A DNA stretch of 64,000 nt from Azomonas macrocytogenes (GTDB taxonomy: Bacteria > Pseudomonadota > Gammaproteobacteria > Pseudomonadales > Pseudomonadaceae): positions 186,001 to 250,000 of the forward strand of contig NZ_JACHXI010000003.1 of NCBI RefSeq assembly GCF_014191985.1. The letters run 5' to 3'. The position numbers and the translations under genes are program-made. How positions within the stretch are numbered: position 1 is the first letter of the stretch; each line of letters begins with the position of its first letter. Shown here in pieces: positions 1 through 64,000 of the stretch. Under the pieces are notes generated by a model. That model had not been told where the DNA came from. It made no database searches and was given only the letters and a program-made list of their open reading frames with translations.

Positions 1-452
1 CGGGTTGCCAGTTGCTGGCGGTCGGCAAGTGCCAGGCGCAGGCTGCGGTTTTCCAGTACCAGGCGGCGCAGATCGAGGGCTCGGCGCACGCTATCCAGCA
101 GGTGTTCACTGGGGAAGGGTTTTTCCAGAAAGTCGTAGGCGCCGGCCCGCATCGCCTGTACTGCCAGCGGGACATCGCCGTGCCCGGTAATCAGGATAAC
201 CGGCAGCTCGGCATCCTTGGCATGCAGTTGTTCGAGCAGTTCCAGACCATCCACGCCCGGCATGCGGATATCGCTGATCAGCACTCCCGGCCAGTCGTCC
301 GGTAGTCGTCCGGGCAATCCTCGTGCATCGCCCAGGCTGACGACTTTCAGGCCGGCGAGATCGAGCGTCTGGCCGAGTGCCTGGCGTAGATGGGCATCGT
401 CATCGACCAGGACTACCTGGATGTGGCTGTCGATCGAAATGTCGCTGCTCAT
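1..452 (-). CDS. dctD: C4-dicarboxylate response regulator DctD, receiver part (truncated by window edge)
   Basis: The reading frame starts with ATG at 452 and is still open at position 1, so about 150 residues are visible. They form a CheY-like receiver domain: an acidic cluster VDDDAH near residues 16-21, the phospho-acceptor Asp near residue 61 in LISDIRMPG, and the conserved Lys in FLEKPF. The start codon shares one base with the stop of the upstream sensor kinase gene (TGATG), implying translational coupling. The kinase next door is DctB-like and, in Pseudomonas, dctBD lies beside the rml genes as here, so the missing part should hold the sigma-54 AAA+ and Fis-type DNA-binding domains that activate dicarboxylate transporter genes. 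That missing part is inferred, not seen. Confidence 0.8.
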   Translation of the reverse strand, partial: MSSDISIDSHIQVVLVDDDAHLRQALGQTLDLAGLKVVSLGDARGLPGRLPDDWPGVLISDIRMPGVDGLELLEQLHAKDAELPVILITGHGDVPLAVQAMRAGAYDFLEKPFPSEHLLDSVRRALDLRRLVLENRSLRLALADRQQLAT

Positions 453-2260
453 CAGTGATGATCCTCATTGGAAAAGTCGCTGCCATTATCGGGGTCGGCA
501 CGGCGCAGATGCAGACTGAGCTGGGCTCCGCCTTGGGGGTGGTTGGCTATGCCTAGTTTGGCGCCGAAACCGCGTACCAGGCTATCGCAGATGGCCAGGC
601 CAAGGCCCAGGCCTTCGGCCCTGGCCTTGGTGGTGAAGAACGGTTCGCGGGCACGTTCGAGTGCTTCGTGGGTGAAGCCTGGGCCATTGTCGCGAATGGT
701 CAGTACCGTTTCATCTTCCTGGCGTACTGCGCTGATCCAGATGCGCCGCGGTCGAGGTGTTTCATTCAGGGCATCCAGGGCATTGCTCAACAGATTGGCC
801 AGTACCTGGCGCAGCCGGGTTTCGCCGGCTTGTACCCAGAGCGTAGCTTCCGGCAGATCGCGAATCAGCTCCACGCTCATGCTCTGGCGCTGCCTGGCAA
901 GCATGGCCAGGCTGTCGTCCAGCGCGGGTTGCAGGGCCACCCGTTCCGGGGCGTGCTGGTCGCGGCGGGCAAAGGCGCGCAGATGGGCGATGATCGAGGC
1001 CATGCGTGCGGTCAGGCCGCTGATCTGGCACAGATTGGCGCGGGCATCTTCGTTACGCCCGTGATCGAGCAGTACGCCGGCGTTATCGGCATAACTGCGG
1101 ATCGCCGCCAGTGGCTGATTCAACTCGTGACTGATGCTGGCGGACATGGTGCCCAGCGCCGACAGTTTGCCCGCCTGCAGCAATTCGTCTTGAGCGCGTA
1201 CCAGTTCCTGCTGGGCCTGTTCACGTTCGAGGACTTCTTCCTTCAAGCGCTTGTTCAGGGCTTCCAGGTCGTAGGTCCGTTCCTGTACGCGTACTTCAAG
1301 ATCGCGCCGGAGCTGGGTTTCCAGCGCCAGTCGTTCGAGAAAATGCCGGCGGCGCTGCATCAACAGGCCAAGCCAGAGTAACAGCGCCAGCAAGGTCGCG
1401 CCGCCGATGGCCACCACGGTACGCACCGGGCGTTCGATCATGCTTTCCGGCGCGAGAATGCGTACTGTCCAGCCGATTTCCGGCAACTCGCGACTCTGGA
1501 TCAGCCAGGTGTCGAAATTCAGGGTCAGAGGCGGTGGGTTGGTGGTTGGATAAGCGCGGTGCAGGGCGATTTGCTCGTGCTCCTCGGGATTCAGCGGACG
1601 GGTGGCACGAAAACGCCAGTCCGGACGCGAGGTGAGTACTACGACGCCGAAGCTGTCGGTCACCATCAATTGCTCGGGGGTCTGGCCCCACAGGTTTTCG
1701 GTATGGTCCAAGTCTAACTTGATCACTAGAACGCCAAGAATCCGTTCGCCTTCGCGTATTGCTGCGCTGAAGAAATAGCCACGTTTGCTGGAGGTGGTGC
1801 CGAAGCCGAAGAAATGACCCTGCTCGCCTCCCATGGCTTGCTGGAAATAGGGACGGAAGGAGAAATTGCGGCCAATGAAATTGTCCGAAGCCGCCGAATT
1901 GGATGCGCTCAGGGTCTTGCCCGTCGAATCCATCAGGTAAATCACATCGGCGTTGGTTCGCTCTCTCAGTTCATATAGCAGCTGATTGGCTTGCGCAACC
2001 GTTTGCAGCTCGTCTGGTCGATACAGCGCGTTGCGCAACACCGGCAGGTCGCCAAGGATGCCAGGCAGGACTTCATAGCGGCGCAGGGTGCCGAGCAGGT
2101 TGGCGACGTAGAGATCCAGGGTCTGCCGGTTCTGTTCGGTCAGTTCGTTGGTGTAGTAGCGTCCGGCCAGGTGCTGCAGCGGCCAGAGCAGCGGAGTCAG
2201 AACCAGTGCCAGGATGAACAGGCTGTGCCAGCGGGGCCGGCTCTCGAACAATCGGATCAT
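452..2260 (-). CDS. dctB: C4-dicarboxylate sensor histidine kinase DctB
   Basis: This is a membrane sensor kinase of about 602 residues that would phosphorylate the adjacent DctD-type regulator in response to periplasmic dicarboxylates. There is one N-terminal membrane segment (about residues 12-32), then a periplasmic double-PAS sensor with the DctB-type FSFRPYFQQA motif, a second membrane segment near residue 290, a coiled coil, the phospho-acceptor His in SISHELNQPLAAIRSYAD near residue 381, and a C-terminal ATPase domain with DNGPGF and GLGLGLAI boxes. I chose ATG at 2260 because AGGTG lies 7 bases before it; an ATG at 2266 and a TTG at 2287 are in frame further upstream. Sensor family and gene pairing support DctB; the ligand itself is inferred. 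Confidence 0.8.
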   Translation of the reverse strand: MIRLFESRPRWHSLFILALVLTPLLWPLQHLAGRYYTNELTEQNRQTLDLYVANLLGTLRRYEVLPGILGDLPVLRNALYRPDELQTVAQANQLLYELRERTNADVIYLMDSTGKTLSASNSAASDNFIGRNFSFRPYFQQAMGGEQGHFFGFGTTSSKRGYFFSAAIREGERILGVLVIKLDLDHTENLWGQTPEQLMVTDSFGVVVLTSRPDWRFRATRPLNPEEHEQIALHRAYPTTNPPPLTLNFDTWLIQSRELPEIGWTVRILAPESMIERPVRTVVAIGGATLLALLLWLGLLMQRRRHFLERLALETQLRRDLEVRVQERTYDLEALNKRLKEEVLEREQAQQELVRAQDELLQAGKLSALGTMSASISHELNQPLAAIRSYADNAGVLLDHGRNEDARANLCQISGLTARMASIIAHLRAFARRDQHAPERVALQPALDDSLAMLARQRQSMSVELIRDLPEATLWVQAGETRLRQVLANLLSNALDALNETPRPRRIWISAVRQEDETVLTIRDNGPGFTHEALERAREPFFTTKARAEGLGLGLAICDSLVRGFGAKLGIANHPQGGAQLSLHLRRADPDNGSDFSNEDHH

Positions 2261-2349
2261 GCGCATGCACCTGAAAGCCAGGCGCAATTATGCCTGTTCC
2301 TGCCGTCAAGACGGAGTCGTCAGGACGGAGCGCAGATCCGAAAGCCGGG

Positions 2350-3243
2350 TCAGGCCGTCAGGGGAATGTTGGGGTGGACGGATTGCTCCAGGCAGCGACT
2401 CAGCGCCGATTCCCAGTGTGGCAGGTGGACATTCCATTCACGTTGCAGACGCGAGCAGTCGAGGCGGGAGTTGAGCGGTCGCCGGGCGGCACTCGGGTAG
2501 TCCTTGGAACTGATCCTCTCGATTCGGGCGCAGGGTTTGTTTAGCTCCTTGAGCCGCTCGCCGATGCTGGTGGCGAAGCCATTCCAGGAGGTTTCCCCCG
2601 TGGAAGTGAGATGATAGAGGCCTTTGAGCGCCTGCTTTTCATCCTGCCAGCGACGGATCAACTGTGCCGTAATCGAAGCGATGGTGCCGGCCCAGGTGGG
2701 AGCGCCGATTTCATCGTCGACGATGGAGAGTTGTTCCCGCTCCTGCAGGAGGCGTTGCATGGTCAGGAGAAAGTTCTTGCCGTGCAGGGAATAGACCCAA
2801 CTGGTACGCAGGATCAGACCCTCTCCACCGACCGCCTGGATCGCCTGTTCCCCTGCCAGTTTGCTCTCGCCGTAGGCATTCAACGGGTCGGGCTGGTCGT
2901 CTTCGTTGTAAGGACTGCTCTTGCGACCGTTGAACACATAGTCGGTGGAGTAGTGGATCAGTGGAATACCCAGCTGTGCCGCCTCTTCGGCCAGGCGACC
3001 CGGTGCGATGGCGTTTACCGCAAACGCCTGTTGGCGATCGGTTTCCGCCTTGTCGACCGCTGTATAGGCCGCAGGGTTGAGGATCAGGTCCGGTCGTAAT
3101 TCCCGTACCTTTCGGGATATGTCTTCCGGGATAGCCAGGTTCAACTCGTGACTGCCAAAGGCAAAAATTTCCCCTTGACCGGCCAGGGCCAGTTGCAGCT
3201 CTTGCGACACCTGTCCCTTGCTTCCAGTAATCATGATTTTCAT
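2350..3243 (-). CDS. rmlD: dTDP-4-dehydrorhamnose reductase RmlD
   Basis: This NADPH-dependent enzyme makes the last step of dTDP-L-rhamnose synthesis, reducing dTDP-4-dehydrorhamnose for use in LPS core and other rhamnose-containing glycans. The 297-residue product begins [16 protein letters not shown] with the Rossmann GxxGQ motif, and has the short-chain dehydrogenase catalytic YxxxK in NAYGESKLAGE and STDYVFNG. The ATG at 3243 overlaps the rmlC stop (ATGA). Longer starts upstream would run into rmlC and are unlikely. It is the last gene of the rmlB-A-C-D operon; in P. aeruginosa, from memory, the order is rmlB-D-A-C, so the internal order differs. Confidence 0.95.
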   Translation of the reverse strand: MKIMITGSKGQVSQELQLALAGQGEIFAFGSHELNLAIPEDISRKVRELRPDLILNPAAYTAVDKAETDRQQAFAVNAIAPGRLAEEAAQLGIPLIHYSTDYVFNGRKSSPYNEDDQPDPLNAYGESKLAGEQAIQAVGGEGLILRTSWVYSLHGKNFLLTMQRLLQEREQLSIVDDEIGAPTWAGTIASITAQLIRRWQDEKQALKGLYHLTSTGETSWNGFATSIGERLKELNKPCARIERISSKDYPSAARRPLNSRLDCSRLQREWNVHLPHWESALSRCLEQSVHPNIPLTA

Positions 3244-3785
3244 GCGAAATGCTCCGTTTCGCTCAGGCGAAGGCCGGCAGCATCCTTTTGAGATAGCTGT
3301 GGCGCTTCCTGCAGGGGCCATTCGATTCCCAGCTCGGGATCGCTCCACAGAAGGGCGCGTTCATGGGCTGGAGCATAGTAATCGGTCGTTTTGTAGAGAA
3401 ATTCGGCCGTCTCGCTAAGAACCAGGAAGCCGTGGGCGAAGCCCTCCGGTATCCATAGCTGGCGGTGGTTCTGGGCGCTCAGGTGAACGCCGGCCCAGCG
3501 TCCGAAGGTAGGCGATGTCTTGCGCAGATCGACCGCCACATCAAAGACTTCGCCGGCAACCACGCGGACCAGTTTTCCCTGGGGTTGGCTGATTTGATAG
3601 TGCAGGCCACGCAGCACACCACGCTGGGATTTTGAGTGGTTGTCCTGGACGAAGTCACGCCGGATGCCGGTCGCCTCGGTGAAGCGGGCGGCATTGAAGC
3701 TTTCGTAGAAGAAACCACGCTCATCACCGAAGACTTTGGGCTCGATGATGAGTACGTCGGGAATCGAGGTTTCGATTACGTTCAT
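3240..3785 (-). CDS. rmlC: dTDP-4-dehydrorhamnose 3,5-epimerase RmlC
   Basis: RmlC epimerises C3 and C5 of dTDP-4-keto-6-deoxyglucose, the third step toward dTDP-L-rhamnose. The 181-residue cupin protein has the family signatures [11 protein letters not shown], the catalytic-His region VLRGLHYQ, and [14 protein letters not shown]. Length matches the family (about 180). Both ends overlap neighbours by four bases (rmlA stop at 3782-3784 and rmlD start at 3243), so the gene sits in a tightly coupled operon. Confidence 0.96.
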
Positions 3786-4654
3786 AGGGTCTCACCGGCG
3801 ATCTTGAATAGATACTGACCATAGCCGGTTTTGCCGAACATGTCGGCCTGAGTCAATAACTTGTTACGATCGATCCAGCCGTTCTGGTAGGCGATCTCTT
3901 CCAGGCAGGCCACCTTCAGCCCCTGGCGATGCTCGATGGTCTGTACGTACTGGGAGGCTTCCAGCAAGCTGTCGTGGGTGCCGGTGTCCAGCCAGGCGAA
4001 GCCTCGGCCCAGGCGTTCTACACGCAGATCGCCACGTTGCAGGTAGGCGTTGTTGACGTCGGTGATTTCCAATTCGCCGCGTGGCGAAGGTTTGATCGAC
4101 TTGGCGATTTTCACCACATCGTTGTCATAGAAATACAGACCGGTAACTGCGTAGCTGGATTTGGGGGCTTTGGGCTTTTCTTCGATCGATAGCGCTTTGC
4201 CCGACTCATCGAAATCCACTACACCGAAGCGTTCCGGATCCTTCACCCAGTAACCGAATACAGTCGCACCGGTGGGGTGGGTAGCGGCACGATCGAGCTG
4301 GTCGCTGAAGTGCTGGCCGTGGAAGATGTTGTCGCCGAGGATCAGGCATACCGAATCCTGGCCGATGAATTCTTCGCCGATCAGGAACGCCTGGGCCAGG
4401 CCGTCCGGAGAAGGCTGTTCGGCAAAGGAAAGCTTGAGGCCGAACTGGCTGCCATCGCCCAACAGCTTGCGGTATTGCGGCAGATCCTGCGGTGTCGAGA
4501 TGATCAGGATGTCGCGGACACCGGCGAGCATCAGGACCGAGATCGGATAGTAGATCATCGGTTTGTCATAGATCGGCAACAGCTGCTTGGACAGGCCTAG
4601 GGTGATGGGGTGCAGGCGAGTGCCAGAGCCACCGGCCAGAATGATTCCTTTCAT
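3782..4654 (-). CDS. rmlA: glucose-1-phosphate thymidylyltransferase RmlA
   Basis: RmlA joins glucose-1-phosphate and dTTP to give dTDP-glucose, the first step of the pathway and its usual feedback-control point. The 290-residue protein starts [16 protein letters not shown], the nucleotidyltransferase signature, followed by [22 protein letters not shown] with the metal-binding Asp, and EEKPKAPKS. It overlaps rmlB by four bases upstream and rmlC by four bases downstream. Confidence 0.97.
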
Positions 4655-5724
4655 GCAATTTTCTCCACTGAGCCCAGGCGTTCACGCTGATAGCTGCCGT
4701 CTTGTACGCGGCGGCACCATTCTTTGTTGTCCAGATACCACTGTACGGTTTTGCGCAGGCCGGTCTGGAAGGTTTCCTGCGGCACCCAGCCCAGGTCACG
4801 CTCGATCTTGCTGGCGTCGATGGCGTAGCGCAGATCATGGCCGGGGCGATCCTTGACGAAGGTGATCAGGTCTTCGTAGCGTTCGAGACCGGCTGGTTTG
4901 TTCGGCGCCAGCTCTTCCAGCAAGGCACAGATGCCGCGTACCACGTCGATGTTCTTCTGCTCGTTGTGCCCACCGATGTTGTAGGTCTCGCCGACCTTGC
5001 CTTCGCTGACTACTTTGAGCAGGGCGCGGGCATGGTCCTCGACGAACAGCCAGTCGCGGATCTGTGAGCCGTCGCCATAGACCGGCAGCTTCTTGCCTTC
5101 CAGCGCATTGAGGATCACCAGTGGAATGAGCTTTTCCGGGAAGTGATAGGGGCCGTAGTTGTTCGAACAGTTGGTGATCAGTACTGGCAGGCCGTAGGTC
5201 CGGTGCCAGGCGCGGACCAGGTGATCGGACGAAGCCTTGCTGGCCGAATAAGGCGAACTTGGCGCGTAGGGTGTGGTCTCGGTGAAGAGGTCGTCGACGC
5301 CATGCAGGTCGCCGTAGACCTCGTCGGTGGAGATATGGTGGAAGCGGAAGGCTGCCCGGCGGTTTTCCGGCAGGCTCAGCCAATAGGCACGAGTCGCTTC
5401 CAGTAACTGGTAGGTGCCAACGATATTGGTCTGGATGAACGCGGCCGGGCCGTCGATGGAGCGATCCACATGGGATTCGGCTGCCAGGTGCATGATGGCG
5501 TCGGGTTGGAATTGCAGCAGTGCCTCGCTGACGCGTTCATGGTCGGCAATATCCGCCTCGATGAACTGGTAGCGCGGGTCGCCTTCGATTTCGGCCAGCG
5601 ATTCCAGGTTGCCGGCGTAGGTCAGCTTGTCCAGGTTCAGGACGTGGTGTTCGGTATTACGGATGAGATGGCGGATCAATGCAGAACCGATGAATCCGGC
5701 TCCACCGGTAACGAGAAGGCGCAT
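4651..5724 (-). CDS. rmlB: dTDP-glucose 4,6-dehydratase RmlB
   Basis: RmlB converts dTDP-glucose to dTDP-4-keto-6-deoxyglucose using bound NAD. The 357-residue extended short-chain dehydrogenase has the GGAGFIGS nucleotide-binding loop at residues 7-14, [11 protein letters not shown], the catalytic [10 protein letters not shown] segment, and [11 protein letters not shown] containing the YxxxK pair. It is the first gene of the rmlBACD operon; all three junctions overlap by 4 bp, so the operon should be transcribed from the 238-base gap upstream (5725-5962). I could not place a convincing promoter in that gap. Confidence 0.97.
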
Positions 5725-5962
5725 AGTCGTGGGCTTCCTTGGCGCGTGATGAGCGAAGGCTCTGGAACTGTCGGCAGGATAGACATTGGTAGATAGTCAA
5801 AATTCCCCGGGCGCGGGCGAGTAATGCAAATTGTCCAAGTGGTCGAAATGCATAGGCTCGTACAGATAAATTCTGGTTACTGGCAATAGGGCTCTAGGCG
5901 GCGCGACGCTTGCCTTGCGGCGATCCATTATAGCAATCTGCCGGAAGCGGTCTTCAAAGGTG

Positions 5963-7534
5963 CTATTGGCCCAGCCCTGCCTTGAAGACGACACGGTTCC
6001 GGCCTTCATGCTTGGCCTGGTAGAGCGCTTTGTCGGCCTGGGCAATCAGATCCTGTGCTGCGCCGTCATGATTCGGGATGCAGGTCGATACGCCCAGGCT
6101 CAGGGTCAGCCTGCCAAGTGGCGTATTGTTGTTCTCGATGGCCGCTTCGAACACGGCGGCGCGGATTTTTTCGGCCACTTTCACGGCGCCTGCTTCGCCA
6201 GTGTCGGGAAGGATCACCGCCAACTCCTCGCCGCCGTAGCGCACGGGAATATCGGTATGCCGGTGCAACTGATTCTGGATATGGCCACTGACCTCGCGCA
6301 GGCATTGATCGCCGGCCTGGTGACCGTAGGTGTCGTTGTAGTTCTTGAAGTGGTCAATATCGATCAGGATGAACGACAGAAGCGTCCGGTCCGGGTTGGG
6401 GGGCAGGAAATATTGGCTGAGCACGCGCTCCATCTGGCGGCGGTTGGCCAGCCCTGTCAGAGCGTCTTCCGAGGCCAGGACTTCCAGACTGCGGTTCATT
6501 TCGGTCAGGGTCAGATGGGCTTGGCGCAGGCGGTCCTCCGTCTCGTGCCGTTTGCGGATGCCGGCGATGGTCTTCAGGCCGAGGGCAACGATCAGGATCA
6601 GTGGCCCCAGAGCTACTGCCGAACTGATGTAGGCGCTTGTGCGCCATTCCCTGAATGCCCGGCATTCTTCCAGCCCGACAACAATATAAAAGGGCAGGGT
6701 CTTGCTGGCGCTGAAGCCGACGATTCGCCGTATTCGGTCGATCGGTGAACTATAAGTGGTCACACCTTCGGTTTCGCCCTGCTGGATCGCGTTGTAGGCC
6801 GCCCCACCAATGACGCTTGTGCCGATTTCACTCTCCTTGAACGGCATTCTGAGCAGTGTCGTACCGTCTTTGCGAATCAGGCTGACCAGCGCGTTCTCAT
6901 CAAGGTTGAGGTTCCGGTAGAAGCTCAGGAACGTCTGAACCTTGAGCGTGACCATGGTGATGCCCAGAAACCGGCCTTGGCTGTCGCTCATGCGCTGCGA
7001 GACAGTGAATACCCAGTCGCCGCTGGTCCGGCTGCGAATCGGTGGCGCGAGATAGATGTCGGGGCTGGGGTCGTTCAGGTGGTGCTGGAAATAATTCCTC
7101 TCGAAGAAATTGCCACCGGTGGGTAGCTCCAGCGAGCTGAAAATCTGGTTACCTTTGGCGTCGTAGACGAATATGCCCTGGATTTCCGGATAGCTGCTGG
7201 CTTGGGCCCGGGCCACGCTTTTCAGGCGCCTGAGTTCATCTGGTGTGAGCTTGTCCTTTTCGAGGCGTTCGACCAACCCCAGCAGGATGGTGCTGGAGTG
7301 CAGGATCGACGATTCGGCATTGCGCAACAGAACGGTAGACAGGTTGGCGACATCCTGGTCATGCCGCTGCAACTGGTCGAAGTACTCACTTTGAATCTGC
7401 CAGCCAGTGAGTCCGATAATGGTCATGCAGACGATAGCGATCAGCCCGCTGGTCTGGTGTATCGCCTGATCGGGGCCGGCTGTGCCGAACAGCCACCGGA
7501 TGGTGCGTTTCGGTTTGCCTGGCTGGTCGGTCAT
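5963..7534 (-). CDS. membrane diguanylate cyclase with periplasmic dCache-type sensor (paralogue 1)
   Basis: A protein of about 523 residues that probably makes cyclic-di-GMP in response to an extracytoplasmic signal. An N-terminal membrane helix (about residues 28-48) is followed by a 240-residue periplasmic region with FERNYFQHHLND and SGDWVFTVSQRM, typical of double-Cache sensors, a second membrane helix near residue 300, a short linker, and a C-terminal GGDEF domain. The active site reads GGEEL (near residue 432) and the inhibitory I-site RHTD sits five residues before it, so both catalysis and product inhibition look intact. I prefer ATG at 7534; a GTG 45 bases upstream is in frame without a Shine-Dalgarno sequence. 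A paralogue with the same architecture lies at 9316-10881. The ligand is unknown. Confidence 0.88.
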   Translation of the reverse strand: MTDQPGKPKRTIRWLFGTAGPDQAIHQTSGLIAIVCMTIIGLTGWQIQSEYFDQLQRHDQDVANLSTVLLRNAESSILHSSTILLGLVERLEKDKLTPDELRRLKSVARAQASSYPEIQGIFVYDAKGNQIFSSLELPTGGNFFERNYFQHHLNDPSPDIYLAPPIRSRTSGDWVFTVSQRMSDSQGRFLGITMVTLKVQTFLSFYRNLNLDENALVSLIRKDGTTLLRMPFKESEIGTSVIGGAAYNAIQQGETEGVTTYSSPIDRIRRIVGFSASKTLPFYIVVGLEECRAFREWRTSAYISSAVALGPLILIVALGLKTIAGIRKRHETEDRLRQAHLTLTEMNRSLEVLASEDALTGLANRRQMERVLSQYFLPPNPDRTLLSFILIDIDHFKNYNDTYGHQAGDQCLREVSGHIQNQLHRHTDIPVRYGGEELAVILPDTGEAGAVKVAEKIRAAVFEAAIENNNTPLGRLTLSLGVSTCIPNHDGAAQDLIAQADKALYQAKHEGRNRVVFKAGLGQ

Positions 7535-7984
7535 CGCAGTTTTTCTCGGTTCGTCGGGATTCGGGTTGGACTTGTACACCTGGGGTCAACGTAGACAGCC
7601 TTTTCCCGGTGACAGGTTCTGGCCTGGCGAAATAGAGGTCGGGAAAAGAATCGGATTCATTACCTGATCCGTTATCGCAGGTGGCCGGACGCATGCATCC
7701 GCAAGCTCGAATGATTCCGCGATTTGCAGCTGGTTATGGTATCACTCCGGCTCCAAATTACGCCGCTCGGTATTTTGCCACGATGCGAGAGGGTGATCCG
7801 CATGGGTATGAAGGCGTTTCGCACCGTATGGCGCCCGGCAGGTCTGAGCAGGAGCGACTCGCTGGGCCATCTGGAGCGGACGGGCAAAAACAACCAGCTG
7901 TCGCGCATCGAACCGGCACCCAGGGAACCGATACCCTGTAGTACCAGAACACTGTTGTACAGCTATCACTGAAGGATTTATGAA
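7535..7984. other. 450-base divergent intergenic region
   Basis: This stretch separates the minus-strand cyclase gene from tpiA and must hold both promoters. Short open frames cross it (for example 7724-7972 on the plus strand, ending just before tpiA), but they have unconvincing composition and no clear family. I see no strong hairpin, repeat or sigma-70 pair. The tpiA ribosome site (AAGGA, about 7972-7976) lies at its right end. Confidence 0.5.
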
Positions 7985-8746
7985 ATGAAAGACAAGCTCG
8001 TCATCGGCAATTGGAAAATGAATGGCAACTGCGAGGAAAATCAGCGTCTGCTGGCCGAAGCGCTGCCGGAGCTGGCCGCCGTGACCGGTGTCGAGGTAGT
8101 GGTCTGTCCGCCTTTTCCCTATCTCGCCCAAGTCGGCGCTCAATTGCAGGGGAGCCCGGTAAGCCTGGGCGCACAGAACGTCAATGCCAAGGAGCGGGGC
8201 GCTTTCACCGGCGAGGTCAGCGTGCCGATGCTGAATGACTTCGAGTGTCGCTTTGTGCTGGTCGGCCATTCCGAACGGCGGACTCTGTTCGGTGAAACCG
8301 ACGAGATGGTGGCGGAAAAATATGCTGCCGCCCTCTCGGGTGGAGTGATCCCTGTGCTGTGCGTGGGTGAAACCCTGGAGCAGCGGCGTGCCGGGCTTGC
8401 CGAAAACGTCATCGTCGGGCAGTTGCAAGCCGTTGCCAGCCGCGTCGGTGGTGAAGCCATGGCGGCTGGCGTGATCGCCTACGAACCTCTCTGGGCGATC
8501 GGGACCGGCGAAAGTGCCACGCCCGAGCAGGCTCAGCAAATCCATGGTCATATCCGCCAGTGGCTGGCCGGACAGCTTCCCTCCGGCACTGCCAGTCCCC
8601 GATTGCTTTACGGTGGCAGCCTCAAGGCGGATAACGCCCCGGCGCTGTTTGCCCAACCGGATATCGACGGCGGCCTGGTCGGTAGCGCCGCGCTGGAAGC
8701 CCAGTCCTTCGTTACCATTTGCCGGGTTGCCCAGGCTTGCCAATGA
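7985..8746 (+). CDS. tpiA: triosephosphate isomerase
   Basis: TpiA interconverts dihydroxyacetone phosphate and glyceraldehyde-3-phosphate in central carbon metabolism. The 253-residue protein has all catalytic elements: the Lys in GNWKMNG (residues 8-14), the His in LVGHSERR, the Glu in AYEPLWAIGTG with its flexible loop, and the phosphate-binding LYGGSLKADN. The ATG at 7985 follows AAGGA. In Pseudomonas the housekeeping tpiA usually lies between glmM and secG; neither is here, so this may be a second or relocated copy. The N-terminal segment (NGNCEENQRLL) reads more like betaproteobacterial enzymes than the Pseudomonas form I remember; that impression needs an alignment. Confidence 0.95.
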   Translation: MKDKLVIGNWKMNGNCEENQRLLAEALPELAAVTGVEVVVCPPFPYLAQVGAQLQGSPVSLGAQNVNAKERGAFTGEVSVPMLNDFECRFVLVGHSERRTLFGETDEMVAEKYAAALSGGVIPVLCVGETLEQRRAGLAENVIVGQLQAVASRVGGEAMAAGVIAYEPLWAIGTGESATPEQAQQIHGHIRQWLAGQLPSGTASPRLLYGGSLKADNAPALFAQPDIDGGLVGSAALEAQSFVTICRVAQACQ

Positions 8747-8953
8747 ATCTTGACCCGGCCAACCCGGATTACTCCAGGCGGTGAAGGGCGAATGCTGTTT
8801 TTCCTGCAAGGCATATTCATCCGATCAGGGTGACAGCAAGGCTTCCCGGGATGTTCGATGCCGTCGGGTGCGATCTCATGAGCCAGACTTCGATTTCGCG
8901 TACCGGGGTCGCTCTGATGGTAAAATCGCCGGCTTGCAGCAGGGAGATTGCAC

Positions 8954-9274
8954 ATGCTTGTGAAAAAGCCGGCCAGCCGTCGTGCGCCCGTTGAACCGGG
9001 AGCCGGGCGGTTGGTGCTCGATACCGAGTTCCACGACAAGAAGTTTCGTACCTGGATCACCGCCAAGCCCGGCTTGCAGCCTGATGATGCCGAGCTTGCC
9101 GGAGCCGAGCAGGTGCGCGTGGCGGTGCTTGCCAATCATCACCAGACCACCATGACCCTGAGCCATATGCTCAAGACCGCGCAGAGCGGGGATGCCTTGG
9201 TGATTGTGTGCAACACTCCGAAGGCCTATCAAGCGGCACTATCCTATCTCGGTTACGCTGCCGACAGGCCCTGA
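8954..9274 (+). CDS. small conserved-looking hypothetical protein
   Basis: A 106-residue protein with ATG at 8954, seven bases after AGGGAG. It is soluble, with no signal peptide or membrane helix; the second half (VRVAVLANHHQTTMTLSHML, then ALVIVCNTPKAY) alternates hydrophobic strands and helices, suggesting a small alpha/beta fold. I do not recognise the family. It follows tpiA by 207 bases on the same strand, which is too far to assume an operon, and converges on the second cyclase gene. Confidence 0.6.
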   Translation: MLVKKPASRRAPVEPGAGRLVLDTEFHDKKFRTWITAKPGLQPDDAELAGAEQVRVAVLANHHQTTMTLSHMLKTAQSGDALVIVCNTPKAYQAALSYLGYAADRP

Positions 9275-9315
9275 CACAGCTCCCAAGCCTGTTCTAGTGG
9301 TTTGGTTCTGCCGCT

Positions 9316-10881
9316 TCAGGATTGATGCGGTTCTACGTCTTGCGAGCCGAATGCCACCCGGTTCCGGCCTGTGCGCTTGGCTTCATAGAGCGCCTTGTCT
9401 GCCTCCAGGATCAGGTCATTCGGTGCTGTGCACTGGGGGCCGGGCGTGCCGGTCGCAACTCCCAGGCTGACGGTCAGCCAGCCGAGGCTGCTTCCAGCGT
9501 GCTCGATCCGCTCTTCGAAAATGGCGACTCGAATCTTTTCTGCAACGATCTTGGCGCCCGTTTTACCGGTACGCGGAAGGATGATCGCCAGCTCTTCGCC
9601 GCCATAGCGGGCCGGAATATCCGAGTGGCTGCGCAACTGTCGGCAGATGCAGTTGCCGACCTGGCGCAGGCAGCGGTCTCCGGCCTGGTGGCCGTAGGTG
9701 TCGTTGTAGCTCTTGAAGTTGTCGATATCCAGCAGGATAAAGGACAGCGGTTCGTTGTTAAATTCGGCCCGCAGAAAATGCTGGCTCAGCGCGATCTCCA
9801 ATTGTCGCCGGTTGGCCAGGCCGGTGAGCGCATCCTGCGAAGCCTGGATTTCCAGGCCCCGGTTAGCCTCGGCGAGTGTGGCGTAAGCCTGCTGTAATTG
9901 CAGTTCCTCCTGCTGTCGAAAGCGGATGCTGCCAATGATCTTCAGGCCAAAGCTGATAATAACGGCCAGGGCTACGAGTACGGCTGCCGAGGTGGCATAA
10001 AGGCTCTTGCGCCAGGATTCGAAGGCATAGCTTTCATCGAGCCCTACCGCCATATAGATGGGCAGGATCTTGCTGGCTGTGTAGCCAGAGATCCGGCGCA
10101 CGCCGTCAAAGGGCGAATCGAGTATCAGGACGCCTTGCTCCGAGCCTTGCTGGATCGCCTGGACGAGCAGACCGCTGGCCGTGCCTTTGGGTAAGTCTTC
10201 TTCGCGAAAAGGATAGCGGACCAGGATCGAGCCATCGGTGCGGGCAAGGTGAATGATGCCTTGCGGGCCGAGATTCAGGCTCTTGTAGAAATCCAGGAAG
10301 GTTTGGGCCCTGAGTGTCGCCAGGGCGACGCCGGCGAACTTGCCATCCAAGTCGTTGATCCGGTGGCTAACAGTGATGATCCAGTCGTTGGTGGTTCGGC
10401 TGCGGATTGGCGTTCCGATATGGGTCCCCAGCCCGGAATCGAGCAGGTGGTGGCGGAAATAATCGCGGTCGGCATTGTTGACGCCGGACTTGAGCGGCAA
10501 TGTGCTGAGCAGCCACTTGCCCTTGGCATCGTAGAGAAAGATACCCTGAAGTTCCGGATAGAAGCCTGCCTGAACCCGGGCCAGGTGGCTCAGGCGTTCC
10601 AGGGCCGCCGGGTTGCTACCGTCGTTCTGCAGCCGCTCGATCAACCCCAGCAGGATAGTGCTCGAATGCAGGATAGAGGCTTCCGTATTGTGCAGCAGCG
10701 CGGCGGAGAGGTTGGCCACGTCTTTTTGGTATTGATGAGCCTGATCCGTGTATTCCTCTCGTACTTGCCAGATGCTCAGTGCAAGGATGGTCACGCAGAC
10801 GACGGTGAGTAGGATACTTGCCTGTTTCGTCGTCTGGTCCGAATCGAGCGGAATCTGGGGGAGTGTCTTGCTGTAACTCAT
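9316..10881 (-). CDS. membrane diguanylate cyclase with periplasmic dCache-type sensor (paralogue 2)
   Basis: A 521-residue paralogue of the cyclase at 5963-7534, with the same order: N-terminal helix (about residues 22-40), periplasmic sensor containing NADRDYFRHHLLDSG and NDWIITVSHRIND, a second helix near residue 300 and a GGDEF domain. The active site is GGEEL near residue 425. The position that should carry the RxxD inhibitory site reads SHSD, with the only Arg one residue too early, so product inhibition may be lost or weakened. The region from the membrane helix to the C-terminus is very similar to paralogue 1 while the sensor differs more, as expected for a duplicated cyclase with a changed input. 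Confidence 0.88.
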   Translation of the reverse strand: MSYSKTLPQIPLDSDQTTKQASILLTVVCVTILALSIWQVREEYTDQAHQYQKDVANLSAALLHNTEASILHSSTILLGLIERLQNDGSNPAALERLSHLARVQAGFYPELQGIFLYDAKGKWLLSTLPLKSGVNNADRDYFRHHLLDSGLGTHIGTPIRSRTTNDWIITVSHRINDLDGKFAGVALATLRAQTFLDFYKSLNLGPQGIIHLARTDGSILVRYPFREEDLPKGTASGLLVQAIQQGSEQGVLILDSPFDGVRRISGYTASKILPIYMAVGLDESYAFESWRKSLYATSAAVLVALAVIISFGLKIIGSIRFRQQEELQLQQAYATLAEANRGLEIQASQDALTGLANRRQLEIALSQHFLRAEFNNEPLSFILLDIDNFKSYNDTYGHQAGDRCLRQVGNCICRQLRSHSDIPARYGGEELAIILPRTGKTGAKIVAEKIRVAIFEERIEHAGSSLGWLTVSLGVATGTPGPQCTAPNDLILEADKALYEAKRTGRNRVAFGSQDVEPHQS

Positions 10882-11041
10882 TGACGATTGATCTTCACGA
10901 AGGTGGTAGAGGCGTTATTCAGCACCTTGGTACCAGAGCAGGCTGGGCTTTTTCGCTAACGATGGCAATTGGTCTTTGGTGCGGTCTGGATTGCCCTGGC
11001 AGGGGCAGGCGTTCAGGAGTACCAGGACCGGGATGCCAGTG

Positions 11042-11956
11042 TCATGCCTGCTTGGGAGTGGCCAAGGTGGCCTCCTGATCAGTCGTTGCCAGCAGGACTT
11101 GGCGCATGGCCTGGGCGGCGATCGACAGTTCGTGGTCGGTACGGGTGAGCAGACCGATGCGCCGCTCGATCACGGGATCGTTGAGCGCCACACAGCGGGC
11201 TCCGACTTCATGCATCTGCCCAATGCACAGTGAAGGTACGGCGCTCACGCCCAGCCCGCAGGCAACCATGCGGCCTATGGTAGCCAGTTGATGGCTTTCG
11301 AAGGCGACCGGGAGCCTTTCTCCGCGAACGGCAAGATGCTGTTCCAGCAGCAGGCGCACGGCGGAAGGACGTTGCAGGGTGATGAAGTCTTCTTGTAGCA
11401 GCTGTCCCCAGCTTACCTTTTCCTGTTCGGCCAATGGCGAGTCGGCGGGCAATACGGCGACAAAACGGTCTAGGTACAGCGAGTCGAACGCCAGGTTGTC
11501 GGAGGCTTCCGGCTCGAAGCCGATCCCCAGTTCGACCCGGCGATTGCGCACCATCTCGATGACCTGTTCGTTGATTACATCGTGCACCGTGACGTTTACC
11601 TTGGGGTAGTGCTGGCGGAAAACTTTCAATGCGATGGGCAGTAGGTTAGCCGCGAAGGAGGGCATCGCGGCGACGCCGACCTGGCCCAGTTGCAGGGTGA
11701 AACGCTGGCGCAGCACTTGTTCGGCATTATCCCAATCCACCAGCAGACGGCGGGCGAGCGGCACCAGGGTTTCGCCTTCTGGGGTCAGGGTCACGCTACG
11801 CGTGGTGCGGCTGAGCAGGCGCCCACCGAGCGACTCCTCCAGCCCCTTGATCGTCAGGCTCAGGGCCGGTTGCGACAGATGCAGGCGCTCGCCGGCCTGG
11901 GCAAAGCTCAGGGTTTGCGCCACGGCGAGAAAGGCTCGCAGTTGTTTTATGGTCAT
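11042..11956 (-). CDS. LysR-family regulator divergent from the CoA-transferase cluster (DhcR-like)
   Basis: A 304-residue LysR-type transcription factor. The N-terminal winged helix-turn-helix is clear ([20 protein letters not shown], then [18 protein letters not shown]), followed by the usual periplasmic-binding-like effector domain from about residue 90. It is divergently transcribed from the CoA-transferase/thiolase cluster across 137 bases containing two inverted repeats. In P. aeruginosa a LysR regulator (DhcR, recalled as PA1998) occupies the same place next to dhcAB and activates it; by position this is the likely counterpart. The inducer (a dehydrocarnitine or 3-hydroxybutyrate derivative) is inferred. 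Confidence 0.85.
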
Positions 11957-11964
11957 TTATAAGA

Positions 11965-11982
11965 AATCCAAATCATTGGATT
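11965..11982. promoter_or_regulatory. inverted repeat, candidate LysR operator
   Basis: AATCCAA and TTGGATT form a perfect 7-bp inverted repeat around a 4-base spacer, nine bases before the LysR start codon on the divergent side. The position fits an autoregulatory operator. LysR boxes are often imperfect T-N11-A palindromes, so assignment is by location and symmetry only. Confidence 0.4.
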
Positions 11983-11991
11983 GAAAAATCA

Positions 11992-12008
11992 AACTTAACA
12001 AATAAGTT
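11992..12008. promoter_or_regulatory. second inverted repeat in the LysR/dhc divergent region
   Basis: AACTTA and TAAGTT flank five bases (ACAAA), giving a near-symmetrical 17-base A+T-rich palindrome 86 bases before the dhcA start codon. It may be the activation site for the CoA-transferase operon or overlap its promoter. The two repeats in this gap are centred about 26 bp apart, roughly two and a half helical turns. Confidence 0.35.
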
Positions 12009-12041
12009 CGGGCGAGCAACACTTCATTTCAGGCCGTCCCT

Positions 12042-12060
12042 CCGACAGCTTGCCTGTCGG
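12042..12060 (+). promoter_or_regulatory. hairpin in the probable leader of the CoA-transferase operon
   Basis: CCGACAG and CTGTCGG pair perfectly around five bases, ending 33 bases before the dhcA ATG. It lacks a T-run, so it is not an intrinsic terminator. It could be an operator or an mRNA structure affecting translation or stability. Confidence 0.35.
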
Positions 12061-12093
12061 TCGAACATCACCAGCATAAAAGAGGCAAGCAGC

Positions 12094-12792
12094 ATGTCTG
12101 GACTCGACAAGCGAGTAAGCACCTACGAACAAGCCCTGGAAGGTCTCGGCGACGGCATGACAGTCCTCTCCGGTGGTTTCGGCCTGTGCGGCATTCCGGA
12201 AAATCTGATCGCCGAAATCCGCCGGCGGCAGGTCAGGGACCTCACCGTGGTTTCGAACAACTGTGGCATCGACGGCTTCGGCCTGGGGGTGCTGCTCGAA
12301 GATCGGCAGATCCGCAAGATGATCGCCTCCTATGTCGGCGAGAACGCGCTGTTCGAACGCCAATTGCTCAATGGCGAACTGGAGGTCGAACTGACCCCGC
12401 AAGGCACCCTGGCCGAAAGGCTGCGGGCTGGCGGCGCAGGTATCCCGGCTTTCTATACGGCGACCGGTTATGGCACGCCGGTCGCCGAAGGCAAGGAAGT
12501 GCGCGATTTCAACGGCAAGCACTACATCCTGGAGCGGGCGCTCATCGGCGACTTCGCTATCGTCAAAGGCTGGAAGGCGGACTATTTCGGCAATGTCATC
12601 TACCGGCATACCGCGCAGAACTTCAATCCGCTCGTCGCCATGGCCGGCAGGATCACCGTGGTCGAGGTGGAAGAGATTGTCGCGCCGGGCGAATTGGAGC
12701 CCAGCCAGATCCATACGCCCGGTATTTATGTGAACCGCCTCATTCTCGGGCATTTCGAGAAACGTATCGAAAAACGCACCTTGCGCGCCTGA
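12094..12792 (+). CDS. dhcA: 3-oxoacid (dehydrocarnitine/acetoacetate) CoA-transferase, subunit A
   Basis: The alpha subunit of a family I CoA-transferase, 232 residues, with the CoA-binding signature [14 protein letters not shown] (residues 26-40) and [13 protein letters not shown]. With subunit B it moves CoA between a short acyl-CoA and a 3-oxoacid such as acetoacetate or 3-dehydrocarnitine. The neighbourhood (LysR, A, B, thiolase, 3-hydroxybutyrate dehydrogenase, GntP and AtoE permeases) matches the P. aeruginosa dhcAB-atoB-bdhA locus as I recall it, hence the symbol; atoD/scoA would be an equally defensible name. ATG at 12094 follows AAGAGG. Confidence 0.9.
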
Positions 12793-12832
12793 TCCCGGAC
12801 GCTGACCAGACAGACAATAGAGGCTTCGTGCA

Positions 12833-13489
12833 ATGACCCTTTCCCGTGAACAAATGGCTCAGCGCGTGGCGCGCGAGCTGCAGGACGGTTACTACGTCAA
12901 TCTGGGCATCGGTATTCCTACCCTGGTGGCCAACTATGTGCCCGAGGGCATCGATGTGATGCTGCAGTCGGAAAACGGCCTGCTCGGCATGGGTGAGTTT
13001 CCCGCCGAGGCGGAACTGGACGCCGACATGATCAACGCTGGCAAGCAGACCGTGACCGCCCGCCCCGGCGCATCGATCTTCGACTCAGCCGAATCTTTCG
13101 CCATGATCCGCGGCGGCCATGTCGACCTGACGGTGCTCGGCGCCTTCGAGGTCGATGTGGAGGGCAACATCGCGTCCTGGATGATCCCCGGCAAGCTGAT
13201 CAAGGGGATGGGCGGGGCGATGGATCTGGTCGCCGGTGCCGAGAACATCATCGTCATCATGACCCACGCTGCCAAGGACGGGGCTTCCAAACTCTTGCCG
13301 CGTTGCTCGCTGCCGCTGACCGGCGCCGGTTGCATCCGGCGGGTACTGACCGACCTGGCCTATCTGGAAATCGAGAACGGCGCTTTCGTGCTCAAGGAGC
13401 GCGCGCCAGGAGTGAGTGTGGAGGAGATCGTCGCCAAGACCGCCGGCAAGTTGATCGTGCCCGAGCATGTGCCGGAAATGACCTTCTAA
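12833..13489 (+). CDS. dhcB: 3-oxoacid (dehydrocarnitine/acetoacetate) CoA-transferase, subunit B
   Basis: The beta subunit, 218 residues, carries the catalytic glutamate in the family motif [10 protein letters not shown] (about residues 43-52), which forms the glutamyl-CoA intermediate. Other landmarks are [13 protein letters not shown] and [15 protein letters not shown]. It lies 40 bases after subunit A and 29 bases before the thiolase gene, consistent with one transcript. Substrate preference between acetoacetate and dehydrocarnitine cannot be read from sequence alone. Confidence 0.92.
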
Positions 13490-13518
13490 CCGTTTACCCG
13501 CTGATTGGGAGAATCTTC

Positions 13519-14700
13519 ATGCAAGACGTTGTCATTGTCGCTGCCACACGCACTGCCATCGGCAGTTTCCAGGGTGCCTTGGCCCAGATTCCGGCAAGCG
13601 AGCTGGGTGCCACCGTCATCCGGGCGCTGCTCGAACGTACAGGGCTGGCTCCGGCCGAAGTGGATGAAGTCATCCTGGGCCAGGTCCTGACCGCCGGTGC
13701 GGGGCAGAATCCGGCCCGGCAGGCCGCGATAAAGGCCGGCTTGCCGGAAACCGTACCGGCCATGACCATCAACAAGGTCTGCGGCTCGGGACTTAAAGCC
13801 CTGCATCTGGCGACCCAGGCGATCCGTTGCGGCGATGCCGACGCCATCATCGCCGGTGGGCAGGAAAGCATGAGCCTGGCGCCCTATGTTTTGCCAGGGG
13901 CGCGGACCGGCCTGCGCCTGGGCCATGCCAGTCTGGTCGATACGCTGATCAGCGATGGGCTGTGGGATGCCTTCAACGATTATCACATGGGCATCACGGC
14001 GGAAAACCTGGCGGAGAAATACGCCATCGCCCGCGATACCCAGGACGCTTTCGCCGCGGCTTCCCAACAGAAGGCGCTGGCCGCCATCGAAGCTGGACGT
14101 TTCCGGGATGAGATCACACCGGTGAACGTTGTGCAGCGCAAGGGTGGAGCGCTGTTTTTCGATACCGATGAGCAGCCGCGTACCGGCACCACGATTGACG
14201 CCCTGGCCAAGTTGCGACCGGCATTCAAGAAGGACGGCTCGGTCACGGCCGGCAACGCCTCGACCCTCAACGACGGAGCCGCTGCCGTGCTGCTGGTGAG
14301 TGCTGCCAAGGCACAACAACTGAACTTGCCGGTGCTGGCCACGATCAAGGCCTATGCCAGCGCCGCCGTCGATCCGGCGATCATGGGGATTGGTCCGGTG
14401 GCAGCCACGCGTCGCTGTCTGGAGAAAGCCGACTGGACGCTCGACCAGCTCGATTTGATCGAAGCCAACGAAGCCTTCGCTGCCCAGGCGCTGTCGGTGG
14501 GTAAGGAACTGGGCTGGAATCCGGAGATCGTCAACGTCAATGGCGGCGCGATTGCCCTGGGTCACCCCATTGGTGCTTCCGGTTGCCGCGTGCTGGTCAC
14601 GCTGCTGCACGAAATGATCCGCCGTGGGTCGCATAAGGGGCTGGCTACCTTGTGCATCGGTGGCGGGCAGGGTGTGGCCTTGGCGCTGGAGCGCGGCTGA
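13519..14700 (+). CDS. atoB: acetyl-CoA acetyltransferase (thiolase)
   Basis: A 393-residue degradative/biosynthetic thiolase that splits acetoacetyl-CoA into two acetyl-CoA, completing breakdown of the product of the CoA-transferase. It has the nucleophilic Cys in [11 protein letters not shown], the NEAFAAQ segment, the active His in [14 protein letters not shown] and the second catalytic Cys in [10 protein letters not shown] start at ATG 13519, seven bases after GGGAGA; the frame is open further upstream but overlaps dhcB. It sits third in the cluster. Confidence 0.95.
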
Positions 14701-14746
14701 TGAACCGCCTGTAAGCGCTAATTCAAATAAAAACAGGAGCTTATAT

Positions 14747-15670
14747 ATGACATCAGCTTCTCTGGTTATCCTTGGTGCCGGTCTCATGGGCGTCGGTATC
14801 GCCACCCATTTCGCCCGGCATGGGCATAGTGTGCTGCTGTACGACCCGTCGCCGGAGCGACTCGCTGAAGTTGCGGACGAAGCGCAGGCCATCCTGGCAG
14901 AGCTGGCCGATGCCGATCAGTTCGACCACGTGCAGACGAACGAAGTCCTTGCACGACTCAGGACTACGCAGCAATTGACGGATGTCGCCCGTGCCCGATT
15001 GCTGATCGAGGCGATTCCCGAGCGGCTCGAACTTAAGCGGGCACTCTATGCCGAGTTGGAGCGAAGCATTGCTGCCGATGCCATCATCGCCAGTAATACC
15101 AGCGGTCTGCTACCGGATGCGCTGGCCGAGGGAATGCAGCACCCCGAGCGATTGCTGATCACGCATTTCTGGAACCCGCCACACCTGATTCCGCTAGTGG
15201 AAATCGTCCCGGGCAGCCGCACGCGTGCCGAGCATCTGGAGCAGGTCCGGGCGCTGCTGGCAGGGCTGGAACTGGAAGCCGTGGTGCTGGACAAGGCCTG
15301 CCCCGGGTTCATTGGCAATCGCCTGCAGTTTGCCGTGTTGCGCGAGGCGCTGCATCTCGTGCAGAGCGGCGTTGCCAGTGCGGCGACCGTCGACCGAGTG
15401 ATGCGTGCCTCGCTCGGGCGACGCTATGCCATGGTCGGCCCGCTGGAGGCTGCCGATATGGGGGGGCTGGATACCTTCCTGGATATTTCCCGGCATCTCA
15501 TGTCGAGCCTGGCCAAGGACGAGGCGGTACTGGCCTTGATCGAAGAAAAGGTCACGCAGGGGCAGACCGGTCTGCGTAGCGGCGAGGGGTTCTATCGCTG
15601 GGACACGGCCCGTTGCGAGCGAATTCTCAAGCGCCGCGCCCATCAACTGCGTCATGCACTGAAACCCTGA
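14747..15670 (+). CDS. 3-hydroxyacyl-CoA dehydrogenase family protein
   Basis: A 307-residue single-module NAD-dependent 3-hydroxyacyl dehydrogenase. The NAD-binding GAGLMGVGIA lies at residues 11-20; IPERLELK, SNTSGLLP and HFWNPPHLIPLVEIVPG are family motifs, and a C-terminal helical domain follows GFIGNRL. The same superfamily includes L-carnitine dehydrogenase (CdhA) and 3-hydroxybutyryl-CoA dehydrogenase, so in this cluster it may oxidise a 3-hydroxyacid or its CoA ester feeding the CoA-transferase and thiolase. ATG at 14747 follows CAGGAGC. As I recall, the P. aeruginosa dhc cluster has no such gene at this point, making it an insertion relative to that layout. Confidence 0.82.
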   Translation: MTSASLVILGAGLMGVGIATHFARHGHSVLLYDPSPERLAEVADEAQAILAELADADQFDHVQTNEVLARLRTTQQLTDVARARLLIEAIPERLELKRALYAELERSIAADAIIASNTSGLLPDALAEGMQHPERLLITHFWNPPHLIPLVEIVPGSRTRAEHLEQVRALLAGLELEAVVLDKACPGFIGNRLQFAVLREALHLVQSGVASAATVDRVMRASLGRRYAMVGPLEAADMGGLDTFLDISRHLMSSLAKDEAVLALIEEKVTQGQTGLRSGEGFYRWDTARCERILKRRAHQLRHALKP

Positions 15671-15834
15671 CAAACAGAGCGCTCGCAGGGTAGATGGACG
15701 AAGCCAGCCACCCTGTTGAACGTATCGATAGACCGCAACGGGGTGGCAATTGATGACACGCCCTAATGCCAACGCAACACCGCTGCTCGAAAACAACAAA
15801 ATGTCGGTCGACCCGCCGGCGATAAGGAGTAGTC

Positions 15835-17226
15835 ATGAGTGTTCTGATCGCCCTGGCGGCGCTGGGTTTGCTGATGTTCGCCGCCTATCGCGGCTACAGC
15901 GTCATTCTCTTCGCCCCCATCGCTGCCTTGGGCGCTGTACTGCTTACCGATCCCAGCGCCGTGGCGCCGGCTTTTACCGGCGTGTTCATGGACAAGATGG
16001 TCGGCTTCATCAAGCTCTATTTTCCCGTTTTTCTGCTCGGTGCGGTGTTCGGCAAGCTGATCGAATTGTCTGGGTTCTCGCGTTCCATTGTCGTCGCGGC
16101 GATCGACGTGCTGGGCCGGCGGCGGGCGATTCCGGTGATCGTCGCGGTTTGCGCCCTGCTGACTTACGGCGGAGTTTCCCTGTTCGTGGTGGTGTTCGCG
16201 GTGTATCCCTTCGCGGCCGAGATGTTTCGCCAGAGTGGCATCCCCAAGCGCCTGATTCCGGCCACGGTGGCGCTGGGGGCATTTTCCTTCACCATGGATG
16301 CCTTGCCCGGCACGCCGCAGATTCAGAACATCATTCCCACCAGCTTCTTCGGCACCACCGCCTGGGCCGCGCCCTGGCTGGGGTTGAGCGGCTCGGTGTT
16401 CGTCGTTTGCGTCGGCCTGCTGTATCTGGAGCGGCAGCGGCGCAAGGCTTTGGAGAAGCGTGAAGGCTACGGCAGCGAACTGCGCAACGAGCCGGAAACG
16501 CCGGCAGATATTCCGCTACCGCACCCTTTGATCGCACTGCTGCCGCTGGTACTGGTGGGCCTGCTCAATCTGGCGTTCACTCACTGGATTCCCCTGTGGT
16601 ATGGCAAGACCCACAGCCTCATGTTGCCAGGACTGGCGCAGCCGGTGCAGACCGAAATCGGCAAGATCACCGCCATCTGGGCGGTAGAAGCGGCCCTCTT
16701 GACCGGTATTCTGGTCGTCGGCCTGTTTGGTTTCCGGGTCATTCGCGGGCGGCTCGCCGAAGGCAGCCGAACCGCGGTAGGCGGAGCCATGCTGGCCTCG
16801 ATGAATACCGCATCCGAGTATGGCTTCGGGGCGGTGATCGCTGCCTTGCCGGGTTTTCTCTTGTTCTCCCAGGCCCTGCAGGCAATCCCCAACCCACTAC
16901 TCAACGAAGCCATCAGCGTCACCCTGCTGGCCGGGATCACCGGTTCGGCTTCGGGGGGGATGAGCATCGCCCTGGCGGCCATGGCCGATACCTTCATCGC
17001 TGCCGCGAACCAGGCGCAGATTCCTCTGGAAGTGCTGCACCGCGTCGCCGCCATGGCCAGCGGCGGGATGGACACGCTGCCACACAACGGTGCGGTGATC
17101 ACCCTGCTGGCAGTCACCGGACTGACCCACCGCGAAGCCTACGGCGGCATCTTCGCCATCACTCTGATCAAGACCACGGCGGTGTTGTTCGTCATCGGCG
17201 TGTTCTACCTGACCGGCATCGTCTGA
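15835..17226 (+). CDS. GntP-family permease
   Basis: A 463-residue inner-membrane protein with about 12 hydrophobic segments, for example residues 5-35, 60-85 and 95-125, and the GntP-type motifs DALPGTPQIQN and SGSASGGMSIAL-like (GSASGGMSIALA). GntP transporters import gluconate and other small hydroxy acids by proton symport; next to bdhA and a CoA-transferase the likely cargo is 3-hydroxybutyrate or a related hydroxy acid. Position next to bdhA matches the P. aeruginosa locus (recalled as PA2004). It is separated from the dehydrogenase gene by 164 bases, so a second promoter is possible. Confidence 0.85.
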   Translation: MSVLIALAALGLLMFAAYRGYSVILFAPIAALGAVLLTDPSAVAPAFTGVFMDKMVGFIKLYFPVFLLGAVFGKLIELSGFSRSIVVAAIDVLGRRRAIPVIVAVCALLTYGGVSLFVVVFAVYPFAAEMFRQSGIPKRLIPATVALGAFSFTMDALPGTPQIQNIIPTSFFGTTAWAAPWLGLSGSVFVVCVGLLYLERQRRKALEKREGYGSELRNEPETPADIPLPHPLIALLPLVLVGLLNLAFTHWIPLWYGKTHSLMLPGLAQPVQTEIGKITAIWAVEAALLTGILVVGLFGFRVIRGRLAEGSRTAVGGAMLASMNTASEYGFGAVIAALPGFLLFSQALQAIPNPLLNEAISVTLLAGITGSASGGMSIALAAMADTFIAAANQAQIPLEVLHRVAAMASGGMDTLPHNGAVITLLAVTGLTHREAYGGIFAITLIKTTAVLFVIGVFYLTGIV

Positions 17227-17240
17227 ACGAGGAAAACATC

Positions 17241-18011
17241 ATGAATCTGCAAGGCAAGACGGCACTCGTCACCGGCTCCACCAGCGGCATCGGCCTGGGT
17301 ATTGCTGAACGCCTGGCCGAGGCCGGCGCGCGCCTGATTCTCAACGGCTTCGGTGACGTCGATGCGGCCAAAGACAGCGTTGCCCGCCATGGCCAGACGC
17401 CGGGTTATCACGCCGCCGATCTCAGTGATCCGGCACAAATCGACGAGCTGATGCGTTACGCCGAACAGGATTTCGGTGGCGTCGATATTCTGGTCAACAA
17501 TGCTGGCATCCAGTACGTGTCGCCGGTGGAGGACTTCCCCGCGGCCAAGTGGGATGCGGTGATCGCCATCAACCTGTCCGCGGTGTTCCACACCAGCCGC
17601 CTGGCGCTGCCCGGCATGCGCGAGCGCGGCTGGGGACGGATCGTCAATGTGGCATCGGTACATGGGCTGGTTGCCTCGAAAGAAAAGGCGGCCTACGTCG
17701 CGGCCAAGCATGGGGTGATCGGCCTGACCAAGGTCATCGCCCTGGAAACCGCTTGCACCAGGATCACGTGCAATGCCATCTGTCCCGGCTGGGTGCTGAC
17801 GCCTTTGGTGCAGCAGCAGATCGACAAACGCGCCGCAGTCAGTGGTGATCTCCAGCAGGCGCGCGATGAATTGCTGGCGGAGAAGCAGCCATCGCTGGAG
17901 TTTGTGACGCCTGGGCAACTCGGTGAACTCACCCTGTTTCTGTGCAGCGATGCGGCCGAGCAGGTGCGCGGTGCCGCCTGGAACATGGATGGCGGCTGGC
18001 TGGCGCAATAA
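17241..18011 (+). CDS. bdhA: 3-hydroxybutyrate dehydrogenase
   Basis: A 256-residue short-chain dehydrogenase that oxidises D-3-hydroxybutyrate to acetoacetate with NAD. Motifs: TGSTSGIGLGIA at residues 11-22, LVNNAGIQYVSPVEDFP characteristic of this subgroup, catalytic Ser in NVASVHGLV, and YVAAKHG with the YxxxK pair. The ATG at 17241 lies 14 bases after the permease stop and follows GAGGAAA. It links the permeases to the CoA-transferase and thiolase in one catabolic route. Confidence 0.94.
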   Translation: MNLQGKTALVTGSTSGIGLGIAERLAEAGARLILNGFGDVDAAKDSVARHGQTPGYHAADLSDPAQIDELMRYAEQDFGGVDILVNNAGIQYVSPVEDFPAAKWDAVIAINLSAVFHTSRLALPGMRERGWGRIVNVASVHGLVASKEKAAYVAAKHGVIGLTKVIALETACTRITCNAICPGWVLTPLVQQQIDKRAAVSGDLQQARDELLAEKQPSLEFVTPGQLGELTLFLCSDAAEQVRGAAWNMDGGWLAQ

Positions 18012-18037
18012 TCAGAACAATAACTAGGAAAATACCG

Positions 18038-19465
18038 ATGACTGCCGCTATCGAAGACAGCCGCTACGCGCGCTTTGCGCTGCGTTGCTCGAACTGGGCC
18101 GAACGCTGGTTTCCCGATTCCTGGGTCTTTGCCGTACTGGCCGTGGTCATCGTCGCGCTGGCGACGCTGGCCATGGGGGCAAAACCCGCCGAGACCGCCA
18201 AGGCCTTCGGAGATGGCTTCTGGAGCCTGATTCCCTTCACCATGCAGATGGCCTTCGTGGTCATCGGCGGTTATGTCGTCGCCAGCTCACCGCCGGCAAT
18301 CCGCCTGATTGAGCTGCTTGCGGCAGTCCCGAAGAACGGTCGTTCGGCCGTCTGCTGGGTCGCCTTGATATCGATGCTGGCTTCCTTACTGAACTGGGGG
18401 TTGAGTCTGGTGTTCGGTGGGCTGCTGGTCCGGGCGCTGGCCCGCCGTGACGAGCTGCGCATGGATTACCGCGCCGCCGGTGCGGCCGCCTATCTCGGGC
18501 TGGGAGCGGTATGGGCGCTCGGGCTATCGTCTTCTGCCGCACAGTTGCAGGCGAATCCGGGTAGTCTGCCGCCGTCGATCCTGGCGATCACCGGGGTGAT
18601 TCCTTTCACCCAGACCATCTTTCTCTGGCAATCCGGCGTGCTGCTGCTGGCACTTACGCTGGTGTCGCTGATGGTCGCCTATGCCACTGCGCCGGGGGCC
18701 GCCAGTGCGCGCGATGCCAAGGCCTGCGGCATCGATCCAGGTTTCGTGCCGCCCCCCATGGCGCAACGCACCCGGCCCGGCGAGTGGCTGGAATACAGCC
18801 CGCTGCTGATCATTCTGCTGGTGCTGCTTGCCGTGGGCTGGCTGGTTCAGGAGTTCGCCAGCAAGCCGGCCATCGAGGCGATTTCCGGGCTCAATACCTA
18901 TAACCTGCTGTTTTTGACGCTCGGGGCGCTGCTGCACTGGCGCCCGCGCAGTTTCCTCGATGCTGTGTCCCGCGCGGTGCCGACCACGGCCGGGGTGCTG
19001 ATCCAGTTCCCCTTGTACGGCTCCATCGCCGCGATCATGACCAAGGTCGGCGGCGGTGACGGCCAGACTGTGGCTCATCACATTTCCACCTTTTTTGTGC
19101 AAATCGTCGCGCACGATACCTTTGCACTGCTGATCGGCGTCTATTCGGCCATTCTCGGCTTCTTCATTCCCTCCGGCGGCGGCAAGTGGATCATCGAGGC
19201 ACCCTATGTGATGCAGGTGGCCAACGAACTGAACTTCCATCTGGGCTGGGCCGTGCAGATCTACAATGCTGCCGAGGCACTGCCCAATCTGATCAACCCG
19301 TTTTACATGCTGCCGCTACTGGGCGTGCTGGGGCTCAAGGCGCGCGATTTGATCGGCTTTTCCTTCGTCCAGTTGCTGGTGCACATACCGTTGGTGCTGG
19401 TATTGCTCTGGGGGTTGGGGACGACGCTGGAGTACTTGCCGCCGGTCATGCCGGCAGGCGGATAA
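18038..19465 (+). CDS. atoE: AtoE-type short-chain fatty acid transporter
   Basis: A 475-residue integral membrane protein with about 12 hydrophobic segments and the AtoE-family features RWFPDSWVFA near the N-terminus and FIPSGGGKWIIEAPYV in the middle. AtoE proteins take up short-chain fatty acids such as acetoacetate and butyrate. It starts 26 bases after bdhA and ends the cluster; a putative small RNA and terminator lie about 150-260 bases downstream. Two unrelated permeases in one cluster suggest separate uptake of hydroxy acid and keto acid. Confidence 0.88.
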   Translation: MTAAIEDSRYARFALRCSNWAERWFPDSWVFAVLAVVIVALATLAMGAKPAETAKAFGDGFWSLIPFTMQMAFVVIGGYVVASSPPAIRLIELLAAVPKNGRSAVCWVALISMLASLLNWGLSLVFGGLLVRALARRDELRMDYRAAGAAAYLGLGAVWALGLSSSAAQLQANPGSLPPSILAITGVIPFTQTIFLWQSGVLLLALTLVSLMVAYATAPGAASARDAKACGIDPGFVPPPMAQRTRPGEWLEYSPLLIILLVLLAVGWLVQEFASKPAIEAISGLNTYNLLFLTLGALLHWRPRSFLDAVSRAVPTTAGVLIQFPLYGSIAAIMTKVGGGDGQTVAHHISTFFVQIVAHDTFALLIGVYSAILGFFIPSGGGKWIIEAPYVMQVANELNFHLGWAVQIYNAAEALPNLINPFYMLPLLGVLGLKARDLIGFSFVQLLVHIPLVLVLLWGLGTTLEYLPPVMPAGG

Positions 19466-19554
19466 AGGCAGAGAATGCCACTGTGCTCGACACGCTCGGA
19501 GCGGCTGAAATATTTGGGTACGACAGCGCAGAGAAACCGACGAATAGCAAAATG

Positions 19555-19610
19555 CTTACAAGAAGTCGCGGAGTTTTACTCTATCGTTTTGCCAACTGGA
19601 TCACTAATCT
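19555..19610 (+). promoter_or_regulatory. candidate promoter of the Rsm-like sRNA, with a GacA half-site
   Basis: CTTACA at 19555-19560 equals one half of the GacA activating sequence TGTAAG-N6-CTTACA; the left half is not conserved here (AATAGC). A -10-like TAATCT lies at 19605-19610, which would put the start near 19616-19617 and the half-site at about -60, the distance seen for known rsm genes. No good -35 is present, as expected for an activator-dependent promoter. Confidence 0.35.
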
Positions 19611-19615
19611 ACCTA

Positions 19616-19730
19616 CATGGACTGCAGCACAGGATGTGCTCAGGGATGTCAAGGACGAACAACCGGGCCAGGATGGCAGCTTGACAGGATGTCGAGTAAG
19701 GTTAGAAAAACCCGCTTAGGCGGGTTTTTC
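19616..19730 (+). ncRNA. candidate RsmA/CsrA-sequestering small RNA (RsmX/Y/Z type)
   Basis: A non-coding stretch of about 115 bases contains six GGA motifs (at 19619, 19632, 19644, 19653, 19671, 19687) and ends in an intrinsic terminator. Three GGAs lie in identical AGGAT loops on perfect or near-perfect stems: AGCAC/GTGCT at 19626-19640, GCC/GGC at 19667-19677, and TTGAC/GTCGA at 19681-19695. Repeated GGA in hairpin loops is the hallmark of RNAs that titrate RsmA/CsrA in the Gac/Rsm pathway. Length matches RsmX/RsmY (about 110-125 nt). It sits between atoE and the convergent kup gene, not at the loci I know for rsmY (near dnr) or rsmZ (near rpoS). The 5' end is inferred; expression is not shown. 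Confidence 0.65.
19706..19729 (+). terminator. intrinsic terminator ending the Rsm-like RNA
   Basis: AAAAA-CCCGC, a TTAG tetraloop and GCGGG-TTTTT form a perfect symmetric hairpin with T-tract at 19725-19729. Being symmetric, it could also act for the convergent kup transcript, which ends at 19832. Confidence 0.9.
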
Positions 19731-19831
19731 GCTTTCCAAGGCATGCACGAGAGCGTGACCCGTTCGAAAAGCGATCCAGCATGGTAGCTGAAAAATGCGC
19801 TTTGTTCGCTTTTCAGGCTGTTGTGCGGCAT

Positions 19832-21748
19832 TCAGATCTGCACCCGTGTCCCCAATTCGATCACCGCATTGTCTGGCAGCCGGAAGTACTCGACCACCCG
19901 GCCAGCATTGCGAGTCATGATGGCGAACAGCTGCTCGCGCCAGGTGACCATGCCACTGCCAGCCCTGGGCATGATGTTTTCGCGGCTGAGAAAGTAGGTG
20001 GTTTCGAATGCCGGAATGCGCAGCCCCTGGGATTCCGCCAGCATCAGGGCTTTGGGCACGTCGGGAATGTTCATATAGCCGAAGTGCAGTGTGACGCGCC
20101 AGAAGCCGCGTCCCAGCGGCTCGATTTCCACGCGCTTGTCCATGCCGAGCCAGGGCACTTCGTGGAACACCACGGTCAGAATGATGTTGTGCTTGTGCAA
20201 CACTTCGTTGTGCTTGAGGTTGTGCAGCAGCGCCTGCGGCACCGTGTCCGGGTTGGCCACGGCGTACACGGCCGTGCGCTGGCCACGATGCAGGGTAATC
20301 TGCGGGTCGAGGTTGTCGATGAAGGTCTGCAGATTCGTGCCATCCTTGCGGATGCTGTCCGCCACCAGTTGGCGACCATGCGACCAGGTGCTCATGAGCA
20401 GGAACAGCAGTGCCGCCAACGCCAGCGGAAACCAGCCGCCGGCAAAGAACTTGATGGCGCAGGAAGCGACTAGGATGACATCGATGAGCAGAAACAGTGC
20501 AGTGGCGGCGATGGCGATGGATTTTGGTACGCCCCAGCCCGCACGCACCACAAAGTAAGTGAGCAGAGTAGTGATCAGCATGGTCAGCGTCACGGCGATG
20601 CCGTAGGCGCCGGCCAGCGCGGACGAGCTCTGGAAAATCAGCACCGCAATGATCACCCCGGCCAGCAGCGCCCAGTTGACAGCTGGCATGTAGATCTGTC
20701 CAGCCTCCTTGACCGAGGTATAACGAACCTCCATGCGTGGCAGGAAGCCGAGCTGGATGGCTTGCTTGGTCATCGAATAGGCACCGGAAATCACCGCCTG
20801 GGACGCGATGATCGCCGCCAGGGTGGCCAGCACCAGAGCCGGCGGTAGCCAGCTTTCCGGGAAAAGGTGATAGAAGGGGTTTTCGATCGCGGCCGGGGTA
20901 CTCATCAGCAGTGCGCCCTGGCCCATGTAGTTGAGTGCCAGGCTGGGCAATACCAGGCCGGCCCAGGCCAGCTGGATCGGTTTGCGACCGAAGTGGCCCA
21001 TGTCTGCGTATAGCGCTTCGGCGCCGGTCAGGGCCAGTACGATGGCACCTACGGCAGCGAACAGCTGCCAGCCTTGCGTGCTTAGAAATACCCAGGCGTG
21101 CAGCGGATTGAGCGCCGCGAGAATGGCCGGCTGCCGAGCGATATGGCTGATCCCCGTGATCCCGAGGGTGACGAACCAGAGCGCGATGATCGGTCCGAAC
21201 CATTTGCCAACGAAACCGGTGCCCAGGCGCTGAATGACAAACAGTCCGATCAGGATGACCAGCGTGAAGGGGATCACGTAGGGTTCGAGCGTCGGAGCGA
21301 GCAGTTCCAGCCCTTCCGTCGCACCGAGCACTGAAATCGCTGGAGTAATGACACTGTCGCCATAGAACAGCGTAGCGCCGAATACCCCCAGCAACAGCAG
21401 GGCGTGACGCAGCGCCGGGCGTGCCTTGACGGCCTTGGCCGCCAGGGTGGTGAGTGCCAGCCCGCCGCCTTCGCCATCGTTGTCGGCACGTAGGATCAGG
21501 ATGACGTACTTGAGCGTGACGACCAGTATCAGTGCCCAGAAGATCACCGAGACAGCGCCGATCAGGTTGGCGTGATTCAGTGCCAGACCGGTGGCCGGGG
21601 AGAAGATTTCTTTTACCGTATAGAGCGGGCTGGTGCCGATGTCACCGTAGACCACGCCGATGGCGCCCAGGGTAAGTGCGGCAAGGTTGCGATTGTGCCC
21701 GGAATGAGCCGGGCGGGAGGATTCGAGATCCGTGACGGATTCGCTCAT
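19832..21748 (-). CDS. kup: Kup-type potassium uptake permease
   Basis: A 638-residue potassium/proton symporter of the KUP family. It begins with a polar N-terminal tail and then the signature [20 protein letters not shown] (about residues 31-50), has about 12 membrane segments through residue 460 and a hydrophilic C-terminal domain of about 175 residues with HEVPWLGMD and FFLSRE-like motifs ([10 protein letters not shown]). It lies 78 bases downstream of, and on the same strand as, a KdpDE-like two-component system, which may therefore control potassium uptake through Kup. Confidence 0.96.
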
Positions 21749-21826
21749 GGTCGGCCTGTCGAAAGATGGAAAACGGCCGCAGTGTGCGTCTGCCGATATC
21801 AGGAACGCATAAGGATCGCCGGATTT

Positions 21827-22531
21827 TTATCCAGCATTGCCAGGCTCCATCAAGCGGTAGCCGACCCCGGGTTCAGTCAGTAGCAGGCAGGGTTCGGCGG
21901 AATCGGCTTCCAGTTTGGCGCGCAACTGGCCCATGTAAAGGCGCAGATAATGGGTATGTTCGACGAACTCGTTGCCCCAGACATCCGTCAGTAGTTGCCG
22001 GTGCGTGACCACTTGGCCTGCGCTCCTCGCCAGGCGAGCCAGCAATTTGAATTCGGTGGGAGTGAGATGCACGGTTTCTCCATGCAGCGCTACGCGATGT
22101 GCGGCTAGGTCGATTTCCAGGCCGTTGCGCTGATAATGGGTCACCGCCGCCTGTAGCCGGGTGCCGCGATGGCGCAGCGCCACACGCATGCGTGCCAGCA
22201 GCTCACCCACGCTGAACGGTTTGACCAGGTAATCGTCCGCTCCGGCGTCCAGCAGGCGGATCTTCTGGCCATCGTCGTCACGGGCGGAAATCATGATTAC
22301 CGGCACGTTCCGCTCGCGACGCAGAAGAGCCAGCACAGCTTCGCCTTCACCGTCGGGCAGGCCGAGATCCAGCAGGACCAGATCGATGCCGGCCCCAGCA
22401 TGGGTCAGTACGGCCTGTGCGTCTGCCAGAGTGGCGGAGGTGATTACCCGGTAGCCTTCCACCTCGATGACTTCGCGTAGCGTGGCGCGCAGATCGCGGT
22501 CATCCTCTACCAGCCATACGCAGAGACTCAT
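21827..22531 (-). CDS. OmpR-family response regulator, KdpE-like
   Basis: A 234-residue DNA-binding response regulator: receiver domain with acidic pair EDD at residues 9-11, phospho-acceptor Asp near residue 51 in LVLLDLGLPDGEG and Lys in DDYLVKPF, then an OmpR-type winged helix from about residue 130 (LTPTEFKLLARLAR, HRQLLTDVWG, HTHYLRLYMGQLRAKLE). The VEHTHYLRLYMGQLR stretch is characteristic of KdpE. I start at ATG 22531, which overlaps the sensor stop by four bases. No kdpFABC genes are nearby; kup follows instead. Confidence 0.9.
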   Translation of the reverse strand: MSLCVWLVEDDRDLRATLREVIEVEGYRVITSATLADAQAVLTHAGAGIDLVLLDLGLPDGEGEAVLALLRRERNVPVIMISARDDDGQKIRLLDAGADDYLVKPFSVGELLARMRVALRHRGTRLQAAVTHYQRNGLEIDLAAHRVALHGETVHLTPTEFKLLARLARSAGQVVTHRQLLTDVWGNEFVEHTHYLRLYMGQLRAKLEADSAEPCLLLTEPGVGYRLMEPGNAG

Positions 22532-24066
22532 GAGTGGGGTGCCTCGTGTGGCCGATGGGGTGGCAGTGGCGTCAGCGGCAAGCTGCATTCGAAACAGGCG
22601 CCCCCGCCTTCACGCGGGCGATAATACAACTGTCCGCCATTGACCCGGGCGATGGCCCGGCACAACGCCAGGCCAACGCCGACGCCTCGGTGCATTGCGG
22701 TATCCGGCGCGCCGCCGCGCTCGAAGGCGGTAAATACCCGCTCGCGCCATTCAGGGGCGATGCCCGGGCCGCGATCCAATACGGCCAGGAGCAGTCGGCC
22801 GTTCTCCTGGCGTGCCTGCACCTCGACTGCTGTGCCGGCATCGCTGTATTTCAGGGCGTTGTCGAGCAGATTGTCCAATAGTTGTACCAGCAGTACGGCG
22901 TTGCAGCGCAGCAGGGGAAGGCCGGGAGCCAGCCGGGCCTGCACGCGCCGCTCGGGATCGCGGCGGCGCACGCGCTGCAACACCGAACCGACGATTTCCT
23001 CTAGCGATTCCCAGTCCATGCGCAGTTCCAGGTCAGGAGAATCCAGGCGGGCCAGTTGCAGGGTGTTGTCGGTCAGACGGGTCAGCGCCTGGGCTTCATC
23101 GACAATGGTTGCAGCCAGGCGCTGGCGCTGGTCGGACGAAAGGCGTTCATTCTGCTCCAACAGCGCAGAGGCTGCCCCGAGAATAGTGGCCAGCGGTGTC
23201 CGGTGGTCATGGGCGATAGCGGCCAGCAGTGTGTTACGCAAGCCTTGCAGCTGGGCTTCTGCATGGGCCGTTCTGGCCAGGTACAGGGTATGTGCCCGCT
23301 CCAGGGCCAAGCCCATTTGATCACAGAGTGCCTGGGCATGTTCACGCAGCGGCAGGCTCCGGGCGATTTCGTCGGTAACCGGTAGCAGGGCCGCACCGAA
23401 ACTGGCGGTGCGCCCACGCATAGGCAGGAACCAGGCGTTCTGTTCCTCATGACGCCCGGTTCCCGGCCCCATGGCCTGGGAGGTTGTCAGGATCAGGCGC
23501 AGGCCATCGTATTGGTCGATCGAGGCGCGGCCGCGCAGCAGGCGGTTTTCGCCATTGGCCGGGGTGTCCTGTCCGGGGATCAGCAGCGTTACCGGGCCGC
23601 CAGTCAGTTGTTCCAGTGTCTCGCCCAGCAGGTCCACCTGTTCCAGTGGCGCGCGAGCATCTCGCAGCGCCTCGCCCAGCATGCGCAGTTGATCGGCTTG
23701 CTGGGCATGTCTTCTGGCTTCGTGTGCCAGAGCGCGCTGGCGCCCCATCAGCAGGGCCACGATCCAGCTCACCGCGAGCATGGTTATCAACAGCAGTACC
23801 TGTTCGCGCAAGTCGACGACCAGGGTGCCGCGCGGCGAGACGAAGGCCCAGTTGAAGGCCAAAATAGCCATGGCGCTACTGCATAGCGAGGCCAGGGGGG
23901 ATAGCGATAGGGAAACCAACGCGGAAGCCAAAACCAGCAGAATCGCCAGATTGGCCAGGTCGAGATAACCATCCAGCAGCGACATGCAGAGTCCGGTGGC
24001 TAGCCAGACGGCGACCGCAGGCCACCAGTGGCGCGGTTTGGGATTCGCTTCGGTCGAACTCTCCAT
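22528..24066 (-). CDS. KdpD-like sensor kinase lacking the N-terminal KdpD/Usp domains
   Basis: A 512-residue membrane histidine kinase. It has four closely spaced membrane segments (about residues 14-110, DUF4118/KdpD type with FNWAFVSPRGTL), a GAF-like cytoplasmic region, the phospho-acceptor His in AIAHDHRTPLATILG near residue 285, and an ATPase domain with NLLDNALKYS, DRGPGIAPEW and GVGVGLALC. Full KdpD is about 890 residues; the first 380 or so (ATP-binding KdpD domain and Usp domain) are absent. I start at ATG 24066; a longer frame exists upstream but its sequence is low-complexity and not KdpD-like. With its partner regulator and kup it forms a probable potassium- or osmotic-response unit. 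Confidence 0.85.
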   Translation of the reverse strand: MESSTEANPKPRHWWPAVAVWLATGLCMSLLDGYLDLANLAILLVLASALVSLSLSPLASLCSSAMAILAFNWAFVSPRGTLVVDLREQVLLLITMLAVSWIVALLMGRQRALAHEARRHAQQADQLRMLGEALRDARAPLEQVDLLGETLEQLTGGPVTLLIPGQDTPANGENRLLRGRASIDQYDGLRLILTTSQAMGPGTGRHEEQNAWFLPMRGRTASFGAALLPVTDEIARSLPLREHAQALCDQMGLALERAHTLYLARTAHAEAQLQGLRNTLLAAIAHDHRTPLATILGAASALLEQNERLSSDQRQRLAATIVDEAQALTRLTDNTLQLARLDSPDLELRMDWESLEEIVGSVLQRVRRRDPERRVQARLAPGLPLLRCNAVLLVQLLDNLLDNALKYSDAGTAVEVQARQENGRLLLAVLDRGPGIAPEWRERVFTAFERGGAPDTAMHRGVGVGLALCRAIARVNGGQLYYRPREGGGACFECSLPLTPLPPHRPHEAPHS

Positions 24067-24148
24067 CGGTCTCTGTGCGCCAGGTGGGTCATCGGTGCAG
24101 TTGTACCATTGCGCTGAGCGAGCATTCGAGCCTGATGCAAGCGGTTTT

Positions 24149-25075
24149 CTACAGCCTTGAAAGCGCGGTGCTGTCTTCGTGCGGGTGGATCTGGAGCAGT
24201 TTGTCGATGCTTTGAGCGTACAGTTGAAAGCCCAGGCGCATGCTGTTGTTGTGGGTGCCGCCATCGATCAGCAGCAGCTGTTTGGGCTCGCGGGCAGCGG
24301 CGTAGAGCTCCCGGCTGAAGCGCGAGGGCACATACGGATCTTCGGTCCCGTGTACGATCAGCAATGGCACGCCGACATGCTCGATCTTGTCCAGTGAGTC
24401 GAATTTTTGCGATAGCACCCAGCGGACCGGCAAGGAGGTATTCGTTACTGCCGCCGCCACATCGGCCAGGTTGGTGAAGGTGGATTCGATGATCAGGCCA
24501 CGCATCTGCTGCGGCGTACCGTTCCGCTTGGCAGCGCGGCCCATTTCTGCGGCCAGATCCACGGCGATCGCGCCACCGAGCGAGTGGCCGTAGAGCAACC
24601 GCTTTTGCGGGTCGGGTTGCAGCTGTTTCAGGCGCTCCCAGGCGATTCGCGCATCTTCGTTGACGCTGCGTTCCGAGGGTAACTCGCCAAGGCTCTTGCC
24701 GAAGCCGCGGTAATCGATGGCCAGTACCGAAAACCCCATGTCATGCAATTGCTCGATACGAAACAACTGGCCGGTGAGATTCCAGCGCGAACCATGCAGG
24801 TACAGCACCGTCGCGGCGTCGGCCTGCGCCGCAGGCCACCACCAGGCATGGATATTCTGGGTTTTGCCGAAGGTGCTAGGGGTCAGGTCCAGTTCCTCGA
24901 CCGCATCCGGCAGGCCGCTGTACCAACTGGCCGTGCCGGGTTCGATCCGAAAGACCAATTCCCGCTCGGTGCGCTCGAGTGTGGTGCAGCCGATCGGTAG
25001 GCCGATAAGCGTTATCGCCAGTAGTACCAGCCTTTGCCAGCGGGCCTTGATATGTGAAAACAGCGTATGCGACAT
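24149..25075 (-). CDS. alpha/beta hydrolase, predicted lipoprotein
   Basis: A 308-residue serine hydrolase of unknown substrate. The N-terminus has a hydrophobic segment ending in LPIGC, a plausible lipobox, so it is probably a membrane-anchored lipoprotein. The fold is clear: oxyanion/HG motif LYLHGSRWN, nucleophile in YGHSLGGA (near residue 165), acid in VHGTEDPYVP and base in DGGTHNNSM. I start at ATG 25075 because the product then opens with a standard signal. It precedes the KdpD-like gene by 82 bases on the same strand; functional linkage is uncertain. Confidence 0.82.
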   Translation of the reverse strand: MSHTLFSHIKARWQRLVLLAITLIGLPIGCTTLERTERELVFRIEPGTASWYSGLPDAVEELDLTPSTFGKTQNIHAWWWPAAQADAATVLYLHGSRWNLTGQLFRIEQLHDMGFSVLAIDYRGFGKSLGELPSERSVNEDARIAWERLKQLQPDPQKRLLYGHSLGGAIAVDLAAEMGRAAKRNGTPQQMRGLIIESTFTNLADVAAAVTNTSLPVRWVLSQKFDSLDKIEHVGVPLLIVHGTEDPYVPSRFSRELYAAAREPKQLLLIDGGTHNNSMRLGFQLYAQSIDKLLQIHPHEDSTALSRL

Positions 25076-25216
25076 GGGCGTCTCTCCAACAGCAAGCGTT
25101 TTGTCATGCAAAATAAACGCCTTCTGAGGGGAGTGGCACAGGAAAAATAAGCGGGTGGCAGGAAGGCGAGAGTAGCGGGGAGCGTTGCCTGCTCCCCGTC
25201 GCGGTAGTTTCCTGCT

Positions 25217-25876
25217 TTATTGCGTCAGTTCGAGGACACGGTCGACCAGCTTGTTGATGCCGGTGGCGGCCTCGCCGATATTCTTGGCGAGCATATAGGC
25301 GGGAGTGGTGACCAGCTTGTGTGCGCTGTCCTCGACAATATCCTCGACGGCGCAGGCTTGGTGCCGGGCGCCCATGTCGCGTACGGCGGCGGCTGCGTCA
25401 CTGTCCTCCTGGCCCAGGGTGCAAATCACTCCGGCACCGTAGATCTGCGCGGCCATGGCCGGTGCGATACAGATCAGACCGATCGGTTTGCCTGCCTGGG
25501 CGAAGGATTTGGCGACACTCAGCACATCGGGCTGCACGCTGCTGGCAGCGCCTTGGATGGCGAAATCGGAAAGGTTTTTCGCCGCACCGAAACCGCCCGG
25601 CACGATCAGTGCATCGAAATCGTCCACGCGGGCTTCGCGCAAACTCTTGATCTGGCCGCGAGCCAGGCGCGCCGATTCGACCAGCACGTTGCGGCTTTCT
25701 GCTGTCTCTTCGCCAGTCAGGTGGTTGATGACGTGCAGTTGCGAGATATCGGGCGCGAAGCACTGTACCTCTGCACCGCGCTGGTCGAGACGCAACAGGG
25801 TGATCACGCTTTCATAGATTTCCGAACCGTCGTAGACGCCGCAGCCGGAAAGGATCACTGCCACTTTCTTGTTCAT
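25217..25876 (-). CDS. elbB: ElbB, DJ-1/PfpI-like glyoxalase
   Basis: A 219-residue class I glutamine amidotransferase-like protein. ElbB (isoprenoid biosynthesis glyoxalase) family features: start KKVAVILSGCGVYDGSEIYE, ALIVPGGFGAAKNLSDFA, and a nucleophile-elbow Cys in IGLICIAPAMAAQIYG. E. coli ElbB has weak glyoxalase activity; physiological role is unsettled. AGGAG lies eight bases before the ATG at 25876. It is divergent from hemB across 330 bases. Confidence 0.93.
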   Translation of the reverse strand: MNKKVAVILSGCGVYDGSEIYESVITLLRLDQRGAEVQCFAPDISQLHVINHLTGEETAESRNVLVESARLARGQIKSLREARVDDFDALIVPGGFGAAKNLSDFAIQGAASSVQPDVLSVAKSFAQAGKPIGLICIAPAMAAQIYGAGVICTLGQEDSDAAAAVRDMGARHQACAVEDIVEDSAHKLVTTPAYMLAKNIGEAATGINKLVDRVLELTQ

Positions 25877-26125
25877 TGAAAAATCTCCTGCTCGAGGTGG
25901 AAATCGATTCGATATTAGGGCCTATCATCGGTTGCTTGCGCAAAGTAACGCGGAAACGACTACTGGCAGGCCCTGTCAAGTCTATGCGCTTACGGGTTTC
26001 GAACATGGTGGGAATCAGGCGTTCGACCATTGTGGCACGCTGGTGCAATGATGTTGTGCCTATGGGGCATTGGCAGGCGCGCTCGAGGCTCGTCACAATG
26101 GCTCGAAGCGGTCTCCTGTCGATAA

Positions 26126-27220
<1,095 letters not shown>

Positions 27221-27237
27221 CCCCACGAGGCCAGCCA

Positions 27238-29481
27238 ATGATCGACGAAGGACTCAACAAGACCGAACAGGAAAGCATTGCACCCGATGCGAAGGTTCCC
27301 GCTTTGCCCAAAGCCGCATCGGTAGACAACGGCGAGCATAGCGCCATAGCCGTGGCGCCGGTCGAGGCAGTGGAGCTCCAGAATGCCCAACTGCTTCACA
27401 TTCCTGGCCTGGACGACACCAGCCTGTACATCAACCGCGAACTGTCGTTGCTGGAATTCAATATCCGTGTGCTGGAACAGGCGCTGGATGAATCCTGCCC
27501 GCTGCTGGAGCGGCTGAAATTTCTCCTGATCTTTTCCAGCAACCTGGACGAGTTCTTCGAAATTCGCGTGGCCGCGCTGAAAAAGCTGATCACTTTCGCC
27601 CGCGAACAGGCTGGTGCCGATGGTCTGCTGCCGCACGCGGCGCTGGTGCATATCGCCGAGATAGTGGGCCGGCAGGTCGAGCGCCAATATGCGATTCTCA
27701 ACGACATCCTGCTACCGGAGCTGGCCAAGCAGCAGATCCGCTTCATTCACCGCCGCCACTGGACGGCCAGGATGAAGACCTGGGTCCGGCGCTATTTCCG
27801 TGACGAAATCGCCCCGATCATCACCCCCATCGGGCTCGATCCGACTCATCCGTTCCCCCTGCTGGTGAACAAAAGCCTGAATTTCATCGTCGAGCTGGAA
27901 GGCATGGATGCCTTTGGTCGCGACTCGGGACTGGCGATCATCCCGGCACCGCGCCTGCTGCCGCGGATCATTCGCATACCGGAAGAAGTGAGCGGGCCGG
28001 GGGACAACTTCGTCTTCCTGTCCTCGATGATCCATGCCCATGCCGACGATCTGTTCCAGGGCATGAAGGTCAAGGGATGTTACCAATTCCGCCTGACGCG
28101 CAATGCGGCCCTGTCAGTGGATGAGGACGTGGAAGATCTGGCTCGCGCACTGCGCGGCGAGCTGTTCGCGCGACGCTACGGCGACGCGGTGCGGCTGGAA
28201 GTGGCCGACAATTGTCCGCAGCACCTCACCGACCAACTGCTCGTGCAGTTCGGCCTGAGCGAGACCGAGCTTTATCGCGTCAACGGGCCGGTCAACCTGA
28301 CTCGCTTGTTCAGTGTCACCGGTCTGGAAGACCATCCCGAGCTGCAGTACCAGCCGTTCACTCCGAGCATCCCCAAAGGCTTGCAGAACATCGAAAACAT
28401 CTTCCAGATGATCGCGCGCCAAGACATTCTCTTGCTGCATCCCTATGAGTCCTTCACGCCGGTGGTGGACTTGCTGCGTCAGGCTGCCAAGGATCCAACT
28501 GTGGTGGCGATCAAGCAGACGCTGTACCGCAGCGGCGCGAATTCCGAGATCGTCGATGCCCTGGTCGAAGCAGCCCGCAACGGCAAGGAAGTTACCGCGG
28601 TGATCGAGCTGCGCGCGCGTTTCGACGAGGAGTCTAACCTGGCGCTGGCCGGGCGCCTGCAACAGGCCGGTGCGGTGGTGATCTACGGTGTGGTCGGCTA
28701 CAAGACCCACGCGAAGATGATGCTCATCCTGCGGCGCGAAGGTGACGATTTCGTGCGCTATGCGCATCTGGGCACTGGCAACTATCACGCCGGCAACGCC
28801 CGCCTGTATACCGACTACAGCCTGCTGACCTCGGACGAGGCGCTCTGCGAGGATGTTGCCAAGCTGTTCGGCCAGTTGATCGGCATGGGCAAGGCGCTAC
28901 GCATGAAAAAACTCCTGCACGCGCCATTCACCCTGAAGAAAGGCATGCTCGACTTGATCGCCCAGGAAACCTTGCACGCTCAGGAAGGCCGGCCGGCGCA
29001 TATCATCGCCAAGGTCAACTCGCTGACCGATCCGAAGATCATTCGCGCCCTGTACAAGGCCAGCCAGGCTGGTGTACGGATCGATCTGATCGTGCGCGGC
29101 ATGTGTTGCCTGCGCCCGAACGTTCCCGGTGTTTCGCACAATATTCATGTGCGTTCGGTTGTCGGCCGCTTCCTCGAACACAGTCGCGTCTATTACTTCC
29201 TGAACGATGGTGGCGAGGAGAAACTGTACCTGTCCAGCGCCGACTGGATGGAGCGCAACCTGGACAAGCGCGTCGAGACCTGCTTCCCGATCGAAGGCAA
29301 GAAGCTGCTGCTGCGGGTAAAGAAAGAGCTGGACCTGTATCTGCACGACAACACCCAGAGCTGGATTCTGCAGCCCGACGGCAGCTATGTCCGCCTTGCA
29401 CCCACTGGTCATCAAAGCTCGCGCAGTTCGCAGAACGTCCTGCTGGAAAAACTGACGGCAGCCAACGTGCTGGTGCGTTGA
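27238..29481 (+). CDS. ppk: polyphosphate kinase
   Basis: PPK1 makes long-chain polyphosphate from ATP. The protein of 747 residues has the N-terminal helical domain ([31 protein letters not shown]), then two phospholipase-D-like catalytic domains with the autophosphorylated His in [10 protein letters not shown] and the second His in [21 protein letters not shown] prefer ATG at 27238 after ACGAGG; a TTG at 27217 overlapping the hemB stop is also in frame. It converges on ppx, and the hemB promoter region carries a Pho-box-like site, which would fit phosphate control of polyphosphate synthesis. Confidence 0.96.
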
Positions 29482-29498
29482 TGGCTTGAAACACGTGG

Positions 29499-29543
29499 CA
29501 AGGCTGGATCCGGATGGAGATAGATCATCCAGTTCCAGCCTTG
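29499..29543. terminator. bidirectional hairpin between ppk and ppx
   Basis: CAAGGCTGGA (29499-29508) and TCCAGCCTTG (29534-29543) form a perfect 10-bp stem, with an inner GGATG/CATCC stem. It lies between the convergent stops at 29481 and 29548 and can serve both transcripts, although there is no clear T-run. Confidence 0.65.
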
Positions 29544-29547
29544 TCGC

Positions 29548-31047
29548 TTACTTCACTCTCAGCGTGAAGTTGATGCGCTCGAGCCACTGGGCTTCCTGAG
29601 CGAAATCGGCCTGGGTCAGTGGATGGCTTGCCAGCCACCCATCGGGGAAGGTCACATCCAGGCTGTTCTCGCCAGCCTGCAGGGTGATGGCCGGCGCCTC
29701 CTGTGGTCCGCGGATATGATGGAACAGAATGGCGAAGCGCAGCAGTACGCAGAGCCGGGTGATCTTGAGGCTGTTCTCTGACAGTTCCTGGATCTTGCCG
29801 GCAGGAATATTGCGGCGGTGGCCACGGACCAGAAGCGCCAGCGTATGCTGGTCGTCCCGGGAAAAGCCCGGCAGGTCGGAGTGCTCGATCAGGTAGGCGC
29901 CGTGCTTGTGATAGTGATAATGGGCAATATCCAGGCCCACTTCATGCACTCGCGCGGCCCAGCCGAGCAGCTCCCGGTCGTGCTCCTCGTTCAATGCCCA
30001 GGTCGCGCGGATTTGATCGAAGGCTTCGAGTGCCTTGGCTTCGACCCTGGCAGCCTGTGCCGTATCGACGTGATAGCGGACCATGAGGTCGGTCAAGGTG
30101 CGTTCGCGTATATCTTCATGGTGATGGCGACCGATCAGGTCATACAGCACACCTTCGCGCAATGCGCCTTCCGAATGCCCCATGCTGGTAAGTTCCAACG
30201 CATCGAAGACTGCTTCGAGGATGGCTACGCCTGCCGGTAGGACACTGCGGCGGTCGGGTTTGACGCCATCCAGATCGATCTTGTCCACCTCGCCGATCTT
30301 CAGCAGCTTGCGTTTGAGCCAGGCCATGCCTTCGCGATTGATCTCGCCGTTGCCATGGCCGCCGGCCTCGATCGCCTGGCCTACCGCCCGAACGGTACCG
30401 GAGGCACCGATCGCCTCCTGCCAGCCAAGGCGGCACAGACTGTTCTCGATCGTCATCAATTCGAGGCGAGCCGCGGTATAGGCCTGGGCAAAGCGACTCG
30501 CAGTGATCTTGCCGTCGCGAAAATGCTGCTGGGTAAAACTGACACAGCCCATTTGCAGGCTCTCCCGCAGCTGGGACTCGAAATCCTGGCCGATGATGAA
30601 TTCCGTGCTGCCGCCGCCAATGTCGACCACCAGGCGCCTGCCGGCCAGGCTGGGGATCGTGTGTGAAACGCCGAGATAGATCAGGCGTGCCTCTTCCCGG
30701 CCGGAAATGACTTCGACCTGATGCTTGAGGATTTCCTCGGCACGGCGAATGAATACGGCACGGTTGCGGGCAACACGCAGGGCGTTGGTGCCGACGATAC
30801 GCACAGCATCCTGCGGCAGGGAATTGACCATCTGGGCAAAGCGGCTGAGACAGTTCAAGCCCCGCTGCATTGCCTCTTCGCTGAGGTTGCGCTCTTCATC
30901 GATACCCGCGGCCAGTTGCACTTTCTCGCCAAGCCGCTCGAGGATACGGAGATTGCCGTCGTCGGAACGTGCAAGCACCATGTGGAAGCTGTTGGAACCC
31001 AGATCGATGGCGGCAATCAGGGGGTAATTCTTGATGGCTTGCGGCAT
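29548..31047 (-). CDS. ppx: exopolyphosphatase
   Basis: Ppx removes terminal phosphate from polyphosphate, opposing the facing ppk gene; the family can also hydrolyse pppGpp. The 499-residue protein has the ASKHA nucleotide-binding motifs [15 protein letters not shown] near the start and [15 protein letters not shown] near residues 145-160, then an HD-like C-terminal domain ([23 protein letters not shown] contains the HD-type histidines). I start at ATG 31047, giving the family N-terminus; a longer frame upstream lacks similarity. Confidence 0.96.
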
Positions 31048-31278
31048 TCTAAAACTTCTCGCAATAGTTCGGCGCAATCGTGCCACGATGAGCGGGCTTC
31101 GCCAACGAAAGGTTGCTGATCGGCAGTACCGTTCAGTACCGGCTTGCGCTTGTCAGAGCGCTTCGCTGTGACCAATTGCCTCATGTCTGCGGCGTGAGCG
31201 GGACGGCAGCGGCTTTCCGATGTGTGTCGTGCCGGGCTATCATATGTCTACTTACTGTCTCAAGACCTGGAGAGATCC

Positions 31279-31605
31279 ATGAGCGATTATATTACCAACG
31301 TGACCGATGACAGTTTCGATCAGGACGTTCTTCAGTCAGAAGGCCCCGTTCTGGTCGACTACTGGGCCGAATGGTGCGGTCCCTGCAAGATGATTGCACC
31401 GGTCCTCGACGAAATCGCCAGGGAGTACCAAGGCAAGCTGAAAGTCTGCAAGCTGAACATCGATGAAAACCAGGGAACGCCCGGTAAGTACGGCGTACGC
31501 GGCATACCGACGCTGATGTTATTCAAGAGCGGCAATGTCGAAGCGACCAAGGTTGGCGCCTTGTCCAAATCGCAGTTGACTTCCTTCCTGACCAGCAATA
31601 TTTGA
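31279..31605 (+). CDS. trxA: thioredoxin
   Basis: A 108-residue thioredoxin with the redox-active WCGPC (residues 33-37) in [16 protein letters not shown], the cis-proline in GIPTLMLF, and buried Asp at VLVDYW. It reduces cytoplasmic disulfides with thioredoxin reductase. ATG at 31279 follows GGAGAG. A weak promoter may lie upstream: TTCCGA at 31215 and TATCAT at 31238 with a 17-base spacer. The trxA-rho order is common in Gammaproteobacteria. Confidence 0.97.
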
Positions 31606-31836
31606 ACCTCTCGGGTTGGCAATGCCCTTGTGTGATTCGTCGGATGGCATAGGCGAATTCTTCATTTGGCTGGACGCTTTGGTTCTGCGGTGCTAAATTC
31701 GGCACCGCGACCTTTTTTTGCGTCGCTCTCTGCAGGCTGTCGCCAACGCGCCTTTGCCTGACAAACAACGAAAACCGTCCGTCTTTCGCCGCGCGGCTTC
31801 TCGAGCTTCCGCTTCCCTCATCCTTCCCGACTTTTT
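31606..31836 (+). promoter_or_regulatory. rho leader region, possible autoregulatory rut segment
   Basis: 231 bases lie between trxA and rho. The last 40 or so before the rho ATG are rich in C and T and poor in G (31800-31836), the composition Rho prefers for loading, and rho is autoregulated by premature termination in its leader in E. coli. No ribosome site is obvious before the ATG. This is a compositional inference. Confidence 0.35.
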
Positions 31837-33096
31837 ATGAATCTGACCGAACTCAAGCAAAAGCCTATTACCGAGCTGTTGGAAATGGCCGAACAAATGG
31901 GCATCGACAACATGGCCCGTTCGCGCAAGCAGGATGTGATCTTCGCCCTGCTGAAGAAGCATTCGAAGAGCGGAGAAGAGATTTCCGGGGATGGCGTGCT
32001 GGAAATCCTTCAAGACGGTTTCGGCTTCCTGCGCTCCGCTGACTCCTCCTATCTGGCCGGTCCCGACGATATCTACGTTTCGCCAAGCCAGATTCGCCGC
32101 TTCAACCTGCGTACCGGTGACACCATCATCGGCAAGATTCGTCCGCCCAAGGAAGGCGAACGCTATTTCGCGCTGCTCAAGGTCGACTCGATCAATTTCG
32201 ACCGTCCCGAAAACGCGAAGAACAAGATTCTCTTCGAGAACCTGACGCCGCTCTTCCCCAATGTGCGCTTGAAGATGGAAGCCGGCAACGGTTCCACCGA
32301 AGATCTCACCGGCCGGGTCATCGACCTGTGCGCGCCGATCGGCAAGGGCCAGCGTGGTTTGATCGTCGCACCGCCCAAGGCGGGCAAGACGATCATGTTG
32401 CAGAATATTGCCAGCAATATCACGCGCAACAATCCGGAAGTGCATCTGATCGTCTTGCTGATCGACGAGCGCCCGGAAGAAGTGACTGAAATGCAGCGCA
32501 CCGTGCGCGGTGAAGTGGTCGCCTCCACGTTCGACGAACCACCGACCCGCCACGTGCAGGTTGCCGAGATGGTCATCGAGAAGGCCAAGCGCCTGGTCGA
32601 GCACAAGAAGGATGTGGTCATCCTGCTCGACTCCATCACCCGTCTGGCGCGAGCCTACAATACGGTGATTCCCAGCTCTGGCAAAGTGCTTACGGGGGGT
32701 GTCGATGCTCATGCCCTGGAGAAGCCCAAGCGCTTCTTCGGTGCGGCACGCAACATCGAAGAAGGCGGTAGCCTGACCATTCTCGCCACCGCACTGGTGG
32801 AAACCGGTTCGAAAATGGACGAAGTGATCTACGAGGAATTCAAGGGCACCGGTAACCTGGAGCTGCAACTGGATCGGCGTATCGCCGAGAAACGCGTATT
32901 CCCCGCAATCAATATCAACCGTTCAGGTACTCGCCGCGAAGAGCTGTTGACCAGCGAGGAAGAGCTGCAGCGCATATGGATCCTGCGCAAACTGCTGCAT
33001 CCGATGGACGAAATCGCCGCCATCGAATTCCTGCTGGACAAGCTGAAGGATACGAAGACCAACGACGAGTTCTTCATGTCGATGAAGCGAAAATGA
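31837..33096 (+). CDS. rho: transcription termination factor Rho
   Basis: The 419-residue RNA-dependent ATPase that terminates transcription as a hexamer. N-terminal Rho helix bundle (residues 1-45), cold-shock-like RNA-binding domain ([30 protein letters not shown]), then the RecA-type motor with Walker [12 protein letters not shown] near residues 180-190, Walker [17 protein letters not shown] and the arginine finger/secondary site [20 protein letters not shown]. Length equals the E. coli protein. Confidence 0.98.
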
Positions 33097-33121
33097 CCGA
33101 CAGGCGGCAGGCCGCCTGAGG

Positions 33122-33170
33122 CTGGAGGCCGAACGAGGGTATGTCGTTTCGTTCGGCCTTCGGCCTCCAG
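33122..33170 (+). terminator. overlapping alternative hairpins after rho
   Basis: Two mutually exclusive perfect stems occur: GGCCGAACGA/TCGTTCGGCC (33127-33136 with 33149-33158) and CTGGAGGCCGAA/TTCGGCCTCCAG (33122-33133 with 33159-33170). Neither has a strong T-run. They end 20 bases before the ubiD ATG, so they may terminate rho or influence ubiD translation. Confidence 0.5.
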
Positions 33171-33190
33171 CGATTCAGTGCGAGGGGCCG

Positions 33191-34657
33191 ATGCAATACC
33201 GTGATCTGAGAGATTTCCTTCGTGCGCTCGAGCAGCGCGGCGAGCTCAAGCGCATCCAGGCACCGATTTCACCGGTACTGGAAATGACCGAGATTTGTGA
33301 TCGTACCTTGCGCAAGGGCGGTCCAGCGCTGCTTTTTGAAAACCCGACCGGATACGATATTCCGGTGCTGGGCAACCTCTTCGGTACGTCAAAACGCGTA
33401 GCTTTGGGCATGGGGGTGGAAGATGTTTCAGAGCTGCGCGAGATCGGCAGGCTGCTGGCTTTCCTGAAGGAACCTGAACCGCCGAAGGGGTTGAAGGATG
33501 CCTGGTCCAAGTTGCCGATTTTCAGAAAGGTCCTGGCCATGGGGCCCAAGGTGCTCAAGGATGCGCCCTGCCAGGAAGTGATTGTGGAAGGCGATGATGT
33601 CGATCTGGCAAAAATTCCGGTGCAAACCTGCTGGCCTGGCGATGTCGGGCCACTGATTACCTGGGGGCTCACTATTACGCGTGGTCCGAACAAGGAGCGG
33701 CAGAATCTCGGAATCTATCGCCAGCAGGTGATTGGTCGCAACAAGTTGATCATGCGCTGGCTCAGCCATCGGGGGGGCGCACTGGACTTCCGGGAGTGGT
33801 GCCAGAAATATCCTGGGCACCCTTATCCTGTGGCAGTAGCGCTTGGGGCTGATCCGGCAACCATTCTCGGCGCGGTTACGCCAGTACCCGATACGCTGTC
33901 CGAATATGCCTTTGCCGGTTTGCTGCGCGGCAGTCGGACCGAATTGGTCAAGTCCATTGGCAGTGACCTGCAGGTACCAGCGGGTGCCGAAATTATCCTG
34001 GAAGGGCATATCCAGCCTGGCGAAATGGCCGATGAAGGTCCATACGGCGACCATACCGGTTATTACAACGAGGTAGATCGTTTTCCAGTCTTCACTGTCG
34101 AGCGCATCACCCATCGCCGCAACCCTATCTATCACAGTACCTACACCGGCCGCCCGCCGGACGAACCGGCGATCCTGGGCCTGGCGCTCAACGAAGTCTT
34201 CGTGCCGATCCTGCAGAAGCAGTTTCCGGAGATCGTCGATTTCTATCTGCCGCCGGAAGGTTGTTCCTACCGGATGGCTGTGGTCACGATCAAGAAGCAG
34301 TATCCAGGGCATGCCAAGCGAGTGATGCTGGGGGTCTGGTCTTTCCTCCGCCAGTTCATGTATACCAAGTTCGTGATCGTCACCGATGATGACATCAATG
34401 CCCGCGACTGGAATGATGTGATCTGGGCCGTCACCACGCGAATGGACCCCAAGCGGGATACCGTGCTGATTGACAACACGCCTATCGATTACCTGGATTT
34501 CGCCTCGCCGATTTCCGGTCTGGGTTCCAAGATGGGTCTGGATGCTACCCATAAATGGCCGGGGGAAACCAATCGCGAGTGGGGGCGGGCCATCGTCCAG
34601 GATGAGACGGTCAAAAAGCGGGTCGACGAATTGTGGCAGCAACTGGGGATCGATTGA
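33191..34657 (+). CDS. ubiD: 4-hydroxy-3-polyprenylbenzoate decarboxylase
   Basis: UbiD removes the carboxyl group during ubiquinone synthesis using the prenylated FMN made by UbiX. The 488-residue protein has UbiD-family motifs: start [40 protein letters not shown] (cofactor/metal region with RxxxxxxMRW), [13 protein letters not shown] with the conserved acidic residues, and [19 protein letters not shown]. No ubiX is in the window. It precedes a ferredoxin-type reductase gene. Confidence 0.96.
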
Positions 34658-34727
34658 TCGTTTTATCCGGCCGCTTTCTTGTCTATCGAGCTAGCTCAGA
34701 CGAAAAGCCTTGCGAAAAGAGGATTCG

Positions 34728-35690
34728 ATGAATATCACCCTGCAACCATCCGGTTTCAAACTTGATGTCCGGCCCGGGGAGAGAATCCTCGAAGCAGCCC
34801 ATCGGCTCGGTTACGAGTGTCCCCACGGTTGTCGCGATAGCGCCTGTCATGTCTGTGCGGCGCTGCTGGTGGAAGGGCGAGTTCGCCAGAACGGCGTCGA
34901 AATGAATCAGGGAGAAATCTTCACCTGTCTTGCCGAGCCGCTGGAAGACTGCCTGGTGCATTGGGACGGTGTGCTGGCATCAAGCGTGCTGCCGGTTCGT
35001 GAGCTGACTTGCCAGCTCATCGAATGCCAGGCGGTGGGCGGCGATGTCTATCGTGTCCGCCTGTTGGCGCCGGAAGGAGAGATGCCGCTCTACCATGCCG
35101 GGCAATATCTGCTGCTACAGCGTGAGACTGGCGAATTTTCCGCCTTTTCGCTGGCTTCGGCTCCACATCAGGGGCGGGAACTCGAATTGCATGTTTTTGC
35201 TCGCGACGGTAGCAGTAAAGGGCTGCCTGGATATCTGGACCGTGAAGGCACTGCCCGGATTCGCTTGCCGTTCGGTGATGCTCATCTGGCCGAACTGCCC
35301 GACGGCCCGCTGGTTTTGCTTGCCGCCGGCACCGGAATGGCACAAATGCACAGTCTGATCGAGCATTGCCGGGCCCGGGGATTCACCCCCCCCATACATC
35401 TGTACTGGGGCGTGCGCAGGGCGGAAGACTTCTATGAAATCTCGCATTGGGCGGATTGGCAGAAGCTGCCGGGGCTGTCCTTGCATAAAATCGTCAGTGA
35501 CGGTTGGGAAGGTCGCGGCGGTCTTCTGTACCAAGCCATACGCGAAGATTTCACCGACCTGAAGGGGCTGCACATCTACGCCAGCGGTTCGCCTACCATG
35601 GTTTATGCAACGTTGGATGCCTTGGTTGAAGCCGGCATGGATGCACACCAGATGCGCGCAGATGTATTCGCCTACGCGCCACGCAGTTAG
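34728..35690 (+). CDS. 2Fe-2S/FAD-NAD(P)H electron-transfer reductase
   Basis: A 320-residue fusion: N-terminal plant-type 2Fe-2S ferredoxin domain with cysteine spacing C-X4-C-X2-C in GCRDSACHVCAALL (about residues 36-46) and the fourth Cys in FTCLAE; then a flavodoxin-reductase FAD domain (SAFSLASAPHQ) and an NAD(P)-binding domain (LLAAGTGMAQMHSLI, HLYWGVRRAEDFY, YASGSPTMVY). Architecture resembles CDP-6-deoxy-glucoseen reductase (AscD) and oxygenase reductases. The gene follows ubiD in Pseudomonas genomes as I recall; its electron acceptor is unknown. ATG at 34728 follows AGAGG. Confidence 0.85.
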   Translation: MNITLQPSGFKLDVRPGERILEAAHRLGYECPHGCRDSACHVCAALLVEGRVRQNGVEMNQGEIFTCLAEPLEDCLVHWDGVLASSVLPVRELTCQLIECQAVGGDVYRVRLLAPEGEMPLYHAGQYLLLQRETGEFSAFSLASAPHQGRELELHVFARDGSSKGLPGYLDREGTARIRLPFGDAHLAELPDGPLVLLAAGTGMAQMHSLIEHCRARGFTPPIHLYWGVRRAEDFYEISHWADWQKLPGLSLHKIVSDGWEGRGGLLYQAIREDFTDLKGLHIYASGSPTMVYATLDALVEAGMDAHQMRADVFAYAPRS

Positions 35691-35769
35691 GGTATTTTGC
35701 TGGCTATGTCGCGGCTTGCGGGAAGGCTGGCCTGTTAGGCTGGTGGCGTATTCCTTTCGCGAGGTGGTT

Positions 35770-36174
35770 ATGCGGTGCTGGATCGTTCTGCTATGTCTTG
35801 TGGCCGGGGCTTTTGTCGTGCAGGCCGAGGAGGAGGCGGCCAAAGGTCAGGCCAACAAGGTTTCCTATGTCAGTCTGTTTCCCGCCCTGGTCGGCAATTA
35901 CGGCACGGGCCCGAAACTCCAGTATTACAAAGCCGATGTGGCATTGCAGGTCACTGGCGAAGAACCTGCCAAACAGGTCAAATACCATGAGCCGCTGATC
36001 CGTAATCAACTCGTAATGCTGTTTTCCCAGCAGACCGAAGACACCTTGGGTTCCATCGAAGCCAAGGAAAGGCTTCGTCAGCAAGCGCTCAAGCAGGTCC
36101 AGGCCATTCTGACCCAGGAAGAAGGCAAGCCACTGGTGGATGACTTGCTGTTCAATAATCTGATCGTTCAGTAA
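35770..36174 (+). CDS. FliL-like exported protein
   Basis: A 134-residue protein with an N-terminal signal (MRCWIVLLCLVAGAFVVQAEE), then a FliL-type domain: VSYVSLFPALVGNYG..., a strand-rich middle with DVALQVTGEE, and the C-terminal LIRNQLVMLFSQQTEDTLGS, ERLRQQALKQVQAIL and VDDLLFNNLIVQ motifs typical of FliL. Flagellar FliL sits at the basal body; this copy is far from flagellar genes and appears to be a signal-cleaved or lipoprotein-like paralogue. ATG at 35770 is three bases after GAGGTGG, which is close, so the exact start is somewhat uncertain. Confidence 0.75.
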   Translation: MRCWIVLLCLVAGAFVVQAEEEAAKGQANKVSYVSLFPALVGNYGTGPKLQYYKADVALQVTGEEPAKQVKYHEPLIRNQLVMLFSQQTEDTLGSIEAKERLRQQALKQVQAILTQEEGKPLVDDLLFNNLIVQ

Positions 36175-36470
36175 AAGGATACACCGGCAGGCTACTGAAC
36201 GGTTGCGTCGGTATTTTTCGTGCATCGCCTTGTGCCAACAATCCGATTCGGCCCGGATGGCTTCAAATGAAATGTACGTATGTGTTTTTCTGGGCACAGC
36301 ATCATGGAATTATTGGGGCTGCCTGATTGAGAATGGCTCGCCGCTGCGCAATGCCGGTGACTGCCGTGATGGATAACGCCAGGTCTGGAAAAACCGTATC
36401 GACCAACCGAGAAAACTGGATGTGCTCGGGTTGGTTATTTGATCGCCTGGCAGGGGGAGGCGAGCCGTTT

Positions 36471-36608
36471 ATGAAGCGCAAGCCGGATATCTTATGGGTT
36501 TTGGTAGTTTTGTTCAGTCTGGGCGTCGTTACCACCGGCTATACCCAAAGCTTGATGGCGGACAGGGCCGATCACCAGGTTTCGATATTCGGGCGAAAAC
36601 CTGGATAG
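36471..36608 (+). CDS. putative small single-pass membrane protein
   Basis: A 45-residue frame from ATG 36471 with a GGGAGG about ten bases upstream. It has a basic start (MKRKPD), one hydrophobic helix (ILWVLVVLFSLGVVTTGY, residues 7-24) and a polar tail ending RKPG. The topology and ribosome site look like a real small membrane protein, and I have a weak memory of similar ORFs in other Pseudomonas. The frame also extends upstream to 36327 with unconvincing sequence. The rest of 36175-36470 holds no gene I can support. Confidence 0.5.
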   Translation: MKRKPDILWVLVVLFSLGVVTTGYTQSLMADRADHQVSIFGRKPG

Positions 36609-36659
36609 AGCAGTAGCCTTTGAGCCATACATGGCGAATTCGACGGATGACTGGCAGCG

Positions 36660-37274
36660 CTATCTAGCAAGCCGCAGAGGATACCAGCCCGCGTCCGTCA
36701 CCGTCGCATCAAGGGTTACATCCCACTTTTCCAGATCGAGCCGATCAACTTTCTGGCACTCGTGGGCGAGGCCAAGCAGGATGGGGCGTCGAGCGTTGTG
36801 GCGGTGGTTACGAAAAGCCAGGCTGCGATCGTAGAAGCCGCCACCCATACCCAGGCGTCCGCCCTGGGTATCGAACCCCACCAATGGCAGCAGCAGCAGA
36901 TCCAGGGCCCAGACCGGGCGCTGGCGTGCAGCCTTGGAAAGTGGCTCGGCAATACAAAATCGGTTGCGGCGCATCGGTTCGCCGGGACGTACTCGCTGAA
37001 AAGCCATTCGAGTACCTGGCCAGGTTTTCAGGACCGGCAGGTAGGTCGCCTTACCGCGGCGCTGGGCGGCCTGCAGTAATATTCGGGGGTCGATTTCACC
37101 GTCGTTCGCCAGATACAACGCGATGTGCCGGGCACGACGAAACAGCGGATGCTGGGCCAACTGGCGATAGAGCCGTTGCGCGGCGCGATGCTGCTGGCTG
37201 CAGGACAGACTGCGGCGCTTTTGGCGCAGCAGGCGGCGAAGATCACGACGTGACAGGTCTTCGGCCTGGATCAA
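36660..37274 (-). CDS. ygfA: 5-formyltetrahydrofolate cyclo-ligase
   Basis: YgfA converts 5-formyl-THF to 5,10-methenyl-THF with ATP. The 204-residue protein has the family signature LLLLPLVGFDTQGGRLGMGGGFYDRSL in two halves (LLPLVGFD, then RLGMGGGFYDR) and an N-terminal RxxxRxxRxSL region. The gene follows 6S RNA on the same strand, as in E. coli and Pseudomonas, where it can be cotranscribed from the ssrS promoter; E. coli links it to persister formation. Confidence 0.95.
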   Translation of the reverse strand: MIQAEDLSRRDLRRLLRQKRRSLSCSQQHRAAQRLYRQLAQHPLFRRARHIALYLANDGEIDPRILLQAAQRRGKATYLPVLKTWPGTRMAFQRVRPGEPMRRNRFCIAEPLSKAARQRPVWALDLLLLPLVGFDTQGGRLGMGGGFYDRSLAFRNHRHNARRPILLGLAHECQKVDRLDLEKWDVTLDATVTDAGWYPLRLAR

Positions 37275-37280
37275 TAAGGT

Positions 37281-37459
37281 GAGCTCCCCGGCATGCCGCT
37301 GCTGGCGTAGGCCCTTGAACCCGAAAGTTCAAGGTGGTGACTGCCGGAAACCATAAGGCTTTCCGTCAGGCGGACATGCACACCGGTCTCACGCACAGTC
37401 CCCGTTTTTTTGCGTATCGGGAGAGGGACAGCACCGGCTGGCGTACATGCCAGGGAGTC
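37281..37459 (-). ncRNA. ssrS: 6S RNA
   Basis: The gap between zapA and ygfA on the minus strand holds a 6S RNA. The 3' half reads like the conserved core: CACCTTGAAC, a short loop, GGTTCAAGGG (around 37310-37334), followed by GCGGCATGCCGGGGAG; its end (CATGCCGGGGAG) pairs with the 5' segment CTCCCTGGCATG (around 37447-37458) to close the long stem. Length of about 180 matches. 6S RNA binds sigma-70 RNA polymerase as an open-promoter mimic. The ends are estimated from pairing and from the -10 element. Confidence 0.88.
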
Positions 37460-37465
37460 AGGCGG

Positions 37466-37471
37466 AGTATA
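37466..37471 (-). promoter_or_regulatory. -10 element of ssrS
   Basis: On the minus strand TATACT lies seven bases before the inferred 6S RNA 5' end. The -35 region (near 37489-37494, GATGGA) is poor and falls at the end of zapA. Confidence 0.55.
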
Positions 37472-37492
37472 ACGCAATGAGCGCGGCATCCA

Positions 37493-37813
37493 TCAGCTAT
37501 CAGTGGAATTCGGATCATTGGTCAGAGCTGTATCCACTCTCTCCAACAGTTTGCGCACGTGCTCGCGGGTGTCGCCGGCTTCGGCATCGAGATGCTCGCT
37601 CTTGTGCAGAAATTCATGGGTGATATTCAGGGCGGCCATGACGGCTACACGCTCGGTGCCGATCACTTTGCCGTGACTGCGGATCTGCCGCATCCGTCCA
37701 TCGAGGTGGCGGGCCGCACTTTCGAGATTTTCACGTTCCTCGGGCGGACAGGCGATACAGTATTCCTTGTCGAGGATACTGACGGTAACGGTAACGGTGA
37801 GAGGCTGGTTCAT
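37493..37813 (-). CDS. zapA: cell division protein ZapA
   Basis: A 106-residue FtsZ-associated protein that bundles FtsZ filaments at the Z ring. It has the N-terminal ZapA sheet (TVTVSILDKEYCIACPPEE), AARHLDGRMRQIR, and a C-terminal coiled coil after ERVAVMAALNITHEFL. Its start overlaps the stop of the ZapB-like gene by four bases. Upstream of 6S RNA and ygfA as in many Gammaproteobacteria. Confidence 0.95.
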   Translation of the reverse strand: MNQPLTVTVTVSILDKEYCIACPPEERENLESAARHLDGRMRQIRSHGKVIGTERVAVMAALNITHEFLHKSEHLDAEAGDTREHVRKLLERVDTALTNDPNSTDS

Positions 37814-38019
37814 GAGTCCTGCTCCAGGGCTTTCAGGCGCGAAATCATCAATTCGACCTTCGATCGTGCGGTTTCGTTCTTTTCAATGTGCTGGGTACGT
37901 TCTTTTTGCCAGGTTTGCTCGCTGGCCCGTAGCGCGTGATTTTCGGTTTCAAGCTGTTCGATACGCTGAATCAGCTGTTCGATCTTGCTGGCCAGCAGGT
38001 GCAGGTCGGCGTTTTCCAT
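37810..38019 (-). CDS. small coiled-coil protein (TIGR02449 family, ZapB-like)
   Basis: A 69-residue, almost wholly coiled-coil protein: [32 protein letters not shown] has clear heptads. Such a gene commonly precedes zapA in Pseudomonas and is annotated as a ZapB-like/TIGR02449 protein; a role in division is inferred from size, coil and coupling to zapA (ATGA overlap). The ATG at 38019 is preferred; a longer frame to 38115 has no ribosome site that I can see. Confidence 0.82.
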
Positions 38020-38139
38020 GGGCTCTCTGGATGGCTGCGAGGTGACAAGCTCTGGGGCGTGCATGGTCTTGGCTTGTCTGCCAGTGCTAGGATACGGGGT
38101 AGTCATTCTATTCATTGCCGTGGTTTACGCCTAGCCGTC

Positions 38140-38709
38140 ATGTCGATTCAGAACTCGCCTTATACTGCCTTTGCCGGATTACTGACCAACAGTGGTTCGT
38201 CCGTTTCGCCCGCCGAGCTGCATGGCCTGCTGCTTGGCCGCAGCTGTGCCGGCGCTGGTTTCACTGTCGATCCCTGGCTGGAGGATGCAGCCGAGCTCCT
38301 GGGTGTGGTTCCGGAGGATCGGTTGCGCCAGGCGTTGGTCGGTTTGCAGGAGATGGCCAAGGGTGAGCTGGCCAGTAGCGATATTGCACTCATCCTGCTG
38401 CTGCCCAGCGACGAGATGCCGCTGGCCGAGCGGGCCGCAGCCCTGGGGCAGTGGTGTCAGGGGTTTCTGGCGGGCTTCGGCCTGGCCGCCGGCAGCCGGA
38501 CGTTAAGCCAGGATGCGACGGAAACCTTGCAGGATCTGGCGGCCATCGCCCAGGTGGAAAACCGCTTGGACGAATCGGAAAATGGCGAAAACGACTATAT
38601 GGAAGTGATGGAGTATCTGCGTGTAGCACCACTGCTGCTGTTCACGGAATGCGCCGCCCCGGTCGAGGCTGATATGGCCGAGCCCGAACCCAAGCCGCCC
38701 CTCCACTGA
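38140..38709 (+). CDS. ygfB: YgfB/UPF0149 family protein
   Basis: A 189-residue helical protein of the UPF0149 family, with [16 protein letters not shown] near the start, [22 protein letters not shown]-type motif in the middle ([20 protein letters not shown]) and [20 protein letters not shown] near the end. In P. aeruginosa YgfB affects AmpC beta-lactamase and ampDh3 expression by antagonising AlpA. It heads the ygfB-pepP-ubiH-ubiI row, divergent from the zapA operon, with pepP starting 17 bases later. Confidence 0.93.
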
Positions 38710-38726
38710 TTGAAGCGAGTCTGCCC

Positions 38727-40061
38727 ATGATCCGTATCCCGCAATCGGAATATGCCCTTCGGCGCAAGGCGTTGATGGAACAGATGGAGCCTGACAGCAT
38801 CGCCATCCTGCCTGCCGCTCCCGTGCATATCCGCAATCGCGATGTCGAGCATGATTACCGCCAGGACAGTGATTTCCAGTACCTGTCCGGCTTTTCCGAG
38901 CCCGAGGCGATAATTGCTCTGATTCCCGGTCGCGAACACGGGGAGTACATCCTGTTCTGTCGCGAGCGTAACCCGGAGCGTGAACTCTGGGATGGATTGC
39001 GGGCTGGCCAGGAGGGAGCGATACGCGATTTCATGGCCGACGATGCCTTCTCCATTGCGCATATCGATGAAATCCTGCCCGGCTTGATCGAAGGTTGTTC
39101 ACGGGTCTACTACGCGATCGGCAGCCATTCCGAATTCGATCTGCAGGTACTTGGCTGGATCAACAGTATCCGCGCCAAGGTGCGCCAGGGCGTCCAGGCA
39201 CCGCGTGAATTCATCTCGCTCGAACCTCTATTGCATGATATGCGGCTGTACAAAAGCGCGACTGAAGTGGCGGTGATGCGCTATGCCGCTGAAGTATCGG
39301 CGCGAGCCCATGTGCGGGCGATGCAGGCCAGTCGTGCCGGACTGTACGAGTATCACCTCGAAGCCGAGCTGGACTATGAATTTCGCCAGGGCGGTGCCCG
39401 CCAAGCGGCCTATGGTTCCATCGTTGGTTCCGGCCGCAACGCCTGCATCCTGCATTATCGCGAGAACGACGCCGTGCTTGCCGATGGCGATCTCGTGCTG
39501 ATCGATGCCGGTTGTGAAATTGATTGCTACGCCAGTGATATCACCCGGACATTTCCGGTTAGCGGACGTTTCACGCCTGAGCAGAGGGCCATCTACGAGT
39601 TGGTGCTGGCTGCGAATATCGAAGCGTTCGAGCACATTGCTCCCGGCCGCCGCTGGAATGAGGCACACGATGCGACGGTGCGCGTCATCACGGCCGGTTT
39701 GGTCGAGCTGGGGCTGCTGCAGGGTGAAGTCGATGCCCTGATCGAAAGCGAAGCCTACAAACCCTTCTATATGCACAAAGCCGGACACTGGCTGGGTATG
39801 GATGTACACGATGTCGGCGATTACAAGATCGAGGGTGAATGGCGGCTGCTGGAGCCGGGGATGAGCATGACCGTCGAACCGGGTATCTATATCGCTCCGG
39901 ATGAGCAACGTGTGCCGGAGAACTGGCGTGGCATCGGTGTCCGGATCGAGGACGATGTCATCGTGACCGAGAACGGGTGTGAAGTCCTTACTTCCGGGGT
40001 ACCTAAAGCTGTGGCCGATATCGAGGCGCTGATGGGCGCTGCCCGGACAAGGATGGCCTGA
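38727..40061 (+). CDS. pepP: Xaa-Pro aminopeptidase P
   Basis: A 444-residue proline-specific metallo-aminopeptidase that removes N-terminal residues preceding proline. The pita-bread domain carries the dinuclear metal ligands: Asp in LVLIDAGCEIDCYASDITRTFP, His in HKAGHWLGMDVHDVG, Glu in VEPGIYIAPD, and Glu in GVRIEDDVIVT. The N-terminal domain starts IPQSEYALRRKALMEQM. It ends one base before the ubiH GTG. Confidence 0.96.
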   Translation: MIRIPQSEYALRRKALMEQMEPDSIAILPAAPVHIRNRDVEHDYRQDSDFQYLSGFSEPEAIIALIPGREHGEYILFCRERNPERELWDGLRAGQEGAIRDFMADDAFSIAHIDEILPGLIEGCSRVYYAIGSHSEFDLQVLGWINSIRAKVRQGVQAPREFISLEPLLHDMRLYKSATEVAVMRYAAEVSARAHVRAMQASRAGLYEYHLEAELDYEFRQGGARQAAYGSIVGSGRNACILHYRENDAVLADGDLVLIDAGCEIDCYASDITRTFPVSGRFTPEQRAIYELVLAANIEAFEHIAPGRRWNEAHDATVRVITAGLVELGLLQGEVDALIESEAYKPFYMHKAGHWLGMDVHDVGDYKIEGEWRLLEPGMSMTVEPGIYIAPDEQRVPENWRGIGVRIEDDVIVTENGCEVLTSGVPKAVADIEALMGAARTRMA

Positions 40062-40062
40062 G

Positions 40063-41244
40063 GTGATACAGGATGAGATTGCGATCATTGGTGGCGGGCT
40101 GGTCGGTGCCAGCCTGGCTCTGGCCTTGCAAACGGGAGCCCGGCGGCGTGGCTGGCGGATTCGACTGATCGAGCCGTTTATCCCGGGAGCCGGTTACCAG
40201 CCCAGCTACGATTCGCGCTCCTCGGCGCTTTCCTTCGGAACCCGGCAACTTTACCAGCGTCTGGGGATATGGTCGCGCATCGCCGAGCGGGCCGAGCCAA
40301 TCCTGCAGATCCAGGTGTCCGAACGCGGGCGCTTTGGTGTAACTCGTCTGGATGCTGCCAAGGAAGGTGTTTCGGCGCTTGGCTACGTGGTCGACAATGC
40401 CTGGATCGGCCATTGTCTGTGGCAGGCTCTGGACGATGAGGTGGTCATTCGCGACTGTCCTGCCGAGGTTCGTCAACTGCAGGCCGATGAGCGCGGCTAT
40501 CGGCTGGAGTTGGCCGATGGCCGCAAGCTTGTCTGCTCGCTGGCCATCCTGGCCGATGGCGGGCGTTCGGGGCTGCGTGAGCAACTGGGCATCCTGGCAC
40601 AGACCAGCAGCTACGCCCAGACGGCGCTGATCGCCAATCTGACCGCGAGTCGCCCGCATGGCGGAGTGGCCTACGAGCGTTTCAGCAAGGATGGTCCGAT
40701 GGCGCTGCTACCCTTGCCGGAAAATCGCTGCGCCCTGGTCTGGACTCGTCCCGAGGGCGACGCCGACCGTCTGCTCGGTTTGAGCGACGCAGCCTTTCTC
40801 GAAGAGTTGCAGCAGGCGTTCGGCTATCGTCTCGGCACGTTTCGTCAGATCGGCGAACGCTATGTCTATCCGCTGGCGCTGGTCGAGGCTGAAGAGCAGG
40901 TCCGTTCCGGTCTGGTCGTGCTCGGCAATGCTGCGCATAGCTTGCACCCGATTGCCGGGCAGGGCTACAACCTGTCCCTGCGCGATGCCCAGGCCCTGGC
41001 TGAAACCCTGTTGCAAAGCCCGGCTGCCCCGGGAGACCTGGCTACCCTGCGTGGTTACTACGAACGTCAACGTGCGGATCAGCGACTGACCATCGGTTTT
41101 TCCGACCGACTGGTGCAGCTGTTCGGCGATTCCGGCCGACTGGTTTCGCTGGGGCGTACTCTCGGACTGGTAGCACTCGATCTGCTGCCATCGGCCAAAC
41201 GAAGCTTCGCCCGTCAGGCCATGGGCCTGGGAACCCGGGACTGA
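40063..41244 (+). CDS. ubiH: 2-octaprenyl-6-methoxyphenol hydroxylase UbiH
   Basis: A 393-residue FAD-dependent monooxygenase of ubiquinone synthesis. It has the dinucleotide motif IIGGGLVGASLALAL near the start, the DG segment LAILADGGRSGLRE, and the second FAD motif GNAAHSLHPIAGQGYNLSLRDAQAL. It starts at GTG 40063, one base after the pepP stop, with the ribosome site inside pepP. Assignment as UbiH rather than another paralogue rests on order (pepP-ubiH-ubiI). Confidence 0.92.
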   Translation: MIQDEIAIIGGGLVGASLALALQTGARRRGWRIRLIEPFIPGAGYQPSYDSRSSALSFGTRQLYQRLGIWSRIAERAEPILQIQVSERGRFGVTRLDAAKEGVSALGYVVDNAWIGHCLWQALDDEVVIRDCPAEVRQLQADERGYRLELADGRKLVCSLAILADGGRSGLREQLGILAQTSSYAQTALIANLTASRPHGGVAYERFSKDGPMALLPLPENRCALVWTRPEGDADRLLGLSDAAFLEELQQAFGYRLGTFRQIGERYVYPLALVEAEEQVRSGLVVLGNAAHSLHPIAGQGYNLSLRDAQALAETLLQSPAAPGDLATLRGYYERQRADQRLTIGFSDRLVQLFGDSGRLVSLGRTLGLVALDLLPSAKRSFARQAMGLGTRD

Positions 41245-41288
41245 ATGCACCGTTCTCATCGCATGTACATTCAAGACAAGGGGATATC

Positions 41289-42509
41289 ATGCAAGCGGAT
41301 CTGATCATCGTCGGCGCCGGGATGGTCGGTAGTGCGCTGGCCCTGGCCCTGAAGGACGCCGGGCTGAATATCGTGCTGATCGACAGCGATGCGCTCGAGG
41401 TGCGGCCATTTTCCTCCGGCCAGCCGTTCGAGCCACGGGTCAGTGCTTTGTCCGCTGCCAGCCAGCGTATTCTCGAACACCTGGGGGCCTGGCCGGGCAT
41501 TGTTGGTCGGCGCGCCAGTCCCTATACCGATATGTGCGTATGGGATGGAACCGGTACCGGGCAGATTTGTTTTTCCGCCTCTTCCGTGCATGCCGAAGTG
41601 TTGGGGCATATCGTCGAGAACCGAGTGGTACAGGATGCGCTGCTGGAACGCCTGAAGACGTGTGCTGCAGTCGAACTGGTCGCTGGCACCCGGCTGGAAC
41701 AGTTGCAGCGCAAAGGCAATGACTGGCAACTGACCCTGGCAGACGGGCGCTGCTACCGTACGCCTTTGGTCGTCGCCGCAGACGGCGCCAATTCGGCGAT
41801 TCGCCGGCTGGCCGGTTGCAAGACCCGCGAGTGGGATTACCTGCATCATGCGATTGTCACCAGCGTGCGTTGTGCCGGTACGCACCAGCGGACCGCCTGG
41901 CAGCGCTTTACTGATGATGGTCCGCTGGCTCTCTTGCCCTTGGTGCGCAATGGTGATGAGCACTGGTGCTCGATTGTCTGGTCCTGCACGCCGGAGCAAT
42001 CCCGGCGGCTTATGGAGTTGGACGATGTCGCTTTCGCCGAGGCGCTCGGCACCGCTTTTGAAGAACGCCTCGGCAAGGTGCTCGAAGCCGATCCGCGCCT
42101 GTGCATCCCGTTGCGTCAGCGGCATGCCAAGCGCTATGTGCAAACCGGCCTCGCGCTGATCGGCGATGCTGCGCACACGATCCATCCCCTGGCCGGGCAA
42201 GGCGTGAACCTGGGCTTTCTCGATGCGGCGGTATTGGCCGAAGTCCTGTTGCACGCCCACGAGCGTGGCGAGCAATTGTCCGACTTGCGTGTCCTCAGCC
42301 GCTTCGAACGTCGGCGCATGCCGCAGAATCTGGCGATGATGGCAGCGATGGAGGGCTTCGAGCGCCTGTTCCAGGCTGACTCCGTGGCCTTGCGGTGGCT
42401 GCGCAACGTGGGGCTGAAGCAGGTGGAAGCCCTGCCAGGTGCCAAATCGCTGTTCGTACGCCAGGCGTTGGGACTGACCGGTGATCTGCCGGAGCTTGCC
42501 CGCGCCTGA
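41289..42509 (+). CDS. ubiI: 2-octaprenylphenol hydroxylase UbiI/VisC
   Basis: A 406-residue paralogue of UbiH with IIVGAGMVGSALALALKDAG, VVAADGANSAIRRLAG and GDAAHTIHPLAGQGVNLGFLDAAVLAE. UbiI hydroxylates C5 of the ubiquinone ring; the gene was long called visC. ATG at 41289 lies 44 bases after ubiH. End of the ygfB-pepP-ubiH-ubiI operon. Confidence 0.92.
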   Translation: MQADLIIVGAGMVGSALALALKDAGLNIVLIDSDALEVRPFSSGQPFEPRVSALSAASQRILEHLGAWPGIVGRRASPYTDMCVWDGTGTGQICFSASSVHAEVLGHIVENRVVQDALLERLKTCAAVELVAGTRLEQLQRKGNDWQLTLADGRCYRTPLVVAADGANSAIRRLAGCKTREWDYLHHAIVTSVRCAGTHQRTAWQRFTDDGPLALLPLVRNGDEHWCSIVWSCTPEQSRRLMELDDVAFAEALGTAFEERLGKVLEADPRLCIPLRQRHAKRYVQTGLALIGDAAHTIHPLAGQGVNLGFLDAAVLAEVLLHAHERGEQLSDLRVLSRFERRRMPQNLAMMAAMEGFERLFQADSVALRWLRNVGLKQVEALPGAKSLFVRQALGLTGDLPELARA

Positions 42510-42598
42510 CTATAGCCAATGCTTGCGATACCTTCGCCGACTTCGCTATCTGGCATCGGCAGGCTATCGAAACGTTCGTCCGAGCAAGACGTTGGTAA

Positions 42599-42654
42599 CA
42601 CTGCGCTATTGCTGCGCAGTGACCTTCTTCCAGCATGCGGCTACAATTCGCGCC
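42599..42654 (+). promoter_or_regulatory. gcvT promoter with overlapping inverted repeat
   Basis: GTGACC at 42619-42624 and TACAAT at 42642-42647 are spaced by 17 bases, a fair sigma-70 pair, giving a start near 42654 and a leader of about 63 bases. A perfect 8-bp inverted repeat, CACTGCGC/GCGCAGTG at 42599-42621, overlaps the -35 and could be an operator or the end of the ubiI transcript. The short leader leaves little room for a glycine riboswitch and I see none. Confidence 0.5.
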
Positions 42655-42716
42655 ATTCGAAGCGCCCTTGTTGCTTTGCCAATCCGCTTCGGCGCCCTGC
42701 CCTGAAGGAGAAACCC

Positions 42717-43799
42717 ATGGGTCAGCGTACACCGCTCTTTGCTCAACACCTCGCTTTCGGCGCCAAAGTAGTCGACTTTGGCGGCTGGGACATGCCGCTG
42801 CACTACGGCTCCCAGGTCGAGGAGCACCATCAGGTGCGCCGCGATTGCGGGGTATTCGATGTCTCGCACATGACGATCCTGGATATTTCCGGTATCGACG
42901 CCAAGGCTTATCTGCAACATCTGCTGGCCAATGACGTGGCGCGGCTGGGATTTGCCGGCAAGGCACTGTATAGCGCCTTGCTCAATGAGCAAGGCGGGGT
43001 AATCGACGACCTGATCGTCTATCTGGCTGACTATGGTTATCGCATGGTCGTCAACGCGGCGACCCGCGAGAAAGATCTGGCCTGGCTGAGAGCCCAGGCC
43101 GCCGGCTTTGACGTCGTCATCGACGAGCGTAGCGAACTTGCCATGCTGGCCATCCAGGGACCGAATGCCCGGAGTAAGGTCGCTGAACTGGTCAACCCGG
43201 CACGTGCGGCGCTGATCGGCGGTCTCAAGCCGTTCCAGGGACTGGCCGAAGGCGATTGGTTTATCGCCCGTACCGGCTATACCGGTGAAGATGGCCTGGA
43301 AATCATCCTGCCCGCCGTGCAGGCACCCGGGTTCTTCAACGACCTGGTTGGCGCCGGCATTGTGCCCATTGGCCTTGGGGCTCGTGACACCTTGCGCCTG
43401 GAAGCTGGAATGAACCTTTACGGCCAGGACATGACCGAGGAGATATCGCCCCTGTCGGCGAATATGGCCTGGACCATTGCCTGGGAGCCGGCCGAGCGCC
43501 GCTTCGTGGGGCGCGAGGTGCTGGAGGCGCAGCGTGAAGCCGACCATCTGCCCAAGCTGGTCGGATTGGTACTGGAGGAACGTGGCGTGCTGCGTGCGCA
43601 CCAGTTGGTGCGGGTCGCTGGTATAGGCGAAGGCGAGATCACCAGCGGTAGCTTCTCGCCGACCTTGGGTAAATCTATTGCTTTGGCGCGCGTGCCGGCT
43701 GCCACTGCCGATCGCGCCGAAGTGGAAATCCGCGGCAAATGGTATCCGGTGCGCGTGGTGCAGCCGGTTTTCGTGCGCCATGGCAAGATCCTTGTTTAA
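42717..43799 (+). CDS. gcvT: glycine cleavage system T protein (aminomethyltransferase)
   Basis: A 360-residue protein that transfers the methylene group from the H-protein aminomethyl intermediate to tetrahydrofolate, releasing ammonia. Motifs: [38 protein letters not shown] and [12 protein letters not shown], all typical of GcvT. ATG at 42717 follows AAGGAG. First gene of gcvTHP. Pseudomonas often has a second gcv cluster elsewhere. Confidence 0.96.
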
Positions 43800-43825
43800 T
43801 CCGAAGATAGTCGTGAGGACAGAGA

Positions 43826-44209
43826 ATGAGCGACATTCCCAGCGAACTCCGTTACGCCGCCACCCATGAATGGGTCCGCCTGGAAGCAGACGGCAGCGTT
43901 ACCGTGGGCATTTCCGACCATGCCCAGGATGCGTTGGGCGACGTGGTCTACGTGGAATTGCCTGAAATAGGCCTGCAACTTCAGGCAGAACAGGAAGCCG
44001 GCGTGGTGGAGTCAGTCAAAGCCGCGTCGGACATCTATGCACCGATTTCCGGTGAAGTGATCGCCATCAATTCCTTGCTCAGCGACTCGCCCGAGCAAGT
44101 CAACAGCGACCCTTATGGCAGCTGGTTCTTCCGTCTGAAGCCGAACGATCCGGCCGAGCTGGACAAACTGCTCGATGCCGCCGGTTACAAGGCTGCCAGC
44201 GAAGCCTGA
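43826..44209 (+). CDS. gcvH: glycine cleavage system H protein
   Basis: A 127-residue lipoyl carrier shuttling the aminomethyl group between P, T and L proteins. The lipoylated lysine lies in [13 protein letters not shown] near residue 64, within the conserved [12 protein letters not shown]...E context, and the C-terminal [13 protein letters not shown] is typical. It follows gcvT by 26 bases. Confidence 0.97.
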
Positions 44210-44236
44210 CCCTGCAATCGCCACACAATTGAAGGA

Positions 44237-44261
44237 AGCTCCGCGCAGGCGGGGCTTTTTT
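44237..44261 (+). terminator. terminator-like hairpin between gcvH and gcvP
   Basis: AGCTCCGC, a GCAG loop and GCGGGGCT (one G-U pair) are followed by a T-run at 44256-44261, a standard intrinsic terminator. It ends 21 bases before the gcvP ATG and just before that gene's ribosome site (TTGGAGA). Confidence 0.85.
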
Positions 44262-44282
44262 GCCTTTGGAGAACCTGCCCGG

Positions 44283-47144
44283 ATGTCCCATTCCTCTCGT
44301 CTTTCCCAGCTTCATCAGGCCGATGCCTTTCTCGATCGCCATCTTGGCCCGGATAAGGCCGAGCAGCATGCCTTGCTCGATGCGCTCGGGTTGGCCAACC
44401 GTGCGCAGCTGATCGAGCAGACGGTGCCGCCAGCAATTCGCCTGCGCGGCGAGCTGGAGTTGCCCGCGGCCCTGGACGAGCAGGAGGCACTGGCCCGATT
44501 GCGTGAACACGCCATGCGCAACCAGCAGTGGACCAGCCTGATCGGTACGGGCTACCACGGGACCATCACGCCACCGGTGGTCCTGCGCAATGTGCTGGAA
44601 AACCCCGGCTGGTACACCGCTTACACGCCTTATCAGCCGGAAATTGCCCAAGGTCGCCTGGAAGCCCTGCTGAATTTCCAGCAACTGACCATCGATCTTA
44701 CGGGCCTGGACTTGGCCAATGCCTCCTTGCTGGACGAGGCGACTGCCGCCGCCGAAGCCATGGCATTGGCCCGGCGCGTAGCGAAGAATAAGAGCAACCG
44801 CTTTTTCGTCGACGAGAATTGTCATCCGCAGACGATTTCGGTCGTGCGTACCCGTGCCGAAGCCTTCGGTTTCGAACTGGTAGTGGATGCGCTGGATAAT
44901 CTCGGCGCGCACGACGTATTCGGCGCTTTGCTGCAATATCCCGATACCCATGGCGACATTCGCGATCTGCGGCCGCTGATCGAGCAATTGCATACCAGGC
45001 AGGCACTCGCTTGCGTGGCGGCCGATCTGCTCAGCCTGCTGCTGCTGATGTCACCGGGTGAACTGGGCGCCGATGTGGCGCTCGGTTCGACCCAGCGTTT
45101 CGGCGTGCCCATGGGCTTCGGTGGGCCGCATGCCGCCTATTTCGCTACACGTGATGAGTTCAAGCGCGCCATGCCTGGGCGCATCATCGGCGTGTCGAAG
45201 GATACCCGCGGCAATACGGCGCTGCGCATGGCGCTGCAGACTCGTGAGCAGCATATCCGCCGCGAGAAGGCTAACTCCAATATCTGTACCTCGCAGGTAT
45301 TGCTGGCCAACATTGCCGGCTTCTATGCCGTCTATCATGGTCCCGAAGGACTCAAGCGGATTGCCGAGCGCGTGTATCGGCTGACCTCGATCCTGGCTGC
45401 TGCCCTGGAGCGCAAGGGTATCCAGCGGATCAACCAGTATTTCTTCGATACCCTGACGCTGGACGTCGGTGGTGCACAGACGGCCATCATCGAGAGTGCC
45501 AAGGCAGCACGGATCAACCTGCGTATTCTTGGCCGCGGCCGGTTGGGCGTGAGCCTCGACGAAACCTGCACCCGGCAGACCGTCGAGCAGCTACTGAGCA
45601 TCTTCCTTGGTGCCGATCACGGTCTGGAGATCGACTTGCTGGATGCGAGCGAACTGCCGCAAGGCGTTCCCGCCGAGCTTGTTCGCCGCTCGGCCTACCT
45701 GACGCATCCGGTGTTCAATACGCACCATAGCGAAACCGAGATGCTGCGCTACCTCAAGCGTCTGGAAAACAAGGACCTGGCGCTGAACCAAGCGATGATC
45801 CCGCTGGGCTCCTGCACCATGAAACTCAACGCCACCAGTGAGATGATCCCCATTACCTGGCCGGAATTCGCCAATCTGCACCCCTTCGTACCGAGTGAGC
45901 AGGCCGTCGGCTACCGGGCGATGATCGACGAACTGGAGTCCTGGCTGTGTGCCATCACCGGGTTCGATGCCATCAGCATGCAGCCCAACTCGGGAGCGCA
46001 GGGCGAATACGCCGGTCTGCTGGCAATCCGCAAATATCACGAAAGCCGTGGCGAGGCGCAGCGCGACATCTGCCTGATTCCGGCCTCGGCACACGGGACC
46101 AACCCGGCGTCGGCGCAGATGACCAGCATGCGCGTGGTGACCGTCGACTGTGACAAATCCGGCAACGTCGATCTCGACGACCTCAAGCGCAAGGCGGCGC
46201 AGGCCGGTGGGCAGCTAGCCTGCCTGATGATCACTTACCCCTCGACCCACGGGGTCTACGAGGAAGGCATCCGCGATATTTGCACCGTCGTGCACGAGCA
46301 GGGCGGGCAGGTCTACATGGACGGGGCCAACCTCAACGCATTGGTTGGCCTCGCGCGGCCGGCGGATGTCGGTGCCGATGTGTCGCACATGAACTTGCAC
46401 AAGACCTTCTGCATCCCCCACGGCGGCGGCGGCCCGGGCATGGGGCCGATCGGTGTCAAGGCGCACCTGGCGCCCTTCGTCGCCAACCATCCGGTGGTTG
46501 AGTTGGAGGGACCTGCACCCGGCAATAGCGCGGTCAGCGCCGCTCCCTGGGGCAGTGCCAGCATCCTGCCGATCAGCTGGATGTACATCGCCATGATGGG
46601 CCCGCGCCTGCGCGATGCGACCGAAGTGGCGATCCTCAATGCCAACTACCTCGCCAACCGCCTGAACGGTGCCTTTCCCGTGCTCTACAGCGGGCGCAAC
46701 GGCCGGGTAGCGCACGAGTGCATCATCGACTTGCGGCCACTCAAGGCGCAGACCGGCATCAGCGAGGAAGATGTGGCCAAGCGCTTGATGGACTACGGCT
46801 TCCATGCCCCGACCATGTCCTTCCCGGTACCCGGCACGTTGATGATCGAGCCTACCGAAAGCGAACCCAAGGCCGAGCTGGATCGTTTCGTCGAGGCCAT
46901 GCTGAGCATTCGCGCCGAAATCGCCAAGGTGCAGAATGGTGAATGGACAGCTGAAGACAACCCGTTGGTGAACGCTCCGCACACATTGGCCGATGTCACC
47001 GGCGCCTGGACTCGCGCCTACAGCATCGCCGAGGCCGTAACGCCAAGCGCGCACACCCGCGAGCACAAGTACTGGCCAACAGTGAATCGAGTGGACAACG
47101 TCTTTGGTGACCGCAACCTGTTTTGCGCCTGTGTGTCGGGTTGA
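44283..47144 (+). CDS. gcvP: glycine dehydrogenase (decarboxylating), P protein
   Basis: A 953-residue PLP enzyme that decarboxylates glycine and passes the aminomethyl group to the H-protein lipoyl arm. It contains both homologous halves fused (N-terminal [11 protein letters not shown]..., [23 protein letters not shown] in parts, and C-terminal half). The PLP lysine is in [17 protein letters not shown], preceded by [15 protein letters not shown] at 44283. It lies downstream of a terminator-like hairpin, so its level relative to gcvT and gcvH may be set by read-through. Confidence 0.97.
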
Positions 47145-47214
47145 ATGGCTACAGGCTGCAAGTTTCAGATAAAGGCGGGAAAAGCTTGACGGGACAGCAA
47201 GCCTGAAAACGTCC

Positions 47215-47520
47215 TCACTGTTCTCCCACCAGAATGGTCGTGGCCAGTTCCAGATCGGATGCTTGCAGTTCCGGGTGTTCGCTGCGCAGTTGCTGGAGTT
47301 TCGCTTCGAGGAAGGGGCCGCGGATCTCGCCGTTGCTGGCGACGAAACCGCTGGCCTCCTCGCGGATGGCTGCGACCTGCTTGTCGTCGCGCGAGGTCAG
47401 GTAGGTGGAGGCGGTCGTCGCGCCCGAGGACAGAATCCGCCGGACCCAGCCATCATCTGCCATGGTTGCGGCGGATACGAATGCAAGAGCGACGGCAAGT
47501 AGAACCCTTGGATTGTGCAT
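47215..47520 (-). CDS. DUF2388 family secreted protein
   Basis: A 101-residue protein with a cleavable signal peptide (MHNPRVLLAVALAFVSAATMADD) and a small domain containing SSGATTASTYLTSRDDKQVAAIREEASGFVAS in parts, the pattern of the Pseudomonas DUF2388 family, of unknown function and presumably periplasmic. The ATG at 47520 has a strong ribosome site (GGAGAGG). It faces gcvP convergently. Confidence 0.82.
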   Translation of the reverse strand: MHNPRVLLAVALAFVSAATMADDGWVRRILSSGATTASTYLTSRDDKQVAAIREEASGFVASNGEIRGPFLEAKLQQLRSEHPELQASDLELATTILVGEQ

Positions 47521-47587
47521 GGTTTCCTCTCCAGGATGGCGATGCCTAATTGGATGGCTCGGGAACCAGAGGGGTTCCGCTCTGGGT

Positions 47588-50500
47588 TCAGCTCTCGATC
47601 ATCTGGCGGACCTTCATTGCCAAGGCATCGATGTTAAACGGTTTGGCGAGCATTTCCATGCCCTGCGAAAGGAACTCGCCGCGAACCCTGGCATTGGCCG
47701 CGTAGCCGGTAACGAACAGTATTTTCAGATCCGGCCGGTGATTGCGGGCGATGTCCGCCAACTGGCGGCCATTCATGCCGGGCAGGCCGACATCGGTGAT
47801 CAGCAGATCGATCTTCCGTTCGCTGCTCAGGATGGGCAGTGCGCTGTCGCTGCCGCTGGCTTCCAGTACGGCATAGCCCAGTTCCTGCAATACTTCGATG
47901 ACCAGCATGCGTACGGCGGCTTCGTCTTCGACCACCAGAATCGTTTCGTCATTTCGCGCGCAGGGAACTTCCCGCGTATCCACCGCAGCCTCAGCTTGGA
48001 TCGGCTCCTGCTGATCGCGCGGCAATAGCAAGCTGATGCTCGTGCCCTGCCCGGGCTGGCTGTCGATATGTACCTGACCACCCGTTTGCTTGACGAAGCC
48101 GTAGACCATGGATAGGCCAAGGCCGGTGCCCTGGCCGATCGGTTTGGTGGTGAAGAAGGGATCGAAGGCCTTGGTGATTACCTCGGTCGACATGCCACAA
48201 CCAGTGTCGCTTACGCTGAGCTGCACGTAATCGCCCGGCTCGGTGCTATCCGGCAGAGAGTGGTCGATCGCGATATTGGCAGTGCCGATCAGCAAGCGTC
48301 CACCCGCCGGCATGGCGTCACGGGAATTGATCACCAGGTTCAGCAGCGCGTTTTCCAGTTGGTGGGCATCGGTGTGTGCGAGCCACAGGGTCGGCTTCAG
48401 TTGGGTGGTCAGTTGGATATGCTCGCCGATGGTGCGGCGCAGCATGTCTTCCATGGACAGGATCAGTCGATTCACATCGACCGGCTGCGGGTCCAGCGAT
48501 TGGCGGCGGGCGAAGGCCAGCAACCGATGGGTGAGCGCGGCGGCTCGATTGGCCGAGGTCACTGCCGCATCGATGTAGCGATCCACTTCGGTGCTATGCT
48601 GCCGACCGAGCCGACGCTGGATCATGTCCAGCGAACCCACCACGCCGGTCAGCATATTGTTGAAGTCGTGGGCCAGCCCACCGGTCAACTGGCCAATGGC
48701 TTCCATTTTCTGGGCATGGCGCAGGGCTTCTTCGGCACGCTCGCGCTCGTTCATTTCGATCTGCAGCCGGCTGTTGCTTTCGGCCAGTTCGTGGGTGCGC
48801 TCGACGACCCGGCGTTCCAGGTTGTTATTGAGTTCGCGCAGGGCCTCTTCGGCGGCAACCTGGGCGGTCACATCCGTATAGGTGCCGAACCAGTGGATGA
48901 CCCGGCCGAGTTCATCGCGGATCGGCAGCGCGCGCGACAGAAACCAGTTATACCGGCCATCCTTGCCGCGCAGGGGATAGGTGTCCTCCCACACCAAGCC
49001 AATACTGAAGGCTCGCTGCATGGATGCGATGACCCGTTCGCGATGTTCGGGATGATGCATCGAGCCGATACCCAGGGCCTGCATGGCTTCCAGGGTGGCG
49101 CCGGTATAGTCGTACCAGCGCTTGTTGTACCAGTAGATCACCCCGGCAGGGTTGGCCATCCAGGCCAGTTGGCTCATGTTGTCAGCCAGGGTGCGGAACT
49201 GCTCTTCACTCTTGCGCAGGGCTCGTTCGGCCTGCATACGGTTCTGGGCGGACCAGGCTCGTTCGCTGATATCCCGGGCAAAGGATATTTCCTCGTCAAG
49301 CCAGCGGCGCGGCTCGTCCTGCAGCAGGATCAGCACTTTGCAAAGATGGCCTTGCTCCTGGCGCGGGATGCCCATCAGACTGCAGACTCCCGCTTGGGCG
49401 AAGTTATCGGCTTGCTCTGCCGTGCGTACGTCATGGCGAACATCCTCGATCACGATCATCTCGCCCTGGTGCAGGTCGTAGGCCAGATCGCCATAATCGG
49501 TGAAATTGAAAACCTGTATCCCGCAGGGGAGCTTGTAGGGCCAACTTTGCAGGAGCTTGCCCCGTTCGCCGGGGGCTTCGACTTCGATCAGCAGGGCCCG
49601 ACTGCTATGCAGGGTTTCGCCGAGCAGGCGCGGCAGCACACGATCGACGGCTTCAGGGTCGAACTGGCCGCGCAGCATGTCGCTCATTCTGACGTAGGCG
49701 GCCTGACGCTGTTCGGCCTGATGACGTTCCTCGATCTGCATTTCCAGCAGCGTGTTGATTCGCTTCAGCTCTTCCGCTGCCTGGCGTTCGGCGGTGATTT
49801 CCCGTGTCGTGCCGAGAATCCTGACCTTACCGTTGTTATCCTGGATGCGTCGCCCTCGGTTGGTGATCCAGCGATATTGATGGTTGGTCGAGTCGAGAAA
49901 GCGGTAGTCCAGATCGATTTCACCGTCGCTTATCACTGCCAGTGCGCGTTTGAATGAGGTGACGACTGTGCGTCGATCATCCGGATGGATCCGTTCCAGA
50001 AACGCCCTGATGCTGAGCTCGGGCTGGCCGGCGGCGAGTCCGGCGAGCTGCCGGATCTGGGCATCCCAGTGCAGCCTGTTGGAGTGCGGATCGTATTCCC
50101 AGACGCCTACGGCGGCGGCCTGATTGGCCAGGCTGAGCCGTTGCCAGGCATCACGAATGGCCGTGGTACCGTTGAGACCGCTATCTGTCGGTTCTTGGCG
50201 TAAGCGGCGCAGCTCCAGCAGGGCCGTTGCCTGGCGAGCCAGGGCTTGCAGGTAGGCGATCTGAGGTTCGGTGAGTTGACGAGTACCAGGGTCGGCAACG
50301 GCCAGGGTTCCCAGTGGCAGGCCTTCAGAGGTGATCAGTGCGATTCCGGCATAGCTGCGCAGGTCGGATTCCGGCAATTGCAGGCTGGTTTGCAGATCCG
50401 GAATCAGCAGGGGAGTGGCTTGCTGCAGGATTTGTGCGCAAAGGGTTTTCAGGCCGTCGGCATCGCCTGGTTTCAGCGCGCTCGCCGCGACGCAGCAATG

Positions 50501-50605
50501 GCTGGTGCCATCGAGTAAATGAATGGCCGCACAACTGTAATCGCACAGGATACAAGCCTGCTCGACCAGGGATTGGAGCTCTGGATCTGGTTGCAAGCCA
50601 GTCAT
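47588..50605 (-). CDS. hybrid sensor histidine kinase (GAF-PAS-GAF-PAS-HisKA-HATPase-REC)
   Basis: A 1005-residue soluble hybrid kinase without membrane segments. Order: GAF (residues about 10-150, with CCVAASALKPG), PAS with PAC (about 175-290, HPDDRRTVV, TTREITAERQAAEE), GAF (about 320-460), PAS/PAC (about 485-610, TYTDVTAQVAAEEAL), coiled coil, phospho-acceptor His in GGLAHDFNNMLTGV near residue 644, ATPase with DTGCGM and GTGLGLSMVYGF, and a C-terminal receiver with Asp near residue 935 in LLITDVGLPGMNG. I start at ATG 50605; the frame extends to a TTG at 50711 without similarity. It has no adjacent response regulator; signal and output are unknown. Confidence 0.88.
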   Translation of the reverse strand: MTGLQPDPELQSLVEQACILCDYSCAAIHLLDGTSHCCVAASALKPGDADGLKTLCAQILQQATPLLIPDLQTSLQLPESDLRSYAGIALITSEGLPLGTLAVADPGTRQLTEPQIAYLQALARQATALLELRRLRQEPTDSGLNGTTAIRDAWQRLSLANQAAAVGVWEYDPHSNRLHWDAQIRQLAGLAAGQPELSIRAFLERIHPDDRRTVVTSFKRALAVISDGEIDLDYRFLDSTNHQYRWITNRGRRIQDNNGKVRILGTTREITAERQAAEELKRINTLLEMQIEERHQAEQRQAAYVRMSDMLRGQFDPEAVDRVLPRLLGETLHSSRALLIEVEAPGERGKLLQSWPYKLPCGIQVFNFTDYGDLAYDLHQGEMIVIEDVRHDVRTAEQADNFAQAGVCSLMGIPRQEQGHLCKVLILLQDEPRRWLDEEISFARDISERAWSAQNRMQAERALRKSEEQFRTLADNMSQLAWMANPAGVIYWYNKRWYDYTGATLEAMQALGIGSMHHPEHRERVIASMQRAFSIGLVWEDTYPLRGKDGRYNWFLSRALPIRDELGRVIHWFGTYTDVTAQVAAEEALRELNNNLERRVVERTHELAESNSRLQIEMNERERAEEALRHAQKMEAIGQLTGGLAHDFNNMLTGVVGSLDMIQRRLGRQHSTEVDRYIDAAVTSANRAAALTHRLLAFARRQSLDPQPVDVNRLILSMEDMLRRTIGEHIQLTTQLKPTLWLAHTDAHQLENALLNLVINSRDAMPAGGRLLIGTANIAIDHSLPDSTEPGDYVQLSVSDTGCGMSTEVITKAFDPFFTTKPIGQGTGLGLSMVYGFVKQTGGQVHIDSQPGQGTSISLLLPRDQQEPIQAEAAVDTREVPCARNDETILVVEDEAAVRMLVIEVLQELGYAVLEASGSDSALPILSSERKIDLLITDVGLPGMNGRQLADIARNHRPDLKILFVTGYAANARVRGEFLSQGMEMLAKPFNIDALAMKVRQMIES

Positions 50606-50800
50606 GGAATGAAAAACCAGAGTGGCCGAGCACCCAGCTTCGTCTTTTTTATAATTCACAATGTTTGCTCGGCAGTCCGTTGCGTTGCAATGGTCGAACG
50701 ATAACAAGTGCAAACTTGCATCGCCCCGTTTTTTATTAAAGAAATATTAGCCGGGATTACCGCACGATGCTCTCTCCTGTTCTATTGCTCGGCGGTGAGT

Positions 50801-52402
50801 TCAAGGCCTGGCTGCATTCAATGCTGCCAGCAGGCTCCGGTCGAGTTTGTAGATATCCTGCTGGTAGGTCACCTGACCATTGCCATCGGCTTCTGCCGTC
50901 CAGTAGGTAATCAGGATCGGCCTGGGGCTGCCCAGGTTGTACTGCGTGCTCTTACCGTTGGCGAGCAACTTCTTGACCGGTTCGCGTTCCTGATCGGTCA
51001 GTAGACGATCGGCCAGTTTCAGGGCGCCTTCGACCCGCACGCAACCCGAACTGAAGGCTCGCGGCGAACGGGCGAACAGGGGCTGGCTGGGGGTATCGTG
51101 CAGATACACGAAGAACGGATTGGCGAAACGCACGACAACTTTCCCCAACGGGTTGCCCGGGCCCGCATCCTGGCGCAGGCGGATGGCTTGCGGATTATTC
51201 CAGTCGATCAGGTTCGGGTCGATCTGCTGGCCCTGGGCATCCAGCACCTTGATCTGGTTGCGGGCCAGGTAGCCAGGGTTGCGGCGGATTTTCGGCAGCT
51301 TGTCTTCGCGCAGGATGGTCGGCGGCACTGTCCAGGTCGGGTTGAGGGTCAGGCGAGTTACCGTCGATTTCAACAGCGGCGTGGCACGGTCGGCCCGGCC
51401 TACCTGAGTGCGGGTCTGCCAACTGGCCTGGCCGTTGCGGTAGTCGATCAACCGGGCTCCGGCGACATTTACCAGCAAGATGTCGGGCTCCATATCGCGG
51501 GCGATCCAGCGCAGACGCTCCAGATTGATACGCAACTGCCCCAGGCGATAGGCCTGGCTGGTATTCAGTTCGGCAAGGGTACCCGGGCCAATGATGCCAT
51601 CGGGCTGCAGGCTGTGCTGGCGCTGGAAGTTCTTCACCGCCTCGACCAGGGCCGGGTAGTAGAGCAGATCGTCACTGGCTGCCGGATCGGGCTGCGGCAG
51701 GTAGATGGCCAGGCGTTGCTCGAGCAGGGGGATGCGCAGGTCCTGCATCTCCGGGCGCAACGGCGAGCCGGCCGGAATCTTCGGCCATACGGGCGATTGC
51801 TCATGGCGCATCCGCGCGTAGAGGTGGCGCAGGTTGATATACAGATCCAGTGTCGGGCGGGCCTGGCTGAAGGCCATGGCCGGATCTGCCAGGCCCTGTT
51901 CGGCGATCTTCGTCAGCGAGGGAATCTTTCCGGCATAGTCCCCGGAGCGCCAGATGGGTTCCAGACTGGTCTGGTCGACCCGGCCCCAGGCCAGATGCCG
52001 CAGGGCTCGCAGATAGGCATGGGTGGTCAGAATATCGGCGCAGGCCAGCTGGGTGCTGTCCGCTGTCTGGTACAACTGGCGAATCTGTTCGGGAGCGTAG
52101 CTGGCCGGGTCGAGGCCATCGTCCGCCAGCTCATCGAATTGCGCCAGCAAGGCTTCCAGACGCTGCCGGTCGCTCCAGAGTGGATGGAAATTGTGCGGTT
52201 GATAGAAGGCGATCAACTGTTTGCGCGCCAGATCGTCGAATGTCGGGCGCAAGTTGCGGCATGCGCTATTCTGATTTCCCAGGATCTGGAAGATTGAATT
52301 TGTAGAAGAGGGTGCGGAATAAGCGAAAGGTGCCGGCACCGTCAATAGCAGACAGGCGAGCAGACCTAATGCGGTTTTTTTCAACAATGCGTCACTCCAC
52401 AT
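50801..52402 (-). CDS. L,D-transpeptidase, YcbB/LdtD type
   Basis: A 533-residue periplasmic L,D-transpeptidase that forms 3-3 crosslinks in peptidoglycan. It has an N-terminal signal (LLKKTALGLLACLLLTVPAPFAYSA), a scaffold domain, a peptidoglycan-binding domain (YYPALVEAVKNFQRQHSLQPDGIIGPGTLAELN in parts, near residues 250-285), and a YkuD catalytic domain with HDTPSQPLFARSPRAFSSGC, the Cys being the nucleophile. Size and order match YcbB. It is divergent from a second, unrelated L,D-transpeptidase-like gene. Confidence 0.92.
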   Translation of the reverse strand: MWSDALLKKTALGLLACLLLTVPAPFAYSAPSSTNSIFQILGNQNSACRNLRPTFDDLARKQLIAFYQPHNFHPLWSDRQRLEALLAQFDELADDGLDPASYAPEQIRQLYQTADSTQLACADILTTHAYLRALRHLAWGRVDQTSLEPIWRSGDYAGKIPSLTKIAEQGLADPAMAFSQARPTLDLYINLRHLYARMRHEQSPVWPKIPAGSPLRPEMQDLRIPLLEQRLAIYLPQPDPAASDDLLYYPALVEAVKNFQRQHSLQPDGIIGPGTLAELNTSQAYRLGQLRINLERLRWIARDMEPDILLVNVAGARLIDYRNGQASWQTRTQVGRADRATPLLKSTVTRLTLNPTWTVPPTILREDKLPKIRRNPGYLARNQIKVLDAQGQQIDPNLIDWNNPQAIRLRQDAGPGNPLGKVVVRFANPFFVYLHDTPSQPLFARSPRAFSSGCVRVEGALKLADRLLTDQEREPVKKLLANGKSTQYNLGSPRPILITYWTAEADGNGQVTYQQDIYKLDRSLLAALNAARP

Positions 52403-52521
52403 TCAGGTTCCGGCTGGTAGACTTCAGCCCGCAAAAAAAGGCTGCAGTTCACGGAAGTACCCTTTCAGTTTACCTGAGGCAGCCGCTGGAAGCAGTTGTC
52501 ATAACGAGGCCCATAGAACGC

Positions 52522-53244
52522 ATGCCCACATTATTTCGCAGACTCTGCCTGGCGGCGGGGTTTTTCGTCTGCTCTTCACCGCTCTTTGCGGCAACGCTCG
52601 TCTCCTCTTATTCGCCTCTCGCCGAGCGTCTCGCGCGTTCGGCGCTAACCCTTGATCGACAGGTCCTGCGCAATGCCGTCGCGGCGATGGAATGTGCTGT
52701 CCGGCATGGCGCCGCGCCGGCCCAGCGACTGGCGGTGATCGATTATTCGCTGCCGTCCTCGGAGCGCCGCCTGTGGATTTTCGATCTGGTGAGAAAACGC
52801 CTGTTGCTCAAGGATTTTGTTGCCCACGGGCAGAATTCCGGGGAAAACCTGGCGACCAGCTTTTCCAATCGCGAAGGCAGCTACCAGTCAAGCATCGGTC
52901 TGTTCCGCACCGAGGAAACCTATGAGGGCCAGCACGGCTACTCGCTGCGGATGGATGGTTTGGAACCGGGGGTGAACGACCGGGCGCGAGACCGCGCTAT
53001 CGTCATTCATGCGGCGGATTACGTGAATCCCTTGTGGATCACCCGGCAAGGGCGCATCGGCCGCAGCCAGGGCTGTCCGGCGGTACGCCCGGAAGTGGCG
53101 AAGATGGTGGTGGATAGCCTCAAGGGCGGGCAATTCATGTTTTCCTGGTACCCGGATCGGCAGTGGCTGCAGACCTCTGTCTTTCTTAATTGCAATTCGG
53201 ACCGAGTCGTCACCATTTTGTCGTCGCGGGCCTCCGGCGGCTAA
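52522..53244 (+). CDS. murein L,D-transpeptidase catalytic domain family protein (YkuD_2 type)
   Basis: A 240-residue exported protein: signal peptide (LFRRLCLAAGFFVCSSPLFAA), then a YkuD_2-like domain with LWIFDLVRKRLLLKDFVAHG, AIVIHAADYV containing the conserved His, and the catalytic-Cys motif GRSQGCPAVRP. Likely acts on peptidoglycan in the periplasm. ATG at 52522. Its stop overlaps that of the convergent ATPase gene (53241-53244). An upstream extension of the frame to 52312 lacks a signal sequence and would bury the real one. Confidence 0.85.
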   Translation: MPTLFRRLCLAAGFFVCSSPLFAATLVSSYSPLAERLARSALTLDRQVLRNAVAAMECAVRHGAAPAQRLAVIDYSLPSSERRLWIFDLVRKRLLLKDFVAHGQNSGENLATSFSNREGSYQSSIGLFRTEETYEGQHGYSLRMDGLEPGVNDRARDRAIVIHAADYVNPLWITRQGRIGRSQGCPAVRPEVAKMVVDSLKGGQFMFSWYPDRQWLQTSVFLNCNSDRVVTILSSRASGG

Positions 53245-55013
53245 CGCTGCTCGCTCTGCGGGGTGACCCGCAGGACTTCCTCCACCGTGCTCAGCCCGCT
53301 TGCCACTTTCTGTGCGCCAGACAGCCGCAAGCTGCGCATGCCGTCTTTGAATGCCTGGCGGCGCAGGGCGAGCAGGTCGGTATCGGCACTGATCAGCGAC
53401 TTGAGATGGTCGTTCAGCAGCATGATCTCATACACGCCGGCGCGACCACGGTAGCCGGTATCACGGCATTCCAGGCAACCCACCGCCTTGTGCGCGCCGG
53501 GCGGCAGCGGCGCGCTCCAGGGCCGGGTCAGTTCCTGCCAGATGTCTTCTTCCAGCGCTAATGGCGCCTTGCAGTGCGGGCAGAGTGTGCGTACCAGGCG
53601 CTGGGCCATGACGCCAAGCAGGGTCGCCTTGAGCAGATAGTGCGGCACGCCCAGTTCGAGCAAGCGAGTGATGGCGCTGGGCGCATCGTTGGTATGCAGG
53701 GTCGACAGCACCAGATGGCCAGTCAATGCCGCCTGGATTGCCATCTCGGCGGTTTCCAGGTCACGGATTTCGCCGACCATGATGATGTCCGGGTCCTGGC
53801 GCATCAAGGCGCGCACGCCGCTGGCGAAGGTCAGGTCGATATTGGGCTGGACCTGCATCTGGTTGAAGGCGCCCTCGATCATCTCGATGGGGTCTTCGAT
53901 GGTGCAGACGTTCACCTCACTGGTGGCCAACTGCTTGAGCGTGGTGTACAGCGTGGTGGTCTTGCCCGAACCGGTCGGCCCGGTGACCAGGATGATCCCG
54001 TTGGACTGGCCGGTCATGCTCTGCCAGCGGCGCAGATCGTCGGCAGAGAAACCGAGCTGGTCGAAACCCTTGAGCAGCACCTCGGGATCGAAGATGCGCA
54101 TCACCATTTTCTCGCCGAAGGCCGTAGGCAGCGTCGACAGGCGCAGCTCCACTTCGCCACCGTCCGGTGTGCGGGTCTTGATCCGGCCATCCTGCGGCTT
54201 GCGCTTCTCGGCGACATTCATCCGTCCGAGCGTCTTCAGGCGGCTGATCACCGCCACGCTGACCTGTGGCGGAAACTGGTAGACATTGTGCAGTACGCCA
54301 TCGATGCGAAAACGTACGGTGCCCTGTTCCCGGCGTGGTTCGAGGTGGATATCGCTGGCGCGCTGCTGGTAGGCGTACTGGAACAGCCAGTCGACGATAT
54401 TGACGATATGCGCGTCGTTGGCGTCCGGCTCCTGGTCGCTGGCGCCGAGGCTGAGCAGCTGCTCGAAATTGCCGATGCCGCTGATCTTCTGCTCGCCGGT
54501 TGACGCGCCGCTCACCGAGCGGGCCAGGCGATAGAATTCCACGGTCAGGCGCTGGATATCCGCCGGGTTGGCCACCACCCGGCGGATCGGCCGTTTCAGC
54601 GCATGGGTCAGGTTCGCCTCCCAGGCCCGCACGAACGGCTGGGCGCTGGCGATGCTGACCGAATCCGCCCCGGCTTCCACCGCCAGGATTCTGTGGCGCT
54701 GGGCGAAGGCATAGGACATCAGCGAGGTGATCGCCGCAACCTCGATCTTCAACGGATCGATCCGCAGGTAAGGCTGGTTGGCATACTCGGCCAGCCAGAC
54801 GGTCAGGGTCTCCAGATCGAGCTTGCGCCCTGGCCGTTGCCGGTCTTCCACCTGCTGGGCCGCGAGGAATTCCAGCGGATGCTGCTGGTTCACCGCGCTG
54901 CGGCGAGCCACCAGGCACTGCTCGGCCGTCTCCTGCGCGAGGCGGCCCTGGGCAACCAGTTCCCGCAGCAGTTCGTTGAGGTTCAGCGGGTGATCGGCAG
55001 TGGCGGGTGGCAT
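53241..55013 (-). CDS. GspE/PilB-family secretion ATPase, orphan
   Basis: A 590-residue ATPase of the type II secretion/type IV pilus family. It has a GspE N-terminal domain (about residues 10-170), Walker A GPTGSGKTTTLY near residue 343, the Asp box TIEDPIEMIEGAFNQ, Walker B MRQDPDIIMVGEIRD, the His box LSTLHTNDA, and paired cysteines CPHC (near 474) and CLEC (near 511) of the zinc-binding C-terminal domain. I start at ATG 55013, ten bases after AGGA. No other pilus or secretion gene is adjacent; P. aeruginosa has a similar orphan (recalled as PA5210) at this place. Function unknown. Confidence 0.92.
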   Translation of the reverse strand: MPPATADHPLNLNELLRELVAQGRLAQETAEQCLVARRSAVNQQHPLEFLAAQQVEDRQRPGRKLDLETLTVWLAEYANQPYLRIDPLKIEVAAITSLMSYAFAQRHRILAVEAGADSVSIASAQPFVRAWEANLTHALKRPIRRVVANPADIQRLTVEFYRLARSVSGASTGEQKISGIGNFEQLLSLGASDQEPDANDAHIVNIVDWLFQYAYQQRASDIHLEPRREQGTVRFRIDGVLHNVYQFPPQVSVAVISRLKTLGRMNVAEKRKPQDGRIKTRTPDGGEVELRLSTLPTAFGEKMVMRIFDPEVLLKGFDQLGFSADDLRRWQSMTGQSNGIILVTGPTGSGKTTTLYTTLKQLATSEVNVCTIEDPIEMIEGAFNQMQVQPNIDLTFASGVRALMRQDPDIIMVGEIRDLETAEMAIQAALTGHLVLSTLHTNDAPSAITRLLELGVPHYLLKATLLGVMAQRLVRTLCPHCKAPLALEEDIWQELTRPWSAPLPPGAHKAVGCLECRDTGYRGRAGVYEIMLLNDHLKSLISADTDLLALRRQAFKDGMRSLRLSGAQKVASGLSTVEEVLRVTPQSEQR

Positions 55014-55048
55014 GGCATGAATGTCCTGGTTGGCGAAGCCTGAAGCTT

Positions 55049-56404
55049 CTACTGCAAAATCTCCCTCCAAACCTTGAGCGTGTAGACAGTCTGCGCTTGT
55101 GCCTGGATTTCGCTGGCGGCGCCGGAGTGTTCGAGCCTGTCGTGCAACTTGCTCAATTCGCCATAAAGACGGTCGGTTTCCGGCAGATCGAGTACGTTGC
55201 GTGCCAGTTGCAGCCAGACCAGCAGACGCTCCATGCGCGGCAGTTGCTCTGGTAGATCGTTGATATGGTTTTGGTAGTTGGGCAACTGCATGGCCGTCGC
55301 TTCTTCGGCAAGCATGCGTGGCAGCCATTTGCCCAGTTCGGCTTTGCCCAGGCGATTGCCGCGCTCTTTGCGCGAGTCGCCCCAGGTACGGCGCAGCAGC
55401 CAGAGGGAAGCGGTCAGAGAAAACCGCCCCCAGCGCGGCTGGGCCAATTCTTCGGCGAACAGCGCAGGCGCTGCCTGGCGGACGGATTCGTCCTGCAAGC
55501 CAGCGTTGCTTCGTGGGCGCCAGTCGCCCAGCAGTGCATCGAGGCACTCACGCAATTCCTTCGAGCTGGCCCGTGGAACTGCCTGGCCGACGCTGCCAAG
55601 CAGGGCACGCAGCTGGGCAAGATGGCGAACCCAGTCGACCAGAAGCGTCCAGTGGCCGTTGAAGCGATATTGCTCGGCCAGGCGTTGGCTGTTGCCGAGC
55701 AGATGCCAGGCCAGGGCGGTGAACGCATCGTCCAGCGGCTGTGCGGCATCCAGGTTCGGAACGGGCAGGGCCAGGGCATAGCTAGCGGCATCGTGCAGGC
55801 GATAACCGCGTTCTGCCTTGCTGATATCGCAGGGCATCAACGGCAGGTCCGCTGCCAGTTCGGCTGCCAGTTCGAGCAGCGCGGCGGGTTCGCCCTGGCG
55901 CAATTCCAGTTCCAGCTCGCAGATTTCCTCCTCCTGCTGGCCTGCGACGACCTTGCCCAGATCCAGCGCGACTTCGACGACTACCTTGGCCTTGCCGCGA
56001 CCCCAGGCGATATCGGTCTTTTCGCGCACGAAATCGGTACTGAAGATCGGCTTGAGCAACTGCTTGTCCAGCCCGGCCAAGGCTGCCGGCCAGCACTCGT
56101 CGGTCAGCTTGCCCGGGTCCAGCTCGGGCTGGTCCAGGTGCCAGTCCCACTCATTACGCTCGGACAGCCCGGCGATGCTCTGACCACGGCTCTTGAGCGT
56201 CTGGATATAGCTGTCGCCGTCGCGGCGCAGGCGCAAGGCAACCTTGTTGCGAGCCAGATCGCGTTCGTTGCTGTCGTAGTACTGGTTGAACAGTTCATGG
56301 CGTTGCCAGCCCTCCTTGCTGCGTTTTTTCAGCAGAGGATGCTCGCGCAGGGCGGCAAGCGTTTCGCGAGTGGCGCGCAATTTGATTTCGGTTTCTTTCT
56401 GCAT
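55049..56404 (-). CDS. ygiF: CYTH-CHAD inorganic triphosphatase
   Basis: A 451-residue protein. The N-terminal CYTH domain (to about residue 205) has the ExExK signature in QKETEIKLRA, metal- and phosphate-binding YYDSNERDLARNKVALRLRR in parts, and KVVVEVALDLGKVVAG; the C-terminal CHAD domain (about 215-445) is helical with conserved basic and histidine residues such as WVRHLAQLRALLG. E. coli YgiF hydrolyses inorganic triphosphate; CHAD domains associate with polyphosphate. ATG at 56404. Lies 35 bases upstream of the GspE-like gene on the same strand. Confidence 0.92.
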   Translation of the reverse strand: MQKETEIKLRATRETLAALREHPLLKKRSKEGWQRHELFNQYYDSNERDLARNKVALRLRRDGDSYIQTLKSRGQSIAGLSERNEWDWHLDQPELDPGKLTDECWPAALAGLDKQLLKPIFSTDFVREKTDIAWGRGKAKVVVEVALDLGKVVAGQQEEEICELELELRQGEPAALLELAAELAADLPLMPCDISKAERGYRLHDAASYALALPVPNLDAAQPLDDAFTALAWHLLGNSQRLAEQYRFNGHWTLLVDWVRHLAQLRALLGSVGQAVPRASSKELRECLDALLGDWRPRSNAGLQDESVRQAAPALFAEELAQPRWGRFSLTASLWLLRRTWGDSRKERGNRLGKAELGKWLPRMLAEEATAMQLPNYQNHINDLPEQLPRMERLLVWLQLARNVLDLPETDRLYGELSKLHDRLEHSGAASEIQAQAQTVYTLKVWREILQ

Positions 56405-56642
56405 GTGCCGGAAGGCCTGTTTTCGTATCGATCGGACCGTTGCGGCGGCTCCGGCAGAAATCTCATCCGGCCGGTCGACGGGCTGGACAGCCATTTCCGA
56501 GCACAGCGCCGCTCGCGGTTGTCGAGTGTACAGGACAACGCCGCACATGGCCGGGCACCAGAAGCCTATTCATGAAAGGCGGCGTCCGGCCCGATCTGTG
56601 TTTCACTGGAGCGGTTTTTCCGGTTTTTCAGGAGGTCTGCCT

Positions 56643-57800
56643 GTGTCGCTTCCCTCTTTCAAAGAGCAGTTCGCTGCCTTGATCGCCGCGTCTTCGGTGA
56701 GCTGTACCCAGCCGCGCTGGGATCAGAGCAACCGTTCGGTTATCGAATTGCTGTCAGCCTGGCTCGGCGATCTCGGCTTTCGCTGTGAGACGCAGGAAAT
56801 CGCTCCCGGCAAGTTCAATCTGCTGGCTACCTTCGGGACGGGTCCCGGCGGGCTGGTGCTGGCTGGGCACAGCGATACCGTGCCCTTCGACGCCAGCCTG
56901 TGGAGCAGTGATCCACTGACCCTGCGTGAGGCCGACGACCGCTGGTACGGCCTGGGCAGTTGCGACATGAAAGGCTTTTTCCCGCTGATCATCGAAGCGG
57001 TCAGGTCGTTGCTGGCGCAACCGTTTCGCCAGCCGCTGTTGATCCTCGCCACTTGCGACGAAGAAAGCTCGATGAGCGGCGCCCGTGCCCTGGCCGCCGC
57101 CGGGCATCCCCTGGGGCGTGCCGCAGTGATCGGCGAGCCGACCGGCCTGCGCCCGATCCGCTTGCACAAGGGCGTGATGATGGAGCGCATCGACATTACC
57201 GGGCAGAGCGGTCATTCCTCCAACCCGGCCTACGGACGCAACGCTCTGGAGGTCATGCATGCGGCCATTGGCGAGTTGCTGAACCTGCGCAGCCAGTGGC
57301 AGGCGCAATATCGCAATCCGTTGTTCGATGTACCGCAACCGACGCTCAATCTTGGCTGCATTCACGGCGGCGACAACCCCAACCGCATCTGCGGCCAGTG
57401 TGCGCTGGAGTTCGACTTGCGCCCGCTGCCCGGCATGGACCCGGAGCAACTGCGCGCGGCGATCCGCCATAAGCTCGTCCCTCTGGCCGAGCGGCATGGG
57501 GTGGGCATTGACTATCATCCGCTGTTCCCGGCGGTACCGCCTTTCGAGCAAGCGGCTACCTCCGAGTTGGTGCGCCTGGCCGAGCGCTTGACCGGGCGAG
57601 CGGCCGACGCGGTGGCATTCGGCACGGAAGCGCCTTATCTTCAGCAACTCGGCTGTGAGACCCTGGTGCTCGGCCCTGGCGACATCGCCTGCGCGCACCA
57701 GCCGGACGAACATCTGGAGCTGGCGCGGATCGATCCCACGCTAAAGCTGTTGCGCGAGCTGATTCACTATTACTGCCTGGAGCCTCGGCCCGCCGGCTGA
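56643..57800 (+). CDS. argE: acetylornithine deacetylase
   Basis: ArgE removes acetate from N-acetylornithine to give ornithine in arginine synthesis. The 385-residue M20 metallopeptidase has the metal His in VLAGHSDTVPFD, Asp/Glu in GLGSCDMKGFFP and ATCDEESSMSGA, and GEPTGLRPIRLHKG; the dimerisation domain contains GQSGHSSNPAYGRNALE. Translation starts at GTG 56643, eight bases after AGGAGG. It is followed by argA in 37 bases. Pseudomonas also recycles acetyl groups through ArgJ, so ArgE may be auxiliary. Confidence 0.93.
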   Translation: MSLPSFKEQFAALIAASSVSCTQPRWDQSNRSVIELLSAWLGDLGFRCETQEIAPGKFNLLATFGTGPGGLVLAGHSDTVPFDASLWSSDPLTLREADDRWYGLGSCDMKGFFPLIIEAVRSLLAQPFRQPLLILATCDEESSMSGARALAAAGHPLGRAAVIGEPTGLRPIRLHKGVMMERIDITGQSGHSSNPAYGRNALEVMHAAIGELLNLRSQWQAQYRNPLFDVPQPTLNLGCIHGGDNPNRICGQCALEFDLRPLPGMDPEQLRAAIRHKLVPLAERHGVGIDYHPLFPAVPPFEQAATSELVRLAERLTGRAADAVAFGTEAPYLQQLGCETLVLGPGDIACAHQPDEHLELARIDPTLKLLRELIHYYCLEPRPAG

Positions 57801-57837
57801 CGGCCATCTTTCCATCGACCCCTATCAAGATCCCCGC

Positions 57838-59136
57838 ATGCACGACTACGTCAACTGGCTCCGCCACGCCACGCCCTACATCAATGCCCACCGCGACGCT
57901 ACCTTCGTGGTCATGCTGCCCGGCGACGGGCTGGCACATGGCAACTTCGCCAACATCGTCCACGACCTGGTGCTGCTGCATAGCCTGGGCGTGCGTTTGG
58001 TGCTGGTGTTCGGCTCGCGCCCGCAGATCGAGGCACGCCTGGCGGCCCGAGGCCTGGTGCCGCGCTATTACCGCAATATGCGGATCACCGATGCGCCGAC
58101 ACTGGAATGCGTCATCGATGCGGTCGGCCAGCTACGCATCGCGTTGGAGGCGCGGCTTTCCATGGATATGGCGTCCTCGCCGATGCAGGGCTCGCGGCTG
58201 CGCGTGGCCAGCGGCAATTTCGTCACGGCGCGGCCCATCGGGGTGCTCGATGGCGTCGACTACCACCACACCGGCGAGGTGCGGCGGATCGATCGCAAGG
58301 GCATCGGCCGGTTGCTGGACGAGCGCACCATCGTGCTTCTGTCACCCCTGGGCTATTCGCCGACTGGGGAAATCTTCAACCTCGCCTGCGAGGACGTGGC
58401 GACCCGCGCGGCCATCGACCTGCAGGCCGACAAGCTGGTGTTGTATGGCGCCGAATCGGGGTTTCTCGACGAGAACGGCCAGTTGGTACGCGAGTTGCGC
58501 CCGCAGGAGATCCCGGCGCTGGTCAAGCGGCTCGGCAGCGATTATCAGGGCGAACTGCTGGACGCGGCGGCCCAGGCCTGCCGGGGCGGGGTGCGGCGCA
58601 GTCATCTGGTCAGTTACGGGGAGGATGGCGCGTTGCTCAACGAACTGTTCACTCGCGACGGCAGTGGAACGCTGGTCGCCCAGGAGCAATTCGAGCGCTT
58701 GCGCGAGGCGACCATCGAGGATGTCGGCGGGCTGATCGAGCTGATCCGGCCGCTGGAAGAGCAGGGTATCCTGGTGCGTCGTTCGCGCGAAGTGCTGGAG
58801 CGTGAGATCGGTCAGTTCAGCCTGGTCGAACGCGACGGCCTGCTCATCGCCTGCGCGGCGCTCTATCCCATTGCCGATTCCCAGGCCGGCGAACTGGCTT
58901 GTCTGGCGGTCAACCCACAGTATCGCCATGGCGGGCGCGGCGATGAATTGCTGGCGCGTATCGAGCGACGGGCCCGGCATCTGGGCCTGAAGCATCTGTT
59001 CGTACTCACCACTCGCACCGCCCACTGGTTCCGCGAACGCGGCTTCGAGCCCAGTAGCGTCGAACGACTGCCCGCGGCGCGGGCCTCGCTGTACAACCTC
59101 CAGCGCCAGTCGAAGGTGTTCGAGAAGGCGCTCTGA
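57838..59136 (+). CDS. argA: N-acetylglutamate synthase
   Basis: ArgA acetylates glutamate, the first step of arginine synthesis and the arginine feedback point. The 432-residue protein combines an amino-acid-kinase-like domain (residues about 1-275, VLVFGSRPQIEARLAARG, LLSPLGYSPTGEIFN) that binds arginine, and a C-terminal GNAT domain (about 290-430) with the acetyl-CoA-binding VNPQYRHGGRGDELL and WFRERGFEPSSV. ATG at 57838. Confidence 0.96.
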   Translation: MHDYVNWLRHATPYINAHRDATFVVMLPGDGLAHGNFANIVHDLVLLHSLGVRLVLVFGSRPQIEARLAARGLVPRYYRNMRITDAPTLECVIDAVGQLRIALEARLSMDMASSPMQGSRLRVASGNFVTARPIGVLDGVDYHHTGEVRRIDRKGIGRLLDERTIVLLSPLGYSPTGEIFNLACEDVATRAAIDLQADKLVLYGAESGFLDENGQLVRELRPQEIPALVKRLGSDYQGELLDAAAQACRGGVRRSHLVSYGEDGALLNELFTRDGSGTLVAQEQFERLREATIEDVGGLIELIRPLEEQGILVRRSREVLEREIGQFSLVERDGLLIACAALYPIADSQAGELACLAVNPQYRHGGRGDELLARIERRARHLGLKHLFVLTTRTAHWFRERGFEPSSVERLPAARASLYNLQRQSKVFEKAL

Positions 59137-59156
59137 GCCACAGGGCCATCGGGTAG

Positions 59157-59184
59157 GGTGGAAAACCGCGTAGCGTTTTCCACC
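59157..59184. terminator. bidirectional hairpin after argA
   Basis: GGTGGAAAAC (59157-59166) and GTTTTCCACC (59175-59184) form a perfect 10-bp stem followed by TTTT, between the convergent argA and araC-type genes. The sequence resembles palindromes I remember as dispersed in some Pseudomonas intergenic regions, so it may also be a repeat family member. Confidence 0.65.
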
Positions 59185-59191
59185 TTTTCCT

Positions 59192-59226
59192 GGCGGTGGA
59201 TAAGCTGCAGGCGGCGTTATCCCGCC
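59192..59226. repeat. second palindromic element after argA
   Basis: GGCGG (59192-59196) plus GGATAA (59198-59203) pair with TTATCC (59217-59222) plus CGCC, giving a long imperfect hairpin only seven bases from the previous one. Paired palindromes at gene ends suggest REP-like elements. Only this copy is visible in the window, so the repeat call is tentative. Confidence 0.35.
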
Positions 59227-59328
59227 TTATCTACCTGGGCCGCTGCCAGTTTCGGCGTAGCCATCGGAAGCGAATGCCATCGTCTGAACGTCGGGCCCTT
59301 GCGATTTGTTGCCCAAGGAGGCTGGCCT

Positions 59329-60363
59329 TCAGGCATGCAGCAAACGGCGCAGCGAACTGGGTGGCAGGCCGGTCCAGCGTTTGAACGAGCGGCGGAAGTT
59401 GTTGGCGTCGTGGAAGTGCAGGTAGCTGGCGATCGCTTCGTTGCCGTAACCCTTGATCTGATGGAGGTAGAGCGCTACGTGCAGGCGGACCTGATCGAGC
59501 TGTTCCTGGTAGCTGGTGGCGTGTTTGCGCAGTTTGCGCTTGAGGGTGGTCGGGCTCATGCCGAACGCTGCGGCGGCCCGCTCCAGGCTGGGGGCTTCGC
59601 GCACGTGAGCGAGCAGCCAGTCGTACAGGCAATCGAGCAGGCTGATTGCCGGACCGAGGGCTTCGAGCTGCGTACGCGCCTGTTGGCAGCTCACCGCGCT
59701 GGCGGTGGGGGCCTGCTGGGGGAGCGCCTGGTTCAGACAGGCCAGCGGCAGGCGCATCAGGTCGCAAGGGCTGCCGAAATGCAGGTCTTCACTCAGATGT
59801 ACCCAGTACTGCTCGACGTAGCGAGGCTCGGCGTGACGGAAATGAAAGCGCCAGGGCTGGCGCTCCCCGCTCAACCGTCGACTCAGTGCGGCCACTGCCG
59901 TCATGTGTGCCTCCAGCAGAAAGCGCCGTGATGGCCCGGCACCGCAGCTGTCGAGCCAGTAGAGGTAGGCATGCTGCTCGTCGCAGACCAGTCGCGGGCT
60001 CAGCAGCGGGCAGAGCAGCGCGCGCAGTTCGCCGAGTAGTTCCAGCGCCTGGCGCAGGTTGCCGGCCAGCGCCAGGGCCTGACTGGCCGCGCCGTGGTGT
60101 CCGGGCAGCAACCGCTGGCCGAAGAGAAAGCTGGAGTCGTCCGTCGCCAGCAGGCGTTGGGCGTTACCGATCAATTGCAGGTATTGCGCAGGGCTGATCG
60201 TGGTGGTGCCACGCAGGATGTCTTCATGAAACAGGCCGGTGCCGCGCAGCAGGCGATGGCTGTCGAGGCCACGCTCCAGGCCCAGGTCGATCAGGCTGGC
60301 GGGTTGCTGATGGGCGGCGATGAAACGGCTGTCGCATTCGTACCACTGCGCGTGCATCGACAT
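59329..60363 (-). CDS. AraC-family transcriptional regulator
   Basis: A 344-residue regulator. The N-terminal 220 residues fit the arabinose-binding-like domain seen in OruR/ArgR-type and related AraC proteins (SLIDLGLERGLDSHRLLRGTGL; ISPAQYLQLIGNA), and the C-terminal domain has two helix-turn-helix motifs (LERAAAAFGMSPTTLKRKLRKHATSYQEQ in parts, EAIASYLHFHDANNFRRSFKRWTG). Its ATG is four bases after the stop of the GGDEF gene, so the two are surely cotranscribed. Targets are unknown; the adjacent divergent TonB-dependent receptor is a candidate. Confidence 0.9.
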   Translation of the reverse strand: MSMHAQWYECDSRFIAAHQQPASLIDLGLERGLDSHRLLRGTGLFHEDILRGTTTISPAQYLQLIGNAQRLLATDDSSFLFGQRLLPGHHGAASQALALAGNLRQALELLGELRALLCPLLSPRLVCDEQHAYLYWLDSCGAGPSRRFLLEAHMTAVAALSRRLSGERQPWRFHFRHAEPRYVEQYWVHLSEDLHFGSPCDLMRLPLACLNQALPQQAPTASAVSCQQARTQLEALGPAISLLDCLYDWLLAHVREAPSLERAAAAFGMSPTTLKRKLRKHATSYQEQLDQVRLHVALYLHQIKGYGNEAIASYLHFHDANNFRRSFKRWTGLPPSSLRRLLHA

Positions 60364-60367
60364 GGCC

Positions 60368-61282
60368 TCAGGCGCTCAGCGCCAGGGTTTGCTTGGCGTG
60401 GGCCAGCGCCAGGTTGAGGCGGCGCAGCAACTGTTCGGCATTTTCACCCAGCGCCATCGTGCTGGCCACGCTGGCCTTGAGCTGCAGGCGTTCGCCGTGC
60501 TGGCGAGTCTTATGCGCCAGGTGTTCGACGGCCAGGGCCATCTCCTTGGCCAGTTGCCGGGCCTGGCTCTCGCCGGTATTGGGCAGCAGGATCACGAAGC
60601 GGTCGCCGGCCAGCCGGCAGAGCAAGTCCTGGCGGCGCAGGTTGAGCAGCAGCAGTTGGGTTACGGCCTGCAGCACTTCATCGCCTTCGGCATGGCCGAA
60701 GCGCTGGTTGAGCGCATCGAAATCGTCCAGGTCCACTGCTATCAGCGACAGTGGCTGGCGTTCCCGACGGCTCTCCTCCAGGCTCAGCTGCAACTGGCGG
60801 CGCAGGTAGTCGGCACCGGCCAAGGGGGTGAGTTTGTCGAACAGCAGGTGTTCGCGAAACAGCCGCTCGCGCTTTTCCATCTGGGCGCTGATTGCCAATT
60901 GCTCGTGGTGCCAGTGGTAGAGGCCATAGGTCAGCAGCAGCAGGCCGACCGGCATGGGTGCCGATTCCAGCCAGTGATCCCAGTGCACCGCAGCGGGCAA
61001 CTGGATGAATTCGTCGAGGCAGTCCACCCACAGGGAGAAGAACACGCAGCTTAGCCCCAGGCTCAGCAGGTTGGTCACCCGTCCGGCCGGGCGGCTCTTG
61101 AGCAGCAGGCCCAGCCAGGCCAGTGCCAGCAGCGCCGCGCCGCCTTCACCGAGAATGTCCAGCAGAACCCAGTCGTGTGGCGCAATGGGGTCGCCGGCTG
61201 CCAGATACAGCAGCAGGGCGAGGTTGGCGGCCAGCAGGACGGCGAACAATTTGACGTGATGGTGGCTCAGCAGGCTTGGCAT
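60368..61282 (-). CDS. membrane GGDEF protein with degenerate active site and intact I-site
   Basis: A 304-residue protein with four predicted membrane helices (about residues 10-27, 40-60, 70-85 and 108-125), a short coiled linker (EKRERLFREHLLFDKLTPL) and a GGDEF domain. The active-site loop reads AGDRF instead of GGDEF (near residue 225), so cyclase activity is doubtful, while the RxxD inhibitory site is intact as RRQD exactly five residues before it. That combination is typical of GGDEF domains that bind cyclic-di-GMP as receptors. A Pho-box-like site lies 54-71 bases upstream of its ATG at 61282. Confidence 0.85.
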   Translation of the reverse strand: MPSLLSHHHVKLFAVLLAANLALLLYLAAGDPIAPHDWVLLDILGEGGAALLALAWLGLLLKSRPAGRVTNLLSLGLSCVFFSLWVDCLDEFIQLPAAVHWDHWLESAPMPVGLLLLTYGLYHWHHEQLAISAQMEKRERLFREHLLFDKLTPLAGADYLRRQLQLSLEESRRERQPLSLIAVDLDDFDALNQRFGHAEGDEVLQAVTQLLLLNLRRQDLLCRLAGDRFVILLPNTGESQARQLAKEMALAVEHLAHKTRQHGERLQLKASVASTMALGENAEQLLRRLNLALAHAKQTLALSA

Positions 61283-61335
61283 CGGTGGCGGACTCCCGGC
61301 CTGAAACTAGGAAGGCGCTAGCAGAGCAGAGCCAT

Positions 61336-61353
61336 GTGACGGTCCGATGACAG
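61336..61353 (-). promoter_or_regulatory. Pho-box-like element toward the GGDEF-AraC operon
   Basis: Read on the minus strand, CTGTCAT (61353-61347), CGGA, CCGTCAC (61342-61336) matches CTGTCAT-N4-CTGTCAT at 12 of 14 positions. It is 54 bases before the GGDEF start codon. The spacer is less A+T-rich than usual. Confidence 0.45.
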
Positions 61354-61537
61354 TCGGGGAGGTCAAATCGGACCAGCTCGGTTCGGGTTTTTTTTCTTCG
61401 TCGGTGGGCCGGGTGCCACGGTGCGGGGGCCAAGCGAGCCTTTTACCTTGCCGACGAATGTCTGAAGGGGGCATTTCAGCCCATCCGGCTGCGCAATAGG
61501 GCTTGCAAGCCACGTTTTTGAGGGCGTTCGCCACTGC

Positions 61538-61555
61538 CTGTCACAGAAGTGCCAT
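61538..61555 (+). promoter_or_regulatory. Pho-box-like element toward the TonB-dependent receptor
   Basis: CTGTCAC, AGAA, GTGCCAT matches the Pho box at 11 of 14 positions, 73 bases before the receptor ATG. A -10-like TAGCGT begins ten bases after it, the spacing used at PhoB-activated promoters. Confidence 0.42.
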
Positions 61556-61628
61556 CTCGTCTCCCTAGCGTGCCTCCTCACTTCGCCGGGGCCTCTGCCC
61601 GCTATTACCGAGAATTGGGGAAATCCAG

Positions 61629-64000
61629 ATGTACGAATGCCGAGTCTCCCGTCATACCGGCTTTACCTTCAGCGCTCTGGCGCTGGCCATCACTGCCACG
61701 CCGCTGCCGGCTGCCGAAGGTGAGAGCCGCGGCAGTACCGAGCATGTCGAAGTAGTCGGGCAGGCCGTCAGTGTGGACAAAGCCCTCAGGCAGCAGCGCC
61801 GCTCCGACAATGTGGAGAGCGTGGTGCACGCCGATGGTGTAGCCCAGTTGCCCGACCAGAACGTCGCGGAGGCGGCGCAGCGCCTGCCGGGGGTGTCCAT
61901 CGAGCGCGACCAGAACGAAGGCCGCTTCATCAGCGTGCGTGGCATGGGCCCCGACCTGAACAGTGTGAGCATCAACGGCACCCTGGTGCCGGCCCCGGAA
62001 AGCGGTCGCCGTGCGGTGGCTCTCGATGTGCTGCCGGCCGAGCTGGTGCAGTCGCTCTCGGTGGTCAAGACGCTGACCCCGGACATGGACGCCAACTCCC
62101 TGGGCGGCACTATTTCGGTGGAAAGCCTGTCCGCTTTCGATCACGCGGGGCTGTTCTACACCTTCAGCGGCGAGGGCAGTCACGACGAGAACACCAGCGA
62201 GAACAGCCCGAAATTCTCTGGCGCGTTCAGCCAGCGTTTCAGCCTTGGCAGCGGCGTCGATAACTTCGGTATCGCCGCGGCCTACAGTTGGTCGGACCGC
62301 GACTTCGGCTCGGATAACGTGGAAACCGGCGGCGACTGGGATTTCGAGGACGGCTCGCGGTTGGAGCAGGCAGAACTGCGCGATTACGAAATCAGCCGCG
62401 AGCGTACCGGCTTTGGCCTGAACTTCGACTACCGCCCGGACGACTATTCCAGCTACTACCTGCGTACCCTCTACAGCCGCTACAAGGATACCGAGACGCG
62501 CAACGCCGCCGGCGTCGAATTCGCCGACCCCATGGCTCCGGGGACAACCGGCGCGGCCGAGGGCTGGCGCGAGCTGAAGGACCGCAAGGAAATCCAGACT
62601 ATCCGTTCCTACGTGCTCGGTGGCGAGCGTCTGCTCGGCGCCTGGACTCTGAACGGCCAGATCGGCTATAGCCGCTCCAGCGAGAACACCCCCAATGGAT
62701 TGAACGCCACCTTCGCGGGCAACGATGATTTCAGCGATGCCGGCTTCTCCAGCCGCAGGAAGCCGCATTTGAACATCGGTCGCGAATTCTTCGCGGCCGA
62801 CAGCTTCGGTCTCGACGAGGTGGAGTGGAGCAAGAGCCGCACCACCGATACCGAGCGCAATATCAAACTCGACCTGGCCCGCGACTACGAACTGTCCGGC
62901 CATGCCGCCCGGGTCAAATTCGGCGGCAAACTGAGCCGGCGCGACAAGGATAACGACACCGACATCCTCACCTTCGAGGATCTGGACGAGCACGGCCTGA
63001 ACGATGCACAGCTGGCCATGGGCAACTTCACGTCGGGTTCGGTGGACTATGGCCTGGGCAATTTCGGCCCGGGCCTGTCCGCGGGCAAGGTCAAGGGCCT
63101 GCTCGGTAGGCTCGACCGCAATGCTTTCTATGATGCGGAAGAATCGCGGGTGAACGACTACGACATGAGCGAGGACATCGACGCCGCCTATCTCATGCAC
63201 ACGCTCGATGTCGGCGACCTGCGCATCATTGCCGGCATGCGCTACGAGCGGACCCGCTTCGAGGCCAGAGGCAGCGGTATTCGCGATGGCAACTACGAAA
63301 AAATCAACGCAGACAATAGCTATACCCGCTGGCTGCCGGGTCTGCACCTGCGCTACCAACTGGACAAGCGCACCCAACTGCGCGCGGCCATCACGCATTC
63401 GGTCGTGCGCCCGACCTTCGGCCAGTTGGCCCCCGGCTTCGTTATCGATGGTGACGAAGCCAGCTTCGGCAACCCGAATCTGCGCCCGCTGAAATCGCGC
63501 AACATCGACCTGGGCATCGAGCATTACCTGGGGCGCGCCGGCGTGGTGTCGGCCTTCCTGTTTTACAAGGACATCGACAACTTCACCTATAACACCGACC
63601 TGGCCGGCAGCGGCGACTGGACTGATTTTTCCGAGGCGAACACCTTTGCCAATGGTGATCGCGCCGATCTCTGGGGGCTGGAGCTGGCCTGGTCACAGAA
63701 GTTCGATTGGCTACCGGCGCCCTGGAACGGCTTGCTGCTCGGCGGCAACCTCACCGTTACCCACTCCGACACCAGCATCAGTGGCCGCGACCCGAACAGC
63801 GGCCGCGCGCTGCACCGCAATATCGACCTGCCCAGCCAGTCCAAGCGGGTCGGCAACCTGATGCTCGGCTGGGAGGACGACCGGCTCAGTGTGCGCCTGT
63901 CGGTCAACTACAAATCCAAGTATCTCCAGGAAGTGGCCGGCATCACCGACAAGAAGCGCGACCTCTATGTGGATGACCAGACCTTCGTCGATTTCAGCGC
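61629..64000 (+). CDS. TonB-dependent outer-membrane receptor, TIGR01782-like (3' end beyond window)
   Basis: An open frame from ATG 61629 with no stop by position 64000, so 790 residues are visible and the C-terminal end is missing. It has a signal-like N-terminus (FTFSALALAITATPLPAAEG), a TonB-box-like EHVEVVGQ near residues 39-46, and a plug domain with RRSDNVESVVHADG, LPDQNVAEAAQRLPGV, GRFISVRGMGPDLNSVSING and LDVLPAELVQSLSVVKTLTPDMDANSLGGTI in pieces, the pattern of the TIGR01782 family. The barrel part has aromatic strand ends and THSVVRPTFGQLAPG, GNPNLRPLKSRNIDLG. Substrate unknown; relatives take up large or phosphorylated organic compounds. The antisense strand also stays open for 639 codons but lacks any family features. 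Confidence 0.9.
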   Translation, partial: MYECRVSRHTGFTFSALALAITATPLPAAEGESRGSTEHVEVVGQAVSVDKALRQQRRSDNVESVVHADGVAQLPDQNVAEAAQRLPGVSIERDQNEGRFISVRGMGPDLNSVSINGTLVPAPESGRRAVALDVLPAELVQSLSVVKTLTPDMDANSLGGTISVESLSAFDHAGLFYTFSGEGSHDENTSENSPKFSGAFSQRFSLGSGVDNFGIAAAYSWSDRDFGSDNVETGGDWDFEDGSRLEQAELRDYEISRERTGFGLNFDYRPDDYSSYYLRTLYSRYKDTETRNAAGVEFADPMAPGTTGAAEGWRELKDRKEIQTIRSYVLGGERLLGAWTLNGQIGYSRSSENTPNGLNATFAGNDDFSDAGFSSRRKPHLNIGREFFAADSFGLDEVEWSKSRTTDTERNIKLDLARDYELSGHAARVKFGGKLSRRDKDNDTDILTFEDLDEHGLNDAQLAMGNFTSGSVDYGLGNFGPGLSAGKVKGLLGRLDRNAFYDAEESRVNDYDMSEDIDAAYLMHTLDVGDLRIIAGMRYERTRFEARGSGIRDGNYEKINADNSYTRWLPGLHLRYQLDKRTQLRAAITHSVVRPTFGQLAPGFVIDGDEASFGNPNLRPLKSRNIDLGIEHYLGRAGVVSAFLFYKDIDNFTYNTDLAGSGDWTDFSEANTFANGDRADLWGLELAWSQKFDWLPAPWNGLLLGGNLTVTHSDTSISGRDPNSGRALHRNIDLPSQSKRVGNLMLGWEDDRLSVRLSVNYKSKYLQEVAGITDKKRDLYVDDQTFVDFS

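Follow-up and report, generated by a model that had tools for sequence, protein, structure and literature searches.

A putative second, lineage-specific rsmX small RNA gene between atoE and kup in Azomonas macrocytogenes

The atoE-kup interval and its RNA element

The window analyzed here is a stretch of 64,000 nucleotides (64 kb) from the genome of Azomonas macrocytogenes, and unprefixed positions refer to it. An atoE-like transporter gene lies at 18032-19465 on the plus strand (TIGR00366 match below the cut-off) and, convergent with it, a kup-like potassium transporter gene lies at 19832-21748 on the minus strand (NCBIfam Kup matches below the cut-offs). The atoE-like gene is the last gene upstream of the interval and closes a cluster (12094-19465) whose genes seem to serve the breakdown of acetoacetate and 3-hydroxybutyrate; an RNA element lies at the 3' end of this cluster. 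The 3-hydroxybutyrate dehydrogenase of this cluster scored over its curated cut-off, and the other genes, named from their translations, presumably belong to the same breakdown route. On the far side of the interval, the best of the 80 matches kept for the Kup protein are two beta-proteobacterial MAG sequences with 73-74% identity, while the identity to other Kup proteins of its own family is 50-54%, except for 77% in the congener G002; it is possible, judging from these sequences, that Kup entered this genus by gene transfer.

A search of the window with all Rfam models at gathering thresholds returned two matches, i.e., rsmX (RF02144) at 19617-19730 on the plus strand and 6S RNA at 37281-37459 on the minus strand (104.8 bits). 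The rsmX match spans model positions 1-114, end to end, which gives a gene of about 114 nt, and it scores 63.1 bits against a gathering score of 56. Given its E-value of 2.9e-9 (whole window, 4227 families), this match is not due to chance. An earlier sequence-only reading had proposed an Rsm-type small RNA at 19611-19730 and suggested covariance models as a check, and the rsmX model upheld the proposal; the 3' end stands as proposed, whereas the start does not, as the match begins at 19617. Among 14 named control genomes, none matched rsmX at E 0.001 and one (E. coli) did so at E 0.01, below the cut-off.

All six GGA motifs that had been counted in about 115 bases were located, starting at 19619, 19632, 19644, 19653, 19671, and 19687. 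Likewise, the three identical AGGAT loops described on perfect or near-perfect stems are seen, with starts at 19631, 19670, and 19686; read from the sequence, their stems are 4, 3, and 6 pairs long, and one pair of the third stem is G-U. Hairpin 1 (GCAC-AGGAT-GTGC, 19627-19639) is found in the sequence and the model alignment and corresponds to covarying helix 1. Hairpin 2 is weak in the window RNA, where the alignment shows two of its four pairs forming, the inner ones only. A closing helix, AACC/GGTT (19661-19703), which appears in the fold and as helix 3 of the alignment, encloses hairpin 3 (GCC-AGGAT-GGC, 19667-19677) and hairpin 4 (CTTGAC-AGGAT-GTCGAG, 19680-19696); both are found in the sequence, the model alignment, and the fold, and hairpin 4 is also covarying helix 5. 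The strong terminator expected at the 3' end is present, with two arms (19705-19715 and 19720-19730) that pair perfectly over 11 bases and a T run, and it forms helix 6, with 100% of cells paired. This terminator faces kup on the opposite strand and may stop kup transcription too. The stretch as a whole has a fold z-score of -4.4, and none of 200 shuffles folded as well.

Chance, covariation, and the promoter

The case for this gene is carried by the model match, covariation, and the promoter. We rejected the number of GGA hairpins as proof of significance because it is weak: three GGA hairpins with stems of at least 3 pairs occurred within one RNA length in 5 of 60 dinucleotide-shuffled windows, searched on one strand. 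With stems of at least 4 pairs, the stretch has one GGA hairpin only, an ordinary number given that the shuffles gave 44 windows with one, 15 with two, and 1 with three. At least six GGA motifs per 114 bases are found at 0.7% of the plus-strand positions of the window. The real minus strand, too, has three short hairpins with GGA loops close together (1209-1280), with no Rfam match over threshold, and the shuffles suggest that this grouping is due to chance.

Covariation was counted in an alignment of the window RNA and 25 family RNAs, 22 of them above the rsmX cut-off and three below it (the copies on contig C17 and in G002 described below, and g2_004). Relative to the 27-gene set used for the promoter, this 26-row alignment omits g16_018 and g6_047b and adds the weak match g2_004 (40.6 bits). 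On a 30-pair structure written from a row other than the window RNA, 93.9% of the cells were paired and 15 of the 30 pairs had changed on both sides, values that were each reached in 0 of 500 shuffles. Indeed, no shuffle was as high on four of the five measures used, and 13 of 500 were on the fifth. When the partners were shifted by 1 to 3 columns, the pairing fell to 26-43%. In the closing helix (columns 47-94), the window RNA has an A-U pair where 22 of the 26 RNAs have G-C. Helix 4 (hairpin 3) had no both-side change among the 26 RNAs, and covariation is silent on this helix.

These results leave a next to negligible probability that the element arose by chance, as a terminator with a spacer rich in GGA, or that it belongs to a small coding gene, the ORF at 19475-19684. 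The triplets of GGA hairpins in shuffled DNA are what such a reading can draw on; the model E-value, the covariation, and the upstream activating sequence (UAS) described next argue against it, and the ORF has no NCBIfam family match.

A GacA-type UAS of the rsmX form, AATAGCAAAATGCTTACA, lies at 19543-19560 on the plus strand and shares 15 of its 18 bases with the UAS published for Pseudomonas brassicacearum, whose rsmX genes carry a sequence recognized by GacA according to passages of PMC7911923. The CTTACA half-site, previously placed about 60 bases 5' of the start, is indeed there (19555-19560, i.e., -62 to -57 from 19617) and turns out to be part of this 18-base site. We compared its spacing in 27 rsmX genes, namely the window copy, the C17 and G002 copies (both below the cut-off), 7 of 30 fetched loci, and those 17 of 22 over-cut-off matches for which a locus was available; CTTACA lies at -59 to -64 in 25 of them and at -62 in the window copy. 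A first UAS comparison had taken in six more genes (rsmY and five weak matches), of which g8_010 and g9_083 were dropped before the identity and tree comparison and all six before the spacing count. Although a plain sigma-70 scan listed no promoter at the RNA start, comparison with the other rsmX genes predicts a TAATCT element at the -10 position (19605-19610, plus strand), and 19 of the 27 genes, the window copy among them, have TANNCT in the 20 bases that precede the RNA.

A UAS pattern that was drawn after this site was seen, with the site itself included, had its sole window match (at most 2 mismatches) at 19543-19560, with 0.04 expected and matches in 4 of 100 shuffles. Across the whole genome, a looser pattern matched three places (the window site, the rsmY site, and C7:52062-52079) and its reversed form one. 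We rejected C7:52062-52079 as an rsm site because the 300 bases after it hold two GGA motifs and the other strand carries a long reading frame, which we take to be hemN-like.

The promoter also bears on the idea that the element is part of the 3' UTR of the atoE operon and ends at a shared terminator, with RsmA regulating that mRNA and no free small RNA being made. Read-through into the RNA is possible, as no plus-strand terminator-like site was listed before it in 19300-19900; that scan, however, did not list the terminator of the RNA itself either, a probable effect of the T run being within the stem, and its silence is weak evidence. Against a 3' UTR, the RNA has an activating site and a promoter element to itself, spaced as in other rsmX genes, the fold of the preceding stretch (19440-19616) is no better than that of shuffled sequence (z -0.13), and BLAST found the RNA at 0 of 29 other atoE loci. 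We therefore consider this idea very unlikely.

Family assignment, relatives, and the other Rsm genes of the genome

Taken together with the family and genome comparisons below, the sequence evidence makes it very likely that 19617-19730 is a second, lineage-specific rsmX gene, whose RNA would serve as a Gac-controlled RsmA sponge. The likelihoods that we give to the alternatives overlap with one another and with that of this reading. One alternative, which we hold to be unlikely, is that the gene is an rsmY paralogue and not rsmX, although it would work in the same way. Its 5' end, AUGGAC, is like the RsmY consensus, and at a relaxed threshold the RsmY model (RF00195) gave 54.2 bits on the same stretch. 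However, this score is just under the RsmY gathering score of 57, whereas the rsmX score is over 56; the identity of the RNA to the genome's own rsmY is 58%, compared with 66-81% to 26 other rsmX RNAs; and the UAS is of the rsmX form. What decides between the X and the Y name is a difference of 9 bits, the cut-offs, and the form of the promoter. The RsmZ model (RF00166), run on the genome at E 0.001, gave three other places and none at 19617-19730.

The genome (4.09 Mb, 70 contigs, 99.99% complete) indeed holds several related genes, in line with the suggestion of the sequence-only reading that the RNA is an additional family member. An own-genome search placed rsmY at C4:255532 (78.7 bits) and another rsmX at C17:65889-65997 on the minus strand, beside hrpA, with a score below the cut-off (43.2 bits). 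The three RsmZ-model places are C38:134-273, C3:281949-282080, and C30:13672-13807, two of them over the threshold of 44 and one at 42.9 bits, and all three have a TGTAAG-N6-CTTACA-like site at -77 or -80 that agrees at 11 of 12 bases. By eye, the C30 copy is similar to the C3 copy, whose T-ending terminator hairpin it lacks. In the UAS of the C17 rsmX, CTTACA reads CCGACA, while CTTACA is kept in the G002 orthologue.

Since extra copies occur in this genome, and decay can be seen in the lost CTTACA of the other rsmX and, by eye, in the rsmZ-like copy without a T-ending terminator hairpin, the window copy could itself be a silent extra gene, relocated or in decay, with rsmY and rsmZ doing the work. 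Yet it has a UAS, a -10 element, the three GGA hairpins, and a terminator, and it outscores the other rsmX (63.1 versus 43.2 bits), which makes silence quite unlikely. Rather, with its intact UAS and higher score, the window copy may be the working rsmX of the species.

With respect to the bacterial family, rsmX matched at E <= 0.001 in 300 of 398 genomes and over the cut-off in 199 of 398; the weaker matches include noise, and scores of about 28-40 bits recur several times in many genomes. The match in G003 (31.7 bits, one GGA) was rejected as noise. The single match in G002, at 38.2 bits, also falls in the noise range and was kept for its GacA site and its hrpA neighbor, which it adjoins as the C17 copy does. 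By eye, no such RNA was visible in the 1.5 kb after kup in G002 (70% complete), and the congener G001 (99% complete) had no rsmX match. Elsewhere in the family, six rsmX matches in G090 (genus g6) are over the cut-off, and a seventh also exceeds 51 bits.

The place of the window copy, which had been thought possibly lineage-specific, was not seen at any of the 48 other rsmX loci compared (a set without g6_047b), as none of them matched the proteins in its 1.5-kb flanks. A shared-flank group of 8 rsmX loci was rejected as synteny because it reflects in part a common domain, presumably chemoreceptor-like. Genes like atoE were found at E 1e-60 in 186 of 398 genomes, and among the best 30 such loci, kup or the RNA adjoined atoE only in the window's own and in 0 of the 29 others (two of these end within the flank, and the RNA was sought by BLAST).

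The window RNA shares 81%, 79%, and 78% identity with rsmX RNAs of other genera in the family and 66% with the C17 copy. As it is closer to other genera than to the C17 copy, it is no recent local duplicate of the latter, unless that copy diverged fast. The window copy may thus be old or may have come from outside, to judge from these identities; a tree of RNA plus promoter placed it with weak support and did not tell duplication from transfer.

Proposed action and comparison with known systems

According to the available text of PMC7366521 and PMC2375449, GacA switches on RNAs of this kind, and these take RsmA-type proteins off mRNAs. The partners that we looked for in this mechanism are encoded, as the genome has genes for both GacA and RsmA. 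More specifically, a GacA-family regulator (NF007018, over the cut-off) is encoded upstream of uvrC, and two CsrA-domain proteins score over the Pfam cut-off, one RsmA-like and over its cut-off, the other below the NCBIfam CsrA cut-offs. The second protein has what we take to be the inserted arrangement of RsmN, and we call it RsmN-like. On this basis, phosphorylated GacA would bind 19543-19560 and switch on transcription at about 19617, and the terminator (19705-19730) would end the resulting RNA of ~114 nt. RsmA, and the RsmN-like protein as well, are expected to bind to the AGGAT loops and the unpaired GGA motifs of this RNA, which would draw them away from target mRNAs and relieve repression. 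That the RNA is expressed, depends on GacA, binds these proteins, and affects targets is predicted here from the sequence and the partner genes.

The upstream cluster allows a further, rather unlikely extension, in which operon read-through would let ketone-body and polyhydroxybutyrate breakdown release an RsmA-binding RNA, and the RNA would have two inputs, i.e., GacA and the use of carbon stores. In this reading, the damaged GacA site of the hrpA-linked rsmX would point to a move of the Gac input to the window copy.

Because the rsmX family is described and, in passages of PMC7911923, variation in its copy number is already published, the window rsmX is an ordinary kind of gene. A literature search with most subscription papers outside its coverage gave no report of rsmX between atoE and kup. 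The window copy adds a lineage-specific member to a family of sponge RNAs that varies in place and number. In addition, as one rsmX of this genome keeps the GacA half-site and the other has lost it, the two form a natural pair for asking how the Gac signal is shared or divided among copies.

Among known systems, the RsmX family (RF02144), with the rsmX of P. protegens, rsmX1-5 of P. syringae, and rsmX-1 and rsmX-2 of P. brassicacearum, is like the window copy in length, GGA hairpins, closing helix, terminator, and the 18-base GacA site at about -74 to -57. The window copy differs in its place between atoE and kup and in that the second copy is on another contig and not in tandem. RsmY (RF00195) is of the same Rfam clan and shares the mechanism, and this genome has a separate rsmY at 78.7 bits. 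Azotobacter vinelandii, of the same bacterial family, offers another case of amplified, Gac-controlled sponge RNAs, with seven RsmZ copies, or eight in one passage, in the available text of PMC11330419; these differ from the window copy in matching the RsmZ model and in being longer. In our own searches, four genomes of a genus that we infer to be Azotobacter (g17; G019, G034, G044, and G055) had 8, 10, 13, and 8 RsmZ matches over the cut-off, respectively, and no rsmX match. Finally, RsmV and RsmW of P. aeruginosa are also RsmA-binding RNAs beyond rsmY and rsmZ, but they are reported as Gac-independent in the available text of PMC7366521, whereas the window copy has a GacA-type site.
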